Shown here: positions 1 to 64,000 of the stretch, one piece after another
Layout of the letters: the number at the start of each line of letters is the position of its first letter
How positions within the stretch are numbered: the stretch's first letter is position 1
Source: Pseudomonadota bacterium
Lineage (GTDB): Bacteria > Pseudomonadota > Alphaproteobacteria > Micropepsales > Micropepsaceae
Assembly: GCA_016201105.1 (NCBI GenBank)
Contig: JACQDN010000069.1
Span: 1-64,000, forward strand
Length of the DNA stretch: 64,000 bases
Direction: 5' to 3'
Position numbers and translations under genes: made by a program
The notes under the pieces: model-generated
Told to the model about the DNA's origin: nothing
Database searches by the model: none
Seen by the model: the letters and a program-made list of their open reading frames with translations, nothing else

Positions 1-35
1 ATTTTTCGACCCTCCCTCAAGGGGAGGGTGGATTG
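1..35. repeat. Half copy of the CCTCCC/GGGAGG inverted-repeat family
   Basis: A hairpin made of CCCTCCC and GGGAGGG halves lies at the window edge and runs into the 3' end of the first gene, whose last residues (PNPPSP) are encoded by it. It matches the ends of the elements at 54769-54913 and 31720-31856, including the TTTCGACC flank. The other half would lie outside the window. Confidence 0.6.
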
Positions 36-493
36 GGCAGCGCCAATGACGCCTGCCCGAACGCATAGCGCCAGCCCTGTGGCGAGCGGACATAGGTGTC
101 GCTGAACCAGAGTTTGCGGTCGAAGGCTTTGCCGTCGCGGCTGCCTTTGATCCACAGTTTCGCGGTGACCACCGCGGTGTCGCCCCAGACGCGGACGATC
201 TGCGTGCCCGGCTCTTCGTCCTGCTGCTCATACGCAATGCGCTTGCTGCGCGCTTCTTCCAGCAGTGCGGCTTTGTTTTCGGTCGTGCCGTTGCCGAGAA
301 CGAGAACAAAATCGTCGAGCAGGATGGCGTCCATCGTCTTGGCGTCGTTCGCTTTCACCGCTGCCTGGTATTGCGCGTCGAGCGCCGCCACGGCTTTTTG
401 ATCGTCTGCCATCGATGCCATCGAAGATCCTCCTGCCAAAAGAAAAGCGCCGCTCGCGATAGCGGCCGCGAAAAAACATGTGGGAATTCTCAT
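17..493 (-). CDS. Secreted SnoaL/NTF2-like (DUF4440-type) protein
   Basis: A 158-residue protein with an N-terminal signal sequence (hydrophobic segment about residues 5-25, Ala-rich cleavage region). It is followed by an NTF2-like cone fold: helix with DDQKAVAALDAQYQAAV, then DDFVLVLGNG, and a C-terminal strand pair ending in GWRYAFGQAS. The family pattern is DUF4440, a small periplasmic ligand-binding or enzyme-like domain whose substrate cannot be told from sequence. The start at 493 is preferred over the upstream ATG at 517 because GGAG sits six bases before it and the signal peptide then begins directly. The C-terminus runs into the repeat at the window edge. Confidence 0.75.
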   Translation of the reverse strand: MRIPTCFFAAAIASGAFLLAGGSSMASMADDQKAVAALDAQYQAAVKANDAKTMDAILLDDFVLVLGNGTTENKAALLEEARSKRIAYEQQDEEPGTQIVRVWGDTAVVTAKLWIKGSRDGKAFDRKLWFSDTYVRSPQGWRYAFGQASLALPNPPSP

Positions 494-635
494 GGATCGC
501 TCCATCACCGGTTGCATCTAAGCGGCTCGGCGTCCCGAAGATAGCTGTGAAAAGTTCTGACGGCGATTTCGACAGTCCGCCCCGCACATGGCTGCCTTGA
601 GTGATCCCCACCTCTTCGCGAAAACAAAGGAAAAT

Positions 636-865
636 GAAGGGTTCACGCGGAGGCGTCTTCGCTCGCTGCGCGAGCTTCGCCGCCCCAAGGACGCGGGCGC
701 GGCTCCGCCGCGCCGCGGAGCGGTCCTAGCATTCGGCAATCGATATTGATCTGTTGTTCTTGATCTGGTTGGCGCGCGAAGCGCGCCGAAACTACTTCCA
801 GGCACAAACTCAACAAGAAGCGCGCGGAAAACACTGCGGCCTCCGCGGCTCCGCGTGAACCCTTC
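636..865. repeat. Interspersed repeat with 17-bp perfect terminal inverted repeats (family B)
   Basis: This fills most of the 379-bp gap between the first gene and pheA. The ends are GAAGGGTTCACGCGGAG (636-652) and its exact reverse complement (849-865). A central GC hairpin, GGCGCGC-GAA-GCGCGCC, lies at 771-787. Related copies are at 20302-20396 and 37541-37706. I see no credible gene inside it. Confidence 0.75.
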
Positions 866-872
866 ACCTTCT

Positions 873-1739
873 TCAGGACGGCATCTCTTCGCGCAGCGGG
901 TGGGCGGGGTAGACGCCGAGGACCGTCAGCTTGCTGGTGAAGAATTGCAGTTCTTCCAACGCCAGCCGGACGCTGCGTTCCTCGGGGTGGCCTTCGATGT
1001 CGGCGTAGAACTGGGTGGCATTGAACGAGCCGCCGAGTTGGTAGCTTTCCAGCTTGGTCATGTTCACGCCGTTGGTGGCGAAACCGCCCAGCGCTTTGTA
1101 AAGCGCGGCCGGCACGTTGCGCACGCGGAACACGAACGTGGTGATGACAGGACCGGCATTGGCGGGCGCGTCGTCGGGCTCGTGCGCCATGATGACAAAG
1201 CGCGTGGTGTTGTGATGCTCGTCTTCGACATCTTTCGTGAGTACGTCGAGGCCGTAGATTTCGCCCGCCAGCGAGGAGGCGATAGCGGCGACGCCGGGAT
1301 CGTTCAGTTTGGCCACCTGCATCGCCGATCCCGCCGTGTCGTACCAATCCTGCGTCGTCAGCTTGAGATCGCGGATGAGCTTGCGGCACTGGCCGAGTGC
1401 GGGCCCCTGGCTCAGCACTTTCTTCACGCCCGACAGCGGCGCGCCTTTGAGGCCGAGCAGCTGCAGATGGATCGGCAGAAAATGTTCGCCGACGATGTAG
1501 AGGCCGGCCTCCGGCAGCAGGTGATGAATGTCGGCGATGCGCCCGTGCAGCGAGTTCTCGATCGGAATAATGCAGAGTTCGGTTTCGCCTGAGCGCACCG
1601 CTTCGACCGCGTCCTCGAAGCTGGGCTTGGGCACGACCTCGCAATGAGGCAGCGCCTCGCGGGCGGCGAGATTGCCGAAGGCGCCCCTCTCGCCCTGGAA
1701 GGCGACGCGCTTGGCGCGGGCAATGAGTGAATCCGTCAT
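873..1739 (-). CDS. pheA: Prephenate dehydratase
   Basis: This 288-residue cytoplasmic enzyme converts prephenate to phenylpyruvate in phenylalanine synthesis. The periplasmic-binding-like catalytic domain spans about residues 10-190 and begins VAFQGERGAFGNLAA. The catalytic threonine motif NTTRF follows the EDEHH segment. A C-terminal ACT regulatory domain (about 205-285) has AALYKALGGFATNGVNMTKLES, the phenylalanine-binding region, although the usual ESRP is ESYQ here. There is no chorismate mutase domain, as in other alphaproteobacteria. It lies 12 bp downstream of kdsB on the same strand; this pair next to a CycM-type cytochrome is a recurring alphaproteobacterial arrangement. Confidence 0.95.
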   Translation of the reverse strand: MTDSLIARAKRVAFQGERGAFGNLAAREALPHCEVVPKPSFEDAVEAVRSGETELCIIPIENSLHGRIADIHHLLPEAGLYIVGEHFLPIHLQLLGLKGAPLSGVKKVLSQGPALGQCRKLIRDLKLTTQDWYDTAGSAMQVAKLNDPGVAAIASSLAGEIYGLDVLTKDVEDEHHNTTRFVIMAHEPDDAPANAGPVITTFVFRVRNVPAALYKALGGFATNGVNMTKLESYQLGGSFNATQFYADIEGHPEERSVRLALEELQFFTSKLTVLGVYPAHPLREEMPS

Positions 1740-1751
1740 CGTCGTTTTCCG

Positions 1752-2483
1752 TTACTTCGAAATCAACACGCGCGCCTTGGCGAGATCGTCCGGCGTGTCG
1801 ACACTGAGCGGCACTTCCTCCACGCGCGCAACCACAATCGACATGCCTGCTTCCAAAGCGCGCAACTGTTCGAGCTTCTCGCGCTTCTCCAGCGGCGACG
1901 GCGGCAGCTTGACGAAGCGTGCCAAGGCCTCGCGCCGGTAAGCATAGATGCCGATGTGATGATAGAGCGCGCCGTCGCCGTGGGGGGCGCGTGCGCGCGT
2001 GAAATAGAGCGCGCGGCCGCGTTTGCCGCCCGGCTCCCAGGCGACGACAGGCTTCACAACATTGGGATTGTCGAAATCCTTGGCATCGTCGATTTCGGCG
2101 GCGAGCGTGGCGATATCCGCGCCAGTGCCGGCGAGCGCCTCCGAGACCGCTTTCACGGCCGAAGGATCGAGCGCCGGCAGATCGCCTTGCAAATTCACGA
2201 CGACATCGTGCTTTCCGTCCGCGTCGAACTTTTGCAGCGCTTCGAAAATTCGGTCCGATCCGGACGGCAGGTTTGGTTCGGTCAGCACCGCATGGCCGCC
2301 GGCGCGCGCAATCGCATCGGCGATCTCGCACTCTGCCGCGGCAACAAGCACCGGCCCGATGGCGGCTTTCATCGCCTGCTGCCAGACGCGCACGATCATC
2401 GGCACGCCGGAAATATCGGCGAGCGGCTTTCCGGGAAGCCGCGTGGACGCCATGCGCGCCGGAATGATGACGATCGGACTCAT
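1752..2483 (-). CDS. kdsB: 3-deoxy-manno-octulosonate cytidylyltransferase (CMP-Kdo synthetase)
   Basis: A 243-residue enzyme that activates Kdo with CTP for lipid A core synthesis. The N-terminal nucleotide-binding motif IPARMASTRLPGKPL is intact, and the NLQGDLP segment corresponds to the family's VQGDEP metal-binding motif with E changed to L. The conserved GIYAYRREAL and LEQLRALEAG segments follow. The start at 2483 (MSPIVIIPAR) is where family homology begins; in-frame codons further upstream add an unrelated tail. It is cotranscribed with pheA and divergent from the cytochrome c gene. Confidence 0.93.
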   Translation of the reverse strand: MSPIVIIPARMASTRLPGKPLADISGVPMIVRVWQQAMKAAIGPVLVAAAECEIADAIARAGGHAVLTEPNLPSGSDRIFEALQKFDADGKHDVVVNLQGDLPALDPSAVKAVSEALAGTGADIATLAAEIDDAKDFDNPNVVKPVVAWEPGGKRGRALYFTRARAPHGDGALYHHIGIYAYRREALARFVKLPPSPLEKREKLEQLRALEAGMSIVVARVEEVPLSVDTPDDLAKARVLISK

Positions 2484-2650
2484 CGTCAGGACTCTCTCCC
2501 GCTGTTGCAGCGACTTGCGACGCTTCGCCGCAATGACGCTCTGAGGACGCCTAGTAATGTCCGGCCCGGTTCTCGGGGGGAGCACACCACCTCTTCCACG
2601 TCTCTTCCCGGAATCGGATTCGGCGCCACAGCCTCGCGGAGCGTGACCTT

Positions 2651-3211
2651 ATGGATTCCTGGGAATGGAACAAGATCGCCGGTGCCATCCTCGGCACATT
2701 GATCTTCGTATTGGTTATCAGGATCGCGAGCGAATCCCTGTTCGAAGTCGAGAAGCCCGCCAAAGAAGGTTACAAGGTTGAAGGCGTCGTCGAGACGACG
2801 ACCGCCGGCAACACCTCCACCGCGCCCGCCGAAGAGACCGTTCCCGATATGGGCACCGTGCTCGCCAAGGCCGATGTCGCGAGCGGACAGAAGGTCGCCA
2901 CGCGCTGCGCGCAATGCCACGACTGGTCGAAGGGCGGGCCGAACAAGATCGGCCCCAATCTCTATGGTGTCGTTGGCCGCCCGCGCGCCACGCACGACGC
3001 CTTCTCCTATTCGAGCGCGATGATGAGCGATCATGCACCGTGGACCTTCGAAGCGCTGTTCAAATATCTGAAGGCGCCTGCCGCGATGGTGCCGGGAACC
3101 AAGATGAGCTTCGCCGGCCTCAAGAGCGTGCAGGATCGCCTCGACCTGCTGGCCTATATGCGCAGCTGGGCGGATTCGCCTGCTGCGCTGCCGGCGCCGA
3201 CGGGCAAATAA
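2651..3211 (+). CDS. Membrane-anchored c-type cytochrome, CycM-like
   Basis: A 186-residue cytochrome with an uncleaved N-terminal membrane anchor (about residues 8-24), a Ser/Thr/Ala/Pro linker and one class I heme domain. The heme motif is CAQCH (86-90), followed by GPNKIGPNLYGVVGR. The distal methionine is in GTKMSFAGL. In rhizobia, CycM carries electrons between the bc1 complex and an aa3 oxidase; the same role here is inferred from the anchor, domain and kdsB-pheA neighbourhood. The start has GGAG about ten bases upstream. It resembles the soluble cytochrome at 46575 in the GVVGR and FAG segments, so the two are probably paralogues. Confidence 0.9.
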   Translation: MDSWEWNKIAGAILGTLIFVLVIRIASESLFEVEKPAKEGYKVEGVVETTTAGNTSTAPAEETVPDMGTVLAKADVASGQKVATRCAQCHDWSKGGPNKIGPNLYGVVGRPRATHDAFSYSSAMMSDHAPWTFEALFKYLKAPAAMVPGTKMSFAGLKSVQDRLDLLAYMRSWADSPAALPAPTGK

Positions 3212-3253
3212 CCGTCACTTGAACAGAGCGAAAAAAGCGGCGAGCGTGCGGAC

Positions 3254-4204
3254 ATGACCGCGCGCCAGAAGACCTTGCTGCTTGCCGTACCCATCAACTG
3301 GGCTTCGCTGTGGACGACACCGATCGCGCAAGCCGCGCCGCATCTCAAACTCGCGGTGCATGGACGCGATGCTTACGATCCAGGTGAGATCGACTATGTC
3401 GTGAGCTTCCGCCCGCCGCCCGGCCTGCTGAAGGGCTTTCCGAAATTGCAGGCCGTGTTTTCCTTGGGCGCCGGCGTCGACGGCTTCATGGCCGATCCGG
3501 ATTTCCCCAAGCACGTGCCGTTGGTGCGCTTCGTGCATCGCTCGCTGTCGCGCGAGATGGCGCAATACATCGTGCTGCATGTGCTGACGTTTCATCGCCA
3601 GCAGCGTTACTTCGAGACCGCGCAAGCCGAGCGCAAATGGCGCCAGACCATTCCGCCGCGCAAGACCGAAGATACGCGCGTGGGCGTTCTGGGTCTGGGA
3701 GAAATCGGCACCATGGCGGCGGAGCGGCTGCGCGATCTGGATTTTCCAATGCTGGGCTGGAGCCGCACGCGCAAGGATGTGAAGGGCGTAAGGAGTTTCG
3801 CGGGTCTCGGCGAACTCGAAACTTTTCTGTCGCAAAGCGACATTCTCGTCTGCGTGCTGCCGCTGACGAGCGACACGCGGCATATCCTGAATGCGAAGAC
3901 GTTCAAGATGCTACCCGCGGGCACCTATGTGATCAATGTCGCGCGCGGCGGGCATCTGAAGGAAGACGACCTCATCGCGGCCATCGATAGCGGACACCTC
4001 GCAGGCGCCGCGCTCGACGTGTTCGAGACCGAGCCGCTGCCGGAGACGAGCCCGCTGTGGGCGCATCCCAAGATCTCGATCACGCCGCACATCGCCGCAC
4101 TCTCCGATCCCCAGGCGATGGCGCAAGTCGCCATCGACGGCATCGAACGGCTGGAGAGCGGGCGGCCGCTGGTGAACGTGGTGGATTTGGCGCGGGGGTA
4201 TTAA
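3254..4204 (+). CDS. D-isomer 2-hydroxyacid dehydrogenase, glyoxylate/hydroxypyruvate reductase A-like
   Basis: A 316-residue NAD(P)H-dependent dehydrogenase. The Rossmann motif GVLGLGEIG lies in the middle domain. The catalytic arginine is in NVARGGHL, the glutamate in the DVFETEPLPE stretch and the histidine in ITPHIAALS. The short N-terminal domain and the PLPETSPLWAHPKI pattern resemble GhrA, which reduces glyoxylate and hydroxypyruvate. Substrate is inferred from family only. Its TAA stop (4202-4204) overlaps the TAA of the convergent DUF559 gene through a shared TTAA. Confidence 0.88.
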   Translation: MTARQKTLLLAVPINWASLWTTPIAQAAPHLKLAVHGRDAYDPGEIDYVVSFRPPPGLLKGFPKLQAVFSLGAGVDGFMADPDFPKHVPLVRFVHRSLSREMAQYIVLHVLTFHRQQRYFETAQAERKWRQTIPPRKTEDTRVGVLGLGEIGTMAAERLRDLDFPMLGWSRTRKDVKGVRSFAGLGELETFLSQSDILVCVLPLTSDTRHILNAKTFKMLPAGTYVINVARGGHLKEDDLIAAIDSGHLAGAALDVFETEPLPETSPLWAHPKISITPHIAALSDPQAMAQVAIDGIERLESGRPLVNVVDLARGY

Positions 4205-4617
4205 CGGTTTGTTCCTCCCCCGTTTACGGGGGAGGTGTCAGTCGACGCGTTTGCGTCGACTGACGGAGGGGGCAAGTGGCTCACGATCATTTCGCACACA
4301 ATTCCCAAGTTTCGATACACATCCGAATTCGCGATCCGAATGATGCGCCATCCACGACGCCTCATGTAAGCGTCGCGTCGCTGGTCGTAAGAGATTTCCC
4401 TGTCGGTTGCGTGCGTCGCGCCATCGACTTCTATGGCCAATTTCGCTTTCACGCAGGCAAAGTCCGCGATGTAAGGGCCGATGGGATGCTGACGACGAAA
4501 ATGGACACCGTGGTGTTTGTTCTGGCGGAGTATGGACCACAGCATAACTTCGGCTTCCGTCATATTTTGACGAAGTCTTTTGGCACGTGGCCGAGATTTT
4601 GTTTCGTCTTCTCTCAC
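4201..4617 (-). CDS. DUF559 (Vsr-like) endonuclease-domain protein carried in a repeat element
   Basis: A 138-residue protein of the DUF559 family, a PD-(D/E)xK/Vsr-like nuclease fold. Visible family marks are the N-terminal RLRQNMTEAEVMLWSILR, the RRQHPIGPYIADFAC segment with the candidate catalytic aspartate, and LAIEVDGATH with the second acidic cluster, followed by RRGWRIIRI. The GTG start lies inside the right repeat end, whose GGAGGGG supplies the Shine-Dalgarno sequence. The last 20 or so residues (PPPSVDANAST...) are encoded by the left repeat end. The whole gene therefore sits within an inverted-repeat unit at 4211-4677. Substrate unknown; nuclease activity is a family inference. Confidence 0.85.
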   Translation of the reverse strand: MREDETKSRPRAKRLRQNMTEAEVMLWSILRQNKHHGVHFRRQHPIGPYIADFACVKAKLAIEVDGATHATDREISYDQRRDAYMRRRGWRIIRIANSDVYRNLGIVCEMIVSHLPPPSVDANASTDTSPVNGGGTNR

Positions 4618-4677
4618 CCCCTCCGGCTCGCGCGCTTCGCTTGCTCGCCGCCTCCCCCGTAAGTACAGGGGAGGAAC
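4211..4677. mobile_element. Inverted-repeat element carrying the DUF559 gene (family A)
   Basis: GTTCCTCCCC (4211-4220) and its exact reverse complement (4668-4677) bound a unit of 467 bp whose only gene is the DUF559 ORF. Each end is itself a hairpin-rich CCTCCCC...GGGGAGG block; the left block includes the palindromic GTCGACGCGTTTGCGTCGAC. The same end type occurs without a gene at 60652-60829, 54769-54913 and 31720-31856. No transposase is present, and I see no clear target-site duplication. Mobility is an inference. Confidence 0.55.
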
Positions 4678-4749
4678 ATAGACTTGCGCATATTTCGCGC
4701 ACGCAAAGAATTGTATTCGGTCGTCGTATTTTGGCGGTTCGATATAACT

Positions 4750-5604
4750 TCAGACAAATAGCCGTCGCACAGAACTCACCGCATTTCCGATGTCGCGGTT
4801 GCGTTTCACCACATCTGTCAGCGGTTCGATCGAGACCGCCATGGCGAAGCCGTTGGCGTGCAGGATGCGGGATTCGTCGAGCATGGCGCCGACATGGTCT
4901 TTCCAGAAGACGAGATCGCCGCGTTGCAATCCGGAAAAGTTGTCCGTCACGGAAAGGGCCTTGCCCAACGCTTCTTCCTGCATGTCGGCGTCGCGCGGAC
5001 AGGCGATGCCGGCGGCATGCAGCGCAGTCTGGATCAGGCCTGAGCAATCGAGCCCTCTCGCCGTTCGTCCGCCCCAGACATAGGGAACGCCCAGAAAGCG
5101 CAGAGCGACCTCGACCCAATCGCTTTCATTCGTGGCGGATGCTCTGAGATGGCCGACAAAGACGAATTGACCGGAGCCGATGCGCAGGAAACGTTTCTCG
5201 CGGCCCTCCTCTTTCACGGGCGCATTCATCGGCAACAGATCGCGGGGCGGAATTTTGAGATCCGGCTGAGGGCGCACCGGCGCGAGCAGCGCGCTGACGA
5301 CGTGATCGGCATCGGCGGCGCCGTTTGCCAACGCTTCGCTGCGGACATAGCCGACATAGGAGTCAAGTTTGGCCTGCCCCCAGGCCCAGCCGTTTTTCTC
5401 GTCAAAGACGACAAAATCCTCGCCGAAGAGCAGTTCGGTGTCCTGCATGGCGTCATTGGACGGTTCGACGCGCAGCGACGCCACTCCGATTCTCACGTGA
5501 TGCGCCACGCCGTCGACGAAGCGTTGCGCATCGACCTTGCCGCGCAAAGAGCTCGCCGCGATGTCGCCGCGCGCCGCTGTCGTGCGCGGATCGAGCGGGT
5601 TCAT
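4750..5604 (-). CDS. NlpC/P60 family cysteine peptidase with SH3-like N-terminal region
   Basis: A 284-residue predicted cell-wall peptidase. The N-terminal half contains SH3-type segments (LFGEDFVVFDEKNGWAWGQ, DSYVGYV). The C-terminal NlpC/P60 domain has GVPYVWGGRTARGLDCSGL with the catalytic cysteine, then RGDLVFWKDHVGAML with the catalytic histidine. These enzymes usually cut D-Glu-DAP bonds in murein peptides. No obvious signal peptide is present with this start, so the site of action is uncertain. The ATG at 5604 overlaps the stop of the aminopeptidase gene by four bases (ATGA), which supports translational coupling. Confidence 0.88.
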   Translation of the reverse strand: MNPLDPRTTAARGDIAASSLRGKVDAQRFVDGVAHHVRIGVASLRVEPSNDAMQDTELLFGEDFVVFDEKNGWAWGQAKLDSYVGYVRSEALANGAADADHVVSALLAPVRPQPDLKIPPRDLLPMNAPVKEEGREKRFLRIGSGQFVFVGHLRASATNESDWVEVALRFLGVPYVWGGRTARGLDCSGLIQTALHAAGIACPRDADMQEEALGKALSVTDNFSGLQRGDLVFWKDHVGAMLDESRILHANGFAMAVSIEPLTDVVKRNRDIGNAVSSVRRLFV

Positions 5605-6977
5605 TTTCCGTAGCGCGCGGACAGCAGCGCATAAAGAGCGCGCGCGGTGTTGGCCTCCGCGCCTTTGCGGCGTCCGGGTTTGGGGCGATCGACCCAGGCC
5701 GGCGTGTCGATATGCACCCAACTTTTGGCCTTGCCGACAAAGCGATTGAGAAACAACGCCGCGGTGATCGCGCCCGCGAGGCCGTAGTCCGGGGCGTTGT
5801 TGAGATCGGCGATCGGGCTTGCGATCGTGGGTTCATACCCGCGCCACAGCGGCAGCCGCCACAGCGGATCGCCTTGCTCCATGCCGTGCCTGGAAAGATC
5901 GCGCGCCAGTTCTTCATCGTCGGTGAAGAAGGGCGGCAGCTCCATGCCCGTGGCGGCACGCGCGGCGCCGGTGAGCGTGGCGACGTCGATCAGCAACTGC
6001 GGCGTTTCGCTGTCGGCCACATCCAGTGCATCGGCGAGCACCAGGCGCCCCTCTGCATCGGTGTTGCCGATTTCTACGGTGAGTCCTCTGCGGCTCGTCA
6101 GCACGTCGCCCGGACGGTAGGCCGAACCCGACACAGAATTCTCCACCGCCGGAATCAGCACGCGCAAACGCAGGTCGAGCTTGGCGCCCATGATCATGTG
6201 AGCCAGGCCCAACACCGTCGCAGCACCGCCCATGTCTTTCTTCATCGTCGCCATGCCGGCGGCGGTCTTCAGATCAAGACCGCCGGAATCGAAACACACG
6301 CCTTTGCCGACAAGCGTGACTTTCGGCGCATTCGCCCTGCCCCAGGTGAGATCGATGAGGCGGGGCGGACGCGACGAAGCCCGGCCCACCGCGTGGATCA
6401 TGGGAAGGTTCTGCTTGAGCAACGCGTCGCCGACGATCAGCGAAAGTTTGGCACCGTGTTTTTTCGCCAGATCGCGCGCGGCGGCCGCCAACTCCTCAGG
6501 TCCCATGTCGTTCGACGGCGTGTTGACGAGATCGCGCGCCAGAAAGACGCCTTCGGCGATGCGCGTGACCTCTTCGCCGTCAACGCCCTTCGGCAAAACC
6601 AGTTTGGGGAAACTCTTCTTGTTCTTGCGATAGCGTGTGTAATTGTAGGTACCGAGCAGCCAGCCGAGCGTGGCGCGCTCGCCCGCGAACTCATCGGGCA
6701 CGTCGCCGAGCGCATAGGTGCCCTGCGGCAGAGACTCGGAAAACGCGGCCAACGCCAATCTGTCCGTGCCTTTGCCCAGACCGAGCACGGCCGAAGACAG
6801 CGCGCCGCTCGCGCCGGGAACAAGCGCGAGCTCGCCCTCTTTCGCCGCAAATCCGGAGGCTTGCAGCCATTGCGCTTCGCGCCTGGAGCGCGTCGCGCGC
6901 CAGGCTTTCAGATCCGAAGCTTTGACGGCGTGAAGCGGGACGGCGCCCTTTGCGCTCTTCGCAAGGCTTGTATGCAT
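5601..6977 (-). CDS. Leucyl aminopeptidase family protein (M17)
   Basis: A 458-residue M17 metallopeptidase that removes N-terminal residues from peptides in the cytoplasm. The signature NTDAEGRLVLADAL is present, with metal-binding GKGVCFDSGGLDLK and KKDMGGAA upstream of it. The N-terminal macro-like domain is shorter than in E. coli PepA, as in the PepB-like subgroup of alphaproteobacteria. The start at 6977 (MHTSLAKSAKG) is preferred over upstream in-frame codons. The gene is followed by the overlapping NlpC/P60 gene, so the pair may act on wall-derived peptides. It is divergent from the GST gene, with 68 bp between the starts. Confidence 0.92.
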   Translation of the reverse strand: MHTSLAKSAKGAVPLHAVKASDLKAWRATRSRREAQWLQASGFAAKEGELALVPGASGALSSAVLGLGKGTDRLALAAFSESLPQGTYALGDVPDEFAGERATLGWLLGTYNYTRYRKNKKSFPKLVLPKGVDGEEVTRIAEGVFLARDLVNTPSNDMGPEELAAAARDLAKKHGAKLSLIVGDALLKQNLPMIHAVGRASSRPPRLIDLTWGRANAPKVTLVGKGVCFDSGGLDLKTAAGMATMKKDMGGAATVLGLAHMIMGAKLDLRLRVLIPAVENSVSGSAYRPGDVLTSRRGLTVEIGNTDAEGRLVLADALDVADSETPQLLIDVATLTGAARAATGMELPPFFTDDEELARDLSRHGMEQGDPLWRLPLWRGYEPTIASPIADLNNAPDYGLAGAITAALFLNRFVGKAKSWVHIDTPAWVDRPKPGRRKGAEANTARALYALLSARYGK

Positions 6978-7045
6978 GAAGACCCTTTGGTGTGTGTGCG
7001 GCAGGAGTTTAGAAATCGCGCTCTCGCATCGCAACCGGAGGCGGC

Positions 7046-7705
7046 ATGGCAGCGCGTTATACGCTCATTCTTGGAACCAAGGAGTGGTCGAGCTGGAGCT
7101 TGAGACCCTATGTCGCTTTGCGCGCCGTCGGCGCGCCGTTTGCCGAGGACGTGATCGCGCTGAGGCGCCATTCGACCTCTGAAGAGGTCTTGAAGCGCAC
7201 GCCGGCCGGACGCGTGCCGGTGCTGAAAATCGAAGAGAACGGCAAGAGCACCATCGTCTGGGACAGTCTTGCGATCTGCGAGACGCTGGCCGAACGCCAC
7301 CCCGAAGCGAGGCTGTGGCCGGACGATTCCGCGGTCCGGGCGCAGGCGCGTTCCTATGCGGCGGAAATGCATTCCGGTTTTTCCGACGTGCGCGATCAAT
7401 TGTCGATGGATTTCGCGCGCACGCTGCCGTCGCCCGAACTGCGCGACAACACCAAGGCGCAGATCGCGCGCATCCTCACGGCCTGGAGCGAGGCGCTCGG
7501 CAAATATGGCAAGGATGGCGGCTTCCTCTTCGGGCACTTCTCGGTCGTCGACTGCATGTATGCGCCCGTCGTTTCGCGATTCAAAACCTACGGGATTGAG
7601 GTACCGCCAAGCGTGAAAACCTACATGGAGCGTATATTCGCGTTGCCGGCGATGCAGGACTGGGGCAAAGCGGCGAAAGCGGAGGTCGAGGCGGGATTGG
7701 CGTAG
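7046..7705 (+). CDS. Glutathione S-transferase family protein
   Basis: A 219-residue GST. The thioredoxin-like N-terminal domain opens with YTLILGTKEWSSWSLRPYVAL, where a serine in SSWS is the likely glutathione-activating residue. It continues with GRVPVLKIE and the glutathione gamma-Glu contact WDSLAICETLAE. The C-terminal helical domain ends with MQDWGKAAKAE. GGAGG five bases before the ATG fixes the start. Substrate is not predictable; the neighbouring genes give no pathway. Confidence 0.9.
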   Translation: MAARYTLILGTKEWSSWSLRPYVALRAVGAPFAEDVIALRRHSTSEEVLKRTPAGRVPVLKIEENGKSTIVWDSLAICETLAERHPEARLWPDDSAVRAQARSYAAEMHSGFSDVRDQLSMDFARTLPSPELRDNTKAQIARILTAWSEALGKYGKDGGFLFGHFSVVDCMYAPVVSRFKTYGIEVPPSVKTYMERIFALPAMQDWGKAAKAEVEAGLA

Positions 7706-7727
7706 CTTGGCACGCGAAGGCGTGAAC

Positions 7728-8768
7728 TTACGTCCGCCGGGCGAGGTTTCCGGTTTCGCGGTAGTAGCGCAGGGCTCCGGGATGTAGCGGAACCGGCAGG
7801 CCCGATGCCGCCTGGTCGACGCGGATGAAGCGCGCACTAGGATGGCTGTTGTTGAGCAGCGCGCGGTTCGCCGGATTGAACACGGATTTGACGATCGAAT
7901 AGATCAGATCGTTCGGTTCGCTGTCGTTCACGATCCAGATCGCGTGAACGCTCACGGTGTCCACGGCTGGGGTGTTCTGATAGGTGCCCGCCGAAATCAC
8001 GCGAACCGAGAGGCTGGGCGCCAAAGCCAGCAGGCGCTTTCGTCCGGCGCCATCGATCGGCAGCAGCCGCGCCACGCCGCGGCCGATCAGATCCTGGATG
8101 ATGGGCACCGGCGCGCCGCCGACGAAGAAGAAGGCATCAATCTGGCCTTTCTCCAATTGGGTGGCCGCAAGATCGGCGCCCGTATAGCTGGGTTTGACGG
8201 TCTTTTCCGAAAGACGATAGGCCGCGAGCACCGCGCGCGCGGTGACGATGGTGCCGGAATTCCTGCCGCCGATAGAGACGCGCTTGCCGCGCAGCTCGGC
8301 GATCGAATTGAATTTGGCGCGCCTTCCCACCACCACGTGCACTTCTTCGGGGTAGAGATCGGCGATCGCCATGACATGCAGCTGCTTTCCGGGTTTGGCA
8401 AACACGCCTTTGCCCGCAATCGCTTCGGCCACCACGTCGGATTGGGCGAGCGCGGAATCGGCCTGCCGCGCATTCACCGCGAACACATTGGCGATGGTGC
8501 CTTCGCTGGTACGGGTCGATGCGATCAAGCCTTCCGGCCCGCAAACGTCGCGCCGATCGCAGCGGTCCACGCCGCGCGGGTGACTGACGATGCCGGCAAT
8601 CGCTTCGCCCACCGGAAAATAGGTCCCCGCAGTCGAGCCCGTCGCCATCACGAAGGAGATGCGCTGCGATCCGGTCTGAGCGACGCCTCCGTTCACGGCA
8701 GCGACAAGCACCAGGCCAGCAACCGCCGCCATCGCCAACGCCGAGAGGATCGCAACACGCCATTTCAT
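7728..8768 (-). CDS. TAXI-family TRAP transporter solute-binding protein (orphan)
   Basis: A 346-residue periplasmic binding protein. The signal sequence spans about residues 1-30 and is followed by ISFVMATGSTAGTYFPVGEAIA, the TAXI-family ligand-loop signature. Typical features follow: VCGPEGLIASTRTSEGT, AIADLYPEEVHVVV, GKRVSIGGRNSGT and GQIDAFFFVGG. TAXI proteins deliver small organic acids to a fused TRAP permease, but no permease gene lies within several kilobases, so a partner must be elsewhere or absent. The start is placed at 8768 (MKWRVAIL), where the signal peptide begins, rather than at 8819. Confidence 0.88.
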   Translation of the reverse strand: MKWRVAILSALAMAAVAGLVLVAAVNGGVAQTGSQRISFVMATGSTAGTYFPVGEAIAGIVSHPRGVDRCDRRDVCGPEGLIASTRTSEGTIANVFAVNARQADSALAQSDVVAEAIAGKGVFAKPGKQLHVMAIADLYPEEVHVVVGRRAKFNSIAELRGKRVSIGGRNSGTIVTARAVLAAYRLSEKTVKPSYTGADLAATQLEKGQIDAFFFVGGAPVPIIQDLIGRGVARLLPIDGAGRKRLLALAPSLSVRVISAGTYQNTPAVDTVSVHAIWIVNDSEPNDLIYSIVKSVFNPANRALLNNSHPSARFIRVDQAASGLPVPLHPGALRYYRETGNLARRT

Positions 8769-8853
8769 TGCGCCAGCATGGCACAACTTCATTGCGTCAA
8801 GATTTGGACCTAACCACAAAAAACCGTGGTTTCACCGCTTCTTAGGATCATGC

Positions 8854-8868
8854 TTAAGGGTTTGTTGA
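8854..8868 (+). promoter_or_regulatory. Possible CtrA box upstream of the TadD-like gene (one mismatch)
   Basis: TTAAGGGTTTGTTGA fits TTAA-N7-TTAA with one mismatch in the second half-site. It lies 54 bp before the TadD-like start. Support comes mainly from two perfect boxes at the other end of the same pilus locus. Confidence 0.3.
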
Positions 8869-8921
8869 CCCGGTCGCTGCATGCTGTGCGCTGCCGTTTT
8901 CTCGCTCGAGGGGACACCTCC

Positions 8922-9920
8922 ATGGACCGCGTGATTGTCCGCACCGCCTTTGCCACTTTTGCTCTTCTTTGGGTGACCGGCTGCGCGTCTTCCAGCGATC
9001 TCAATGCCAATGCGCTGACCGGCAAACAGGCCGCCTCGGTCGACGACAGCCAGCTCGGCACACCGGGCAGGAACCTGGCCGACAATCTCGATGGCGAAAT
9101 CCGCCGCGCGCAGCTGTTGCGCACCGCCGGCGATTTCGACGCCGCCTCCAAATCGCTTTCCCAGCTCATGCTGGTGGCGCCCGACGACCCGCGCGTCGTG
9201 GGCGAATACGGCAAAGTGCTGACCCAGCGCGGCCAGACCCAGGACGCGCTCGCGTTCCTCAAGCGCGCCATCGAGTTGCAGCCGGCCGACTGGACGCTGT
9301 TTTCGGCGCTGGGCGTGGCCTACGACCAGATGGACGATCGCGCCAACGCCAAGCTCGCCTACGAACACGCGCTGTTGCTGAAGCCCGGCGAAGCCACCGT
9401 GCTGAACAATTACGCGGTGTCGCGCATGTTGGCGGGCGATCTCGACGGCGCGCAGACGCTGCTGGCCCAGGCCGCCGCGCAGGGCACGCAATACGCCAAG
9501 ATCGGCAACAATGTTCAGATGGTCGCCAACCTGCAAAAGCAGCGCGGCCAAGCGGTGTCCGATGTCGCCGTGGCCAAGGCCAAGGCGAAGCAGGATGCGA
9601 AAGAGCCGATGGTGGCCAAGAGCACCCCCCGCGCGCCGGTCGCGACGCAGGCATTGCCGCCCATCGCCAACAACACCGTCAACGCCACCGTGGCCTCGGC
9701 CAAGACTCCCGATGCCAAGACTGTCGTGATGCAGCAGGTCCCCTTCGATCCCAAGGCCGGCCCGGTCAAGACGCGCGTGGCGACCAAGCCGCCGCGCAAG
9801 CTCGCCAGCGCCACGGCGCCCGCGACGCCGTCCCCGACGCCAGCAAAGAGGCCTGCGCCAAAGCAGCTCGCCAAAGAATCCGGCCCCAAGCTGCGCACGG
9901 CATCGGGCGAGACGGACTGA
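8922..9920 (+). CDS. TadD-like TPR lipoprotein of the Flp pilus locus
   Basis: A 332-residue lipoprotein: signal peptide with lipobox VTGC (Cys21), then tetratricopeptide repeats over about residues 60-205 (for example DPRVVGEYGKVLTQRGQTQDALAFLKRAIE). The low-complexity Lys/Ala/Pro tail is of unknown role. TadD proteins are outer-membrane pilotins that help assemble the secretin. The start at 8922 is chosen because the lipoprotein signal begins there and GAGGGGACACC lies just upstream. It is convergent with the rest of the tad genes. The last 11 codons (KLRTASGETD plus stop) are duplicated at 10718-10750, on the far side of a reverse-oriented gene. Confidence 0.8.
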   Translation: MDRVIVRTAFATFALLWVTGCASSSDLNANALTGKQAASVDDSQLGTPGRNLADNLDGEIRRAQLLRTAGDFDAASKSLSQLMLVAPDDPRVVGEYGKVLTQRGQTQDALAFLKRAIELQPADWTLFSALGVAYDQMDDRANAKLAYEHALLLKPGEATVLNNYAVSRMLAGDLDGAQTLLAQAAAQGTQYAKIGNNVQMVANLQKQRGQAVSDVAVAKAKAKQDAKEPMVAKSTPRAPVATQALPPIANNTVNATVASAKTPDAKTVVMQQVPFDPKAGPVKTRVATKPPRKLASATAPATPSPTPAKRPAPKQLAKESGPKLRTASGETD

Positions 9921-10750
9921 GTTTCAAATTCCATCAATCCGCAAGAGTTCTGGTTCCGGGACCCAGCGCGCTCAGACTTCGACCATACAGTCGAAGCCGT
10001 CCGGTCCTAACCGCCGCCTGAGCTGCTCGATCCGCTGGCGAATCTGTGCACGGGTTTCGGTTGGACCCGGCACATAGAGCGGTTTTCCGTTCACACCGAA
10101 AGTGTACCTCCGCGTGGACGCATCACAGTCAACATCTCCGAATGCGCGCTCGACGGCGACAAAATCCTTGTGGGGCGCAAAGCCGATCGACTCCGCCCAT
10201 GCCGCCGCGTCGCGCAGCAGCTTGCGAGCATCCTGAAGTTCGATTGTATCGATCGGCGCGGTCTCGCCCATAGCCTCGCTGTAGCGGGCAAACTCCTCCG
10301 CCCCCATCCAGGTGAACATTACATCCTTGATGCCGAGACAGTGCAGGTCTACGAGAAAGCCAGCGACGGCGACCCGGTAGGGCGACGCACCTCGAATCAG
10401 CAGGATGTTGACCATACCGCCCTCGGTCAGATCTCCGTGCACCAGACAGAGCTGGACCGGCATCGAAGCCGCTGTCTTCACCTGCCCGAGCAGCGAGCCC
10501 TCGATCAACTCGAGCTTGCGCCGCGCGGCGAGCTTGGCTTTATGCTTTTGCGCTTTCTTGGCGCGCTTTACGGCCATGTTCGCAGCCATCCGCATCTCCT
10601 CTCGAACGGTGCATGCGCCAGACTATGGTGAGTCGCGAACTCTGACGATGCCTTAGCTGCAGAATGGCGCACCGAGATCGGGAACCTTGCCCGGAGCATC
10701 TCGCCCACAAAAGCCGCAAGCTGCGCACGGCATCAGATGAAGCGGATTAG
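9888..10750. other. Direct duplication of the TadD-like 3' end flanking an inserted gene
   Basis: AAGCTGCGCACGGCATC occurs at 9888-9904 (end of the TadD-like gene) and again at 10718-10734. In the second copy the same frame reads KLRTASDEAD and then a stop, against KLRTASGETD and a stop in the gene, with further similarity upstream (LAHKS against LAKES). About 830 bp separate the copies and hold the reverse-oriented hypothetical gene. This is the pattern expected from recombination at, or integration into, a gene 3' end. Confidence 0.55.
9978..10589 (-). CDS. Conserved hypothetical protein, possible inserted cargo gene
   Basis: A 203-residue soluble protein that I cannot assign to a named function. 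It has a very basic N-terminus (VKRAKKAQKHKAKLAARRK), a central segment HGDLTEGGMVNILLIRGASPYRVAVAGFLVDLHCLGIKDVMF, and a C-terminal RAQIRQRIEQLRRRLGPDGFDC. The GFLVDLHCLGIKD pattern recalls uncharacterised proteins sometimes found with SEC-C-type proteins; this is a weak recollection. GAGGAG abuts the ATG at 10595 and lies six bases before the one at 10589, so the latter is preferred. The gene is flanked by copies of the TadD-like 3' end, so it may have arrived by insertion. The CDS stop is close to 9972-9980; the frame ends at 9972. Confidence 0.6.
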
Positions 10751-10992
10751 CAAATCCACCTCCACAGATCAGCCATCATTCAACCCTCCCCTTGAGGGCC
10801 CTTGAGGGAGAGTCGAAATCTCTGCGAACGAAGTGAGTGAAGATTCCGGGGAGGGATCGTGCTGTGACGCACAAGCTAGCGATCCCGAAAGCGCGAAACG
10901 CAACGACGAGTTCTGCGAGATGGCAGCAGTTCAACTGCCGCGGCATGACCCCACCAATTTGTCTAGACTTCTTCGGAATGAAAGCCGCACGC
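10590..10992. other. 403-bp gap: gene-end remnant and repeat, no gene seen
   Basis: It holds the duplicated TadD-like 3' end (10700-10750) and a half-copy of the CCTCCC/GGGAGG repeat family (10781-10858). The remainder up to the tadC stop shows no convincing reading frame, promoter or RNA gene. Confidence 0.6.
10781..10858. repeat. CCTCCC/GGGAGG repeat, partial copy (family A)
   Basis: CAACCCTCCCCTTGAGG followed by a second GAGGG arm, an AGTCGAAATCTC stretch and a terminal GGGGAGGGATC. The arrangement matches one half of the elements at 54769-54913 and 31720-31856. Confidence 0.55.
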
Positions 10993-11967
10993 TCAGTGAT
11001 GGAACGTCGCCATCACTTTCATGATCGCGGGGCCCAGGATCACCACGAAGAGGCACGGCAGGAAGAAGATGATCATCGGCACGGTGAGTTTGGCGGGAAG
11101 GGCAGCCGCCTTCTTTTCCGCTTCCTGCATACGCATCTCGCGGTTTTCCTGGGCCGCGATGCGCAGCGCCTGGCCCAAGGGCGTGCCGTATTTTTCCGCC
11201 TGATTGAGCGCGGCCGACACCGCCTTTACGCCGTTATGGCCGCAGCGCTTGGCGAGATTTTCGAACGCCTGGCGCCGCTCGGGAAGATAAGAGAGCTCCG
11301 CCGTCGTCAGCGCGAATTCTTCCGCCAGCTCCACCGACTGCGGACCGATTTCGGTCGCCACGCGGGTGAACGCCGCTTCCACCGACATGCCCGACTCCAC
11401 GCAGATGAGCAGAAGATCGAGCGCATCGGGAAAGGCCTGCATCACCGATTGCTGGCGGCGTTGGATCGCATTGGAGACGAAGAGATCGGGCAAATAGTAG
11501 CCGAACAAAGCCGCGCCGAAGGACGCCAGCACCTTCATGGTGCCACTCCAGGCAAAGTGGGTGACGACGAAGAGATAGAACAGCGCCACCCCGAAGACGA
11601 TAAACGGCATCACGAAACGGAAGAACATGAAGGTGACGAGCGGCGCTTGGCCGCGGTAGCCGGCTTGCGTCAGCTTCTCTTTGGTGTCTGCCGATTCCAG
11701 AAGGTTGGCGAGTTTCAGCCTCTCCAGCGTCTGCTTCATGAAGCTGACCGGTTCGGTACGCAAGCTGTTGCGCTGCTTTAGCGCCACATGATGGCGCTGA
11801 CGCAGTTCCTCACGCCGTTCCGACACCGCCTTCATGCGCTTGCCGAGCGTGTTGCGCTCCAGAAGCGGCAAGCCCAGCGTCACGATGGTGGCGAACGACA
11901 AGATCGCCACCACGGACGTGATGAGGAAGTTCTTGTCGAACAGGATATTGAGAATTCCGATATCCAT
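10993..11967 (-). CDS. tadC: Flp pilus inner-membrane platform protein TadC
   Basis: A 324-residue type II secretion F-domain membrane protein. Transmembrane segments lie near residues 13-35, 110-145 and 290-315, with the cytoplasmic F domain between (AFPDALDLLLICVESGMSVEAAF, LPERRQAFENLAKRCG). It pairs with TadB to form the platform that couples the CpaF ATPase to pilus assembly. It is the last gene of the minus-strand tad operon, with only 9 bp to tadB. AGGCG lies just before the ATG. Confidence 0.93.
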   Translation of the reverse strand: MDIGILNILFDKNFLITSVVAILSFATIVTLGLPLLERNTLGKRMKAVSERREELRQRHHVALKQRNSLRTEPVSFMKQTLERLKLANLLESADTKEKLTQAGYRGQAPLVTFMFFRFVMPFIVFGVALFYLFVVTHFAWSGTMKVLASFGAALFGYYLPDLFVSNAIQRRQQSVMQAFPDALDLLLICVESGMSVEAAFTRVATEIGPQSVELAEEFALTTAELSYLPERRQAFENLAKRCGHNGVKAVSAALNQAEKYGTPLGQALRIAAQENREMRMQEAEKKAAALPAKLTVPMIIFFLPCLFVVILGPAIMKVMATFHH

Positions 11968-11976
11968 CGCGCGCCT

Positions 11977-12957
11977 TTAATGCTTGAAGCTAATCATCTT
12001 CTTCATCACGAAGATGCCAACGCCCATCCAGACGACGCAACCTGCAAGCATCAGATTGCCCAGCTTCTCGGTGAAGAGTGTTGCGATGTAACCCGGCGTC
12101 GAGAGATAGACGAGCGTCATCACCGCCGGCGGCAGCGAGCCGATGATGGCCGCGGACGCCTTGGCTTCGGACGACATCGCCTTGATCTTGCCTTGCAGGC
12201 GCTTTCTGTCGCGCAGGACGCCCGAAAGATTGCCCAATGCTTCGGAGAGATTGCCACCCGATTTCAACTGGATAGTCATCACGATAGCGAAGAACGAAAC
12301 CTCCGATGTCGGCATGCGCTCGTACATCTTCTTGAGCGCCTGTTCCATCGACACGCCGACTTTCAGGCTTTCGCACAACTGATTGAATTCGCCGGCTACG
12401 GGTTCGGGAATTTCGCGCGCCACGATCTTGAGCGCCTCGTTGGTGGGAAGACCCGATTTCACGCTGCGCACGATGATGTCGATGGCGTTGGCGAACTCGT
12501 TGGTGAACCGCTTGAGGCGGCGTTTCTTCAGGAACGATAGCACCCAGCGCGGAAGGCCGAGGCCGACGGCGAAGCCGAAGAGGATTTCCACGATAAGTGT
12601 CTGACCGGTGAGGAAGCCGATGACAAAAGCCCCCATCGCCGCCAACCCCGACAGCAGCCAATAGGTGCGCGGCTCGATCGTGAGTCCGGCTTGCTCGATC
12701 CGCCGGCGCAGCGTGAGCTTCTCTTTCTTTTCGGCCTGCTGCTTCTCGAGATCCTTGAGCAGCGCCTGGACGTTCTTACGCCGCTGCTGGTTGGAATCCT
12801 GCCCGCCGCGCGCTGCGGCAACGGGGTTCTGCTGCTTGACGGCCTGCATGCGCTTTTGCGTGCGCCCGCTGGTGCCGCCGACGAAGGCGTAAGCGACGCC
12901 ACCAGCCGCCGCCATGAAGAGAAGGATCATAAGTCCGTAGACTAAAGTCGGGCTCAT
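11977..12957 (-). CDS. tadB: Flp pilus inner-membrane platform protein TadB
   Basis: A 326-residue membrane protein of the T2SF family. It has an N-terminal transmembrane segment (about 5-25), a charged coiled region (QQRRKNVQALLKDLEKQQAEKKEKLTLRRR, about 58-90), two central membrane segments and the F domain (FANAIDIIVRSVKSGLPTNEALKIV). A last membrane helix precedes the C-terminus. It forms the platform with TadC. GAGGG lies eight bases upstream of the ATG, and the gene follows cpaF by 10 bp. Confidence 0.93.
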   Translation of the reverse strand: MSPTLVYGLMILLFMAAAGGVAYAFVGGTSGRTQKRMQAVKQQNPVAAARGGQDSNQQRRKNVQALLKDLEKQQAEKKEKLTLRRRIEQAGLTIEPRTYWLLSGLAAMGAFVIGFLTGQTLIVEILFGFAVGLGLPRWVLSFLKKRRLKRFTNEFANAIDIIVRSVKSGLPTNEALKIVAREIPEPVAGEFNQLCESLKVGVSMEQALKKMYERMPTSEVSFFAIVMTIQLKSGGNLSEALGNLSGVLRDRKRLQGKIKAMSSEAKASAAIIGSLPPAVMTLVYLSTPGYIATLFTEKLGNLMLAGCVVWMGVGIFVMKKMISFKH

Positions 12958-12967
12958 TGTTCAGCCC

Positions 12968-14452
12968 TCAATGCTGTTGCAGTTCGTCAAGCGCCTCGGC
13001 CAATTCGCGCTCCAGACCGTAGTAGCGCGCACGCTCCCAGAACGAGGGACGCACGATGCCGGTGCCCATATGCTTGCCCTTGAGCTTGCCGGTTTCGTCT
13101 TCGCCGGTGACTTCATAGGTCATCAGATCCTGGGTGATGACGACGTCGCCTTCGGTGCCCACCACTTCGGTGATCTTGGTGATGCGGCGCGAACCGTCGC
13201 GCATGCGCTCAGCCTGGATGATGATGTCGATCGACGCGACGATCATTTCGCGGATGGTCCTTGTGGGAAGCTGGAAGCCGCCCATGGTGATCATCGATTC
13301 CAGGCGCGACATGGCTTCGCGCGGGGAGTTGGCGTGCAGCGTGCCCATCGAGCCGTCATGGCCGGTGTTCATGGCTTGCAGAAGGTCGAACGCTTCTGGT
13401 CCGCGCACTTCGCCCACGATGATGCGTTCGGGACGCATACGCAGACAGTTTCTGACCAGATCGCGCATGGTGATCTGGCCCTGGCCTTCCAGGTTCGGCG
13501 GACGGGTTTCCAGGCGCACGACGTGGGGCTGCTGCAATTGAAGTTCGGCCGCATCTTCGCAGGTGATGACGCGCTCGTCGGCTTCGATATAGGCGGTCAT
13601 ACAGTTGAGCAGCGTCGTCTTGCCCGAACCGGTACCGCCGGAGATCAGCACGTTGCAGCGCGAGCGGCCGATGACGCCCAGGATGCGCGCGCCCGACGGA
13701 TTGATCGAACCGAACCGCGTCAGATCGTCGAGCTTGAGCTTGTCCTTCTTGAACTTACGAATGGTAAGCGTGGGGCCGTCGAGGGCGAGCGGCGGGGCGA
13801 TCACGTTGACGCGAGAACCATCGAGCAGGCGCGCGTCGCAAATCGGAGAGGATTCATCGACGCGGCGGCCGACCTGGCTGACGATGCGCTGGCAGATGTT
13901 CATCAGCTGCGCGTTGTCGCGGAAGCGGATATTGGTGAGCTGGACCTTGCCGGAAACTTCGATGAAGACGCGCCCCGCCCCGTTGACCATGATGTCGGCG
14001 ATGTCGTCGCGTGCCAGCAAAGGCTCCAGCGGTCCGTAGCCGAGCACGTCGTTGCAGATGTCCTGGAGCAGATGTTCCTGCTCGGCGATGGACATCACCA
14101 CGGCCTTGATCGAAATGATTTCGTTGACGATGTCGCGGATTTCTTCGCGCGCGGATTCCGGATCGAGTTGCGCCAGCTGTGCCAGATCGATGGTGTCGAT
14201 CAACGCGTTAAAGATGGTCGTCTTGATCTGATAGTAGTCTTCCGAGCGCGCTTCGACGGCGCGTGCCGGCTTCGGCGCCGCAGCCGCCACCGAGGCGGTC
14301 GGCACATGCTGCGTGCGTCCGCCGACCGTGACCGCCGTGGGTGCGGGATCCGCGGCCGAAGGCGCGGGCGTCTTTGCGGGAGCGGGCTCAATACGCGGCG
14401 CGGGAGCGCTGGTCTTGGCCTGCTCGGATGTGGCGCTGCGCTTTCCGAACAT
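12968..14452 (-). CDS. cpaF: Flp pilus assembly ATPase CpaF/TadA
   Basis: A 494-residue hexameric secretion ATPase of the VirB11/PulE class that powers pilin assembly. The Walker A motif [14 protein letters not shown] lies near residue 270, the Asp box [11 protein letters not shown] follows, then Walker B-region [39 protein letters not shown] with the His box. The first 80 residues are Ala/Pro-rich and probably disordered. The start codon lies 3 bp after the cpaE stop, which implies tight coupling. Confidence 0.95.
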
Positions 14453-14455
14453 CGA

Positions 14456-15718
14456 TTAAGCCCGCTTCTTCCCTTTCAGCATGGAGAAGATCGAGGACTT
14501 GTTCGCGGCCTGCGGCGCGCGGCCGGTCAAAATCTCGGCTATCAGCGCGATACCTTGTGCGGTCTGCGAATTCGGCTTCATGTCGACCAGCATCTGGCCG
14601 TTGTTGGCCGCCGAACCGTAGAGGCCCGGATCGAAGGGCAGGATCAGCGAAGGCGGCAGGCCCATGGTCTCGGAAAAGTCCTTGACCGGAATTTCCGGAC
14701 GCTTGGGCACGCCAACCTGGTTGAGCACCAGCTTCGGCGGCGCATCGTTGGGGCGCGCCGTCTTCAACATGTCGGCAAGCGCCTTGCCGTTGCGCAGCGA
14801 GGCGAGATCGGGCGCGGCGACGATGACGATTTCGTCGGATGCAAGAAGCGTTTGCTTGATCCACGGCGTCCACAGATGCGGCAGATCGACGATCACGCAA
14901 GGCGTCACCTGCCGCACGCCGTCAAGCACCGATTCATAGGCGTCGTTGTCGGCGTCGTAGTTGCGTTCGATCATCGCCGGCGCGGTGAAGAGCGAAAGAT
15001 GCTCGCCGGCCTTGATCAGCAGACGGTCGAGCAGCACGTCATCCAGGCGTTCCGGCGCCGACAAGGCGTCGGCGACGCCTTGGCCGGGCTCTTCGTTGAA
15101 GTCCAGGCCGGCCGTGCCGAACGGAAGATCAAGATCGACGATCGCCGTGTTGATGTGCAAACGCTCGGCAATGCACCAGCCGACATTGTGGGCGAGCGTC
15201 GAGGATCCCGCGCCGCCCCGCGCGCCCACGAAGCTGACGACACGGCCGATGGGCGCCGCGTCGGGGCTCAGATAAAGACCGGAAATCACTTCGATGATAT
15301 TCAGCGGACTGACCGGCGCGACCATGTATTCACTGACGCCTTTGCGCACCAGTTCGCGATAAAGATGCACATCGTTGACGCGGCCGACGATGAGGACTTT
15401 TGTCGCCGGATCGCAGACGTCGGCCAAGCGATCGATCTCATCGAGTGCGGTCTGGCCCTGAAGCCGCGTCTCGACAATCAAAAGATTGGGTGTGGCATGC
15501 TGGCCCAGATGCTCCACCGCCGCATCGACGCCGCCCAGCTGCACATTTACATGCGCTTTGGAGAGACGGCGATCGGAAGCAGCGCGCTGCAAGGCGGCGC
15601 CGGTATCGGGAAACTCGCAGAAGGCCTGGATGGAGATGCGCGGCACCGGGCGCTCATGCGGCGCGGCGCCGAAGGGCTCCCCATCTTCCGTTTGCGGTTT
15701 GGTCATCGCATCGCTCAT
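14456..15718 (-). CDS. cpaE: Flp pilus assembly protein CpaE/TadZ (receiver-like plus ParA/MinD-like ATPase)
   Basis: A 420-residue protein. The N-terminal receiver-like domain (about 25-150, ending KVLIVGRVNDVHLYRELVRKGVSEYMVAP) is followed by a MinD-like domain starting GRVVSFVGARGGAGSSTLAHNVGW, a deviant Walker A that has GAGSST in place of GKT. TadZ proteins localise the pilus machine, often to a cell pole. The missing lysine at the usual Walker A position suggests weak or altered ATP hydrolysis. The ATG at 15718 overlaps the cpaD stop by one base. Confidence 0.92.
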   Translation of the reverse strand: MSDAMTKPQTEDGEPFGAAPHERPVPRISIQAFCEFPDTGAALQRAASDRRLSKAHVNVQLGGVDAAVEHLGQHATPNLLIVETRLQGQTALDEIDRLADVCDPATKVLIVGRVNDVHLYRELVRKGVSEYMVAPVSPLNIIEVISGLYLSPDAAPIGRVVSFVGARGGAGSSTLAHNVGWCIAERLHINTAIVDLDLPFGTAGLDFNEEPGQGVADALSAPERLDDVLLDRLLIKAGEHLSLFTAPAMIERNYDADNDAYESVLDGVRQVTPCVIVDLPHLWTPWIKQTLLASDEIVIVAAPDLASLRNGKALADMLKTARPNDAPPKLVLNQVGVPKRPEIPVKDFSETMGLPPSLILPFDPGLYGSAANNGQMLVDMKPNSQTAQGIALIAEILTGRAPQAANKSSIFSMLKGKKRA

Positions 15719-16401
15719 CAGTGCACATCCGAAGCGGTGCCGGACTGTTCGTTCGACAGATCGCCCTTGCGTTTGTCGGACGAGGTGATCTCGCCCTTCT
15801 TGTAGTGACCGAGCACGGTGCCCCGCCTGTCTGCATCGGCATCGCCCATGCCGCGCGGGCTTACGAGATCGCGCGGATCGGCGACCGCCTCGGCGACGTT
15901 GTGCTGCGTGGCGCAACCGAAATCCGGCATCGGCAGATTGGCGGCGACGTTCGCCGCGTTCTTCGACCAGTCGCCGCAACTGTCGGTATGGGCGACATAG
16001 GAGACGTAGCCGATCTCCACACGCGTATCGCCGCTCACGACATCATGCGTACCGACGAGAATTTGCGAGCGCGGAACGCCTGCGGTGGCGAGACGCTCGC
16101 CGAAATAGGCGATCGCCGCGTCGGCCGTGGGGCCCTTCGGCGCGGAGATGCTGATCGCGCCGTTGCCGCGCGTCACGTAGTCCTGGACGAAGGCATCGAA
16201 GCGCAGCGCGTCGTCATTGGTGAGACCCGCGCCCGACGTCGTGAAGGAGATCTGCATCGAACGATAACCGGGCTCGACAGTGATGGGGTGATTGACCAGC
16301 GGATCGGCGACGATGGTTCCATCGTTGAAGGGCGCGGCACAGCTGCCGGCGAGGAGAACGGCACTGACGGCGGCGGCGCGGACGAGATCGCTTTTTTTCA
16401 T
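15718..16401 (-). CDS. cpaD: Flp pilus assembly lipoprotein CpaD
   Basis: A 227-residue lipoprotein with signal sequence and lipobox LLAGSC near residue 20. The CpaD family domain follows: ISISAPKGPTADAAIAYFGERLATAGVPRSQI, and a C-terminal CGDWSKNAANVAANLPMPDFGCATQHNVAEAVADPRDL segment with two cysteines. CpaD probably stabilises the CpaC secretin in the periplasm. The start at 16401 is preferred to the ATG at 16407 because AGAGG abuts the first ATG and is at proper spacing from the second. Confidence 0.92.
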   Translation of the reverse strand: MKKSDLVRAAAVSAVLLAGSCAAPFNDGTIVADPLVNHPITVEPGYRSMQISFTTSGAGLTNDDALRFDAFVQDYVTRGNGAISISAPKGPTADAAIAYFGERLATAGVPRSQILVGTHDVVSGDTRVEIGYVSYVAHTDSCGDWSKNAANVAANLPMPDFGCATQHNVAEAVADPRDLVSPRGMGDADADRRGTVLGHYKKGEITSSDKRKGDLSNEQSGTASDVH

Positions 16402-16410
16402 GGCCATCCT

Positions 16411-17865
16411 CTAGGGAACAATGAAGCCGACTTTGGTATCGCCAGCGGATTTCAATCCGTTGGGATCGAGCTTGTCGTGAACAGTGTTGAGACGACCGAG
16501 CGCGATGGTATCGATATCGGTCGGCGGCACGAAACCGTCCGTTGGAAGCGCGATCTTGGTCTCATGCGTCGGATCGACGAGATAGGCGCTCACCATGATG
16601 ACGAGTTCGGATTCGTTGTTCTGGTAGTCGCGGCTTCTGAACAGCGCCCCCAGGACCGGCATGTCCTTCAAGCCGGGAAAGGCGTCGATCTGCTGCTTGG
16701 TCGTATGGGAGAGAAGGCCGGCGATGGCGAAGCTGCCGCCGGAGGGAAGCTCGATCGTTGTTTCGGCGCGGCGCACATTCAAGGCGGGAATCGTGAGGCC
16801 GCCGATGGTGGTGGTAAGCCCCGTCGTCGGATCCGTGGTGGTGCCGCCGCTGAGCGTAAAGGAGCCCGTGTTGGTGAGCTCACTCACTTCAGTGGAGATC
16901 TGCAGCGAAATGCGGTTTTCACTCATCACCACCGGCGTGAAGGAAAGCCCGACGCCGAACTGCTTGAAGGACACGGTGATATTGCCGTCGCGGTCGCGCG
17001 ACGCCGGAACGGGAAATTCGCCGCCGGCGAGAAACTTCGCGGTTTCACCCGATACCGCGGTCAAGTTCGGTTCGGCCAGCGTATGCACCAGACCTACGGT
17101 TTCGAGCGCCTTGATCACGCCCTGGATGTTGTTGGGTCCCGGGGCGGAGGGCGTACCGACGTTGCCGATCTGGACTCCGGAAGCGTCGGCAAGCGCGCGG
17201 CCCAAAAGGCCGAAGGGATTGGAGGTGGAGGCAATGATCGGAACGCCCGCCGTGCGCACCATGGCGGCGAGATCGATGCCAAGCTGCTTGGCGATGTCGC
17301 GCTGCACTTCGGCGATGCGCACGCGCAGCATCACCTGTTCGCGGGCGTTGATCTTGAGCATGTTGACGACTTTGTCGGCGCCGCCGGCGAAACGTGCCGC
17401 CAGATCCTGCGCGCGCGTCGACTCCGCCGCGCTCGACACCGTGCCGGTGAGCACGACATTGTCGTTGAGCGCGCTCACCCTGATGCCGGTGCCCGGCATG
17501 TTGGCGTGGATCAGGCCGGCGAGATCGGCGACGTCTTTTTCGACGCGGATGTCGATGGAAAGGATCTGCTTGCCGCTGGCATCGAAGAAGAACGCGTTGG
17601 TCTGACCCGTCTTCTGAGCCAAAAGGAAAATCTTGCGCGGCGTGCGCACGACCGCATCGACGATCGCCGGGTTGGAGACCAGAACGTCGCGCGCGTCCTT
17701 GTCGAGCTGCACGATCGCCGCCTTGTCGAGGGCCAGCGTGATGCGTTGCTGGGTCTGACCGGGGGACACGTTGATGACGCGGGTGTTGTCACCCGCGCCG
17801 GCCGCCGCAGGCAATCCGACCGTGGCAAGCGCCGCGAGGGCGGCCGCGAATACGAATCTGCGCAT
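16411..17865 (-). CDS. cpaC: Flp pilus secretin CpaC/RcpA
   Basis: A 484-residue outer-membrane secretin. Signal peptide (about 1-23), pilus N-terminal domain (QQRITLALDKAAIVQLDKDARDVLVSNPAIVDAVV), a BON-like region (GIRVSALNDNVVLTGTVSSAAE), and the secretin domain with FGVGLSFTPVVMSENRISLQISTEVSEL and the closing GGSFAIAGLLSH...PVLGALFRSRDYQNNESELVIMV. It forms the outer-membrane channel for the pilus. The start at 17865 has GGGAG ten bases upstream. The gene is 7 bp downstream of cpaB. Confidence 0.94.
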   Translation of the reverse strand: MRRFVFAAALAALATVGLPAAAGAGDNTRVINVSPGQTQQRITLALDKAAIVQLDKDARDVLVSNPAIVDAVVRTPRKIFLLAQKTGQTNAFFFDASGKQILSIDIRVEKDVADLAGLIHANMPGTGIRVSALNDNVVLTGTVSSAAESTRAQDLAARFAGGADKVVNMLKINAREQVMLRVRIAEVQRDIAKQLGIDLAAMVRTAGVPIIASTSNPFGLLGRALADASGVQIGNVGTPSAPGPNNIQGVIKALETVGLVHTLAEPNLTAVSGETAKFLAGGEFPVPASRDRDGNITVSFKQFGVGLSFTPVVMSENRISLQISTEVSELTNTGSFTLSGGTTTDPTTGLTTTIGGLTIPALNVRRAETTIELPSGGSFAIAGLLSHTTKQQIDAFPGLKDMPVLGALFRSRDYQNNESELVIMVSAYLVDPTHETKIALPTDGFVPPTDIDTIALGRLNTVHDKLDPNGLKSAGDTKVGFIVP

Positions 17866-17872
17866 GTCGCGC

Positions 17873-18673
17873 TTACTCCCCTTTGCTACGCGAGGAACCG
17901 CGCGTAACGCCATAACGAATGACAGACACGTCTCCGTCGTTTTGCTGTTCGTCGGCCTTGGCGACCACCCCAGTGTCACCCAGCGCCCGAAGCGCAAGCG
18001 AAAGCGTGCCGGAGGCCTGCGCGCGTTCGATCAATTCCGCCTGCCCGGGCGAAATCTCAAGCGTGGCCGACTTCGCATCTTTCACGATCTTCTGATCGCT
18101 GTCCTGTTGATAGGTCTGATCGATCGCAAGAACGCGCACCGATTTGAGGATCGTCCTGGATCCGAAGACGCGCGGAGATTCGGAAACCTGCAGGGTCAGG
18201 ATGACGTCGACCCGATCGTTGGGAAGAATGAAGCCGCCGGCGCCCGTCTCGGTGGAAAGATTGATCGACACCGCGCGCATGCCGGGCGTCATCATCGCCG
18301 CCATGTAGCCTGCGCCGTCGGCCCGCACCATCTTCGCCGCCGTCAGCGGTTCGCCTTCGACGACTGGCGCCCGCACGACGACGCCGTCGATCGCCTTTTG
18401 CAAATCCGGAATGTTGTTCTGGGTCATGAAGCTGGAATCGACGGCCGACTTTGGCCACGCCTGCCAGCGCACCGAACCGACCGCGAGTTTCGAGCCGGCA
18501 TCGAGTTTCTTCGCCGCAACGAGCACTTCGCTGGTTTCCATATGCGCTTGAACCGGCGCAATCGAGGCGGACGATTTTTCGGTGCCGCCGCCGAGAAGAC
18601 CGCGCACGAGAAGAGCCGCCGCGCCTGCCGCCACCGCTGCGATAACCAGAATGAGAATGCGCGATCGATTCAT
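17873..18673 (-). CDS. cpaB: Flp pilus assembly protein CpaB/RcpC
   Basis: A 266-residue protein with an N-terminal membrane anchor (about 5-28). An SAF domain follows (VLVAAKKLDAGSKLAVGSVRWQAWP and APVVEGEPLTAAKMV), then the RcpC domain with RAVSINLSTETGAGGFILPNDRVDVILT. It is a periplasmic partner of the secretin. The start at 18673 (MNRSRIL) places the anchor at the N-terminus; an upstream codon at 18718 would add 15 unrelated residues. Confidence 0.92.
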   Translation of the reverse strand: MNRSRILILVIAAVAAGAAALLVRGLLGGGTEKSSASIAPVQAHMETSEVLVAAKKLDAGSKLAVGSVRWQAWPKSAVDSSFMTQNNIPDLQKAIDGVVVRAPVVEGEPLTAAKMVRADGAGYMAAMMTPGMRAVSINLSTETGAGGFILPNDRVDVILTLQVSESPRVFGSRTILKSVRVLAIDQTYQQDSDQKIVKDAKSATLEISPGQAELIERAQASGTLSLALRALGDTGVVAKADEQQNDGDVSVIRYGVTRGSSRSKGE

Positions 18674-18761
18674 GGGCCCCGGCTTTTGGATACGGCTTTT
18701 GCGTGCCGATCCCACCATGAAACCCTTTAGAAATTGCTTAAGAAGATGCTGCGCCGATGCG

Positions 18762-19271
18762 TTAGTTGATGATTCCTAAACGGAATATCTCGGCATAGGG
18801 AAGAACCGCCAAGGCGCCCGTCGCGAGCGCGATTCCATAAGGAATTCCGCTGTGTTCGTCATGCAAGCGCATGACCCAGCCTTGATGGGCGAGAAATGCC
18901 GGTAGTGGAATCTTGCGCGCGCCCAGAATGCCGAGCGTAAGAAAACCGCCGAACACGGACGCAACGACCGCGTAGTTCAAAAGGTCGCTCAAGCCGAACC
19001 ACAGCGAAACGCACGCGAACAGCTTGGCATCGCCGCCGCCAACATAGCCGAGTGCAAAGAGCGTGAAGCCGATGGCAAGGCCAAGGAAACCCGCCAGCAC
19101 GTGAGCGCCGAACATCTGCGCGGGCATGCCCGAGACCACGGCGAAGACGAGAAACGCCGCCAGCAGCGCCAGTTGAATGCGGTTGGGAATGATGAAACTG
19201 CCAAGATCGCAAGCGGCGGCTGCCACAAGCAGCGCCGGAAACAGAATCAGGACGAGAAGTTCACCGATCAT
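18762..19271 (-). CDS. cpaA: Prepilin peptidase CpaA/TadV (A24 family)
   Basis: A 169-residue integral membrane aspartic peptidase that cleaves the Flp prepilin leader. The two catalytic aspartates are in AACDLGSFIIPN and in GGGDAKLF, separated by hydrophobic helices as usual. The protein has five to six membrane segments and no methylase domain, as is normal for the short CpaA type. It lies between cpaB and the pilin gene; a strong hairpin (19289-19316) separates it from the pilin and probably lowers its expression relative to the pilin. Confidence 0.92.
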   Translation of the reverse strand: MIGELLVLILFPALLVAAAACDLGSFIIPNRIQLALLAAFLVFAVVSGMPAQMFGAHVLAGFLGLAIGFTLFALGYVGGGDAKLFACVSLWFGLSDLLNYAVVASVFGGFLTLGILGARKIPLPAFLAHQGWVMRLHDEHSGIPYGIALATGALAVLPYAEIFRLGIIN

Positions 19272-19280
19272 GGCTCTCTA

Positions 19281-19316
19281 AAAGAACTGTTCCGCGGGCC
19301 ACAATGCCCGCGGAAC
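19281..19316 (-). terminator. Hairpin terminator or attenuator between flp and cpaA
   Basis: An 11-bp perfect stem, GTTCCGCGGGC (19289-19299) with GCCCGCGGAAC (19306-19316), has a 6-base loop. In the minus direction it is followed by AGTTCTTTT. This suits partial termination after the highly expressed pilin gene, or protection of the pilin mRNA 3' end. Confidence 0.75.
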
Positions 19317-19349
19317 AAGATTCTGACATCTTCGTTCGTCGCGCTGTAC

Positions 19350-19514
19350 TTACTTCACAGCGGCGGCGACGGAGTTGAACGTACCCTTCAGGTTCGTTCC
19401 GACGAGCTGGACCGCCGCGATGATGACCACCGCGATGCCAGCCGCAATGAGGCCGTATTCAATGGCCGTCGCGCCGGATTCGTCACGAAGGAAACGAGAA
19501 ACTACGTTGCGCAT
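19350..19514 (-). CDS. Flp/Fap-type major pilin
   Basis: A 54-residue type IVb prepilin. The leader MRNVVSRFLRDESG is followed by the cleavage site G/ATAIEYGLIAAGIAVVIIAA, the classic Flp motif with the conserved Glu and Tyr at +5/+6 in the mature form. The rest is LVGTNLKGTFNSVAAAVK. It is the structural subunit of the Flp adhesion pilus. GGAGG lies six bases before the ATG. It is first in the minus-strand operon, with a perfect CtrA-type box 96 bp upstream (19610-19624) and a terminator-like hairpin behind it. Confidence 0.96.
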   Translation of the reverse strand: MRNVVSRFLRDESGATAIEYGLIAAGIAVVIIAAVQLVGTNLKGTFNSVAAAVK

Positions 19515-19609
19515 TTATGCCTCCACTCTTGAGTGACACCCATGAGACGATTGTCCAGCCCGATGCTGCCCATCGCCTTTTCAGACCGGATGAGACTAAT
19601 CGGAGCCGA

Positions 19610-19624
19610 TTAATGCGCTCTTAA
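19610..19624 (-). promoter_or_regulatory. CtrA-type box upstream of the pilin gene
   Basis: TTAATGCGCTCTTAA matches TTAA-N7-TTAA exactly. It stands 96 bp upstream of the flp start codon in the 297-bp divergent gap between flp and the CpaC-N-like gene. In Caulobacter, pilin expression is CtrA dependent; the same control here is inferred from the motif. Confidence 0.55.
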
Positions 19625-19752
19625 ACGCGAGTATCGCGTTGCATGCGCGACTGCTCCAAAGCGGTACAAAACAGGGCCTTTTCGAACAGTTTTCACAAGT
19701 CCCATCGTCGAAACTTAACCATCGCCGCGAAATGAGCTTCGTGCACACTCAC

Positions 19753-19767
19753 TTAAACAGTCCTTAA
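19753..19767 (+). promoter_or_regulatory. CtrA-type box upstream of the CpaC-N-like gene
   Basis: TTAAACAGTCCTTAA is a second exact TTAA-N7-TTAA match. It ends 44 bp before the start at 19812, about where a CtrA-activated promoter would be. The rest of the divergent gap shows no other strong signal except a single TTAACC half-site near 19717. Confidence 0.55.
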
Positions 19768-19811
19768 GCGGACATTCCCTACACTCGAGCAAAGAACGAA
19801 GGGAGCGCTTC

Positions 19812-20273
19812 ATGCGCAGATCCATAGGTTTGGCTTTCGCCGCCGTATTGTTGGGCAGCGCCGCTTCAAGCGCGCTTGCGTCCGATCTGGCGGTGCCGAT
19901 GGACGAAGTGCGCATGGTTGCGTTCGGTAAACCGGTCACCACCGTCTACGTCGGCAATCCGGCCATCGCCGACGTCACGGTGATCGATTCCCGCCACGTC
20001 TTCCTGCTGGGCCGCAGTTTCGGCTCGACCAACCTCATCGCACTGGGCCAGGACGGCCGCCAGGTCGCCAATGCCCACGTCACCGTATTCAGCCGCGGCG
20101 GTTCGACCGTGACCGTGCAACGCGGAGCGAGTTCGGTGACCTATGCCTGCGCCAATGCGCAATGCCGGGCGGCCCCGATGCCGGGCGACGCGCAAACCAC
20201 GTTCGACACCGTGACCGGCCAGGCCGACAAGCATCAAGAACAGAGCATCAAGGCAGCATCCACACAGCAATAG
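19812..20273 (+). CDS. Solo pilus N-terminal-domain protein (CpaC N-domain-like)
   Basis: A 153-residue exported protein. The signal peptide (MRRSIGLAFAAVLLGSAASSALA) is followed by a domain like the N-terminal region of CpaC/RcpA secretins (T2SS/T3SS pil_N): VPMDEVRMVAFGKPVTTVYVGNPAIADVTVIDSRHVFLLGRSFGSTNLIALGQDG. After it come a short stretch with two cysteines (YACANAQC) and a polar tail. No secretin domain follows. It probably works in the periplasm with the pilus secretin. GGGAG precedes the ATG, and a CtrA-type box lies upstream. It is convergent with the broken TadG-like gene. Confidence 0.85.
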   Translation: MRRSIGLAFAAVLLGSAASSALASDLAVPMDEVRMVAFGKPVTTVYVGNPAIADVTVIDSRHVFLLGRSFGSTNLIALGQDGRQVANAHVTVFSRGGSTVTVQRGASSVTYACANAQCRAAPMPGDAQTTFDTVTGQADKHQEQSIKAASTQQ

Positions 20274-20301
20274 ATTCTCGCGCCGGTTCGCTCGGAGAAA
20301 T

Positions 20302-20396
20302 GAAATCTCACGCGGAGCCGCGGAGTGAGTTGCGCGTGCGGGCGTCTCGAATGCTTCGAGAGTGTGTTGGCGCGCTTCGCGCGCCGAAAACTCCCT
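20302..20396. repeat. Interspersed repeat copy at the TadG-like gene break (family B)
   Basis: TCTCACGCGGAGCCGCGGAG starts the copy, and the GGCGCGC-TTC-GCGCGCC hairpin lies at 20369-20385. These match the left end and core hairpin of the copies at 636-865 and 37541-37706. TadG-like coding similarity ends directly at its right edge (about 20397). Confidence 0.6.
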
Positions 20397-21026
20397 ACAC
20401 GACATCGTGTTGCAGCCGGCGAAATTCGTATTCGGCACGCCATTACCCAGAATCGCCGAACCGATAGTGTTGAGCGCGAGCAGGCAATAACTTCGGGGAG
20501 TTGTCGCCCGCGTCGCGACCGCCGTCGCACGCAACGTCTGGGCTGGCTGGCTGCCGACGGTCGTATCGCCACTGAAGCCGAGCACCGGCGTGAGATAAAG
20601 CCGCTGTTTCATCGTGATCGTGACGCTGTAACAGTTGGTTTCGCCGGTCGGGCACGTCGCGGCGTTGGATGATGTCGCGGTGACGTTGTTTACGCCGTTC
20701 TGAAATCCATAACTCGCCGCGACAGCACTGGCCTCAGTGCTATAACTCGCGCCTGCGTTGGTGGCGGCGGCGAGCGCGGCTGCGTCGGCGGCGTTTTGCA
20801 TGGTGCGCTGGTCTGCGTACCAGTACGCGGATTCCATGGCGAGGCCGAGACCGCGGATCATAACGGGTGCCAAAAGCCCGAAGATCATGGCGATGTTCGC
20901 GCGCTCGTCGCGGTAAAACCGGGCCAGCGCCGCGCTTGTGATCTGTGAATGATCGAATTCATCATCGCGTTTCGACCGGCCATCCCTTTTCCAAGCCGTC
21001 GTTCTCGCGCCTGCGTTTTTAGACAA
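20397..21026 (-). pseudogene. Truncated TadG-like pilus protein
   Basis: About 210 residues resemble the N-terminal TadE/G-like region: RFYRDERANIAMIFGLLAPVMIRGLGLAMESAYWYADQRTMQNAADAAALAAA (membrane segment near 45-62). A TadG-like extracellular part follows, with RATAVATRATTPRSYCLLALNTIGSAILGNG. Similarity stops at NTMSC where the repeat begins. Beyond it the open frame continues to 19866, but only as the repeat and the antisense of the neighbouring gene. The usual C-terminal von Willebrand-like domain is missing. The start is a TTG without a clear ribosome site, so it is uncertain. Probably non-functional. Confidence 0.65.
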
Positions 21027-21214
21027 AGCGATGAGTCGGGAGACGAGATTTTATGCGAATTGGGGCAAGTACGCGCCCGCGCCTACGTTCCAACGGCGCT
21101 GCGTGGGCATCGCCATTCTTTCGATATAATTCGAATAGATTTGGCATATCGCAGTTCATCAAGACCCGCCGTACCCGGGATTGATCCGGGAGACGGCCGG
21201 CAGCAGGGGAGTTC

Positions 21215-22039
21215 TTAGTGCAAAATCGGATAGAGGAATTGCAGTCCAATGTTCGCCGGGAATTTTTCATCGGCGATTCCGTAGTTTTGCGGACGAACTC
21301 CCTCAGGCATGTAGAACGTGGCGAACATCCAGTCCCACAGTGCGAAGGTGCCCGCGAAATTCTTTTCCCCGCCTTCTTCCGGCTTGGTGTGATGCCAGCG
21401 ATGGAATACTGGGCTGGCGACGACACGCTTGAGCGGCCCGAACGTCCAATCGAGATTGGCGTGCACCATGGCGGACGTGAAAGTCGTGAACGGGCCGACG
21501 AAGAAGAAGATGTCGGTCGAGATTCCCGCAAGAATGAAGATGACATCGACCAGCACGCTGCCGAGCATCAGATTGAAGGGATGAAACCGCCAGGCGGACG
21601 TCCACTCCAGCTCTTCGGAGGCGTGATGGACGGCGTGATACTTCCACAAAACACCGCGATGGAATACACGGTGCGTCCAGTAGAGCAAAAAATCCGATCC
21701 GACGATGAAGATCACAGCCTGAAGCCAAAGCGGCAGTGTCGCCAGCGGGCCGTGGCCGTGATCGTAGAGTTTGATCATTTCTTGTGACGTCGTGATGCCG
21801 AGAAGATAGATGGTAAAGAGAACGGTGAGCCCGATACGCACGTAGCGCGTGAAGATCGGAATAAAGATCCAATAAGCGATATCGGTGAGGAGGCCGTTCT
21901 TCTTCCACCACGGTTTGCCTTCGTTGCAAGGTGACCACCACGAAAGCGCACTGAAGGCCGCCGCGATCGCCAGCGTGATGGGAACGACGCGCCAGAGCGT
22001 ATGCGCGAAGCCCGAAGCGATGGCGAGAGCGGTTTCCAC
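21215..22039 (-). CDS. Sterol desaturase / fatty acid hydroxylase superfamily protein
   Basis: A 274-residue integral membrane di-iron enzyme. The histidine clusters are intact: HRVFHR (about residue 122), HAVHH with SEELEWTSAWRFHP, and HRWHH near 217. Several membrane helices precede them. Members hydroxylate or desaturate sterols, fatty acids or carotenoids; the substrate here is unknown. The start is a GTG. No operon partner is apparent; the upstream gap is 444 bp. Confidence 0.88.
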   Translation of the reverse strand: METALAIASGFAHTLWRVVPITLAIAAAFSALSWWSPCNEGKPWWKKNGLLTDIAYWIFIPIFTRYVRIGLTVLFTIYLLGITTSQEMIKLYDHGHGPLATLPLWLQAVIFIVGSDFLLYWTHRVFHRGVLWKYHAVHHASEELEWTSAWRFHPFNLMLGSVLVDVIFILAGISTDIFFFVGPFTTFTSAMVHANLDWTFGPLKRVVASPVFHRWHHTKPEEGGEKNFAGTFALWDWMFATFYMPEGVRPQNYGIADEKFPANIGLQFLYPILH

Positions 22040-22483
22040 GAGTGCTTGCTACGGCGCCGCGCGCAGATGGGTAATCTGCCGCGCGATCTGGCTGAAGGCC
22101 GTGGTGATTGCGCCGGACGTGGTTGGCGCGAAGATCGCGGCGATATCGGTGCGGCGCGAGCGTTTGAATTCCAAGGCCAGCGCGCGCAATCGCGCGCAAT
22201 CGCGCGAAAGTCGCACCCGCCATCCATTATACCTGCTCATCGAATAAACCACCGATGCTTTCCCGTCGCCATAGCCGCGCGAATCAGGGTGGCATACCGC
22301 TCGTTTCCAAAGTGCTAGTTACCTCCGGTTACGAAAACGTTGCGAATTTCCCGAATCGCATCGGCTGGACAAGGTGTACAAGTCATTAACCGCCGGCAGC
22401 GAAATTGATCACTGGCGGGTTGATGATGATTGACCTTTTCTATGCGCGCCGCGCAAGGTTGCATAGACCACGCGCGCAGCATC
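22040..22483. other. 444-bp gap with a short tandem repeat
   Basis: Contains a 10-bp tandem unit, CGCGCGCAAT, repeated about 2.7 times at 22181-22207. A 67-codon open frame on the minus strand (22049-22252) starts with GTG, has no ribosome site and no family likeness, so I do not call it a gene. No RNA gene or clear promoter was seen. Confidence 0.5.
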
Positions 22484-23380
22484 CTAGGTTTTTCTCAGAC
22501 GCATCAGGCCTTCCTGGGCCACGGACGCCACCAGCGTTCCGCCTTCGGTGTAGATGGTGCCGCGGTTGAACCCGCGCGCGCCAAAGGCGCTGGGAGAATC
22601 CTGCACATAGAGCAGCCATTGATCGGCGCGAAACGGACGATGAAACCACATCGCGTGGTCGATGCTCGCCATCTGGATCTTGTCGTCGAACCAGCCGATG
22701 CCGTGCGGCAGCAACGCCGTGTCGAGCAGCGTCATGTCGGAGGCGTAAGCAAGCACGCATTGCTGCAGCGAAACATCGTCCGGCAGCGTATCGGTTGCCT
22801 TGATCCACACCGCCTGCTGCGGCGGCAGTTTTTCCGGCTTGAAAATGTCCATGCGTCCGACCGGTTTGATCTGGATCGGCCGCGGGCGCAGGAAATGATC
22901 CCGATATTGCTCGGGCACGCGGTCGATCATCTTGCGGCGCATGTCCTCTTCGCTGGGCAGCGAATCGGGATGCGGCACGTTCGGCGCATCGATCTGGTGC
23001 TCGAGCTGCTCGGCTTCGGCCACGTCGAACGAGACCGACATGTGAAAGATGGGACGGCCATGCTGGATGGCGACGACGCGGCGCGAACTGAAACTTTTGC
23101 CGTCGCGGCTCCTGTCCACTTCATAAAGGATGGGAACCTTGGGATCGCCCGGCAGCAGAAAATAGGCATGAAGCGAATGGGCAAGCCGGTCTTCCACCGT
23201 GCGCGACGCGGCAACCAGGGCCTGGCCTAGCACCTGGCCGCCAAAGACCCGCTGCGAGCGGTCCTGGGGGCTGGTCCCCCGGAATATATTCACTTCGATG
23301 GGCTCCAGATCGAGAAGTGCGATCAGCTCCTCGACGGCGCTACGTTCGGACATGCGTTCAGCTTGGGGTGTGTCGGCCAT
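22484..23380 (-). CDS. tesB: Acyl-CoA thioesterase II
   Basis: A 298-residue double-hotdog thioesterase that hydrolyses medium and long acyl-CoAs. The N-terminal hotdog has QRVFGGQVLGQALVAASRTV and LHAYFLLPGD. The C-terminal hotdog has LLPHGIGW, the catalytic SIDHAMWFHRPFRADQWLLY and the closing ARGFNRGTIYTEGGTLVASVAQEGLMR. The ATG at 23380 is used; earlier in-frame codons lack support. It is divergent from btaA, which also handles lipid precursors, but a functional link is only suggested. Confidence 0.93.
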   Translation of the reverse strand: MADTPQAERMSERSAVEELIALLDLEPIEVNIFRGTSPQDRSQRVFGGQVLGQALVAASRTVEDRLAHSLHAYFLLPGDPKVPILYEVDRSRDGKSFSSRRVVAIQHGRPIFHMSVSFDVAEAEQLEHQIDAPNVPHPDSLPSEEDMRRKMIDRVPEQYRDHFLRPRPIQIKPVGRMDIFKPEKLPPQQAVWIKATDTLPDDVSLQQCVLAYASDMTLLDTALLPHGIGWFDDKIQMASIDHAMWFHRPFRADQWLLYVQDSPSAFGARGFNRGTIYTEGGTLVASVAQEGLMRLRKT

Positions 23381-23534
23381 GGCACCCAATAATCGAGAGC
23401 CAACAAGGCGCGCAAGCAGACGTGTTTTTCACTTCTGCCTGCAGGGGCTTTGCAGCCAGGGGGTTTACCCCTAGATAGACGCATTCCGGCAACACCAAGC
23501 GGCCCGTCGAAGGGCTCCGGGGTATTCTCGAGCA

Positions 23535-24758
23535 ATGACAAACGTGCTCCTAGAACGCGCCGCCCATACGCGGCCAGCGATCACCAAGCGTGGCGCGCTG
23601 GAGCGCCTTTTTACCTTGATGTTCAAAGGCTTCGTCTACAACCAAATCTGGGAAGACCCCGATGTGGACCTCGAGGCTTTGGCGCTGGCGCCGCAGCACC
23701 GGCTGATCACCATTGCCTCCGCCGGCTGCAACGTCCTGAATTATCTGGCGGCCGACCCCGGGCGCATCATTGCGGTCGACCTGAACCCCAATCACGTGGC
23801 GCTGACCAAGCTCAAATTGGCGGCGCTTGCGAACCTTCCCTCCTACGACGATTTCTTCCGCTTCTTCGGCGTCGCCAACGACAAAGCCAACCGCGATGTC
23901 TTCGACAAATTCCTGAGCGGCAAGCTCGATGACGATACCCGCGAGTATTGGGAAAAACATATTCCGTTGCACGGCCGGCGCATCAACATGTTCGCGCGCA
24001 ATCTCTATCGCTACGGATTGCTCGGCCGCTTCATCAGCGTATTGCACATCGTGGCGCGGCTGCACGGCAAGCGTCTGGAAGAGATCGTCGAAGCGCGCAC
24101 CCCCGAAGAACAGCGAGAGGCCTATGATCGAATAATCGCGCCGTTATTCGATTATAAGTCGATCAAGCTGCTTTCGAAATCGCCGGTTTCGCTCTACGCG
24201 CTCGGCATTCCGCCGGCGCAATATGACGAACTGGTCGCCGCTTCGAAGGGCGATCCCACTGCGATTTTGCGCCAGCGTGTCGAAAAACTCGCCTGCGATT
24301 TTCCCATCAACGAAAACTATTTCGCCTGGCAAGCGTTTGCGCGCGGCTACGACGTCGAGAACCGCGAAGCGGTGCCGGCCTATCTTCGCCGCGAGGTGTT
24401 CGAGAAAATCCGTACACAGACGAACAAGGTGGAAGTGCATCACGCCTCCCTCACCGATTTCCTGCGCGCGCAGCCGGCCAATTCCTTGCACCGTTACGTG
24501 CTGCTCGATGCGCAAGACTGGATGACGCCACCGGTGATCTCGGCCCTTTGGGCGGAAATCGACCGCACGGCCGACGGCCGCGATGCGCGGGTTATTTTCC
24601 GCACCGCCGGACCGGATTCGCCCCTGCCGCGCAAACTTCCGGCCTCACTGCTGGCGCCCTGGCAATATCTGGAAGAGGAAAGCCGCCGATTCCACACGAT
24701 GGATCGCTCATCGATCTATGGCGGCTTCCACGTTTACGCCCGCCGGCCGCTGTCATAA
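23535..24758 (+). CDS. btaA: S-adenosylmethionine:diacylglycerol 3-amino-3-carboxypropyltransferase BtaA
   Basis: A 407-residue DUF3419 protein that transfers the aminocarboxypropyl group of SAM to diacylglycerol, the first step of betaine lipid (DGTS) synthesis. Recognisable segments are FVYNQIWEDPDVDLEAL, ITIASAGCNVLNYLAADPGRIIAVDLNPNHVALTKLK (SAM-binding) and VLLDAQDWM. It is followed 10 bp later by a methyltransferase of the BtaB type, which is the classic bacterial btaAB order. Betaine lipids often replace phospholipids under phosphate limitation; no Pho box was evident. Confidence 0.93.
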   Translation: MTNVLLERAAHTRPAITKRGALERLFTLMFKGFVYNQIWEDPDVDLEALALAPQHRLITIASAGCNVLNYLAADPGRIIAVDLNPNHVALTKLKLAALANLPSYDDFFRFFGVANDKANRDVFDKFLSGKLDDDTREYWEKHIPLHGRRINMFARNLYRYGLLGRFISVLHIVARLHGKRLEEIVEARTPEEQREAYDRIIAPLFDYKSIKLLSKSPVSLYALGIPPAQYDELVAASKGDPTAILRQRVEKLACDFPINENYFAWQAFARGYDVENREAVPAYLRREVFEKIRTQTNKVEVHHASLTDFLRAQPANSLHRYVLLDAQDWMTPPVISALWAEIDRTADGRDARVIFRTAGPDSPLPRKLPASLLAPWQYLEEESRRFHTMDRSSIYGGFHVYARRPLS

Positions 24759-24768
24759 GCACCCGTCC

Positions 24769-25446
24769 GTGACCCCAGAAGGCACCCAGGCGCATGCCGC
24801 GCTGATGGATCGAATCTATCGCCATCAACGCTATATCTATGATTTTACGAGGAAATATTACCTCTTCGGACGCGATGCGCTGATCGATAGCCTCGCCCTC
24901 AAGCCCGGCGAGCGGCTGGTGGAAGTGGGCTGCGGCACGGCCCGCAATCTCATCCGCATTGCGCAACGCCATCCCCAGGCTCGCCTCTTCGGCCTGGATG
25001 CGTCGCAGGAGATGCTCAAAACCGCAGCCCAAGCCATTGATCGTGCTGGATTAAGCGGTCGTATCAGCCTCGCGCACGGTTATGCCGAAGAGCTCTCGCC
25101 ATCGATGTTCGGCGAGTCCCGGCCGTTCGATCGCGCTCTTTTTTCCTACAGTCTTTCGATGATTCCAGATTGGAAACAGGCACTTAAAGCAGCCGATTCC
25201 AATCTGTCGCCGACGGGGCAGATTCACGTCGTCGACTTCGGCGACCTGACGGGGTTGGGACAGATTGGTGAATCGCTGCTCAAGGGCTGGCTATCGCTGT
25301 TTCACGTGCAACCGCGAGCCGAAATCCTGCGTGGCCTGGAAGCCACAAGATCTCCAAAAGCACAGCAAAATAAGGCTTTGCGCATCCTATTGGGGCGTTA
25401 CGCGTTCCTGTGGAGCTGCGGCAAAGGTGGGCAGGAAATCCTGTAA
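24769..25446 (+). CDS. btaB: Betaine lipid N-methyltransferase BtaB
   Basis: A 225-residue class I SAM methyltransferase that adds three methyl groups to diacylglycerylhomoserine to give DGTS. SAM motif I is LVEVGCGTARNLI, followed by LFGLDASQEML and later DRALFSYSLSMIPDW. The N-terminal IYRHQRYIYDFTRKYYLFGRD is typical of BtaB. I use the GTG at 24769; the ATG at 24805 (MDRIYRHQ) also fits the family start. Upstream in-frame codons overlap btaA and are not supported. Confidence 0.9.
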   Translation: MTPEGTQAHAALMDRIYRHQRYIYDFTRKYYLFGRDALIDSLALKPGERLVEVGCGTARNLIRIAQRHPQARLFGLDASQEMLKTAAQAIDRAGLSGRISLAHGYAEELSPSMFGESRPFDRALFSYSLSMIPDWKQALKAADSNLSPTGQIHVVDFGDLTGLGQIGESLLKGWLSLFHVQPRAEILRGLEATRSPKAQQNKALRILLGRYAFLWSCGKGGQEIL

Positions 25447-25625
25447 AACTTATGTTGCAGCGTGGTCACAGGAGCGGGGGAATTCCTTGAACCAAGCCCG
25501 TAACCAAGTGTTGCCGGTGGACTTTGTACCTCCACTTTCGACACAATACGCCGTATAGAGGATTGTTGTCCCGGACGCGTCGGTGGGGGGGTCCCTGCCC
25601 GTCGGTACTTTAAAACGAGGGTAAA

Positions 25626-26648
25626 ATGAAACTACGCACTATCGCCCTTGCGGGCGTTGCAGCCCTGGCCCTCGCGGGCCCAGCCGCTGCCAGTGACGCA
25701 ACAGGCTGGTATCTCGGTTTGGGTGCCGGTTGGGATCATGAGGGGAATGTGAAGTGGGTCGAGCCCGGCCCGTTCACGGAGAAAGCGAAAACACAAGATT
25801 CGGGTCTCTTCACGGGAGCGGTCGGCTATCGCTTTCACAACCGGATTCGTGTCGAAGCCGAAATCGGCTACGACCGCCACAATCTGCATGACCCGTTCCA
25901 TACCGGTCATGACAGCATCACGTCCGGCCTCGTCAATCTCGCCTACGATACGAAGCTCTCCGACAAGTGGGACTTCACGCTCGGTGGCGGCGTCGGCCTC
26001 GGCAGTGCAAACGTTCGCACCTTCGATGGCTGCTGCTTCCCTGACGTCAATGGCACGCGCCAAGGCTGGATGTATCAGTTGATGGCAGGCTTTGCGTACT
26101 CCATCAACGACAACCTCGATCTGACGTTGGATTATCGCTATCGCGATCTGACCGAGAACAAAGCTTTCAAGCCGTTCGGCTATCACGTGCGCGGCCTAAA
26201 TGAACAGGCTGCGATGATCGGGTTGCGTTGGTATCTGGAATCGGCACCTCCGCCGCCGCCTCCCCCGCCGCCTCCCCCGCCGCCGCCGCCGCCAAAGACG
26301 TGGGTGAAGACGTTCATTGTCTTCTTCGACTTCAACAAGTCGAACCTTACGGCTGAAGCGCAAGCGGTCGTCACCGAAGCGGTGAAGACGGCTCAGGCGA
26401 ACGGCGTGGTGAAAGTGCTGATCACGGGCCACACCGACACGGTCGGCTCGCACAGCTACAACCAGGGCCTCTCCGAACGCCGCGCTCAGTCGGTGAAGGA
26501 TGAGATGGTGCGTCAGGGCATGACTGGCGACAGCATCTCCACTGTCGGCAAGAGCTTCGACGATCCGCTGGTTCCGACGGGACCGGGCGTACGCGAACCT
26601 CAGAACCGCCGTGCGGTTATCGAGTTGGGTGCTGGCGCCGGTATGTAA
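25626..26648 (+). CDS. OmpA-family outer membrane protein
   Basis: A 340-residue outer-membrane protein. Signal peptide (about 1-22, ending AGPAAAS), eight-strand OmpA-type barrel (about 25-205: GWYLGLGAGWDHEGNV, GLFTGAVGYRF, YRYRDLTENKAF, AAMIGLRWYL), a 16-proline linker (26247-26294), then the OmpA C-terminal peptidoglycan-binding domain (FFDFNKSNLTAEAQAVV, ITGHTDTVGSHSYNQGLSERRAQSVK, EPQNRRAVIEL). It links the outer membrane to murein. GAGGG precedes the ATG, and a strong terminator follows the gene. Confidence 0.94.
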   Translation: MKLRTIALAGVAALALAGPAAASDATGWYLGLGAGWDHEGNVKWVEPGPFTEKAKTQDSGLFTGAVGYRFHNRIRVEAEIGYDRHNLHDPFHTGHDSITSGLVNLAYDTKLSDKWDFTLGGGVGLGSANVRTFDGCCFPDVNGTRQGWMYQLMAGFAYSINDNLDLTLDYRYRDLTENKAFKPFGYHVRGLNEQAAMIGLRWYLESAPPPPPPPPPPPPPPPPKTWVKTFIVFFDFNKSNLTAEAQAVVTEAVKTAQANGVVKVLITGHTDTVGSHSYNQGLSERRAQSVKDEMVRQGMTGDSISTVGKSFDDPLVPTGPGVREPQNRRAVIELGAGAGM

Positions 26649-26671
26649 TCGGCTCCAAGCCTAAAAATAGG

Positions 26672-26699
26672 AAAGGGCGGGCTTCGGTCCGCCCTTTTT
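26672..26699 (+). terminator. Rho-independent terminator after the OmpA-like gene
   Basis: The GGGCGGGC arm pairs with GTCCGCCC across a TTCG loop (stem 675-682 with 687-694 in this kilobase), followed by TTTTT. It is a canonical intrinsic terminator 24 bp after the stop codon. Confidence 0.9.
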
Positions 26700-26895
26700 C
26701 TTTGTGCCATTCTTTCTTTGCACCCGTTTCTTTGCGCTGTTTGCGCAAATCGAAGCGACGTTTCGCAAAGTTCGACGCCGTGCAACGCTCACAAGCGTGC
26801 AGGCCAGAGGCGTATAGGCGTACGCAGGCGAACGTGCGCGCTCTCGGATATCGCCGATTAAAAAAAGCGCGTGTTAAATCGCGCGGACTCGAAAC

Positions 26896-27612
26896 CTAAT
26901 TGAAGATTCCGGAAAGCCAGCCCGACTTCTTTTCCTCCGGCTTTTTGTCCGGCTCGGGCTGCTGCGCCACGGGTTGGGGAGCAGCTCGCTGCGCCGGCGC
27001 CGTCACGGCAGGCGGCGTCAGCATGGCCAGACGCAGAGGATTGGGTTTGGGCACGATCATGGCGGAGGCCGTCAGGGCCGCAGCCGCCACGACAGGTTTC
27101 AAGGTGGTGGCCACGCGCAGTTCACAAGCCTGGATGGGGCTGTCGTCCTTCACCTGAACGCCTGAGACGAAGGCGGCCAAGGTGGGCCGCTGCGAGGTCA
27201 GGGCGGCGGAGAAGATGTCTGACGCCAGATGGCAATAGGCCGTGTTGTCGTGGATGCTGCGGATCGAGGAATCGTTGGCCAACCGCGTCTTGAAGGCATG
27301 ATATTCGGCCGTCCCGCGACCCCCGCCGTAGAGGCGCTTGAACATCTTCTCCAGCGTCGCGTCGGAGGCCCGCAATTCGGCGTTGTAGCCGGTCTGGAAG
27401 GCGTTGAACTTGGAGACCTGATCGCAGGTGAGCGCTGCAACCATCAATTCCTGCTGGATGGCGGCTGCCTGAATCGCGGTGACTTCTGTGGATTTGGCGC
27501 ACCGGATTGAGGAGCCGGCTACAGCCGAACCGATCATCGCCAAAGACGTCACAAGCGCCGTCGCGCCGGCCAAAGCCCTGCGTGCCATTCCCCAGACCCT
27601 TTTTGTTGTCAT
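26896..27612 (-). CDS. Exported hypothetical protein with Ala/Pro-rich tail
   Basis: A 238-residue protein I cannot assign. It has an N-terminal signal sequence (ALAGATALVTSLAMIGSAVAG), then a helical domain of about 130 residues with four cysteines (IRCAK, ALTCDQ, TAYCHL, QACELR). Its C-terminus is Pro/Gln/Lys-rich and ends GWLSGIFN. The paired cysteines suggest periplasmic disulfides. The start could also be the ATG at 27588 (MARRALAG). It is divergent from the tryptophan dioxygenase gene with about 76 bp between starts, so the two may share a regulatory region. Confidence 0.7.
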   Translation of the reverse strand: MTTKRVWGMARRALAGATALVTSLAMIGSAVAGSSIRCAKSTEVTAIQAAAIQQELMVAALTCDQVSKFNAFQTGYNAELRASDATLEKMFKRLYGGGRGTAEYHAFKTRLANDSSIRSIHDNTAYCHLASDIFSAALTSQRPTLAAFVSGVQVKDDSPIQACELRVATTLKPVVAAAALTASAMIVPKPNPLRLAMLTPPAVTAPAQRAAPQPVAQQPEPDKKPEEKKSGWLSGIFN

Positions 27613-27688
27613 GCTGCGGCGCGCACCCTACCATCCACTTGGAAAGATTGCGAATCTTCCTGCGCCTCACCGTAAACGCTGCAAGGCG

Positions 27689-28558
27689 ATGACCACCAAA
27701 AAAACCTCGGAAAAAGTTCCCACGGCCCATGAAGTCGACCTCAGCGGCGAGAATGTCCATTGGGACCTGCGGGAGGCGATGTCCTATGGCGACTATCTGG
27801 GATTGAAAGAGCTGCTCGCCTGCCAGCGCCCGCTAACCGGCAATCACGACGAGACTCTCTTCGTCATCATCCACCAGGCGTCCGAGCTGTGGCTAAAGCT
27901 CTGCCTGCACGAGATCGCCGGCGCCATCCGCCAGATCAAAAAGGACGAACTCGGGCCCGCCTTCAAGATGATGGCGCGGGTGGGACGCATCCAGGCCAAC
28001 CTCATCCAGTCCTGGGAAATCCTCTCCACCATGACGCCGTTCGATTATTCGAGCTTTCGCGCGGCGCTCGGCAAATCGTCCGGCTTTCAGTCCTTCCAGT
28101 ACCGCATGCTGGAATTTCGCATGGGCAACAAGAACGCACAGATGGCGCGCGTCTTCGAATCCGATCCCGACGTCGCGGCGTTGGTGCGGGAGGCGCTGGT
28201 TTCGCCCAGCATCTACGATGAATCACTCGCGCTCCTGGCGCGGCGCGGCCTGCCGGTGCCGAAAGACAAACTCGAGCGCGACTTTTCGCAAAGTTACGTC
28301 AGCGATCCGCGCGTGACTGAGGCTTGGCGGCTCGTCTACCGCGACGTCGAGAAGCATTGGGATCTCTACGAACTCGCCGAGAAACTGGTCGATCTAGAAT
28401 ACCGCTTCCACCTCTGGCGCTTCAGCCACATGAAGACGGTCGAGCGCATCATCGGCTCCAAGCCGGGCACCGGCGGCACTTCTGGTGTGGCTTACCTGCA
28501 GAAAGCGCTGTCGCTGCGCTTCTATCCCGAATTGTGGGATGTGAGGACGGAGATTTGA
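27689..28558 (+). CDS. kynA: Tryptophan 2,3-dioxygenase
   Basis: A 289-residue heme enzyme that opens the tryptophan indole ring to N-formylkynurenine. Hallmarks: LRGDYLGL-like SYGDYLGLKELLACQ, the FVIIHQASELWLKLCLHEI segment with the substrate-contacting histidine, SGFQSFQYRMLEF, and WRFSHMKTVERIIGSKPGTGGTSGV with the heme-ligand histidine. The start at 27689 (MTTKKTSEK) fits family length. No kynureninase or formamidase gene is adjacent. The next plus-strand gene is a class III CoA-transferase; a link through glutaryl-CoA catabolism is possible but not shown. Confidence 0.95.
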   Translation: MTTKKTSEKVPTAHEVDLSGENVHWDLREAMSYGDYLGLKELLACQRPLTGNHDETLFVIIHQASELWLKLCLHEIAGAIRQIKKDELGPAFKMMARVGRIQANLIQSWEILSTMTPFDYSSFRAALGKSSGFQSFQYRMLEFRMGNKNAQMARVFESDPDVAALVREALVSPSIYDESLALLARRGLPVPKDKLERDFSQSYVSDPRVTEAWRLVYRDVEKHWDLYELAEKLVDLEYRFHLWRFSHMKTVERIIGSKPGTGGTSGVAYLQKALSLRFYPELWDVRTEI

Positions 28559-28588
28559 GACGCGCTTCCGCTTTTCTCGTCGTCATCA

Positions 28589-28697
28589 CCCGTGAATGCG
28601 GGTGACCCAATTTTCCCCGCTACCGAGTTCGAAATGATCGCGCCGTTTCTTCTTGCCACATTATGCAGCTTACAACTGGGTGGCCCGCATTCACGGG
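28589..28697. repeat. Inverted pair of hairpins between kynA and the CoA-transferase gene
   Basis: CCCGTGAATGCGGG (28589-28602) and its exact reverse complement (28684-28697) lie 81 bp apart, each itself able to form a short hairpin with flanking TGACCC/GGGTGG sequence. This resembles other small intergenic repeats in this genome, but I see no other copy in the window. Confidence 0.45.
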
Positions 28698-28715
28698 CCG
28701 TGACAAGTTAGCGGC

Positions 28716-29933
28716 ATGGGCGCGCTTTCGCATATTCGTGTGTTGGATTTGAGCCGGGTGCTGGCGGGGCCCTGGGCGACGCAGGTTCTGGGCGATCTCG
28801 GCGCTGAGATCATCAAGATCGAAAAGCCGGGCGAAGGCGACGAGACGCGCCATTTCGGACCGCCCTTTCTGAACGACAAATCCGGCGCCAAGGGCGACGC
28901 GACTTACTTTCTTTCCGCCAACCGCAACAAGAAATCCGTCGCCATCGATTTCGCCAAACCCGAAGGGGCTGCGCTGGTCAAACGCCTGGCGCGCCGTGCC
29001 CATGTCGTAGTGGAGAATTTCAAGACCGGGGCGCTCGCCAAATACGGACTCGACTACAACTCGCTCGCGGCCGAGAACCCCGCGCTCATCTACTGCTCGC
29101 TCACAGGTTTCGGCCATGACGGGCCCTACAAGGACAAAGCCGGCTACGACTATCTGATCCAGGGCATGGGCGGATTGATGAGCGTGACCGGCCAGGCCGA
29201 CGGCACGCCAGGCGCCGAGCCGATGAAGGTCGGCGTCGCGGTCTCCGATCTCTTCACCGGCCTCTACACCACCATCGCCATCCTCGCCGCCGTCATCCAC
29301 CAGTCCAAAACCGGCGAAGGCCAGGCGATCGACATGGCGCTGTTCGATTGCCAGGCCGCAGCGCTGGCCAACCAGGCGACGAACTATCTCGCCGGCCACA
29401 TGGTCCCCATGCGTCTGGGCAACGCCCATCCCAACATCGTGCCCTATCAGGTGTTCGCCACCGCCGACGGCTTTCTTATTCTGGCGGTGGCCAATGACGG
29501 ACAGTTCCGGCGCTTCTGCGCGGCGGCAAAGCTGGAATCGCTTGCGGCCGATGCGCGCTTTCGCAGCAACGCCGAGCGGGTGGGCCATCGCGAGGAACTG
29601 ATCGCGCTGCTCAAACCGGCGATGGTCGCGCGCAAGACCGCGGACTGGATCGCGGCCCTGGAAGCGGCGAATGTGCCTTGCGGGCCGATCAATCGCATCG
29701 ATCAGGTGTTCGACGATCCCCAGGCCGTCGCGCGCCAGCTCAAGATCACGCTAGAGCATTCGGCGGCCGGGCCGCTTGATCTGGTGGCAAGCCCGATCCG
29801 GCTTTCCAAAACACCGCCCGAGTACAAAAGCGCGCCGCCGCTTTTGGGCGAGCACACCGAGGAAATCCTGCGCCGCGAACTCAAACTCGGCAGCGACGAG
29901 ATCGCGGCCCTGCGCCGGGCGGGTGCGCTTTAG
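28716..29933 (+). CDS. CaiB/BaiF (class III) CoA-transferase
   Basis: A 405-residue enzyme that moves CoA between carboxylic acids. N-terminal signature LSHIRVLDLSRVLAGPWATQVLGDLGAEIIKIEKP; the GYDYLIQGMGGLMSVTG segment; and the catalytic aspartate probably in DMALFDCQAAALAN. The C-terminal part has NVPCGPINRIDQVFDDPQ. Overall pattern is close to succinyl-CoA:glutarate transferases, but substrate cannot be fixed from sequence. The gene stands alone behind the kynA gene with a repeat in between. Confidence 0.88.
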   Translation: MGALSHIRVLDLSRVLAGPWATQVLGDLGAEIIKIEKPGEGDETRHFGPPFLNDKSGAKGDATYFLSANRNKKSVAIDFAKPEGAALVKRLARRAHVVVENFKTGALAKYGLDYNSLAAENPALIYCSLTGFGHDGPYKDKAGYDYLIQGMGGLMSVTGQADGTPGAEPMKVGVAVSDLFTGLYTTIAILAAVIHQSKTGEGQAIDMALFDCQAAALANQATNYLAGHMVPMRLGNAHPNIVPYQVFATADGFLILAVANDGQFRRFCAAAKLESLAADARFRSNAERVGHREELIALLKPAMVARKTADWIAALEAANVPCGPINRIDQVFDDPQAVARQLKITLEHSAAGPLDLVASPIRLSKTPPEYKSAPPLLGEHTEEILRRELKLGSDEIAALRRAGAL

Positions 29934-30205
29934 AGGCGGATTTGGAACGACCCAATTTGCACCCTTCATCCCGGCCAAGCGGCGCCTGATACATTTCCGG
30001 GGCACGCGTGCCGGGACGCGAGCCACGACGGTCCGCCTCTTTTTGGCCAACCATTCACCACACCGCGCGTTTACAAGCAGAAATTCGGCTTACTTGCCGC
30101 ATGCCAGCCTGCGCCGGCGTTAAGGCCGCCACGCTCTTTTGCTGATCCGGCACAAGGAAGTCTTAGAGAGATGGGCGCAAGCTAGAGTTAAGGGAGGGAA
30201 CAATC

Positions 30206-30598
30206 GTGCGTCTGCTCGTCGGTCTTGCGATTCTCGCGGTTTGCGGCCAAGCGTTGGCCGGTCCGGCGGAGCGTTCCTTCCCGCAAACGACCGCGACGGA
30301 GCCTGTCGTAGAGCGAGATTCCGGTCTCAGGCTTCCCGATCCGGAGGTGCCGCGCTTGCGGCTCAGTGCGCAGAATATACCGACATGGCAGGACACCGGC
30401 GCCAGCGACGTTTCCCAAACGTCGACGCCGCTGCGCCTTGGTCCGGTGCGGTTCGAGAGCGGAAGGGGCGCCGACGGCCGCCAGCATTTCGCGAACTACA
30501 CGCTGGACGGTGTGAACGTCTTCGGTAGCGAAGTTTCCGGCACGATCGACGGGGGTGGCGCCAAAGTCTTTCTGCGCTGGCATCCGGACAGCGAATAG
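30206..30598 (+). CDS. Small exported hypothetical protein
   Basis: A 130-residue protein with a signal peptide (MRLLVGLAILAVCGQALAG) and a mature domain rich in beta pattern: RLGPVRFESGRGADGRQHFANYTLDGVNVFGSEVSGTIDGGGAKVFLRW. I do not recognise the family. The start is GTG with GGGAGG eight bases upstream, which favours this start over upstream frames. It precedes asd by 91 bp. Confidence 0.65.
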   Translation: MRLLVGLAILAVCGQALAGPAERSFPQTTATEPVVERDSGLRLPDPEVPRLRLSAQNIPTWQDTGASDVSQTSTPLRLGPVRFESGRGADGRQHFANYTLDGVNVFGSEVSGTIDGGGAKVFLRWHPDSE

Positions 30599-30689
30599 CG
30601 GCTCGCCTCTTTTCCGCCTAAGCCTGATACGGTAATGCTGCACGCCCGCGCGGCTGGCGCGGGATTTCACCAAGAAGGGATTGAGTGCC

Positions 30690-31715
30690 ATGTCGTACAA
30701 GGTCGCCGTTGTCGGCGCGACCGGCAATGTCGGACGGGAGATGCTGAATGTCCTGGCCGAACGCAAATTTCCCGTTTCCGAAGTGGTGGCGCTGGCCTCC
30801 ACGCGCTCGGTGGGCAAAGACATCTCCTTCGGCGACGCCACGCTGAAGGTGAAGGCGCTCGAGTATTACGACTTCAAAGGCACCGATATCGCGCTGATGA
30901 GCGCGGGCTCCGCGGTCTCAAAAGTGTGGGCACAGAAGATCGCCGATGCCGGTGCGCTCGTCATCGACAATGCGTCGCATTTCCGCATGGACCGCCAGGT
31001 GCCGCTGGTGGTGCCGGAAGTGAACGCCCATGTGCTCGAGACCGACATCAAGAAGGGCATCATCGCCAATCCCAATTGCGCCATCGCCCAACTCGTCGTG
31101 GCGCTGAAGCCGCTGCACGACGCTGCCACCATCAAGCGCGTCGTCGTCTCCACCTATCAGTCGGTGTCCGGCGCCGGCAAGGACGCGATGGACGAACTCT
31201 TCCGCCAGACGCGCGCGGTATTCGTGGCCGACCCGATCGAGACCGAGAAGTTCACCAAGCAGATCGCGTTCAACGTGATCCCGCACATCCAGGATTTCCT
31301 CGACTCCGGCTATACCAACGAGGAATTTAAGATGATGGTCGAGATGCAGAAGATCCTCGATCCGAACATCCAATTGACGGCAACCTGCGTGCGCGTGCCG
31401 GTGTTCATCGGCCACTCCGAAGCGGTCAACGTGGAATTCGAAAGACCGATCACCGCGTCGCGGGCACGCGAGATCCTGCGCGAGGCGCCAGGTGTGCTCG
31501 TCGTCGACAAGCGCGAGGACGGCGGCTACATCACGCCGATCGAAGCGGCCGGCGAGGACGCGACGTATGTCAGCCGCATCCGCAAGGATCCCACCGTCGA
31601 GAACGGTCTTGCACTGTGGGTGGTCTCCGACAATCTGCGCAAAGGCGCGGCCTTGAACGCGGTGCAGATCGCCGAATGCCTGATCAACCGCAAGCTGCTG
31701 AAGAAAGCGGCGTAG
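30690..31715 (+). CDS. asd: Aspartate-semialdehyde dehydrogenase
   Basis: A 341-residue NADPH enzyme that reduces aspartyl phosphate in the lysine/threonine/methionine and murein DAP pathways. NADP loop VAVVGATGNVGREML; catalytic cysteine in IIANPNCAIAQLV; substrate-binding STYQSVSGAGKDAMDEL; and the histidine region RVPVFIGHSEAVNVEFE. It is the bacterial ASADH type 1 length. The ATG at 30690 has AAGAAGGGA upstream; a TTG nine bases earlier is a less likely start. The DAP product links to dapC-like and lysA genes in the same window. Confidence 0.95.
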   Translation: MSYKVAVVGATGNVGREMLNVLAERKFPVSEVVALASTRSVGKDISFGDATLKVKALEYYDFKGTDIALMSAGSAVSKVWAQKIADAGALVIDNASHFRMDRQVPLVVPEVNAHVLETDIKKGIIANPNCAIAQLVVALKPLHDAATIKRVVVSTYQSVSGAGKDAMDELFRQTRAVFVADPIETEKFTKQIAFNVIPHIQDFLDSGYTNEEFKMMVEMQKILDPNIQLTATCVRVPVFIGHSEAVNVEFERPITASRAREILREAPGVLVVDKREDGGYITPIEAAGEDATYVSRIRKDPTVENGLALWVVSDNLRKGAALNAVQIAECLINRKLLKKAA

Positions 31716-31719
31716 TCAT

Positions 31720-31856
31720 CACCTCCCCCTCGTGGGGAGGTCGAAAAATCCGCAGCGCAGCGAAGGATTTTTCGGGTGAGAGGAAGTAGCGCGTCTAGAC
31801 TTCCCCTCACCCGAAATTTGCTTCGCAAATTTCGACCTCTCCACAAGGGAGAGGTG
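31720..31856. repeat. CCTCCCC/GGGGAGG inverted-repeat element without a gene (family A)
   Basis: The unit opens with CACCTCCCCCTCGTGGGG and ends with ...CAAGGGAGAGGTG, which is inverted with some mismatches. Two internal hairpins, around AAATCC...GGATTT and AAATTTGCTTCGCAAATTT, face each other. It fills the gap between asd and the NTF2-like gene. Confidence 0.65.
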
Positions 31857-31869
31857 ATTGGGAAGCGTC

Positions 31870-32358
31870 ATGACTCAAGACGATTTTGCCAAACTGCTCG
31901 AACGCCTGGGCGCCGCTGCCACCAAAGGCGACGGCGAGGCCTTTGCCGGCTGTTTCACACCGGATGCGACCTATCACGATTACATCTACGGGCCGCACAA
32001 GGGCCGCGACTCCATCGCCGAGATGCTGGAGAATCTGTTCCACCGGGATGCGGACGATTATCACTGGCAGTTCCTGGATCCGGTGGTGAACGGCGATCTG
32101 GGTTATGCCCGCTCGCTGTCGCGTTTCGTTTCGAAGGTCCCGGAATTCAAGGGCAACAAAATCGTCATCGACGGCATCAGCCGCTTCGTTCTGAAAGACG
32201 GATTGATCGGCGAGTATTGCGAGAGCGTGAACGGCGGCGTGGCCATGTCGCAATTGGGCGTTCAACCAGACCGCATGGCGAAAGTGATGAAGCGCTGGGC
32301 GGACCGTTTGCTGTCAACCGAAGAAGTCGTCGCCTATCGCAAGGGCTTCCGCGCCTAA
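31870..32358 (+). CDS. NTF2/SnoaL-like fold protein
   Basis: A 162-residue cytoplasmic protein. The N-terminal helix DDFAKLLERLGAAATKGDGEAFAGCFTPDATYHDYIYG and the GRDSIAEMLENLFHRDADDYHWQFLDPVVNGDLGYARS stretch have the SnoaL/NTF2-like pattern (cone-shaped ligand pocket). No catalytic role can be given. The start at 31870 (MTQDDF) is preferred. It is convergent with pdxY, whose stop overlaps its stop region by four bases. Confidence 0.75.
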   Translation: MTQDDFAKLLERLGAAATKGDGEAFAGCFTPDATYHDYIYGPHKGRDSIAEMLENLFHRDADDYHWQFLDPVVNGDLGYARSLSRFVSKVPEFKGNKIVIDGISRFVLKDGLIGEYCESVNGGVAMSQLGVQPDRMAKVMKRWADRLLSTEEVVAYRKGFRA

Positions 32359-33185
32359 GCCGCCTTTTCGATTTTCAAATCTCGCAGCTTCGGCGGATCG
32401 GCGAGCGCGGATTGTTCCGCGATCAACCGCATTTCACTCTCGCCTGCGCTCTTCTGCAGGATGTCGAATACCGAACGCATCGCGAGCTCCAGCGCGCCTT
32501 CGGCCGTATGGCCGATGAGCAGCCTTCCCACGAACAAGGCGGCGAGCAGATCGCCCGCGCCATGCGGCACCTGCGCAAGCCGCGGTGTGGAGGCCATCCA
32601 GGCTTCGTCGTCGTGCAGAACCAGCGTGCCGAGACGGTCTGCGCCCACGACAATCGACGTGGCGAGGACCGTGTTCTTGCCAAGACGCCGTGCGGCGGCG
32701 AGGGCGTCGGAGACATTGCGAACGCTCGCGCCCGTCAAGCTCGAAAGCTCGAACGCGTTGGGGGTCACGATATCGGCTAGCGGCAGGAGCGTGCGCGCCA
32801 TGGCTTGCGCCACGCCAGGCTTGGCATAAGCACGGCCGTCATCTCCGAACACGGGATCCAGGCAATAGAGCGCTTTTTCATTGGCGCGTTTCACGCGGCG
32901 CACGGCATCGGCCACGACATCGGCCTGATCGGCGCTGCCGAGATAACCGGAGATCACCGCGTCGCATCCCGCAAGCCAGCCATTGGCTTCAAGCCCACCC
33001 ACCAGCCGCGCGAGCAATGCGGCGGGCATCGCCTCGCCTTCCACGTTGGGATAGCCCGCATGGCTCGACAGCAGCACGCTCGGCAGCGCCCAGACCTCAT
33101 GGCCCAGACACTGCAGCGCCAAACGGGCCGCGGCGTTGCCGACATGGCCGTAGGCCACATCCGACTGGATCGAAAGCACATTCAT
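32355..33185 (-). CDS. pdxY: Pyridoxal kinase
   Basis: A 276-residue ribokinase-family enzyme that phosphorylates pyridoxal in the PLP salvage pathway. N-terminal MNVLSIQSDVAYGHVGNAAA and LPSVLLSSHAGY bind the substrate. The DPVFGDDGRAY and ITPN-like VTPNAFELSSLTG motifs are present. The catalytic aspartate lies in VPHGAGDLLAALF, where PdxY proteins usually have GTGD; alanine replaces threonine. The start at 33185 removes a non-family extension. It is divergent from the CoA-lyase gene. Confidence 0.9.
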   Translation of the reverse strand: MNVLSIQSDVAYGHVGNAAARLALQCLGHEVWALPSVLLSSHAGYPNVEGEAMPAALLARLVGGLEANGWLAGCDAVISGYLGSADQADVVADAVRRVKRANEKALYCLDPVFGDDGRAYAKPGVAQAMARTLLPLADIVTPNAFELSSLTGASVRNVSDALAAARRLGKNTVLATSIVVGADRLGTLVLHDDEAWMASTPRLAQVPHGAGDLLAALFVGRLLIGHTAEGALELAMRSVFDILQKSAGESEMRLIAEQSALADPPKLRDLKIEKAA

Positions 33186-33273
33186 CGCAGGCGATATTAG
33201 CCGCAAAAGCTTGGCGGCGCGGAAGGCTTGCCGTAAATCTGGCCCTCCTTTCCGCCCGAGGCCTCCGACGTCC

Positions 33274-34140
33274 ATGACCATTCGACCGCGCCGCAGCGTG
33301 CTCTATATGCCCGGCTCCAATGCGCGCGCATTGGAGAAGGCGCGCGAGCTTGCCGCCGATGCGCTGATCCTGGATTTGGAAGACGCCGTGGCACCCGACG
33401 CCAAGGATATCGCACGCAAGCAGGTCTGCGACGCCGTGAAGGCCAAGGGCTTCGGCAAGCGCGAAGTCGTCATCCGCGTCAATGCGCTTTCCACGCCATG
33501 GGGCGACGCGGACCTGGCCGCCGCCGCGGATGCCGCGCCCGACGCGATCCTGGTGCCGAAGATTTCCGCGCCCGACGACCTGGTGGCGGTGGAGGCTCGG
33601 TTCACCGGACGCGACACGCCGTTCGCGCTTTGGGCGATGATCGAAACGCCGCTGGCCATTTTGAACATCGCGGCAATCGCGGCCGCGGGCGGCAAGCTCG
33701 CCTGCTTTGTGATGGGCACCAACGATCTGATCAAGGACGTTCGCGGCCAGCACACGCCGGGCCGTGAGAATTTGTCCGCAGCCTTGGGACTGTCGGTGAT
33801 GGCGGCGCGGGCCCACGGGCTCACCATCCTGGATGGCGTCTACAACGACATTCAGAACTCCGACGGTTTTGAGGAAACTTGCCGGCAGGGACGCTCGTTC
33901 GGCTTCGACGGCAAGACGCTCATCCATCCTTCGCAGATCGAGCCTTGCAACCGGATATTCGCGCCGTCGGCGGCAGAGATCGAAGCCGCGCGCCGCGTGA
34001 TCGCCGCCTTCGATCTGCCGGAAAACAAAGGCAAGGGAGCCATCAAGGTGGATGGGCGCATGGTCGAATTGCTGCATGCCGAGATTGCCCGGCAAACCGT
34101 GGCCATCTGCGATGCGATTGCCGCCCTGGACCGCGCATGA
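33274..34140 (+). CDS. HpcH/HpaI-family CoA ester lyase (malyl-CoA / beta-methylmalyl-CoA lyase-like)
   Basis: A 288-residue TIM-barrel lyase of the CitE/Mcl type. It starts RPRRSVLYMPGSNARALEKARELAADALILDLEDAV, with the magnesium-binding glutamate and aspartate. IRVNAL, the AMIETPLAIL glutamate and the C-terminal LIHPSQIEPCNRIFAPSAAEIEAARRVI follow. Such enzymes split malyl- or citramalyl-type CoA esters. The next gene overlaps by four bases (ATGA) and resembles mesaconyl-CoA hydratase, so a role in C4/C5 CoA ester metabolism (ethylmalonyl-CoA pathway or itaconate/citramalate degradation) is inferred. Confidence 0.88.
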   Translation: MTIRPRRSVLYMPGSNARALEKARELAADALILDLEDAVAPDAKDIARKQVCDAVKAKGFGKREVVIRVNALSTPWGDADLAAAADAAPDAILVPKISAPDDLVAVEARFTGRDTPFALWAMIETPLAILNIAAIAAAGGKLACFVMGTNDLIKDVRGQHTPGRENLSAALGLSVMAARAHGLTILDGVYNDIQNSDGFEETCRQGRSFGFDGKTLIHPSQIEPCNRIFAPSAAEIEAARRVIAAFDLPENKGKGAIKVDGRMVELLHAEIARQTVAICDAIAALDRA

Positions 34141-35195
34141 CGGCCAAAACCAATTCCGGAAATTTCCTGGAAGATTTTCGTATTGGGCAGAAGCTCGTCC
34201 ATGCCACGCCGCGCACGCTGACGGGCGGCGATGCCGCGCTCTACTGCGCGCTTTATGGCTCGCGTTTCGCGCTGCAGTCTGCGGATTCCTTCGCGCGCAC
34301 GCTGGGGCACAAGCAGAGCCCGCTCGACGATCTGCTCGTCTTCCACACAGTGTTCGGAAAAACGGTGCCGGATATTTCGCTCAACGCCGTGGCCAATCTC
34401 GGCTACGCGCAAGGCAATTTCCTGAAACCCGTCTATCCCGGCACCACGTTGTCCGCCGTGTCCGAAGTGATCGGGCTGAAGGAGAACTCCAACAAGCAGA
34501 CCGGCGTCGTCCATGTGCGCACCGACGGCTTCGACGAAACCGGGGCCAAGGTCTTGAGCTATGTGCGCTGGGTGATGGTGCGCAAGCGCGAGGCGAGCGC
34601 GGTCATCGTGGAAACGGCGCCGCCCAAATTGGCGCAAGCCGTCGCGGCGGACGAATTGCGATTGCCCCAGAACGTCAGTTTCGCAAAATTCGATTGCGCC
34701 GCGTCGGGCAGTGCGCATCTGTGGGACGATTACGCGCCCGGCGAAAAGATCGATCACGTCGACGGCGTCACGGTCGAGGAAGCCGAGCACATGATGGCGA
34801 CCCGGCTTTATCAGAACACGGCGCGCGTGCATTTCAACCAATTCGCCGAAAGCAAAGGCCGCTTCGGCAAACGCCTGATCTACGGCGGCCATGTCATCAG
34901 TCTGGCGCGCGCGCTTTCGTTCAACGGTCTTGCCAATGCGGTTTGCATCGCCGCGATCAATGGCGGGCGCCATGTGAACCCGCTGTTCGCCGGCGACACG
35001 GTCTTTGCCTGGTCCGAGGTCATCGCCAAAGCCGAGCTCGCAGGACGCAAGGATTGCGGCGCGCTGCGCCTGCGGCTCATCGCCACTAAGAATCTTCCTT
35101 GCGGCGAGTTTCCGGACAAGGGCGCCGACGGCAATTATCCCGAAAACGTCATTCTCGATTTCGACATTTGGGCGATCATGCCGCGTAGAAGCTGA
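34137..35195 (+). CDS. MaoC-family dehydratase, mesaconyl-CoA hydratase-like
   Basis: A 352-residue protein with two hotdog regions, the length and order of mesaconyl-CoA hydratase (Mch). Recognised segments: FLEDFRIGQKLVHATPRTLTGGDAALYCALYG, the SPLDDLLVFHTVFGKTV stretch, and RLYQNTARVHFNQFAESKGRFGKRLIYGGHVISLARALSFNGL. The hydratase acts on mesaconyl-CoA to give beta-methylmalyl-CoA, the substrate of the neighbouring lyase type. The start overlaps the upstream stop by four bases and the stop overlaps the next start by one base, so all three genes form one transcript. Confidence 0.87.
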   Translation: MTAKTNSGNFLEDFRIGQKLVHATPRTLTGGDAALYCALYGSRFALQSADSFARTLGHKQSPLDDLLVFHTVFGKTVPDISLNAVANLGYAQGNFLKPVYPGTTLSAVSEVIGLKENSNKQTGVVHVRTDGFDETGAKVLSYVRWVMVRKREASAVIVETAPPKLAQAVAADELRLPQNVSFAKFDCAASGSAHLWDDYAPGEKIDHVDGVTVEEAEHMMATRLYQNTARVHFNQFAESKGRFGKRLIYGGHVISLARALSFNGLANAVCIAAINGGRHVNPLFAGDTVFAWSEVIAKAELAGRKDCGALRLRLIATKNLPCGEFPDKGADGNYPENVILDFDIWAIMPRRS

Positions 35196-36307
35196 TGCCC
35201 AAACGTCTGGTCCAACAATTTCACGCCCGCGTGGCGCAGGGCGAATTGAAGGCTGATGCCATTCAGGAACGCGCGGCGCATCTGCTGCAAACGCTGGCCG
35301 CGCAACTGTTTCACTACAAACTGGGCAAACGCAGATTCTTCTTCGGCGCAAAGCCCGCGCCCCGCGGGCTCTACATCTGGGGCGATGTGGGCCGCGGCAA
35401 ATCCATGCTGATGGATCTGTTCTTTGAAGCCGTCCATGTCGCCAAGAAGCGGCGCGTGCACTTCAACGCCTTCATGGTGCAGACGCATGGGCGCATCCAT
35501 GAAGAGCGCCAGAAGGGCCAAACCGACGATCCCATTCCGCCGGTGGCGAAGAGAATCGCGCAAGAGGCCGCGCTTCTATGTTTCGACGAATTCCAGGTCG
35601 CCGACGTCGCCGATGCCATGATCCTCGGCCGGCTGTTCCAGCAGCTCTTCGAGCTGGGTGTGGTGATCGTGGCGACAAGCAACACCGCGCCGGACCGGCT
35701 CTATGAAGGCGGATTGAACCGCCAACTCTTCCTGCCCTTCATCGCGATGATCAAGAACCGGCTGAATGTGTTCGAACTGAACGGCTCGCAGGATTATCGC
35801 CTGCAGCGCATCGCCGGTCTCAACATCTACATCACGCCGCTGGGCCCACCCGCCGATCGCGCGATGGAAGCGGCTTGGCTGACACTCACCGAACCTGAAA
35901 AGGGCACGCCGGCCTCGTTAAACGTTCTCGGACGCAAGTTGCAGATTCCACAAGCCGCCAACGGCGTGGCACGATTTTCCTTTGACGATCTTTGCGCCAG
36001 ACCGCTGGCGGCCGCAGACTATCTGGCCGTCGCGCGCGCCTATCACACGCTCCTCATCGACCGCATTCCCATATTGCGGGCCGAGAAGCGCGATGAGGCG
36101 CGCCGCTTCATCGTGCTGATCGACACGCTCTATGACGAAGGCGTGAAGTTGATCTGTTCGGCGGAAGCTCGGCCGGAAAAACTCTACATCCAGGGTGACG
36201 GCGCCGACGCCTTCCGGCGCACTGCGTCGCGCCTGATCGAAATGCAGAGCTTGGAATACCTCAAGCGCGGTCATGGCGTGCATGGCCCGCGGCCTGTGAC
36301 GGTCTAA
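35195..36307 (+). CDS. zapE: AFG1-family ATPase / cell division protein ZapE
   Basis: A 370-residue AAA-type ATPase. The Walker A motif is GDVGRGKSMLMDLFF (about residues 62-75), Walker B is LLCFDEFQVADVADAMIL, and the sensor region is VVIVATSNTAPDRLYEGGLNR. The C-terminal LIDTLYDEGVKLICSAEA completes the family pattern. ZapE/AFG1 proteins act on the Z ring or on respiratory complex quality control. Its start overlaps the stop of the hydratase gene by one base, an operon link that looks metabolic rather than division related. Confidence 0.93.
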   Translation: MPKRLVQQFHARVAQGELKADAIQERAAHLLQTLAAQLFHYKLGKRRFFFGAKPAPRGLYIWGDVGRGKSMLMDLFFEAVHVAKKRRVHFNAFMVQTHGRIHEERQKGQTDDPIPPVAKRIAQEAALLCFDEFQVADVADAMILGRLFQQLFELGVVIVATSNTAPDRLYEGGLNRQLFLPFIAMIKNRLNVFELNGSQDYRLQRIAGLNIYITPLGPPADRAMEAAWLTLTEPEKGTPASLNVLGRKLQIPQAANGVARFSFDDLCARPLAAADYLAVARAYHTLLIDRIPILRAEKRDEARRFIVLIDTLYDEGVKLICSAEARPEKLYIQGDGADAFRRTASRLIEMQSLEYLKRGHGVHGPRPVTV

Positions 36308-36314
36308 CGAAATT

Positions 36315-36971
36315 CTAGTCGCGCGGCTTGACGAGAGCCATCTTGGCTGGCGCCAGGCGTGTAGGCATAAGACTGGCTGTGAGCAACGGCGAGGGTTGCG
36401 GCACGGGGATTTCAGCCACGATCAATGGAGAAGGCTGCGGCACCGGAACTTGCGTCGCCGCGGACCCATCTGCGTCATAGATCGGCGGCATCAGATAAAC
36501 GATCTGATCGCCCAGCTGCGACGGTCCAACCGTGTCGCCCCGCTTGGGGACGCCGCTGCGCATCGCGACCGTGAACAATGCCGTGTTCGCGGTTTCGTCG
36601 GAATCCTGGATGGTAGCGTCGGCCAGTTCTTCCTGGCGCGCCATGGCGTAGCGATCCAGTGGATCTGTTTTCGTGCCGCCGAAGGCCACGAAGATTCCTT
36701 TGAAGTCTCCGGCAGTCTGAATCGGGCCTTTCGGTTCACAGAGCTTGCGATCCTTGCGCAGGATGCTTTCGGTGATGTTGCAATCCTTGCCGGTCACGAA
36801 GGACAGCAGATGATCGCTCAAGCCTTTGCCGGTAATGGCGGTGGAAAAAATGCCCGCCACGGTGCTGATCTGGCTGAGCGTGAGTCCCGCAACGATCGGC
36901 GCGGCGCAACCCGATAGTCCGGCCGCAACCAGAACGATAGCGCAATTGCGCGCGAGGATGCCCCTCTTCAT
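36315..36971 (-). CDS. Lipoprotein of unknown function
   Basis: A 218-residue lipoprotein with lipobox LSGC (Cys22). The mature part has LTLSQISTVAGIFSTAITGKGLSDHLLSFVTGKDCNITESILRKDRKLCEPKGP, a pattern I know from uncharacterised alphaproteobacterial lipoproteins. A repeated VPVPQPSPL motif follows near the C-terminus (two copies). It is convergent with zapE by 7 bp. Function unknown. Confidence 0.72.
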   Translation of the reverse strand: MKRGILARNCAIVLVAAGLSGCAAPIVAGLTLSQISTVAGIFSTAITGKGLSDHLLSFVTGKDCNITESILRKDRKLCEPKGPIQTAGDFKGIFVAFGGTKTDPLDRYAMARQEELADATIQDSDETANTALFTVAMRSGVPKRGDTVGPSQLGDQIVYLMPPIYDADGSAATQVPVPQPSPLIVAEIPVPQPSPLLTASLMPTRLAPAKMALVKPRD

Positions 36972-37144
36972 GATGCCCCACCCGCCGTAGGATGGCTCTT
37001 TTGATGGCCTCTAGTTCCTACGGCACTAAGTATTAAATAAAATCCTGCGCTTCTCGTTCATATGAGTCAAAGGATTGAGGCAACTAGAGTCAAACACGGT
37101 GAATGCCCTTGGATTTCCGCCATTTTCGACAAGGTTAGCAAGTT

Positions 37145-37534
37145 ATGAACGGCCTCATTTCAACGGTAATCTTCTTGCTCGCGGCCATTTTGCTCTATCG
37201 CCTGCGCGATCCCATCCTCGCCATGCTGCACAGGTTCGACGAGAAGAACCGCGCCCGCCAGATCGAGGAAATCCAGGATCGGCGCGATCGTCTTGCGCAC
37301 TACAAGCACACGCTGCGCCTTGCCGAGGAACAAGTGGAAGAGGTGAACGAGATCAAAGTGCGCGACATGCGCACAGGCGAGGATCTCAAGCGCTACGTGT
37401 TCGAAGGCGAAATGTATGCGACACGCGAAGAGGCCGAAGAGGTGCGCCAAGCGTCCATCGTGTCAAAGGCACGTGATTTCTACGTCGAATTGCCGGCCGC
37501 GCTCACGGCGCGGCGCGGGGATAAGTTGAATTAA
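37145..37534 (+). CDS. Small membrane-anchored coiled-coil protein
   Basis: A 129-residue protein. An N-terminal membrane segment (GLISTVIFLLAAILLYRL) is followed by a basic helix and a heptad-like stretch (QIEEIQDRRDRLAHYKHTLRLAEEQVEEVNEIKVRDMR). A C-terminal FEGEMYATREEAEEVRQASIV region completes it. It would sit in the inner membrane with the helix in the cytoplasm. No family recognised. It stands alone between a 173-bp gap and a repeat element. Confidence 0.7.
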   Translation: MNGLISTVIFLLAAILLYRLRDPILAMLHRFDEKNRARQIEEIQDRRDRLAHYKHTLRLAEEQVEEVNEIKVRDMRTGEDLKRYVFEGEMYATREEAEEVRQASIVSKARDFYVELPAALTARRGDKLN

Positions 37535-37540
37535 GAAAAT

Positions 37541-37706
37541 GATTCACGCGGAGGTGCGGAGCCACGGAGATGGCGAGCCTTACGTTCGTCGCCTGCGCAG
37601 ATCTTCATAGTTGGTTGGCGCGCGAAGCGCGCCGATTTCACTCGCTACAAACCCGCAGAGAACGTGGCGCGACACCTCCGCGGCTCCGCGCCTCCGCGTG
37701 CCAATT
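37541..37706. repeat. Interspersed repeat between convergent genes (family B)
   Basis: GATTCACGCGGAGG begins the unit, and its end CCTCCGCGTGCCAATT is an imperfect inverted match. The GGCGCGC-GAA-GCGCGCC hairpin lies at 37617-37633. It fills the space between the coiled-coil protein gene and the UbiH-family gene and shares its ends and hairpin with 636-865. Confidence 0.7.
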
Positions 37707-37714
37707 CTTTTTTG

Positions 37715-38938
37715 TTAAGCCGCTTCGCCCTTCAACAGGCGTGGAAGTTTTCCGATATCGCCGCCGGCGTGGTGCATGAAGAAGCGCCGGAGCGGGCCGA
37801 TGCTGTCGACGATACCCAATCCCACGTCGCGTGCGATGCGCAGCGGCGTGATGTCGTTGGAGAAGAGCCGGTTGAGGGCATCGGTCGAAGCGGCGAGCGT
37901 AAAGGAATCGAAGCGCCGCCAGCGTTCATAGGATTTGAGCGTATCGAGCGCGCCGATATCGAGCCCCAGCCGCGCGGCATCGAGCACGATCTCGGCGAGC
38001 GCGGCCGCATCCTTGAACCCGAGATTGAGGCCCTGGCCCGCGATCGGATGAATGCCGTGCGCGGCATCGCCGCAAAGCGCAAAGCGCGGCTTTACATAAG
38101 CGCGCGCCAGATGAAAGCGCAGCGGATAGGACCAGCGCGGGCCGGCAGCGGCGATGGCGCCCAAATGCGCGCCGAACCTGCGGGCCACTTCGGCTTCGAA
38201 TTGCGCTTCGGGCAGCGCCATCATTGCGGGCGCGAGAGAATCTTTCTCCGTCCACACCAGCGAAGAACGATTTCCCGTCATCGGCAGAATTGCGAAAGGA
38301 CCCGAGGGCAGGAAATGTTCGTAAGCGACGCCGTTGTGCGGCTTCTCGTGTTCCACGGTCGCAACGATGCCCCATTGCGGATAGGACCAGGCAATGACGC
38401 CGAGCCCCATCGCCTCGCGCATCGGCGATTCCCGTCCATCCGCGGCAACGGCCAATCGCGCGCGCACGGTTTCGCCGTTCGACAAAGCGGCGATCGCCCC
38501 TCCCTCGCGCATGTCGAGATGGGTGAGCGCCGCGGGTGCGATGAATTCCAGGCTTGGCGTTTTTTCCAACGCAGCAAACAGTGCGCGGCGGGTATGGCGG
38601 TTCTCGGCGATGACGCCCATGGGCTGGCCGATTTCGATGGAATCGAAATGGAGCGAGAACGCAGAGGCCTCACCGTCGAGGGCCGCGTCGGTGACGAGAA
38701 TGTCGTGAATGGGCTGGGCGTGGTCTTCAAGTTCGTCCCACACGCCCAAGGCCTTCAGCATCCGCACCGAGGAATAGGAAAGCGCCGAGACGCGGCCGTC
38801 GAACTTTTCGTCGAGGGCTTTGGCGGCAGCAATGGGATCGGCCACCACGACCTTGAGCCCGCCTTGGGCGAGTGCGAGCGCAAGGGTGAGGCCGACCATG
38901 CCTCCGCCCCCGATCACCACATCCGCGTTGCGCGTCAT
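37715..38938 (-). CDS. UbiH/UbiF/VisC-family FAD-dependent hydroxylase
   Basis: A 407-residue flavoprotein monooxygenase of ubiquinone synthesis. The FAD dinucleotide motif is VVIGGGGMVGLTLALALAQGG; the family motif RLAVAADGRESPMRE is followed by the second FAD motif PRFALCGDAAHGIHPIAGQGLNLGFKDAAALAE. It adds a ring hydroxyl on the polyprenyl phenol; the exact position (C4, C5 or C6 enzyme) cannot be told. It probably associates with the inner membrane. Confidence 0.9.
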   Translation of the reverse strand: MTRNADVVIGGGGMVGLTLALALAQGGLKVVVADPIAAAKALDEKFDGRVSALSYSSVRMLKALGVWDELEDHAQPIHDILVTDAALDGEASAFSLHFDSIEIGQPMGVIAENRHTRRALFAALEKTPSLEFIAPAALTHLDMREGGAIAALSNGETVRARLAVAADGRESPMREAMGLGVIAWSYPQWGIVATVEHEKPHNGVAYEHFLPSGPFAILPMTGNRSSLVWTEKDSLAPAMMALPEAQFEAEVARRFGAHLGAIAAAGPRWSYPLRFHLARAYVKPRFALCGDAAHGIHPIAGQGLNLGFKDAAALAEIVLDAARLGLDIGALDTLKSYERWRRFDSFTLAASTDALNRLFSNDITPLRIARDVGLGIVDSIGPLRRFFMHHAGGDIGKLPRLLKGEAA

Positions 38939-39050
38939 GCGCCTCTTCTACCACCGGCGTTGCCGCAGAAGCCGCGACCAGGCGGTCGCACTCCGGTCGA
39001 TTTCGATGTTCCCCGGCGCGGCGATTTCATGACTGAAATGAAGGCATTGA

Positions 39051-39554
<504 letters not shown>

Positions 39555-39600
39555 CGCGCGATCCACGAAAACCAATAACGGCAATCAAGGGGACCCGACT

Positions 39601-40947
39601 ATGCGTACGGACTTAAAAAAATTTGGAGTTAGGGCGCTCGCTGCGGCAGCCGCCATTCTGCTGAGCACCGGAGCTGCGTTCGCGCAAGCTGCCGCCGCCG
39701 CACCGAAAATCGATTCGGGCGACACCGCGTGGATGATCACGTCCAGCGCGCTCGTGCTGTTGATGACGATACCGGGCCTCGGCCTGTTCTACGCCGGCAT
39801 GGTGCGCAAGAAGAACATGCTCGCCACCATGGCGCAGAGCTTCGGCGCCACCTGCATCATCACCGTGTTGTGGATGGTCATCGGATATTCGATCGCGTTT
39901 ACGCCCAATGCCGATGCCAACACAAATCAATGGATCGGCGGATTCGGCCATATCTTCCTGAAACAGATGGGATTGAACGCGATCAATCCGCTGGCGCCGA
40001 CGATTCCGGAGTCGGTCTACATGTTCTTCCAGATGACCTTCGCCATCATCACGCCCGCGCTGATCGCCGGCGCGTTGGCGGATCGCATGAAGTTCTCCGC
40101 TTTCATGTGGTTCATGTCGCTGTGGCTGATCTTGGTCTACTGCCCGATCGCGCATTGGGTGTGGGGCGGCGGCTGGCTCGGCACCATGGGCGCCATGGAC
40201 TATGCTGGCGGTTCCGTCGTGCATCTGAACGCGGGCACCGCCGGTCTTGTGACCTGCCTGGTGCTCGGAAAGCGCGTCGGCTACGGCAGCGAGAATATGG
40301 CGCCGTACAACGTGCTGTTCAGCGTCATCGGCGCTTCGCTGCTATGGGTGGGCTGGTTCGGCTTCAACGCAGGCTCGGCCGTTCATGCCGACTGGAATGC
40401 CGGCATGGCGGCGGCGGCGACGCAGATCGCAACCGCGGCGGCAGCAATGGGCTGGATGGTTTCGGAATGGATCATCTCGCGCAAACCTTCGGTGCTGGGC
40501 ATGATCTCCGGCGCGGTCGCGGGACTTGTCGCGATCACGCCGGCTTCGGGCTTCGTCGATCCGATGGGCGCACTCATCATCGGCATCGCCGCGGGCGTCG
40601 TGTGCTACGTCGCGTCGGTCTGGGTGAAGCGGCTGCTGGGCTATGACGACGCGCTCGACACCTGGGGCGTGCACGGGGTCGGCGGCGCGCTCGGCGCCAT
40701 CCTGACGGGCGCGTTTGCGAGCAGCAAGATCCAGCCCACTTATCCCAATGGCGGCTGGCTGCTGGACGGCAACGTCCATCAGATGGTGGTGCAATTCTAC
40801 GACGTGGCCGCGGTGTTCATCTATTGCGCGGTGGTGACCTTCATCATCCTGAAAGTGATCGACATCGTGATCGGCCTGCGCGTCTCCAGAGACGTTGAAG
40901 TCGAAGGCCTCGACATCAACCTCCACGGAGAGATGGTGCAAGGCTAA
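39601..40947 (+). CDS. amtB: Ammonium transporter
   Basis: A 448-residue channel with a cleavable signal-like N-terminus (ALAAAAAILLSTGAAFAQ) and 11 membrane helices. Family marks include DTAWMITSSALVLLMTIPGLGLFYAGMVRKKN, the ATCIITVLWMVIGYS and FQMTFAIITPALIAGALADRMKFSAF stretches with pore phenylalanine, twin-histidine helices (VHLNAGTAGL and TWGVHGVGGALGAIL). The C-terminal cytoplasmic tail RVSRDVEVEGLDINLHGE contacts the PII protein. GGGGACCCG precedes the ATG. A strong terminator follows. Confidence 0.96.
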   Translation: MRTDLKKFGVRALAAAAAILLSTGAAFAQAAAAAPKIDSGDTAWMITSSALVLLMTIPGLGLFYAGMVRKKNMLATMAQSFGATCIITVLWMVIGYSIAFTPNADANTNQWIGGFGHIFLKQMGLNAINPLAPTIPESVYMFFQMTFAIITPALIAGALADRMKFSAFMWFMSLWLILVYCPIAHWVWGGGWLGTMGAMDYAGGSVVHLNAGTAGLVTCLVLGKRVGYGSENMAPYNVLFSVIGASLLWVGWFGFNAGSAVHADWNAGMAAAATQIATAAAAMGWMVSEWIISRKPSVLGMISGAVAGLVAITPASGFVDPMGALIIGIAAGVVCYVASVWVKRLLGYDDALDTWGVHGVGGALGAILTGAFASSKIQPTYPNGGWLLDGNVHQMVVQFYDVAAVFIYCAVVTFIILKVIDIVIGLRVSRDVEVEGLDINLHGEMVQG

Positions 40948-40970
40948 CGGGAAATTTTTCCCCCAACTCA

Positions 40971-41003
40971 GGGCGCCCTCCAGCGGGGGCGCCCTTTTCT
41001 TTT
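40971..41003 (+). terminator. Rho-independent terminator after amtB
   Basis: GGGCGCCC (40971-40978) pairs with GGGCGCCC (40987-40994) across an 8-base loop and is followed by TTTTCTTTT. It lies 24 bp after the amtB stop. Confidence 0.9.
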
Positions 41004-41020
41004 CTCAGGTCCGTCATCGA

Positions 41021-41064
41021 TCCCACTTATGGGATCCCACGCATGGGATCCCACACATGCAATC
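41021..41064. repeat. 14-bp tandem repeat (minisatellite) after amtB
   Basis: The unit GGGATCCCACGCAT appears in about three copies with small changes (…CCCACTTAT, …CCCACGCAT, …CCCACACAT) and ends in a degenerate copy. Each unit holds a BamHI-type GGATCC palindrome. No reading frame uses it with confidence; it lies 64 bp before the aminotransferase start. Confidence 0.7.
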
Positions 41065-41127
41065 CCCTGCATAGACGGACGACTCCGGCCGGGACTAGAT
41101 TCACCCAATCCGTTCCTCGGAGTTTTC

Positions 41128-42336
41128 ATGTTTCCAGGCCGCCTGGCAGAGCTGCCGCCCGCCATGTTCGCCATGCTTGCGAACTTGCTCGATCCGGTAA
41201 AACCGGGCGCGACGCCGATCGCCCTTTCGGTGGGCGATCCGCGCGGCGCCGTTCCCGATTTCGTGCGCGAGGCGATCGCGAAGACGGCCCATCAATTCGG
41301 CGAATATCCCGCCATCAACGGCACGCAGGAATGGCGCAACGCGGCCGGCGGCTGGATCAAGCGCCGCTTCAAATTGCCGGATACTGCATTCGATGCGGAA
41401 CGCAACATTCTGCCGCTCAACGGCACGCGCGAAGGTTTGTTCCTCGCCGCCTTCATCGTGACGCCGCAAACCAAGGCCGGTCAGCGCCCCGCGATCTTGA
41501 TTCCGAATCCGTTCTATCAGTGCTACGCGGCTGCGGCCTTGGCTGCGGGCGCCGAGCCGATCTTCGTGCCAGCGCGCGCGGAAACCGGGTTTCTTCCCGA
41601 TTTCGCAGCCCTGCCGAAATCCGTGTTGGAGCGAACCGTCGCCGCCTATGTCTGTTCGCCGGGAAATCCCGAAGGGGCCTGCGCCGGCGAAAACTATTGG
41701 CGATCACTGTTCGAACTCGCCGATGCTCACGATTTCACCGTGTTCGCCGACGAATGCTACGCCGATATCTATTTCGGCGAAGAGCCTGTCAGCGCCCTGC
41801 CCGCGCGTTTTGCGATAAGCGGCAATTTCGAACGGCTGCTCACCTTTCATTCTTTGTCCAAGCGCTCGTGTCTTCCGGGCCTGCGTTCGGGAATCGTAGC
41901 GGGCGATGCCAAGCTCATCGAACGCTTCCGCGCCTTTCGCAACTATGCGGGCCCGCAAGTGCCGATGCCGATCATGGCGGCGTCGGCGGCGGCATGGCGC
42001 GACGACAGCCATGTCGCCGTCAATCGCGCGATGTATGCCGAGCGGATGGCGATGGCCGAGCGGCTGCTGGGCAACCGTGCGGGCTTCCGCAAGCCCGATG
42101 GCGGCTTCTTCCTCTGGATGGATGTCGGCGATGGCGAGGAAACGGCCTTGAAACTCTGGCGCCAGGGCGGCATCCGGGTCCTGCCCGGCGCCTACATGGG
42201 CCGAGAAACCGAGGCGGGAAAACCCCAGTCAAATCCTGGGTTTCGTTACATTCGGGTGGCCCTCGTTCACGAATTGTCAACCATTGAGGCCACACTCGGA
42301 AGGATGGGTGAAATTCTCAGCGAAGGGCGCGCATGA
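41128..42336 (+). CDS. Class I aminotransferase, DapC-like (succinyldiaminopimelate transaminase)
   Basis: A 402-residue PLP enzyme. Residues near the start, FPGRLAELPPAMFAMLANLLDPVKPG, PIALSVGDPRGAVPDFV and GQFGEYP-like HQFGEYPAINGTQEWR, are typical of the DapC subgroup. The Schiff-base lysine is in HSLSKRSCLPGLRSG, and the phosphate-region arginine in the C-terminal GFRYIRVALV. It probably transfers an amino group in DAP synthesis, in line with asd and lysA in this window. GGAG seven bases before the ATG fixes the start. The stop overlaps the ftsK start by four bases. Confidence 0.87.
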   Translation: MFPGRLAELPPAMFAMLANLLDPVKPGATPIALSVGDPRGAVPDFVREAIAKTAHQFGEYPAINGTQEWRNAAGGWIKRRFKLPDTAFDAERNILPLNGTREGLFLAAFIVTPQTKAGQRPAILIPNPFYQCYAAAALAAGAEPIFVPARAETGFLPDFAALPKSVLERTVAAYVCSPGNPEGACAGENYWRSLFELADAHDFTVFADECYADIYFGEEPVSALPARFAISGNFERLLTFHSLSKRSCLPGLRSGIVAGDAKLIERFRAFRNYAGPQVPMPIMAASAAAWRDDSHVAVNRAMYAERMAMAERLLGNRAGFRKPDGGFFLWMDVGDGEETALKLWRQGGIRVLPGAYMGRETEAGKPQSNPGFRYIRVALVHELSTIEATLGRMGEILSEGRA

Positions 42337-44762
42337 GCCATAGCGGTCGGCGAACAATGGGCGTGTACCAGCCGCGTTCGCGGCGCGCGGCGATGGCCGA
42401 TGCGATCGCCGATGCGCGCCATGTCATGACGCGGGCGTTGAGCGTGGCGACGCTGCGCGGCACGGGAGGAATCCTGTTCCTCGCCTCGCTCATCGCCATG
42501 GTGGCGCTGGCAAGTTACAGCCCCAACGATTCCAGTTTGAACAACGCGACGGGCCGCGAAGCCGTCAACTGGCTCGGCAGCTTCGGCGCCATCGCCGCCG
42601 ATCTTCTGCTGCAGACCTTCGGCCTCGCCGCGATCGCGTTTCTGCTGGCGCCCGCTGCCTGGGGCTTGCGCGCGCTGACGGGGCACTCGCTTTCGCATGC
42701 GGGCTGGCGTGCGCTCGCCTGGCCGTTCGGCGTGCTTCTGCTCTCCGCCGGTCTCGGCGGAATGCCCAACCTCACCTCCTTGCCGGCGCAGACCGGTGGC
42801 ATGATCGGAATTGCCTTCGCCGGGTTCGGCACGAACCTCGCCAACGCTTACGGACAAGCGTGGATCGCGAGCGCCTTGCCGTCGCTTCTGCTCGTCATCG
42901 GCGCGCCGCTGGCCTACTTCGCGACGGGCTTGCAAGCCCGGCCCATCGTCGATGGCCTGCTGAACGGATCGGCGTTCTTCGTTTGGCTCGGAAGCTTGGT
43001 AAAGAGCGCGGCCGTCTCGCTGCGCAAAACCGAAGCGCTCGACTATGACGACGAGGAGGAACCCCTCGATCTCGAAGAATTCGAAGACGAAGACGGCGAA
43101 AGCGCCGAGGAAAGCCCGCTCGGACTTTCGGTGCGCCCCGAACCCATCGCCGAGGACCGTTCCCGCCACACACGCGTGAGGCGCGAAGACCTGAAGAAGC
43201 TCGCGCCGCGCAACAAGCCGGCGCGCCAGCCCGCGCTCAACCTGACAACCGGCGAGTATCAGTTGCCGGCGCTTGGATTTCTGTCAGAGCCCGTACTGCA
43301 GCACGAAGCCACCACGCTGTCCGACGAAGCGCTGGAAGAAAACGCGCGCATGCTCGAAGCGGTGCTCTCCGATTTCGGCGTGCGCGGACGCATCACCGCG
43401 GTGCGCCCCGGCCCGGTGGTCACGCTCTACGAGTTCGAGCCGGCGGCAGGCGTCAAATCCTCGCGCGTGATCTCGCTGGCCGACGACGTGGCGCGTTCGA
43501 TGAGCGCGGTGGCCGCGCGTATTGCCGTCATTCCCGGACGCAATGTGATGGGCATCGAACTGCCCAACCAGAACCGCGAGACGGTTTACCTGCGCGAACT
43601 ACTCTCCAGTAGCGATTACGAAAAAGCGCGCGCGCCGTTGACGCTGGCGCTCGGCAAGACCATCGGCGGCGAGCCGGTGATGGCCGACCTGGCAAAGATG
43701 CCCCATCTTTTGATCGCCGGCACCACGGGCTCGGGCAAATCCGTCGGCCTCAACACCATGATCCTGTCGCTGCTCTATCGCTGCCCGCCGGAGCAGACGC
43801 GCATGATCATGATCGATCCCAAGATGCTGGAGCTTTCGGTGTACGAAGGCATTCCGCATCTGCTGGCGCCTGTCGTCACCGATCCGCGCAAAGCGGTCGT
43901 CGCGCTCAAATGGGCGGTGCGCGAGATGGAAGAGCGCTACCGCAAGATGTCCAAGCTCGGCGTGCGCGGCGTGGAGGCCTTCAACGAACGCGTGCGCAAG
44001 GCCAAGGACAAAGGCGAAACCCTCAAGCGCACGGTGCAGACCGGCTTCGACCGCGAGACCGGCAAGCCGATGTACGAAGACGAAGTGCTCGAACTCGAGC
44101 CCATGCCCTATATCGTGGTCGTGGTCGACGAAATGGCCGATCTGATGATGATCTCCGGCAAGGAGATCGAGGGCGCGGTGCAGCGCCTGGCGCAGATGGC
44201 GCGCGCCGCCGGCATCCATTTGATCGCGGCGACACAGCGCCCGTCGGTCGACGTCGTCACCGGTACCATCAAGGCGAATTTCCCCACCCGCATTTCCTTC
44301 CAGGTGACGAGCAAGATCGACAGCCGCACTATCCTGGGCGAGCAAGGCGCCGAACAATTGCTCGGCCAGGGCGACATGCTTCACATGACGGCGGGCGGAC
44401 GCATAAGGCGTATTCACGGGCCCTTCGTGACGGATCACGAAGTGGAAGACGTGGTGAAATTCCTCAAAACGCAAGGCACGCCGGAATATCTCGACGCCGT
44501 CACTGAAGAACCGGATGAAGACGGCGAAGATCCTTACGCGCTGTTCGGCGGCAACGGCGATTCGGGTGACGACCTCTACGACAAGGCGCTCGCCATCGTG
44601 GCACGAGACAGGAAGCCCACGGTCAGTTACGTGCAGCGGCGCTTGGAAATCGGCTACAACCGTGCCGCGCGCCTGATCGAGCGCATGGAAGAAGAAGGCG
44701 TCATCTCCAAGCCCAACCATCAAGGCAAGCGCGAAGTGCTGCTGCCGGATCACCGGGAGTGA
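42333..44762 (+). CDS. ftsK: DNA translocase FtsK
   Basis: An 809-residue septal DNA pump. Four membrane segments lie in about residues 45-215, followed by a short acidic linker (DDEEEPLDLEEFEDEDGESAEE). The alpha/beta RecA-like motor has Walker A AGTTGSGKSVGLN (about residue 463) and Walker B YIVVVVDEMADLMM, with HLIAATQRPSVDVVTGTIKANFPTRISFQV. The gamma winged-helix domain at the C-terminus has YDKALAIVARDRKPTVSYVQRRLEIGYNRAARLIERMEEEGVI. The linker is much shorter than in E. coli. It starts within the ATGA overlap with the aminotransferase stop. Confidence 0.96.
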   Translation: MSHSGRRTMGVYQPRSRRAAMADAIADARHVMTRALSVATLRGTGGILFLASLIAMVALASYSPNDSSLNNATGREAVNWLGSFGAIAADLLLQTFGLAAIAFLLAPAAWGLRALTGHSLSHAGWRALAWPFGVLLLSAGLGGMPNLTSLPAQTGGMIGIAFAGFGTNLANAYGQAWIASALPSLLLVIGAPLAYFATGLQARPIVDGLLNGSAFFVWLGSLVKSAAVSLRKTEALDYDDEEEPLDLEEFEDEDGESAEESPLGLSVRPEPIAEDRSRHTRVRREDLKKLAPRNKPARQPALNLTTGEYQLPALGFLSEPVLQHEATTLSDEALEENARMLEAVLSDFGVRGRITAVRPGPVVTLYEFEPAAGVKSSRVISLADDVARSMSAVAARIAVIPGRNVMGIELPNQNRETVYLRELLSSSDYEKARAPLTLALGKTIGGEPVMADLAKMPHLLIAGTTGSGKSVGLNTMILSLLYRCPPEQTRMIMIDPKMLELSVYEGIPHLLAPVVTDPRKAVVALKWAVREMEERYRKMSKLGVRGVEAFNERVRKAKDKGETLKRTVQTGFDRETGKPMYEDEVLELEPMPYIVVVVDEMADLMMISGKEIEGAVQRLAQMARAAGIHLIAATQRPSVDVVTGTIKANFPTRISFQVTSKIDSRTILGEQGAEQLLGQGDMLHMTAGGRIRRIHGPFVTDHEVEDVVKFLKTQGTPEYLDAVTEEPDEDGEDPYALFGGNGDSGDDLYDKALAIVARDRKPTVSYVQRRLEIGYNRAARLIERMEEEGVISKPNHQGKREVLLPDHRE

Positions 44763-44764
44763 GG

Positions 44765-45166
44765 ATGCGAAAGGCGCTCACGACCATCGTGGCGCTGGGT
44801 CTTTCGTTCCATCTCGCCTGCGAACCGGTGCTTGCGGACCAAGTGCCCTGTCGCACCAGCCCAAAGGTCGTAGCGGCATGCTTTCGTATTCATGGCCGCT
44901 TGAGCATTTGGAACGGAACGCCAAGCGTGCGCATCTGGAAGCTGGGCACAAGCCGGATATTTGGAGTTCATGACGGCAATTCGAACGCAGAAGGCGAAGT
45001 ACTATCTGCAGAGCTGAAGAGTTTGGTTGCGCCAAACGGCTCGGTGGGTGTGGAAGTATTTGGCGACTTTGACCTTTGTCCGCTCACCAAACAGCGCAAA
45101 GGCCGGATGCAGATAGTCTGCATTGAATCGGCATCGCATCTGGTTTCCAGAAACTCCCCACCCTGA
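44765..45166 (+). CDS. Small exported hypothetical protein after ftsK
   Basis: A 133-residue protein with a signal sequence (ALTTIVALGLSFHLACEPVLA). The mature part has four cysteines (PCRTSP, AACFRIHGRLSIWNGTPSVRIW, FDLCPLTKQRKGRMQIVCIESA). The RLSIWNGTPSVRIWKLGTSRIFGV pattern looks like a small beta domain; no family is recognised. ATG at 44765 lies three bases past the ftsK stop with GGAGTGAGG upstream. An overlapping GTG at 44759 is an alternative start. Confidence 0.7.
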   Translation: MRKALTTIVALGLSFHLACEPVLADQVPCRTSPKVVAACFRIHGRLSIWNGTPSVRIWKLGTSRIFGVHDGNSNAEGEVLSAELKSLVAPNGSVGVEVFGDFDLCPLTKQRKGRMQIVCIESASHLVSRNSPP

Positions 45167-45205
45167 GTGAGAAGCATTGCGCGGCGATGGATTGCGGCCG
45201 GGGCC

Positions 45206-45223
45206 GAGGGCCACTTGGCCCTC
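45206..45223 (+). other. Hairpin downstream of the small exported protein gene
   Basis: GAGGGCC-ACTT-GGCCCTC forms a perfect 7-bp stem with a 4-base loop. No T-run follows, so it is a weak terminator or an RNA end-protecting hairpin. The rest of the 291-bp gap to 45458 shows no gene. Confidence 0.4.
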
Positions 45224-45457
45224 CATCGCGGATTTCGCTGCTCTCCTCCCACTCTCCGGGCGGCTCTGCTTGATTCGCGATGAGACCGCAGCCTGACGTC
45301 TCAAAGGCCGGGCCGAGCGGCAGGCGCATGACAGATCGGACGTCGATCCTGACAGCTGCGGTCTTTGCGGGACGATTTTTCGCGTGACTGCCCGCGTTAG
45401 GGGAGGAAAACGTCCCGCAAATGGCTATATTCCCGCCCAGATCACTGAGGGGGTGGC

Positions 45458-45868
45458 ATGTCTTACGTCGAACGGTCCTTGGGCGCGAATGAGAAGGTTA
45501 TCGCGCGCGCGCATTTTCACTGGAGCTATACGTTGGTGGCGGTGCTGGCGCTGATCGTGCTCGGCTGGTTGCTCATCGGTATCTGGATCTTCTTCGCCAT
45601 GATGATCCCCAAATGGACGACGGAGATTGCGGTGACCAATCACCGTTTCATCAAGAAGACGGGTTTGTTCTCGCTGCACACCGAAGAGATCGCGATTCCC
45701 AACATCGAAGGGGTGGAAGTCACTCAAAGCTTCTGGGGCCGCATCCTCGGCTTTGGCCGCATCCGGATCGAAGGCACCGGAGTCGACAAGACCGAAACGC
45801 CGCTGATTGCCAATCCGGTGGAATTCCGCCGCGCCATCGAAACCGCCAAAGAAAGCGGGACGAAGTAG
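45458..45868 (+). CDS. Membrane protein with bacterial PH domain
   Basis: A 136-residue protein with two adjacent membrane segments (about 22-50) followed by a bPH2-type domain: WTTEIAVTNHRFIKKTGLFSLHTEEIAIPNIEGVEVTQSFWGRILGFGRIRIEGTG. Bacterial PH domains of this kind bind no lipid phosphates that I can infer and the role is unknown. The next gene starts at the base after its stop, so the two are transcribed together. Confidence 0.85.
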   Translation: MSYVERSLGANEKVIARAHFHWSYTLVAVLALIVLGWLLIGIWIFFAMMIPKWTTEIAVTNHRFIKKTGLFSLHTEEIAIPNIEGVEVTQSFWGRILGFGRIRIEGTGVDKTETPLIANPVEFRRAIETAKESGTK

Positions 45869-46438
45869 ATGCGGAATTTCGTCCTCGCCGTCTGCGTGAT
45901 CCTGACATCTGCGTCGCCAGTTCTTGCGGGCGAAACGTTTTCCGTGCGCGGTGTCGCGAAAAACGATGTCCTCAATCTGCGCGCGGCTCCGGATTCCAAT
46001 TCCAGAAAAATCGCGACCCTGCCACCGAACAGCACCGGAATTGCGGTAACGGCCGTCGCAACCGCCAGTCTGAATTGGGTGAAAATCCAGAAGGGCGACA
46101 AGAGCGGCTGGGTGAACGCAAAATTCCTCGCGTTTGAAAACGGATTGCCTGTGCGTCTTTCCTGTGGCGGCACCGAGCCATTCTGGTCCATCGCCGTGGG
46201 CCACGGCCGCGCCAATGTCGATTTCACGCCGTTCGAAGGCGGCAAGGCCGTGCTCGCCCTTGACGGGCCAGTGACGCCGCTCGGCGGCGCAAGTGTCTGG
46301 CTCTATGCGGTGCCGCACAAATCCGATTTTCTGCTGCTGCAGAAAGGGACCTGCTCCGACGGCATGTCGGACATCCACTATCCTTATGCGCTGTCCGCGC
46401 GGGTGAACGCGCATTTTGTCAGCGGCTGCTGCCGTTAG
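45869..46438 (+). CDS. Exported SH3b-domain protein with COG3650-like C-terminal part
   Basis: A 189-residue exported protein. Signal peptide (about 1-20), a bacterial SH3 domain (VLNLRAAPDSNSRKIATLPPNSTGIAV, WVKIQKGDKSGWVNAKFL), then a region with CGGTEPFWSIAVGHGRANVDF and a closing GTCSDGMSDIHYPYALSARV. The C-terminal pattern matches uncharacterised COG3650-type proteins. It may sense or bind the cell wall through SH3b. Its start follows the PH-domain gene stop directly. Confidence 0.8.
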   Translation: MRNFVLAVCVILTSASPVLAGETFSVRGVAKNDVLNLRAAPDSNSRKIATLPPNSTGIAVTAVATASLNWVKIQKGDKSGWVNAKFLAFENGLPVRLSCGGTEPFWSIAVGHGRANVDFTPFEGGKAVLALDGPVTPLGGASVWLYAVPHKSDFLLLQKGTCSDGMSDIHYPYALSARVNAHFVSGCCR

Positions 46439-46574
46439 AGGCGCACCCTCACACCGGATCGGTTTTGCGCATGATTCGCATGACTGAAATTTCGCGGCTG
46501 GGGTGCGACGGCACGGTCGTGTCGCGCGCAATCCAAAGCAGCTATGGTGTGAGCGGGTGTCGAGGACATTGACC

Positions 46575-46958
46575 ATGATATTGAAGAACGTGGGAATCTG
46601 CCTGGTGGCGGGCGCGGCCTTCCTTTCACTTTCAGGTGCGGCCCAAGCGGCCGGCGATCCCACCGCCGGCAAGAGCGTGTTCGCCCGCTGCGCCATCTGC
46701 CACACCGTCGTCAAAGGCGGACCCAACGGCATCGGGCCAAATATCTTCGGCGTCGTTGGCCGCAAGGCCGGGTCGGCGCCCAATTTCAACTATTCGGCGG
46801 CAATGAAGAGTTCCGGCATCACCTGGATGGCAGACAAACTGGACGCCTACATCACCCATCCCGGACAGACCGTACCGGGCAATCGCATGGCTTTTGCGGG
46901 AATCTCCAACGCCCAGCAGCGCGCCGACGTGATCGCCTATCTGCAAACGCTGAAATAG
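46575..46958 (+). CDS. Soluble periplasmic class I cytochrome c
   Basis: A 127-residue monoheme cytochrome. The signal peptide (about 1-25, AAQAAG) precedes the heme motif CAICH (39-43), then KGGPNGIGPNIFGVVGRKAG and the methionine ligand in GNRMAFAGIS. The last helix DVIAYLQTLK is typical of cytochrome c2/c550. It is a mobile electron carrier in the periplasm. It is the first gene of the redox cluster with the cupredoxin and the cytochrome-porin, and resembles the membrane-anchored paralogue at 2651. Confidence 0.92.
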   Translation: MILKNVGICLVAGAAFLSLSGAAQAAGDPTAGKSVFARCAICHTVVKGGPNGIGPNIFGVVGRKAGSAPNFNYSAAMKSSGITWMADKLDAYITHPGQTVPGNRMAFAGISNAQQRADVIAYLQTLK

Positions 46959-46996
46959 CGCCCTCGCGGGCACGGCCGCCGCAACAGCGATCGGAT

Positions 46997-47010
46997 TTGA
47001 TATTAATCAA
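46997..47010 (+). promoter_or_regulatory. FNR/Anr/FixK-type box upstream of the cupredoxin gene
   Basis: TTGATATTAATCAA is a perfect TTGAT-N4-ATCAA match, 127 bp upstream of the cupredoxin ATG and 38 bp after the cytochrome stop. Regulators of this family act under low oxygen. Site use is inferred. Confidence 0.7.
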
Positions 47011-47136
47011 CGAATTTTTGAATTCGCGCGCTCATCATTGCGGCACAATTGCGGTTGCATCATGTCCCACGATGCCGGCGGCCGGTAATATCACGACCGA
47101 TGCCATGGCCGGATTCGCAGATGAGAGGAGCAAAAC

Positions 47137-47475
47137 ATGTCTCGTGCATTCATCGCGCCGCGCTTTGCACTGTCGGCAACTGTCGCGTTTTCGCTTCTTG
47201 CGTTTCCCGCCGCCGCCGCTGAAACCAAGGTCGATCAACACGATCTGAAGTTCACCCCGGATGCGATCACGATCAATGCCGGCGACAGCGTTCGCTTCAC
47301 CGACACCGACCACATTACCCACAACATCACGATCGTAAATCCCGACGGCACCGCCGACGACAAGGGCATGGACAAATACAACGAGGACATCGTCGTGCCT
47401 TTTGCAAAAGCCGGCACGTACCAGGTTCATTGCAAAATCCATCCGATGATGAAGATGGCCATCACCGTCAAATAG
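47137..47475 (+). CDS. Periplasmic cupredoxin (plastocyanin/pseudoazurin-type blue copper protein)
   Basis: A 112-residue electron carrier. Signal peptide (about 1-28, AAAAE), then a small beta sandwich: VDQHDLKFTPDAITINAGDSVRFTDTDHITHN. The type I copper ligands are His62 (ITHN), Cys99 and His102 (HCKIHP) and a methionine at 105 or 107. GAGGAG precedes the ATG. It lies between the cytochrome and the cytochrome-porin gene, with a perfect FNR-type box upstream. It probably shuttles electrons in the periplasm between the outer-membrane protein and the cytochrome. Confidence 0.92.
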   Translation: MSRAFIAPRFALSATVAFSLLAFPAAAAETKVDQHDLKFTPDAITINAGDSVRFTDTDHITHNITIVNPDGTADDKGMDKYNEDIVVPFAKAGTYQVHCKIHPMMKMAITVK

Positions 47476-47534
47476 CCGAAAGTCTGCTCGTATCTGCGAG
47501 TCTGTCGGGGGCGGACAAGCGATTGGCCTGACGA

Positions 47535-47561
47535 CCAGTTCTGGCGGTACGCCAGAACTGG
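47535..47561. other. 12-bp perfect inverted repeat between cupredoxin and porin genes
   Basis: CCAGTTCTGGCG and its exact reverse complement flank a GTA loop. It lies 60 bp after the cupredoxin stop and 95 bp before the next FNR-type box. Without a T-run it may be an operator or an RNA-protecting hairpin rather than a terminator. Confidence 0.5.
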
Positions 47562-47655
47562 CGCAACAACGGCGCAACCCGCGACCGGCGCGTGGCAAAC
47601 AGGTGTTGCACACAGGCTACACATCTCCATGCGGATGGCGCGTATCCGATCCCCG

Positions 47656-47669
47656 TTGATTACGATCAA
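47656..47669 (+). promoter_or_regulatory. FNR/Anr/FixK-type box upstream of the cytochrome-porin gene
   Basis: TTGATTACGATCAA is a second perfect TTGAT-N4-ATCAA site, 88 bp before the start at 47757. Together with the first box it indicates shared oxygen-responsive control. Confidence 0.7.
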
Positions 47670-47756
47670 AGAAGTACCGAGCTCGCCTTGCTAATTCTCG
47701 CCAGCAATTGCCGCCCCATCGCGGCAAAGCTGTGAAATAAAGCTGGAGAGTTCATC

Positions 47757-49088
47757 ATGCGGGCCTATTTCTACGCGTTGCTGTCGGCCATGGCGCTTGT
47801 GGCTTTGAGCACCCAACAGGCTGCGGCCGTTCCGGCCTACGCAGTCCAGACCGGCCAGCCCTGCACCGCCTGCCATGTCGGCGGTTTCGGTCCGCAGCTC
47901 ACCCCGTTCGGCCGCCAGTTCAAACTGGAAGGCTACACGATGCGAGCAGGCGACGAGTTTACTGCGCCGATCTCCGCAATGGCCGTGTTCTCCTATGTTC
48001 ACACCAACAAGGACCAGCCCCCGCCGGCCGCGCATTACGCCGTGAACGACAACACCACGCTGGATCAAGCCAGCCTGTTCCTCGCGGGCGGTGTCGGCGA
48101 CCACTTCGGCGGCTTCTTCCAAATGACCTATGACGGCATCGGCCGCGCCTTTTCATGGGACAATCTGGATCTGCGCGCCACGACGCACGAGACGATCGGC
48201 GACAACGACGTTCTGCTCGGCGTCACGCTCACCAACAACCCGACCGTCCAGGACGGTTGGAATTCGACGTCGGCCTGGGGCTATCCCTATACCGGATCCG
48301 ATCTGGTGCCGGGACCCGCCGCGGCGACTCAGATCGACGGCGGCCTGGCGCAGACCACGCTCGGCACGAGCATCTACGCCTATTGGAATTCCTCGCTTTA
48401 CACCGAAGTCGGAGTCTACTGGACGCCCGGCCGCCAATTCCTGAACGCGATGGGCGCATTCGCGTCCGACAACAATATCATCAACGGCGCGGCGCCCTAT
48501 GTACGGGTGGCGTACCAGAAGGACTACGGCGACCAGAACTTCGAGATCGGGGCGTTCGGCCTGTTCCCGCATCTTTATCCGGGCGGAGACAAGAGCGCAG
48601 GCACCACCGACCGCTACAGCGATATCGGCGTGGATGCCTCTTACCAATTCATGGGCGACAGCGAAAACATCTACCAGGTGGACGCTCGCTATACGTCGGA
48701 AAGCCAGAATCTGGCCGCCACACAATTCCTCGGCGGTTCGGTGAAGACGCACAATCATCTCAACGATTTGCGCGTCGATGCCACTTACAATTGGCACAAC
48801 ATGATCGGCGTCAGCGCCGGCGCTTTCGATACTTGGGGCTCGTCCGACGCACTGCTCTATGCTGACAACCGCACCTTCAAGCCCGACAGCGCAGGCTTCG
48901 TCCTTCAAACCGACTACACGCTGTTCGGGGGAGCCGATACGCCGCTCGGCGGACGCTTCAATGCGCGTATCGGCCTGCAATACTTCATCTACACCAAGTT
49001 CAACGGCGCGACGTCGAACTATGACGGGTTCGGCGCCAATGCCTCGGACAACAATGCGTTCAGGCTGTTCCTCTGGACCGCCCTCTAA
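47757..49088 (+). CDS. Outer-membrane monoheme cytochrome-porin fusion (Cyc2-like)
   Basis: A 443-residue protein. Signal peptide (about 1-24), one heme-binding motif CTACH (36-40) in GQPCTACHVGGFGPQLTPFGRQFKLEGYTM, then about 370 residues of alternating beta pattern with aromatic girdles and a C-terminal strand ending FRLFLWTAL. The heme-motif-plus-FGRQFK-GY start followed by a barrel is the architecture of Cyc2, the outer-membrane iron oxidase of some iron bacteria, and of related uncharacterised porin-cytochromes. Substrate here is unproven. It follows cupredoxin and cytochrome genes and has its own FNR-type box. A strong hairpin follows the gene. Confidence 0.82.
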   Translation: MRAYFYALLSAMALVALSTQQAAAVPAYAVQTGQPCTACHVGGFGPQLTPFGRQFKLEGYTMRAGDEFTAPISAMAVFSYVHTNKDQPPPAAHYAVNDNTTLDQASLFLAGGVGDHFGGFFQMTYDGIGRAFSWDNLDLRATTHETIGDNDVLLGVTLTNNPTVQDGWNSTSAWGYPYTGSDLVPGPAAATQIDGGLAQTTLGTSIYAYWNSSLYTEVGVYWTPGRQFLNAMGAFASDNNIINGAAPYVRVAYQKDYGDQNFEIGAFGLFPHLYPGGDKSAGTTDRYSDIGVDASYQFMGDSENIYQVDARYTSESQNLAATQFLGGSVKTHNHLNDLRVDATYNWHNMIGVSAGAFDTWGSSDALLYADNRTFKPDSAGFVLQTDYTLFGGADTPLGGRFNARIGLQYFIYTKFNGATSNYDGFGANASDNNAFRLFLWTAL

Positions 49089-49109
49089 GGGCTCAGGGGA
49101 CCCAATCTC

Positions 49110-49138
49110 GGCTTATGCGGCGGAACGCCGCATAAGCC
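49110..49138 (+). terminator. Hairpin after the cytochrome-porin gene
   Basis: A perfect 13-bp stem, GGCTTATGCGGCG with its reverse complement across a GAA loop, begins 21 bp after the stop codon. It is followed by GTTCATATT, a weak T-run; a terminator is likely. Confidence 0.65.
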
Positions 49139-49341
49139 GTTCATATTGCGCTGCACAACGAAGAATCGCGGGTTAACCGCGGCCCGATAATCCGCCCCCA
49201 GAGCCATGAACCTTCGTTGACAGCCGCGCGTGCCCGGACCTAGTTTTTGCGCCGCACAAAAAACCGGCGGAACCCAAAAGGCGTTTAAAGATCGCGTTCC
49301 ACGAATAAACCGCCGCTCCTGGGGAAGGCATTCGAGAAGCC

Positions 49342-50091
49342 ATGAAAGTACTGGTCCCGGTCAAACGGGTGATCGACTACAATGTGAAGGTTCGCGTTAA
49401 AGCGGACCAGACCGGCGTCGATCTCGCCAACGTCAAAATGTCCATGAACCCGTTCGACGAGATCAGCGTCGAGGAAGCCATCCGGCTCAGGGAAAAGGGC
49501 AAGGCCACGGAAGTGATCGCCGTTTCCATCGGACCGCAACAGGCCGGTGAAACCATCCGCACCGCGCTCGCCATGGGCGCCGACCGCGGCATCCTGGTGA
49601 AGACTGACGGCGACGTCGAACCGCTGGCGGTGGCGAAGATCCTGAAAGGCATCGTCGAGGCCGAGCAGCCCGGCCTTGTCATCACCGGCAAGCAGGCGAT
49701 CGACGACGATTCCAACCAGACGGGCCAGATGCTGGCCGCGCTTCTGGGTTGGCCGCAAGCGACGTTTGCGCACAAACTCGAACTCTCCGACGGCAAGGCC
49801 GATATCGAACGCGAAATCGATGGCGGCCTTCAAACTGTCGAGGTGAAGCTTCCCTGCGTGATGACGACGGATCTGCGCCTCAATGAACCGCGCTATGCCT
49901 CGCTTCCCAACATCATGAAGGCGAAGAAGAAGCCGATCGACGAGAAGACGCCCGCCGATTACGGCGTCGACGTCACGCCGCGGCTCAAAGTCCTGAAAGT
50001 GACGGAACCTCCCAAGCGCCAGGCGGGCATGAAAGTGAAAACGGTCGCCGAGCTGCTCGACAAGCTCAAGAACGAAGCGGGGGTCATCTGA
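49342..50091 (+). CDS. etfB: Electron transfer flavoprotein beta subunit
   Basis: A 249-residue subunit of the ETF that accepts electrons from acyl-CoA and other dehydrogenases. It starts [19 protein letters not shown] and includes the ETF-beta signature [44 protein letters not shown], and [28 protein letters not shown] (AMP-binding side). The C-terminus has [12 protein letters not shown]. It overlaps etfA by one base. Confidence 0.96.
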
Positions 50092-51032
50092 TGGCTTCGC
50101 TGGTTATCGCCGAACACGACAACAAGGTGCTGAAGGACGCGACCGCGAAGACGGTCGCGGCTGCGGCGCAGATCTCTTCGCCCGTGCATGTGCTCGTCGC
50201 CGGTTCCGGCGCCGGCGCGGTGGCTGAGGCCGCCTCCAAGCTCGCAGGCGTCGAAAAAGTTCTTCTCGCCGACGATGCGGCCTACGCCAAGATGGTCGCC
50301 GAGCCGATGGAGAAACTCATTCTCTCGCTCGCGGGCAGTTACGACGCGATCCTGGCGCCCGCGACCACCAATGGCAAAAACTACATGCCACGCGTTGCCG
50401 CCAAGCTCGACGTGCCGCAGGTGTCCGAAATCCTGAAAGTCGTCGGTCCCGATACTTTCGAGCGTCCGATCTATGCCGGCAATGCGATCGCCACCGTGCA
50501 GGCGCCAGCCGGCAAGAAGGTCATCACCGTGCGCACCACCGCCTTCAAGGCGGCGGAAGGCGCTGGCTCTGCCAGCGTGGAAAAGATCTCCGCCGCGGGC
50601 GATCCCGGTATTTCCAAATTCATCGGCGAGGAGCTTTCCAAGTCCGAACGCCCCGAACTCACCTCCGCCAAGATCATCATTTCCGGCGGACGCGGCATGC
50701 AATCGGGTGACAATTTCCACATGCTGGAAAAGATCGCCGACAAATTGCACGCCGCGGTCGGCGCTTCGCGTGCGGCGGTCGATGCGGGCTTCGTGCCCAA
50801 CGACTATCAGGTGGGCCAGACCGGCAAGGTCGTGGCCCCGGAACTCTACATCGCGGTGGGCATTTCCGGCGCGATCCAGCATCTGGCGGGCATGAAGGAT
50901 TCCAAGGTCATCGCCGCCATCAACAAGGACGAGGAAGCTCCCATCTTTCAGGTCGCCGATTACGGCCTCGTGGCCGATCTGTTCAAGGCAGTGCCTGAGA
51001 TGGAAGAAGAACTCACGAAGCTCGGCTACTGA
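50091..51032 (+). CDS. etfA: Electron transfer flavoprotein alpha subunit
   Basis: A 313-residue FAD-binding partner of EtfB. The C-terminal FAD domain has [81 protein letters not shown], the classic signature. The pair passes electrons to ETF-ubiquinone oxidoreductase. The start at 50091 lies within the etfB stop (TGATG), and the dehydrogenase gene follows 23 bp later. Confidence 0.96.
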
Positions 51033-51055
51033 AGCCAGCCTTCAAGGACACACAC

Positions 51056-51931
<876 letters not shown>

Positions 51932-53464
51932 CTAAGCCAGAAACCGTCTCAGCACGTTGCGCGTAATTTGAATCACAAACGGATCGCGCGCGGCGAGGCC
52001 GTAAGCCCATTCCGTCGTGCCCGCGTTGAACACTTCGCCCTTGCCCCGCTTGAACGACGCCATGACGGCATGGCCGCGCGATACGCGTTCCTGGGCGGAC
52101 GGACTGTCGTCGCCATAAGCCGCGCGCGCGACAACATCCATCTGCTCCGGCGGAATCAGGGGACGATAGGGATTGTCCACCGGTTCCGCGAAAGCGGCAG
52201 GAACGAACGCAATAATTTCGAGATTCGCCGGCACGCCTGCACCACCGGCGGGCACGGGCAATCCGTTTGAACCGAAGGCGATGGGACAGCCGTCGTTTTC
52301 ATATCCGACAAGCGGAACGTCATCGCCGATCACGTCGCCGTAATAAAGATCGGTACCCGCCAGCGCCCAATGCTTGTCGTGGTAGATCGTGTAACCGCCC
52401 TGCCCTCGCGCGGCGCAAAGCCCAAGCCGGTGATACCCCCCGTAGAGAAAACTCAAGCCGGTGATCGCAGCTTCAGGACGCGCGAACATGGGATGCGACC
52501 ACAGATGGGTTTTGTCGACGTCCGGAACGGTTTCCAGTTCACCTTTCCACTTGTGGCAGACGAATGTCTTGCCGTCGTTTTCCCAACGTACTTTCCAGAA
52601 GGCGGTATTGCCCGAGAAGATTGCGAGCTTGCCGCCGCGGTCGACGAATGCTTCGATGCTGTCGCGTTGCGGTCCCGACCAATATTCGCTGTGACCGACG
52701 AGCACGACGAGATCGTAGGAATCTAAAACGGCAGCGTCCCGGTCGAGGTCGTAATCCGTAAGACAGTCGAACGACAAGCCTTCTTCGCCCTCGGCCCAGC
52801 GTACGAAAGCATGTTCCCACTTGTGCAGGAAGCCTGCGGAGCCGTCATAAGGCGACTGCGCGTGCTCGCGCGACCACGGCGGATTGGCGCCGGCCCAGCT
52901 CTTCTGCTCGAAGCCGCGTTTGGTGAGATTGACGAGGCGCGGCATTTCCGGCGGCGGCGCGAGCAGCAGCGCGGGAAAGGGCCGCTGCGTGGAGAGCACG
53001 CCGACGGCTCCTTTCATCGCTTCGTCCAGCAGTTTGGTTCGGTTCATCAGCGATTCGACGTCGCAATAGGCGCTGGCGCCGCCCCAATAATTGTAAGCGT
53101 GAAGCGTGTTGGTCGCGAGAACGAGAACGGCTCGCGCGCGCACCGTGCCTGCCGTGATACAGACGAAATGGTGGGCAGCATTTCCCGATGCGTCGATCAA
53201 CGCGATATCGTAGTAGCCCGAGCGCCAATCGCGGCCTGCTTCGATCACGACCGCAATCGGCCAGCCGCATCCCTTGCGATCGGCATGCTCCGGAGTCGGA
53301 TGATGGCCTACCGCAAGGTCGTCCCGTATGAACACAACCTCCCGGCCGGCCCCAATACGCGCAATCTCGAGCCGGCACGGACCCGCATCCGCGGAGGCGT
53401 GGATTGCGAAGGCTTCGCCCGGCTTGACGCTGAGCTTCTCGGTATAAAGCGCGATCACCGACAT
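51932..53464 (-). CDS. N,N-dimethylformamidase beta-subunit-like protein
   Basis: A 510-residue protein that resembles the large-subunit C-terminal region of dimethylformamidase. Visible segments: VLATNTLHAYNYWGGASAYCDVESL, a glutamine-amidotransferase-like VVLVGHSEYWSGPQRDSIEAFVDRGGKLAIFSGNTAFWKVRWE, and GEVFNAGTTEWAYGLAARDPFV at the C-terminus. Genes of this group occur widely without any known amide substrate, so function is open. No small-subunit gene is adjacent. No signal peptide. It starts next to the 3' end of the dehydrogenase on the opposite strand. Confidence 0.82.
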   Translation of the reverse strand: MSVIALYTEKLSVKPGEAFAIHASADAGPCRLEIARIGAGREVVFIRDDLAVGHHPTPEHADRKGCGWPIAVVIEAGRDWRSGYYDIALIDASGNAAHHFVCITAGTVRARAVLVLATNTLHAYNYWGGASAYCDVESLMNRTKLLDEAMKGAVGVLSTQRPFPALLLAPPPEMPRLVNLTKRGFEQKSWAGANPPWSREHAQSPYDGSAGFLHKWEHAFVRWAEGEEGLSFDCLTDYDLDRDAAVLDSYDLVVLVGHSEYWSGPQRDSIEAFVDRGGKLAIFSGNTAFWKVRWENDGKTFVCHKWKGELETVPDVDKTHLWSHPMFARPEAAITGLSFLYGGYHRLGLCAARGQGGYTIYHDKHWALAGTDLYYGDVIGDDVPLVGYENDGCPIAFGSNGLPVPAGGAGVPANLEIIAFVPAAFAEPVDNPYRPLIPPEQMDVVARAAYGDDSPSAQERVSRGHAVMASFKRGKGEVFNAGTTEWAYGLAARDPFVIQITRNVLRRFLA

Positions 53465-53586
53465 TCAGTCTTCATACTGATCGCACCGGCGTGCGACACC
53501 ACCTTGTGCTGCATCGATATTCTCCTCACGATGAAGGCGGTCCAATCCTAGCCCGAGCGCTTTAGAGTGGGCTATCTCGCAGTGAC

Positions 53587-54771
53587 ATGGGGCGTAAGCA
53601 TTTTATGACGGAGAGGAAGTTCCGGATCGGCGTCATCGGGCTGGGCCAGCGCGTCGCCCATGTGCTCCTCGCCATGGACGACATCGGCTGGAAGTACACC
53701 CTCGCCGGCTATGCCGATCCCTCGCCTGTCGGTCTGCCGATCCTGAAAGAGCGCGACATCGCGCCCGGCAAATCCTATGACGATGTCGCGGCCTTGTTGC
53801 GCGACGGGCCGTTCGACCTGGTAATGATTGGCTCTCCCAATCACCTGCATTACGAGCAGCTGCTGGCCGCATTTGATGCGGGCTATCCGATCTTCGCGGA
53901 AAAACCCATCGTGCGGACCGAAGAAGAAACCTTCGCGCTCGCGCGCCATTTGCGCGACAAAAAGATTCCGCCGCTGTTCATGGGGCTGGTGATGCGCTCC
54001 ATGAGCATCGTGCGCGAAGTGATTTCGCGAGTGGATAGCGGCGCGCTGGGCGAAATCATATCGATGGATACGACCGAGCATCTGCATCCCGAGCATGGCG
54101 GTTATCTCGCGCGCAATTGGCGGCGCAAGCAGGAATGGGGCGGCTCGTTCCTGCTCGACAAAGTTTGTCACGATTTCGATATCTTCGGACGCATCGTCGG
54201 CGCGCGCGCTAAACATGTGGCGAGTTTCGGTGGGAAGCGGATCTTCAAAGCGGACCGCGCCAAAACTCCGCGCAAATATGACGACGGCAGCGATGCCTAT
54301 GTGCTGCGTGACGCAGGCTGGAGCGCGGCCAACGATGCTTTCCATTCCGACATGGATGTCACCGATCATCAGACCGCGATCGTGGAATATGACAACGGCG
54401 TGCAGCTCTCGTTCCATTCCAACAGCCATGTGAGCTTGCTGGAGCGGCGCTGGTACATCGCCGGCACCGAAGCCACGCTGATCGCCGATCTGGTACGCAA
54501 CAAGATGCTGATGCGCGGCGCGCTGTCCAAGGGAAAGCCGGAGAGACGCGAATGGGCGGGCGTCACCACCGATCTGCACAACGGCGCGGATCAGGAGATG
54601 GCGCGCGATCTTCTGGCGACGCTGAAGGACGGTGTGCCGTTCCCGGTCACGCCTTACGACTGCATGGAAGCGGGACTGACGGTGATGGCCATCGACCGCG
54701 CGATGGAAACAAAGAGCGTCGTCGACTGCGCGGCGATGTGGGCGGATTACGACGCCGCGCGCGGAAACTAA
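53587..54771 (+). CDS. Gfo/Idh/MocA-family oxidoreductase
   Basis: A 394-residue NAD(P)-dependent sugar or cyclitol-type dehydrogenase. The Rossmann segment is RKFRIGVIGLGQRVAHVL, the EKP motif is FAEKPIVRTEEE, and the C-terminal alpha/beta domain has LLDKVCHDFDIFGRIVGA with the conserved lysine and histidine region. The substrate cannot be told. An ATG at 53605 (MTERKF) is an equally good start; neither has a clear ribosome site. The stop codon is the first part of the inverted repeat at 54769-54913. Confidence 0.85.
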   Translation: MGRKHFMTERKFRIGVIGLGQRVAHVLLAMDDIGWKYTLAGYADPSPVGLPILKERDIAPGKSYDDVAALLRDGPFDLVMIGSPNHLHYEQLLAAFDAGYPIFAEKPIVRTEEETFALARHLRDKKIPPLFMGLVMRSMSIVREVISRVDSGALGEIISMDTTEHLHPEHGGYLARNWRRKQEWGGSFLLDKVCHDFDIFGRIVGARAKHVASFGGKRIFKADRAKTPRKYDDGSDAYVLRDAGWSAANDAFHSDMDVTDHQTAIVEYDNGVQLSFHSNSHVSLLERRWYIAGTEATLIADLVRNKMLMRGALSKGKPERREWAGVTTDLHNGADQEMARDLLATLKDGVPFPVTPYDCMEAGLTVMAIDRAMETKSVVDCAAMWADYDAARGN

Positions 54772-54913
54772 ATCCACCCTCCCTCGGGAGGGTCAAAAAA
54801 TTCGGGAGCAAAGCGAGTGAATTTTTTGGGGAGGATCAGGACGAAGAATTTCCTTCCTCATCCTCCCCGAAATCGCTTCGCGATTTCGACCCTCCCAGGG
54901 GAGGGTGGATTTA
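54769..54913. repeat. CCTCCC/GGGAGG inverted-repeat element between convergent stops (family A)
   Basis: TAAATCCACCCTCCC (54769-54783) and its exact reverse complement (54899-54913) bound the unit. Inner hairpins around AAAAAATTC...GAATTTTTT and AAATCGCTTCGCGATTT face each other. The TAA stop codons of both convergent genes form the outermost bases, so the element sits exactly between them and may serve as a two-way terminator. Confidence 0.8.
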
Positions 54914-55493
54914 ACGGCGTGCGGCGAGAGCCTTGAAATAGTCGATCGCTGCCGGATCGTCCCATTCCGCGGGACCGAGCGCTTTCGCGACTAAACGTCC
55001 CTGCGGATCGATCAGCACCGTGAGCGGCAAGCCATAGGCGCCGAACACGCGCATCAGCGCGATGTTGGTGTCGAGATAAGCCGTCAGCGACGACGCGTGA
55101 TGATCGAGCAGAAACTGCGCCGTATCGCCGGCCGAGCTTCTGCCGACGTTGACGGCCACGACGTCCAGTTTCGCCCCGTCGAGCGAGGATTTGAGCTTGG
55201 CCAGCGCCGGAAGCTCTTTCACGCAAGGCCCGCACCACGTCGCCCACAAATTGAGCACCACATAGTGCCCCCTGAATTCGGACAGCGTATGGCGGGCGCC
55301 CCTGGCATCGGTAAAGGCGACTTCCGCCACGACTGCGGGCGTTTTCTCGTAGACCAGCCTGGCGAGAGACGGCGGCGGCGCGTGGACAGGTCCGGACCCG
55401 ATCCCATATAGAACAGCCAGTGCGACACCCACGATGAGGCCGGCCGCCACGGCGGCGATCCAGGGGTGTTTGCGAAGGTTTGTCAGCAAGGTC

Positions 55494-55495
<2 letters not shown>
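54911..55495 (-). CDS. TlpA-family membrane-anchored thioredoxin-like protein
   Basis: A 194-residue thiol-disulfide protein with one N-terminal membrane anchor ([23 protein letters not shown]). The periplasmic thioredoxin domain has [20 protein letters not shown] with the redox-active cysteines (WCGPC) and the cis-proline in [13 protein letters not shown]. TlpA in Bradyrhizobium keeps the cytochrome oxidase copper site reduced; a similar role in c-type cytochrome or oxidase maturation is inferred. Its ATG (minus strand) and the argH ATG share the bases CATG at 55493-55496, so the two starts overlap. Confidence 0.9.
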
Positions 55496-56872
<1,377 letters not shown>

Positions 56873-56876
<4 letters not shown>

Positions 56877-57013
56877 TGCTGCGTCTTCTCCTCATTCTGG
56901 GATTGAGTCTGGCTGTGGTTTCCTGCGGCGTGAAAAACGATCTCATCATGCCGAACGGCAAGGACACGCCGAAGAACCAGAAAGATCCCTCCAAACCGCC
57001 GCAATCACTCTGA
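56873..57013 (+). CDS. Small LptM/YifL-type lipoprotein
   Basis: A 46-residue lipoprotein: leader [18 protein letters not shown] with lipobox VVSC (Cys18), then [20 protein letters not shown] and a short polar tail ending PPQSL. It matches the position and layout of LptM, the small protein between argH and lysA in many proteobacteria that aids LptD maturation. The usual CGLKGPL motif is CGVKNDL here, so the match is moderate. The ATG lies in the argH stop overlap, and a second ATG follows directly. It ends 19 bp before lysA. Confidence 0.8.
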
Positions 57014-57032
57014 TAGTTGGCGCTCTAAAGAT

Positions 57033-58298
57033 ATGAATCACTTTTCCTATCGTGCCGGGCGGCTTCACGCCGAAGACGTCGATCTCGTGCGCTTGGCGGA
57101 CGACGTCGGCACGCCCTTCTATGTCTATTCGACCGCGACATTGCAGCGGCATTACCGCGTCTTCGCCGAAGCTTTTCCCACAGGGACCTTGATCGCCTAT
57201 TCGGTGAAGGCGAACGGCAATCTTGCCGTGCTGCGCACACTTGCGCTTCTGGGTGCCGGCGCCGATGTGGTCTCGGGCGGTGAACTCAAGAAAGCGTTGA
57301 AGGCCGGCGTTCCTGCCGAGCGCATCGTGTTCTCCGGCGTGGGAAAAACCGGACGCGAAATGCGCCTTGGGCTGGAAGCCGGCATCCATCAGTTCAATGT
57401 CGAAAGCGAGCCCGAACTCGAGGCGCTCAACGAAGCGGCGCTGTCGCTGAAGACGCGCGCACCCATCACCATCCGCATCAATCCGAATGTCGATGCCAGG
57501 ACGCATGCCAAAATCACCACCGGCACTTCGGAGACGAAATTCGGAATTCCCTGGAGCCGCGCGCGCGCAGCCTATGCGAAGGCCGGAAAACTGGCTGGTC
57601 TCAAAGTCGTCGGCGTCGATGTGCATATCGGAAGTCAGATCACTGCGCTCGAACCGTTCGAAGAAGCGTTCACGCGCGTGGCCGACCTTGTCCGCTCCTT
57701 GCGCGGCGATGGCCACGAGATTGCGCGCGTCGATCTGGGCGGCGGGCTGGGCGTGCCGTACCGCGCCGGCGACGAAGCGCCGCCCGAGCCGGCGATATAT
57801 GCCTCGATGATTGCGCGGCGGACGCAGGACCTAGACGTGTCGTTGATCCTGGAGCCCGGTCGGTTGATCGCGGCCAATGCGGGCGTGCTGGTCTCTCGCG
57901 TGATCTACAACAAGCAGGGTGAAGCCAAGCGTTTTCTCATCATCGATGCGGGCATGAACGATCTCATTCGGCCCGCGCTCTACGATGCCCATCACGAGAT
58001 CGTGTCCGTTAAGGAAACGGCGGCAGATGCGCCGCGCACGCGTTACGACGTGGTGGGGCCGGTCTGCGAAACCACAGACCTCTTTGCCAGCGACCGCGAA
58101 TTGCCGTCATTGAGTTCCGGCGACCTTGTCGCGATCATGACGGCCGGCGCCTATGGCGCGGTGATGTCTTCGGCCTACAATGCCAGACCGCCGGCGCCCG
58201 AAGTGCTCGTCAAGGGCGCCGAGTGGAGCGTCGTGCGGCCGCGTTTGAGCGATGATGATCTTATTGGTCTGGATCGAATCCCTGCCTGGCTTGGCTAA
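57033..58298 (+). CDS. lysA: Diaminopimelate decarboxylase
   Basis: A 421-residue PLP enzyme that makes lysine from meso-DAP. The Schiff-base lysine is in YSVKANGNLAVL. The glycine-rich phosphate loop is in RVDLGGGLGVPY, and the LEPGRLIAANAG arginine contact follows. The dimer-interface cysteine lies in VVGPVCETTD. GGCGCTCTAAAG precedes the ATG. It is the third gene of argH-lptM-lysA, and its end overlaps the beginning of the DUF4175 gene by up to 47 bp. Confidence 0.95.
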   Translation: MNHFSYRAGRLHAEDVDLVRLADDVGTPFYVYSTATLQRHYRVFAEAFPTGTLIAYSVKANGNLAVLRTLALLGAGADVVSGGELKKALKAGVPAERIVFSGVGKTGREMRLGLEAGIHQFNVESEPELEALNEAALSLKTRAPITIRINPNVDARTHAKITTGTSETKFGIPWSRARAAYAKAGKLAGLKVVGVDVHIGSQITALEPFEEAFTRVADLVRSLRGDGHEIARVDLGGGLGVPYRAGDEAPPEPAIYASMIARRTQDLDVSLILEPGRLIAANAGVLVSRVIYNKQGEAKRFLIIDAGMNDLIRPALYDAHHEIVSVKETAADAPRTRYDVVGPVCETTDLFASDRELPSLSSGDLVAIMTAGAYGAVMSSAYNARPPAPEVLVKGAEWSVVRPRLSDDDLIGLDRIPAWLG

Positions 58299-60645
58299 CG
58301 ATCGAATCGAAAGATTCATCGCCTTGGCCCGCGCCACCTTGGCGTGGGAACGGATCTGGCCTGCCCTCTTTCCGATAGCCGCGATCGCCGGCCTCTACGC
58401 CTCGGCGGCGCTGTTCGGGGTATTCGATCTCATTCCGGGCGAACTCCACGCTTTGCTGCTGGCGGTCGGCGCGCTGGCCATCGGATTTTTCCTGGAGCGA
58501 AGCCTTCACGATCTCGCATGGCCGCGCTGGGACGAAGGCGCGCGGCGCCTGGAGCGCGACAGCAAATTCGCCCATCGCCCCATCACCGAACGCAACGACA
58601 CCCTGGCGATCGGCGCGGGCGATGCCATGGCCGAAGAATTCTGGCGCGCGCACGTCAAGAGCCTGCTTGCACGTATCGGCCGGCTCAGGCTGACCTGGCC
58701 CGCGCCGGCAATGGGCAAGCGCGATCCCTATGCGCTGCGCTTTGTGGTTCTGCTGCTGCTCATCGCCGGATTCTTCGTGGCAGGTTCGGATTGGAGCGCA
58801 CGGCTCTCCTATGCACTCTTTCCCGAAATCGGATCGGGTGCGGCCAACGCGACGGTGGATGCCTGGATCAACCCGCCCGCCTATACCGGCGACGCGCCGC
58901 TCTATCTGCAGCGCAACGCCGGCAGCAAGCCGATCGCCGTGCCGATCGGCTCCGAACTGGTGGTGCGCGTTCACGGTGCGCGCAATCCCCGGCTGGTTCT
59001 TGATCCTTCGCCCGCTACGCGCCCCGCGTTCAAAGGTGCCGATGACGAGCGCGGCAGCAATGTGAAGCTTACCCAGAGCGGCGAGATTTCCGTGCGCGCG
59101 GGCGGCCGTACACTTGGGTATTGGAACATCCAGATCATTCCCGACGATCCGCCGTCCATCGCCTTTGCTTCGCCGCCGTCCAAAACCGAGCGCGACGCGC
59201 TCAAACTCTCCATCAGGGCGGTCGACGACTACGGCGTGGTCGCCGTGCGCGCCCTGATCAAGCCGCTCAAGGGCGGAAAGAACGCCCGCGTGCTGCCGCT
59301 CGATCTGGCGCTCTCCAGTTCGTCGGCCAAAGAGCTGAAACAAATTTTCTATGTCGATCTCACAGAAAATCCTTATGCGGGACTGGACGTCGAGATCGTG
59401 CTGGAAGCGCGCGACGGCGCGGGCCAGAAGACCTATTCGAAAGCCGCGCGCACCCGACTGCCCGCGCGTGTCTTCACCCATCCTTTGGCACGGGCGCTGA
59501 TCGAACAGCGCCAGACACTCGCTCTTGGCGGAGACCAAGCGCGGAACAAAGTACTGCGCACGCTCGATGCGCTCACCTATCGTCCCGATCTCTTCTTCAA
59601 GGATCAATCGAACGTTTATATGGCGATGCGCAGCGCGTTCTGGGCGCTGCAGTCCGCGCGCGACGGCGCCGACGTCCAGCGCGTTCAGGAATTGTTGTGG
59701 CAAACGGCGCTCGCGGTCGAAAATGGCGGCGTGACCTTGGCCGCCGAGCAGCTGCGCCGCCTGCAGGAATTGCTGAGCCAGGCCTTGATGCAGAATGCAC
59801 CGCAAGAGGTGATCGACGCGCTGCTGCAACGCTATCGCGAAGCTCTGCAACGCTATTTGCAAACGCTGGCACAAAGCGCGCCCAATTCAAGCATGCAGAT
59901 TCCACCGAACGCGAAGGTGCTCTCCGACAGGGATCTGCAAACCTTGCTCGACGCGATCCAGCAGATGGCGCAATCGGGCTCGCGCGAACAGGCCGCCCAG
60001 GCGCTCGCCTTGCTGCAAAGCCTTTTGGAAAACTTGCACATGCAGGCCGGAAACGGCACCGGCAGCGCACCGGGCGATAAAGCGCTCAGCGATACGATCC
60101 AGGGCCTGGGCGATCTGATGGGGCGCCAGCGCCAATTGCTCGATAAGACGTTTCGCCAGCAGCAGGGCAATCCCGATCCCAAAGACGGCGGCGCGAAGGG
60201 CCTGGCGCAGCAGCAGCAGCAATTGCGCGACGATCTGGGCAAGGTGCTCAAGGGCCTCGACGGTCACGCCCAGACGCCCAAGAGTTTCGGCAACGCACAT
60301 CGCGAAATGGGCAATGCGCAAAACCAGCTCGGCACGCAGCAATTCGACAGCGCCGGCGAATCGGAGAAGAACGCGCTGGAGGCCCTGCGCCAAGGCAGCA
60401 GCGAGCTGGCGCAGGAATTGATGAAGCAGTCCGGCCAGCAACCGGGCGACGGCAGCGATCAGGATCCGTTCGGGCGCACCAACGCTGCGCGCGGACCCAC
60501 CTTCGGCAACGATGTGAAAGTGCCCGAGCAATCCGATCTCGAACGGGCGCGCAGCATTCTGCAGGAACTTCGCCGCCGCGCCGCCGAACGTGGCCGGCCC
60601 AAGCAAGAGCTCGATTACATCGAGCGGTTGCTCAAGCAGTTTTGA
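58252..60645 (+). CDS. TIGR02302/DUF4175 membrane protein
   Basis: A 797-residue protein of a family confined mainly to alphaproteobacteria. Two N-terminal membrane segments (about 40-85) and a third near 165-185 are followed by a periplasmic region with Ig-like strands (DAWINPPAYTGDAPLYLQ, GRTLGYWNIQIIPDDPPSIAFASPPS). The second half is rich in Gln/Ala helical segments (SREQAAQALALLQSLLENLHMQAGNG, LAQQQQQLRDDLGKVLKGL). Its role is not known with confidence. The frame opens at ATG 58252 inside lysA; a TTG at 58291 (LANDRIERF) may be the true start because family members begin there. Confidence 0.87.
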   Translation: MMILLVWIESLPGLANDRIERFIALARATLAWERIWPALFPIAAIAGLYASAALFGVFDLIPGELHALLLAVGALAIGFFLERSLHDLAWPRWDEGARRLERDSKFAHRPITERNDTLAIGAGDAMAEEFWRAHVKSLLARIGRLRLTWPAPAMGKRDPYALRFVVLLLLIAGFFVAGSDWSARLSYALFPEIGSGAANATVDAWINPPAYTGDAPLYLQRNAGSKPIAVPIGSELVVRVHGARNPRLVLDPSPATRPAFKGADDERGSNVKLTQSGEISVRAGGRTLGYWNIQIIPDDPPSIAFASPPSKTERDALKLSIRAVDDYGVVAVRALIKPLKGGKNARVLPLDLALSSSSAKELKQIFYVDLTENPYAGLDVEIVLEARDGAGQKTYSKAARTRLPARVFTHPLARALIEQRQTLALGGDQARNKVLRTLDALTYRPDLFFKDQSNVYMAMRSAFWALQSARDGADVQRVQELLWQTALAVENGGVTLAAEQLRRLQELLSQALMQNAPQEVIDALLQRYREALQRYLQTLAQSAPNSSMQIPPNAKVLSDRDLQTLLDAIQQMAQSGSREQAAQALALLQSLLENLHMQAGNGTGSAPGDKALSDTIQGLGDLMGRQRQLLDKTFRQQQGNPDPKDGGAKGLAQQQQQLRDDLGKVLKGLDGHAQTPKSFGNAHREMGNAQNQLGTQQFDSAGESEKNALEALRQGSSELAQELMKQSGQQPGDGSDQDPFGRTNAARGPTFGNDVKVPEQSDLERARSILQELRRRAAERGRPKQELDYIERLLKQF

Positions 60646-60651
60646 GGGAAC

Positions 60652-60829
60652 CTTCCTCCCCCGCTGTTGCGGGGGAGGTGGCAGCCGCGCGCAACGCGCG
60701 CGGATGACGGAGGGGGTGGCGGTAGCGGAGAAACTGGTTCGCGATTGCCTGTCGAATTTCCTGCCACCCCCTCCGCTTCGCTCGCGAAGTGCTCGCTCAG
60801 CACCTCCCCCGCAACAGCGGGGGAGGAAG
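60652..60829. repeat. CCTCCCC/GGGGAGG element with 29-bp perfect terminal inverted repeats (family A)
   Basis: The 29-bp ends at 60652-60680 and 60801-60829 are exact reverse complements, starting CTTCCTCCCCCGC and ending GGGGGAGGAAG. Each end is itself a CCCCCGC...GCGGGGG hairpin. Internal parts (GGCAGCCGCGCGC, CCACCCCCTCCGCTTCGCTCG) resemble the DUF559 element. It lies exactly between the convergent DUF4175 and hpt stop codons and contains no gene. Confidence 0.85.
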
Positions 60830-61357
60830 TTAGACTTCAACTCTCGCAATATACGGCAACCCGCGATCCTCTCCCGCGTCGTCCATGCCGTAGCCGACGA
60901 TGAAGCCTTCCACGTTCTCGAACATCGCGTAATCGGCGCGCATGGCAACATCGCTGCGCTTTTTGTCGACCGCAACCGTGCTCAACACGGAGGCGGCGCC
61001 GCGTTCGAGGAGAAGATCGTGCGCTTTCTTCAAGGTTCGGCCGCGATCGAGCACGCCATCGATCAGGAGCACGGTGCGGGCATGAATGCGATCGCTGGGC
61101 CCGAGCAGCACCGACACGGTGTCAGAGCCTACGCGCTTGTCGGCGTAGGAGCGCAGCCAGAGAAATTCCACCGGCAAGGAAAGACCGCGGCGCGCCAGTG
61201 CGCGCAGCAGATCGGCTGCAAACACGAAACTGCCCGCGAGAATGGGCGCGGCGATCTCGGGCTTGAGCGGCGCGGCGGCGATATGGGCGGCGAGACGTTC
61301 GACGCCGTCGGAAATCTCGCGTTCGGTGAAAAGTGTCGTGAGCTTGCGGGACGTCAC
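60830..61357 (-). CDS. hpt: Hypoxanthine phosphoribosyltransferase
   Basis: A 175-residue purine-salvage enzyme that makes IMP or GMP from hypoxanthine or guanine and PRPP. The PRPP-binding motif VLLIDGVLDRGRTLKKA is close to the family consensus (VEDIIDTG) but has LIDGVLDRG. The N-terminal LAGSFVFAADLLRAL and hood region EFLWLRSYADKRVGSD fit. FIVGYGMDDAGEDRGLPYIA closes the protein. The start overlaps the stop of the zinc-ribbon gene by four bases. Confidence 0.92.
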   Translation of the reverse strand: MTSRKLTTLFTEREISDGVERLAAHIAAAPLKPEIAAPILAGSFVFAADLLRALARRGLSLPVEFLWLRSYADKRVGSDTVSVLLGPSDRIHARTVLLIDGVLDRGRTLKKAHDLLLERGAASVLSTVAVDKKRSDVAMRADYAMFENVEGFIVGYGMDDAGEDRGLPYIARVEV

Positions 61358-62070
61358 CCGCCGGCCCCCTCGAACCGCAGTTCGATATGACGGGTTGCGT
61401 TGGGCGGATTTGAGATACGGGTCAGGAACGGAACCGACTCACCCACATGCAGCGTCGCTGCGCTCGCCGAAAAACTCCAGTGCGTGAGCTCACGCTTGTC
61501 TTGGGACATCAACGTGGCGCGAATTTTCGGCACGGGAATCTCGTGATCGCTGATGTTCGCGATCTTGCCGGTGATGACAAGCACGAATTGGCCGTCTTCC
61601 ATCTCGCGCTTGAAGGACTTTTCCACGAAGGCGATGCCGCGCGCATTCACCTCCATGCCGAGCTTGGCATAGAGCGAAGCCGACTGGGGCCAAAGCGCCG
61701 CCACCTGCTGGCGATAGACGACGGCCGACCAGCCGATGATCAGCACGAGGCCGATCAGCACGAGCCATCCAAAGGCAAGCGCGAGGCGCGCGCCGGTTCT
61801 GCTCCGCGCAACCGGTTCCTCCTCCACGACCTGATCTTGCGGCGGGACATAGGAGCTGCGGCGCGGGGGAATGGGCGGCAAGTCCGCGCGCGGTTCGATG
61901 CGTGGCGATTCCCGCGGCGGAAGGTCGATCGTCGCCTCCGGCTCTGGCGGCGGCGCCACCTGGTGCCACACATGCCCACATTTCGCGCAGCGCACTTTGC
62001 GCCCGGGCGGCGCAAAGGCCGCCGCGTCCGTCTGATAACGCGTGGCGCATTCGGGACAGGTGAGAATCAT
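61354..62070 (-). CDS. MJ0042-type zinc-ribbon and DUF3426 membrane protein
   Basis: A 238-residue protein. The N-terminal zinc ribbon has two CxxC pairs (CPEC near residue 5 and CAKC near 28) in TCPECATRYQTDAAAF and KVRCAKCGHVWHQ. A Pro/Arg-rich linker and one membrane helix (LALAFGWLVLIGLVLIIGWSAVVY) follow. The C-terminal DUF3426-like domain is periplasmic. The start at 62070 follows the family; a longer frame upstream is not supported. It overlaps hpt by four bases and is divergent from ftsE. The role is unknown. Confidence 0.85.
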   Translation of the reverse strand: MILTCPECATRYQTDAAAFAPPGRKVRCAKCGHVWHQVAPPPEPEATIDLPPRESPRIEPRADLPPIPPRRSSYVPPQDQVVEEEPVARSRTGARLALAFGWLVLIGLVLIIGWSAVVYRQQVAALWPQSASLYAKLGMEVNARGIAFVEKSFKREMEDGQFVLVITGKIANISDHEIPVPKIRATLMSQDKRELTHWSFSASAATLHVGESVPFLTRISNPPNATRHIELRFEGAGG

Positions 62071-62193
62071 GCGGGAAGCATACCCAGCGCTCGTTGACAA
62101 AATAGGCGAAAGGGCCGTTTGCCCGCAAGATTTCACACCGAAATCAAGGCGTTCAAGCCTTGCCAGCAGGCAGCGCCTCGTTAAGTTCGCGCC

Positions 62194-62865
62194 ATGGTTC
62201 GCTTCGAAAATGTCGGCATGCGCTTCGGGCCCGGGCCCGAAGTGCTGCGCGACGTGACCTTCGCGCTGGAAGCGGGGTCTTTCACGTTTCTGACCGGCCC
62301 GTCGGGCGCGGGCAAAACGACGCTCCTCAAACTGATGTATCTGGCCGAACCGCCGTCGCGCGGATTGATCGATTTGTTCGGGCGCGACCTTGCCACCACC
62401 AAGCGCTCGCAATTTCCGGCGTTGCGCCGGCGCATCGGCGTCGTGTTCCAGGATTTCCGCCTGCTCGATCATCTATCCGCCTTCGAGAACGTGGCTCTGC
62501 CTTTGCGGCTCTCGGGCATCCGCAAGATCGACTACACGCACGACGTCGAAGAGCTGCTTTCGTGGGTGGGCCTGGGCGACCGGCTGCATGCCAAACCGCA
62601 GACACTGTCGGGCGGCGAGCAGCAGCGCGTGGCGATCGCACGCGCCGTGGTGGCGCGTCCCGATCTTCTCATCGCCGACGAGCCGACCGGCAACGTCGAT
62701 CCCGACATGGGCGAACGCTTGATCCGGCTGTTTTCCGAACTGAACCGGATGGGCACGACCGTTCTCATCGCCACCCACGATCGCACCGTCGTCGAGCGCA
62801 TAAAATCGCGCGAAATGCGGCTGGTCGACGGACGGCTCGTCGAATTGCGGATGACCAGAACATGA
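62194..62865 (+). CDS. ftsE: Cell division ABC ATPase FtsE
   Basis: A 223-residue ABC ATPase that with FtsX controls murein hydrolases at the septum. Walker A is GPSGAGKTTLLKLMY, the Q-loop FQDFRLLDHL follows, the ABC signature is LSGGEQQRVAIARA and Walker B is LLIADEPTGNVD. The His switch is in VLIATHDRTVV. The start at 62194 (MVRFENVGMRF) fits family length. The ftsX start overlaps its stop by four bases. Confidence 0.95.
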   Translation: MVRFENVGMRFGPGPEVLRDVTFALEAGSFTFLTGPSGAGKTTLLKLMYLAEPPSRGLIDLFGRDLATTKRSQFPALRRRIGVVFQDFRLLDHLSAFENVALPLRLSGIRKIDYTHDVEELLSWVGLGDRLHAKPQTLSGGEQQRVAIARAVVARPDLLIADEPTGNVDPDMGERLIRLFSELNRMGTTVLIATHDRTVVERIKSREMRLVDGRLVELRMTRT

Positions 62866-63776
62866 ATCTCGGCCTGAATTCGAAGCGCAGAAATGCCAGC
62901 CGCGTCGTGCCGCGCGAAGATGGCGCGGCACCGCTCGATATCGTCATCGGGGTGATGGCGTTTCTTGCCGCCCTCGCGCTTGGCGCCTCTCTCGTCGCCG
63001 ACCGCGCGGCAGAAAGCTGGCGCGCGGGACTGGTGGACCGCATCACGGTGCAGATCCTTCCGCCCGAACACGGTCTCGCTCAAGAGGCGCTTGAAAAGGA
63101 AACCGACGCGGCCTTGGTCGTGCTGCGCAGCACCGACGGGATCGTGAGAGCAATGCCGGTGAGCCAGGAAGAGACGCTCAAGCTGGTCGAGCCCTGGCTC
63201 GGCAAGGATGCGCTGGTGGCAGACTTGCCGCTGCCGCGCCTGATCGATGCCTCCATCCTTCCCGGCGCGAACGTCAATTTGGCGGCGCTGACACGACGGC
63301 TGAAAGAAGCTGCGCCTCATTCCGCGCTGGACGATCACGCCCATTGGATCGGGCGCCTGAAAGCGCTGGCCGACGGCGTCGCGCTGTTTTCGTACGGCAT
63401 CCTGGCGCTGATCGCGATCGCGACGGCCGCCATCGTGTCGTTCGCGACGCGGGCCGGGCTTGAAGCCCATCACGACATCGTCGGGCTGCTGCACCAGATG
63501 GGCGCGCATCGCAGCTTTGTGGCGCGCGCTTTCGAGCGGCATTATTTCGTCTCGGCGTTATGGGCCGGAGCCGTGGGCGCGCTGCTGGCGGGCGGATTGT
63601 TCCTCATGGCGGGAGGCCTCGAATTTGCCGGCGTCGAGCCCGTCCCATTTCTGCCGCCATTGTCCCTCAGACCTTTGGAGGTACTGTGGTTCGTGGCCGT
63701 GCCGTTTGCAGCCGGAATCATCGCGCTGGCAACCGCGCGACTTTCGGTTCTGGCGGCCCTGCGTAAGATCTATTGA
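62862..63776 (+). CDS. ftsX: Cell division permease FtsX
   Basis: A 304-residue membrane protein partner of FtsE. The first membrane helix (IVIGVMAFLAALALGASLVA) is followed by a periplasmic loop of about 130 residues (ITVQILPPEHGLAQEALEKET, RSTDGIVRAMPVSQEETLKLVEPWLG), then three further helices, including the FtsX-typical VSFATRAGLEAHHDIVGLLHQMGAHRSFVARAFERHYF. The start overlaps ftsE by four bases, which supports co-translation. Confidence 0.94.
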   Translation: MNLGLNSKRRNASRVVPREDGAAPLDIVIGVMAFLAALALGASLVADRAAESWRAGLVDRITVQILPPEHGLAQEALEKETDAALVVLRSTDGIVRAMPVSQEETLKLVEPWLGKDALVADLPLPRLIDASILPGANVNLAALTRRLKEAAPHSALDDHAHWIGRLKALADGVALFSYGILALIAIATAAIVSFATRAGLEAHHDIVGLLHQMGAHRSFVARAFERHYFVSALWAGAVGALLAGGLFLMAGGLEFAGVEPVPFLPPLSLRPLEVLWFVAVPFAAGIIALATARLSVLAALRKIY

Positions 63777-63835
63777 ACAAATTCTGTTGAACTGGAGCCC
63801 GTTGCTTCCGATGTAGACTTGGGTGAGAGGGAGCC

Positions 63836-64000
63836 ATGGACAGCACGCAAGGCAAGTCACGCATTTGGCCGTGGGCTCTCGCGGGCCTGGTGGGTGTCTA
63901 TCTCGCCGGCTTCATTCTGTTCGCGACCAGCCTTCCCGAAACCCCCAAAACCGTCGAACCCGCCGACGGTATCGTGACCTTGACCGGTGGCGGCGCGCGG
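63836..64000 (+). CDS. YdcF/DUF218-like protein, 5' part
   Basis: The first 55 codons of a gene that runs off the window. A membrane segment (IWPWALAGLVGVYLAGFILFA) is followed by LPETPKTVEPADGIVTLTGGGAR, the start of the DUF218 domain (GIVxLTGG). GAGAGGGAGCC precedes the ATG. In alphaproteobacteria such a gene often follows ftsEX and precedes an acyltransferase; here the next gene lies outside the window. Confidence 0.75.
   Translation, partial: MDSTQGKSRIWPWALAGLVGVYLAGFILFATSLPETPKTVEPADGIVTLTGGGAR

Follow-up and report, generated by a model that had tools for sequence, protein, structure and literature searches.

The 64-kb window (the whole stretch of DNA analysed here) encodes a fused cytochrome-porin that, judging from profile comparisons, is a homologue of the Cyc2-type cytochrome-porins and lies outside their published signature. 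Its gene stands behind those of a cytochrome c and a cupredoxin. With slightly better than even confidence, we read the locus as a low-oxygen, Cyc2-like outer-membrane electron conduit that would carry electrons inward, with Fe(II) as the most likely donor.

Organization of the locus

The locus comprises the following features:

46575..46958, + strand: class I (c2-like) cytochrome c gene; 127 aa, signal peptide by eye, CAICH at residues 39-43
46997..47010, + strand: TTGAT-ATTA-ATCAA, a perfect FNR/FixK-type box with its end 126 bp upstream of the cupredoxin gene
47137..47475, + strand: gene for a cupredoxin (small type I copper protein); 112 aa, signal peptide by eye
47656..47669, + strand: TTGAT-TACG-ATCAA, a perfect FNR/FixK-type box with its end 87 bp upstream of the porin gene
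47757..49088, + strand: Cyc2-like fused cytochrome-porin gene; 443 aa, signal peptide by eye, one-heme segment, predicted 16-stranded barrel
47826..47876, + strand: heme-domain signature AVPAYAVQT-GQP-CTACH followed by the long loop VGGFG-PQL
49109..49139, + strand: terminator-like stem-loop of 14 pairs just 3' of the porin gene, from a consensus scan only (8 terminator-like sites in 3.1 kb, against 3.5 in shuffles)

A preliminary description of this DNA had reported a row of cytochrome c, type I copper protein and one-heme barrel, and the open reading frames, motifs and Pfam matches bear it out. The cupredoxin ligands (His62, Cys99, His102 and a Met at 104, 105 or 107) lie where that description placed them, and the porin does have 443 residues with one N-terminal CTACH (residues 36-40) and no further Cys. 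By analogy with amicyanin, we take Met105 to be the fourth copper ligand.

The intergenic gaps are 178 bp between the cytochrome c and cupredoxin genes and 281 bp between the cupredoxin and porin genes. Because of these gaps, and because an FNR-type box precedes two of the three genes, the arrangement suggests separate promoters rather than a single operon. A consensus scan of positions 46300-49400 returned no sigma-70-type promoter.

Identity of the cytochrome c and the cupredoxin

With a Pfam Cytochrom_C score of 42.1 bits (cut-off 21.3) and one CXXCH, the first gene product qualifies as a class I cytochrome c. Its nearest PDB chains were 4dy9 and 2yk3, followed by 1hro, a cytochrome c2 (E 5.4e-29).

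The cupredoxin scored 43.8 bits with Pfam Copper-bind (cut-off 21.2). Its best matches in NCBIfam and the PDB were amicyanin, pseudoazurin and plastocyanin; in NCBIfam these were joined by halocyanin and some weaker ones. The NCBIfam scores for the first three (41.3, 39.9 and 32.5 bits, respectively) fell below the equivalog cut-offs of 110.2, 109.85 and 87.85; the protein is therefore a relative, not a member, of these groups, with which it shares the type I copper family and the ligand pattern. The preliminary description had envisaged a periplasmic copper protein such as rusticyanin. This is not what the matches point to: none of the best ones in NCBIfam or the PDB was a rusticyanin, although NCBIfam may include no model for it.

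The porin is related to Cyc2 and departs from its motif

The AlphaFold model of the porin (pLDDT 91.1, pTM 0.87) has an N-terminal helical heme segment followed by 16 main strands. This is the strand number of Cyc2, which has been defined as a 16-stranded porin of at least 365 residues with a single N-terminal CXXCH (PMC8406198); the window porin has 443 residues and 16 predicted strands, and C36-T-A-C39-H40 holds its only Cys residues. The Cyc2-type architecture proposed earlier is thus upheld, as a prediction, by modeling of 47757-49088. The same definition has the Cyc2 heme domain sit as a plug on the periplasmic side of the barrel and includes Fe(II) oxidation; the window model is one of the protein chain without heme.

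Two features set the porin apart. Where the Cyc2 motif reads AXPXFAR[QK][TY] (PMC8406198), the porin has A24-V-P-A-Y-A-V-Q-T32, with Y28 in place of Phe and V30 in place of Arg. In our alignment the Phe-to-Tyr change is also frequent among Arg-keeping relatives, and the loss of Arg is, on this reading of the alignment, the real departure from the motif. In addition, the PXL motif (P46-Q-L48) starts six positions past H40, as against four in the published Cyc2 rule and in short-loop relatives, which makes the heme-to-PXL loop two residues longer.

In profile comparisons, the porin matched a set of nine Arg-keeping short-loop Cyc2-like porins over its whole length (probability 100, E 2e-130) and a set of nine porins with the published motif over 286 columns (probability 99.4, E 5.6e-21); the reference rows in these sets are genome-derived homologues, none of them a characterised Cyc2 sequence. 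The likeness to Cyc2 claimed in the preliminary description therefore holds as full-length homology to the Arg-keeping short-loop porins and, more weakly, to the motif-bearing set, and fails at the published motif itself.

The porin had no match in Pfam, NCBIfam or PHROGs, and by sequence no PDB chain at E up to 10; its profile picked up cytochrome c' and azurins, three PDB chains in total and none with an E below 0.37. Structure comparison with the predicted model gave OmpC, OmpF, OprO and other general porins among the matches listed, which comprised only porins and other outer-membrane barrels and no solved heme-barrel fusion. Met75 was considered as the distal heme ligand. Its near-invariance extends over the long-loop and short-loop rows and breaks down in the distant ones; it is thus at most a clade-level guess.

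Distribution of the porin and loss of the arginine

Porin homologues occur in 26 of the 59 other genomes of the genus that were searched. Public genome contigs yielded at least 570 confirmed relatives (tblastn, E 1e-3), only part of which were shown to be long-loop or Arg-less. The best 80 of these loci, which therefore lean to close relatives, entered our neighborhood sample; 107 loci became 100 after removal of seven duplicates. The nearest named relative (72%), labelled Rhizomicrobium sp. CRAIB_MAG71, has the order cytochrome c, cupredoxin, porin, as in the window.

The window porin falls in a long-loop clade of a tree made by a quick method, in which long branches meet at a distant outgroup. 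This tree holds 88 of 117 rows: 25 near-relatives were thinned and four rows were dropped (two duplicates and two contig-edge pieces). Within the 27-row alphaproteobacterial clade that contains the window porin, none of the 25 readable rows keeps the Arg; V, A, E, D, Q, T, I, S or M stands in its place. It is kept in 26 of the 32 other long-loop rows and in all 28 readable remaining rows. An alignment of 73 of the 80 loci had the Arg kept in 22, absent in 46 and the sequence incomplete at the site in 5. Named members of the clade belong to the Caulobacterales, Sphingomonadales, Micropepsaceae and Acetobacteraceae, most of which are, to our knowledge, not recognized as iron oxidisers.

One chromosomal slot, just ahead of etfBA-hbd, is occupied by the long-loop porin in the window and in relatives, and by an Arg-keeping short-loop Cyc2-like porin at four other loci of the genus (L051, L052, L054 and L056). 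Since one slot carries either type, the two porins may well have equivalent roles, as this arrangement suggests. At L051, L054 and L056 a diheme c4 gene lies downstream of the short-loop porin; the published order in Acidithiobacillus is cyc2 and then the c4 gene cyc1 (PMC10654088), and in Ferrovum cyc2 and then a cytochrome c gene (PMC10879576).

Electron-carrier genes recur beside the porin

At 81 of the 100 non-duplicate loci, a gene for a small periplasmic one-electron carrier lies within 1.5 kb of the porin, so that the association with periplasmic carriers put forward in the preliminary description is a recurrent one. The carriers are of several kinds: cytochrome c, PioC-like HiPIP, diheme c4, azurin and cupredoxin (the azurin and c4 labels were given by eye from sequence, Pfam giving the wider family). 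The same models had a single match in the 596 kb of sequence at a distance of 3-7 kb from the porin, and the cytochrome c model alone had 50 matches within 1.5 kb and none at 3-7 kb; the models were seeded from genes near the porin, so these counts favor the near class. Matches at 1.5-3 kb are in neither class, and at least one exists, a second cytochrome c at L041. Neighboring genes were detected by six-frame profile searches, and the neighbor clusters of one earlier grouping include antisense artefacts.

HiPIP models gave 27 matches at 22 loci because five loci were matched by two models. For the main group of these HiPIPs (17 loci) the closest PDB chain was PioC (E 1.9e-18), which has been named among iron-oxidation proteins (PMC10654088). 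Eight loci have, upstream of the porin, a cytochrome b561 that might provide a link to quinol; none was found at the window locus. A recognisable carrier was absent at 19 of the 100 loci, in seven of which the contig ends no more than 500 bp from the porin.

FNR-type boxes and respiratory context

We read the motif TTGAT-N4-ATCAA as an FNR/FixK-type box. The window contains two perfect copies in all, compared to 0.02 expected, and they are the ones upstream of the cupredoxin and porin genes. Such boxes are enriched about 12-fold at the porin loci. Over the 100 loci there were 18 near boxes versus 6 far ones, while 19 control repeats of the same composition together had none near and 2 far. Perfect boxes occur at only 13 of the 100 loci. 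FNR/CRP-family genes are present, and the cupredoxin and porin genes may be switched on at low oxygen.

Genes for oxidases and a bc1-type cytochrome b are located elsewhere in the genome (cbb3, aa3 and bc1 types assigned by eye, the wider family by Pfam), as the preliminary description had anticipated for partners of such a system. RuBisCO had no match in the window's genome. As a correlate of the porin within the genus, RuBisCO exceeded 200 bits only in three genomes (G030, G032 and G034), all porin-positive, and these are too few for any correlate. MtrB/PioB, considered as the real conduit of this genome, had no match there, but the search was equally silent on its control genomes.

Proposed function and alternatives

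In the mechanism that we favor, an outside donor, most likely dissolved Fe(II), would give an electron to the single N-terminal heme c of the 16-stranded barrel. The electron would pass to the periplasmic one-electron carrier encoded next door, either the cupredoxin or the cytochrome c, and from there to a cytochrome c oxidase. An FNR/FixK-type regulator would activate the cupredoxin and porin genes at low oxygen. Because the genome has no RuBisCO match, the electrons would add to growth sustained by organic matter instead of powering RuBisCO-based CO2 fixation. We infer the outer-membrane location, the direction of flow, the iron donor, carrier docking and oxygen control alike, and iron is a plausible donor. 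As for the parts list of Cyc2-based iron oxidation first proposed for this locus, the architecture, homology, carriers and oxidase/bc1 genes speak for it; the porin departs from the Cyc2 motif, and no match to rusticyanin or RuBisCO was found. The accompanying caution that the substrate might not be iron stands.

One unlikely possibility is that the same conduit serves a donor other than iron, with Mn(II), Cu(I), reduced humics and phenolics among the candidates, the heme having been retuned by the loss of Arg and the longer loop. The uniform absence of the Arg from the readable clade rows, against its retention in most others, would fit this, as would the named clade members, mostly not known as iron oxidisers; PMC5566968 and PMC8406198 also allow other uses of Cyc2 homologues. 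The slot shared with Arg-keeping Cyc2-like porins argues against a different donor, however, and the PioC-like HiPIPs beside related porins point to iron. It is quite unlikely that the conduit runs outward under anoxia, from the respiratory chain through the cytochrome c or cupredoxin and the porin heme to Fe(III), humics or an electrode. Such a role is consistent with anaerobic control through the FNR-type boxes, with the Rhizomicrobium label of the nearest named relative and with the loci that have a cytochrome b561, but no b561 was found at the window locus. Moreover, the recurring carriers (HiPIP, azurin, cupredoxin and c2-like cytochrome) are high-potential proteins and the usual donors to oxidases.

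It could also be speculated that the porin works as an ordinary channel for solutes, or as a sensor, with its heme used in signalling or assembly and the carrier genes beside it by coincidence. Its fold is that of general porins such as OmpC and OmpF, and the loci where no carrier was recognized would be in line with this; yet proteins of unrelated folds (cytochrome c, HiPIP and cupredoxin) occupy the same place by the porin, and the cytochrome c matches are confined to its vicinity. We consider this explanation very improbable.

Beyond the inward conduit favored here, we tentatively entertain a broader and somewhat doubtful proposal: that the long-loop Arg-less porins are overlooked, oxygen-regulated electron ports of heterotrophic Alphaproteobacteria (Micropepsaceae, Caulobacterales, Sphingomonadales and some Rhodospirillales), in which one barrel is wired to whichever carrier the host has available and the donor or acceptor is something other than, or besides, Fe(II).

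Comparison with known systems

Cyc2 is a proposed marker for iron oxidation. Given a homologous clade that breaks its rule and has the predicted barrel, the heme, carrier neighbors and, in part, low-oxygen sites, electron ports with one heme would seem to be commoner than has been counted, and such a port may be present even in a genome without a RuBisCO match. Two questions become testable: the role of the conserved Arg in Cyc2, and iron handling by Cyc2 homologues outside the known iron oxidisers.

Like A. ferrooxidans Cyc2, Mariprofundus Cyc2PV-1 and Leptospirillum Cyt572, the window porin is predicted to join one N-terminal heme c to a 16-stranded barrel, and periplasmic carriers and oxidases downstream are a further likeness. 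It differs in failing the AXPXFAR[QK][TY] motif, in its longer loop and in belonging to a separate long-loop clade. The carriers differ also: where Cyc2 systems have a c4 cytochrome and rusticyanin, the cytochrome of the window is c2-like and its copper protein a small cupredoxin. The published Cyc2 tree excluded sequences without PXFAR[Q/K][T/Y] (PMC8406198); the Arg-less rows therefore could not be in it, whereas motif-keeping long-loop rows could. Our literature search, mostly without subscription journals, gave no paper joining Rhizomicrobium with Cyc2 and, among the matches listed, none that deals with the long-loop clade or with control of cyc2 by FNR.

According to He et al. 2017 (PMC5566968), the gene for a Cyc2 homologue of Bradyrhizobium, likewise alphaproteobacterial, shares its cluster with those for three periplasmic cytochromes c and a HiPIP. 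Compared by description with this and the Rhodanobacter homologue in the same paper, the window pairs its porin with a cupredoxin and a single cytochrome c and has no adjacent HiPIP. Unlike PioABC and MtoAB, it has a fused one-heme porin and no decaheme neighbor; the likeness to them lies in the extracellular electron exchange proposed for the window and in the PioC-like HiPIP that adjoins related porins.

A three-gene cluster with a predicted heme-bearing barrel

The preliminary description had read three successive genes in the window as a Cyc2-like cluster of a cytochrome c, a copper protein and a one-heme protein. The motifs and coordinates of this trio were borne out on re-reading:

46575-46958, + strand: class I cytochrome c, first gene
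46997-47010, + strand: FNR/FixK-type box, preceding the copper-protein gene
47137-47475, + strand: type I copper protein, middle gene
47656-47669, + strand: FNR/FixK-type box, preceding the porin gene
47757-49088, + strand: 443-residue protein with one heme site (the porin), last gene

The intergenic gaps are 178 bp (cytochrome c to copper protein) and 281 bp (copper protein to porin), a stem-loop of 14 pairs lies 3' of the porin gene, and all three products have an N-terminal hydrophobic stretch that, judged by eye, resembles a signal peptide. The genes directly upstream (45458-46438) encode proteins with a bacterial PH domain (PF03703) and an SH3 domain (PF08239); the PH gene recurs near this chromosomal slot across the genus.

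The porin matched no family in Pfam, NCBIfam or PHROGs and, by sequence, no PDB chain. The structure prediction proposed in the preliminary description gave a porin-type barrel. With the porin and 73 relatives as input, AlphaFold returned a model (mean pLDDT 91.1, pTM 0.87) in which short helices (residues 26-57) surround the CTACH site (36-40) and are followed by 16 main strands (residues 72 to 442). The matches listed by Foldseek and VIA-align were porins and other outer-membrane barrels (7-14% identity, best Z about 22), among them OprO (rank 42), which PMC8406198 names in connection with Cyc2.

Homology to Cyc2-like porins and departure from the Cyc2 motif

According to the same paper (PMC8406198), the Cyc2 signature is AXPXFAR[Q/K][T/Y], then CXXCH, then PXL four residues further. 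In the window porin this region is AVPAYAVQT-GQP-CTACH-VGGFG-PQL: Phe is replaced by Tyr and Arg by Val, and the loop exceeds that of short-loop relatives such as PSFARQTGLACEACHTVFPQL by two residues. Because Tyr for Phe is also common in relatives that keep the Arg (PSYARQTG), we regard the Arg and the loop as the real departures. Arg-keeping Cyc2-like porins of varied loop lengths occur in other Pseudomonadota genomes (loci L187, L188, L192, L194, L196 and L198-L201).

Compared by profile, the window porin family matched nine Arg-keeping short-loop porins over its full length (probability 100, E 2e-130) and nine motif-meeting porins, eight from family f74 and one from f93, over 286 columns (probability 99.4, E 5.6e-21). 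A rapid maximum-likelihood tree (88 rows, SH-aLRT support only) placed the window porin in a 27-row alphaproteobacterial clade (95) within a 58-row long-loop clade (98), and two further rows with a longer loop fell outside the latter. Two short-loop groups (96 and 97) were separate from the window's clade and the f74 rows lay far off, the deepest split being unsure as long branches meet there (tool warning). None of the 25 readable rows in the window's clade has the conserved Arg (2 more are truncated), compared with 26/32 other long-loop rows and 28/29 remaining rows (the other truncated). Since PMC8406198 screened out sequences without PXFAR[Q/K][T/Y] before tree building, these Arg-less rows cannot be in that tree.

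The preliminary Cyc2-like reading was upheld in part: homology, the 16-strand model and the neighboring carriers (small soluble periplasmic electron-transfer proteins) favor it, while the published motif failed. Because that motif is defining, we file the porin as a Cyc2-like variant, proposed to work like Cyc2, and not as Cyc2.

In the genus, a slot shared by two types of porin argues for a Cyc2-like role of the long-loop porin. Between ftsK (or a bPH gene) and etfB-etfA-hbd, the window and loci L031, L035-L042 and L044 hold a long-loop porin, while L051, L052, L054 and L056 hold Arg-keeping short-loop porins; flanks were compared as far as each stretch reaches, and in L038 and L052 the etf side alone is visible. 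Of the four short-loop porins, that of L052, whose contig ends within or at the porin, is the only one to match the published motif exactly; in the other three loci Phe is replaced by Tyr, and a diheme c4 lies directly 3' of the porin.

Relatives were found in 27 of 100 genomes, namely the window's own and 26 of 59 from the same genus, with no match in 40 genomes of other genera of the class. A mixed porin profile matched 88 of 398 sampled Pseudomonadota genomes (E up to 1e-5; the window's genome among them). Of these, 65 belong to f74 (1.2-3.1 Mb), matching mostly in the N-terminal part; its motifs (PAFARQTG, PVFARKYG) and small genomes fit Zetaproteobacteria, to which f74 may belong. Public genome contigs yielded at least 570 confirmed relatives. 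Labels among the best 80 included Rhizomicrobium, Micropepsaceae, Caulobacteraceae, Phenylobacterium, Sphingomonadales, Novosphingobium, Polymorphobacter, Rhodospirillales, Rhodanobacter, Dyella, Lysobacter, Solimonas, Azoarcus, Derxia, Ideonella, a Gallionellaceae MAG and others. The nearest named relative among those listed, Rhizomicrobium sp. CRAIB_MAG71 (L060), has a 72% identical porin in the same three-gene order.

Electron carriers beside the porin

Profile models of small electron carriers were run against six-frame translations of 100 non-duplicate loci, long-loop and short-loop porins pooled. At least one soluble carrier lay within 1.5 kb of the porin in 81 loci; in 7 of the other 19 the porin is <500 bp from a contig end. 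Within this distance we found 50 matches to class I cytochrome c, HiPIP in 22 loci, 11 diheme c4-type cytochromes, 6 azurins, 6 small cupredoxins and 8 inner-membrane cytochromes b561. At 3-7 kb there was one match (c4) in 596 kb, against a near zone of 281 kb; the seeds were picked from porin neighbors, which favors "near" but does not explain this near-absence. Pfam agreed for 9 of 10 representatives (one HIPIP, five Copper-bind, two Cytochrom_C, one cytochrome b561), with no match for L078 of the main HiPIP group. In that group 9/10 members match Pfam HIPIP at E up to 0.01, and in the PDB the group is closest to PioC (6xyv, E 1.9e-18), with other HiPIPs ranking lower.

The window's genome encodes a PioC-like HiPIP on a different contig from the porin (C50:13556-13822, - strand, within L235), which could be a third periplasmic carrier of the same path. 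Among the 37 same-genus genomes common to both searches (own included), HiPIP (E under 1e-10) occurred in 10/19 porin-positive, one of them (G025) by a fragment of 50 residues at the edge of a contig, vs 1/18 porin-negative genomes (Fisher p 0.003, without kinship correction and partly because HiPIP often adjoins the porin).

In L095, L106, L116, L122, L123, L127, L137 and L138 a cytochrome b561 gene is upstream of the porin and a cytochrome c downstream, a possible link of outer-membrane heme to the quinone pool.

FNR-type boxes near the clusters

The two boxes of the trio are the only occurrences in the 64-kb window (0.02 expected) of TTGAT-N4-ATCAA, the consensus of FNR/FixK-type regulators. 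Across the 100 loci, 18 perfect boxes lay near clusters (263 kb; 13 loci) vs 6 in 1,034 kb elsewhere, an approximately 12-fold enrichment (Fisher p 1.2e-8, the loci not being independent); 87 loci had no perfect box within range. Nineteen other inverted repeats of equal composition gave 0 near and 2 far in total. In the window's genome the Crp-type helix-turn-helix is matched 10 times, 7 times above cut-off; one such protein has an N-terminal ECAACPARAVSFC stretch resembling that of oxygen-sensing FNRs, and a second is encoded about 4 kb away from cbb3-type oxidase genes (C54). The ccoN-type locus has two boxes with one mismatch; no box was found at the aa3-type locus.

In L112, L119, L120, L130 and L135 (Rhodanobacter, Dyella) a divergent second-group HiPIP gene adjoins a long-loop porin, and each of these porins is preceded by a perfect box.

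Respiratory genes and a proposed electron path

Candidates for the cox/bc1 partner genes named in the preliminary description are present in the genome (3.85 Mb, 98.6% complete): two full COX1 genes, read from their surroundings as aa3-type and cbb3-type, and a single Cytochrome_B gene that we take as bc1-type. From the genes, motifs, predicted fold, homology, neighborhood, boxes and oxidase genes we infer cellular location, electron direction, donor, docking and regulation as follows. At low oxygen an FNR/FixK-type regulator would raise both copper protein and porin; the heme of the porin would take an electron from an outside donor and pass it to the copper protein or cytochrome c, which would deliver it to an oxidase.

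Two points favor iron as the donor: the long-loop porin and Cyc2-like porins replace each other in one slot, and porins of relatives have PioC-like partners. The missing Arg, the lack of any RuBisCO match in this genome and the clade's lifestyle leave room for another reading, in which the donor may be other than iron or electrons may flow outward. A search for MtrB/PioB gave no match in the genome, and its control was equally silent.

A Cyc2 with HiPIP and cytochromes c alongside has already been reported for the alphaproteobacterium Bradyrhizobium (PMC5566968). In the literature searched, no published account was found of the Arg-less long-loop clade, of the range of interchangeable carriers beside such porins or of their FNR-type control.

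Three porin-positive genomes of the genus (G030, G032 and G034) have RuBisCO matches >200 bits, and autotrophy seems patchy within the genus.
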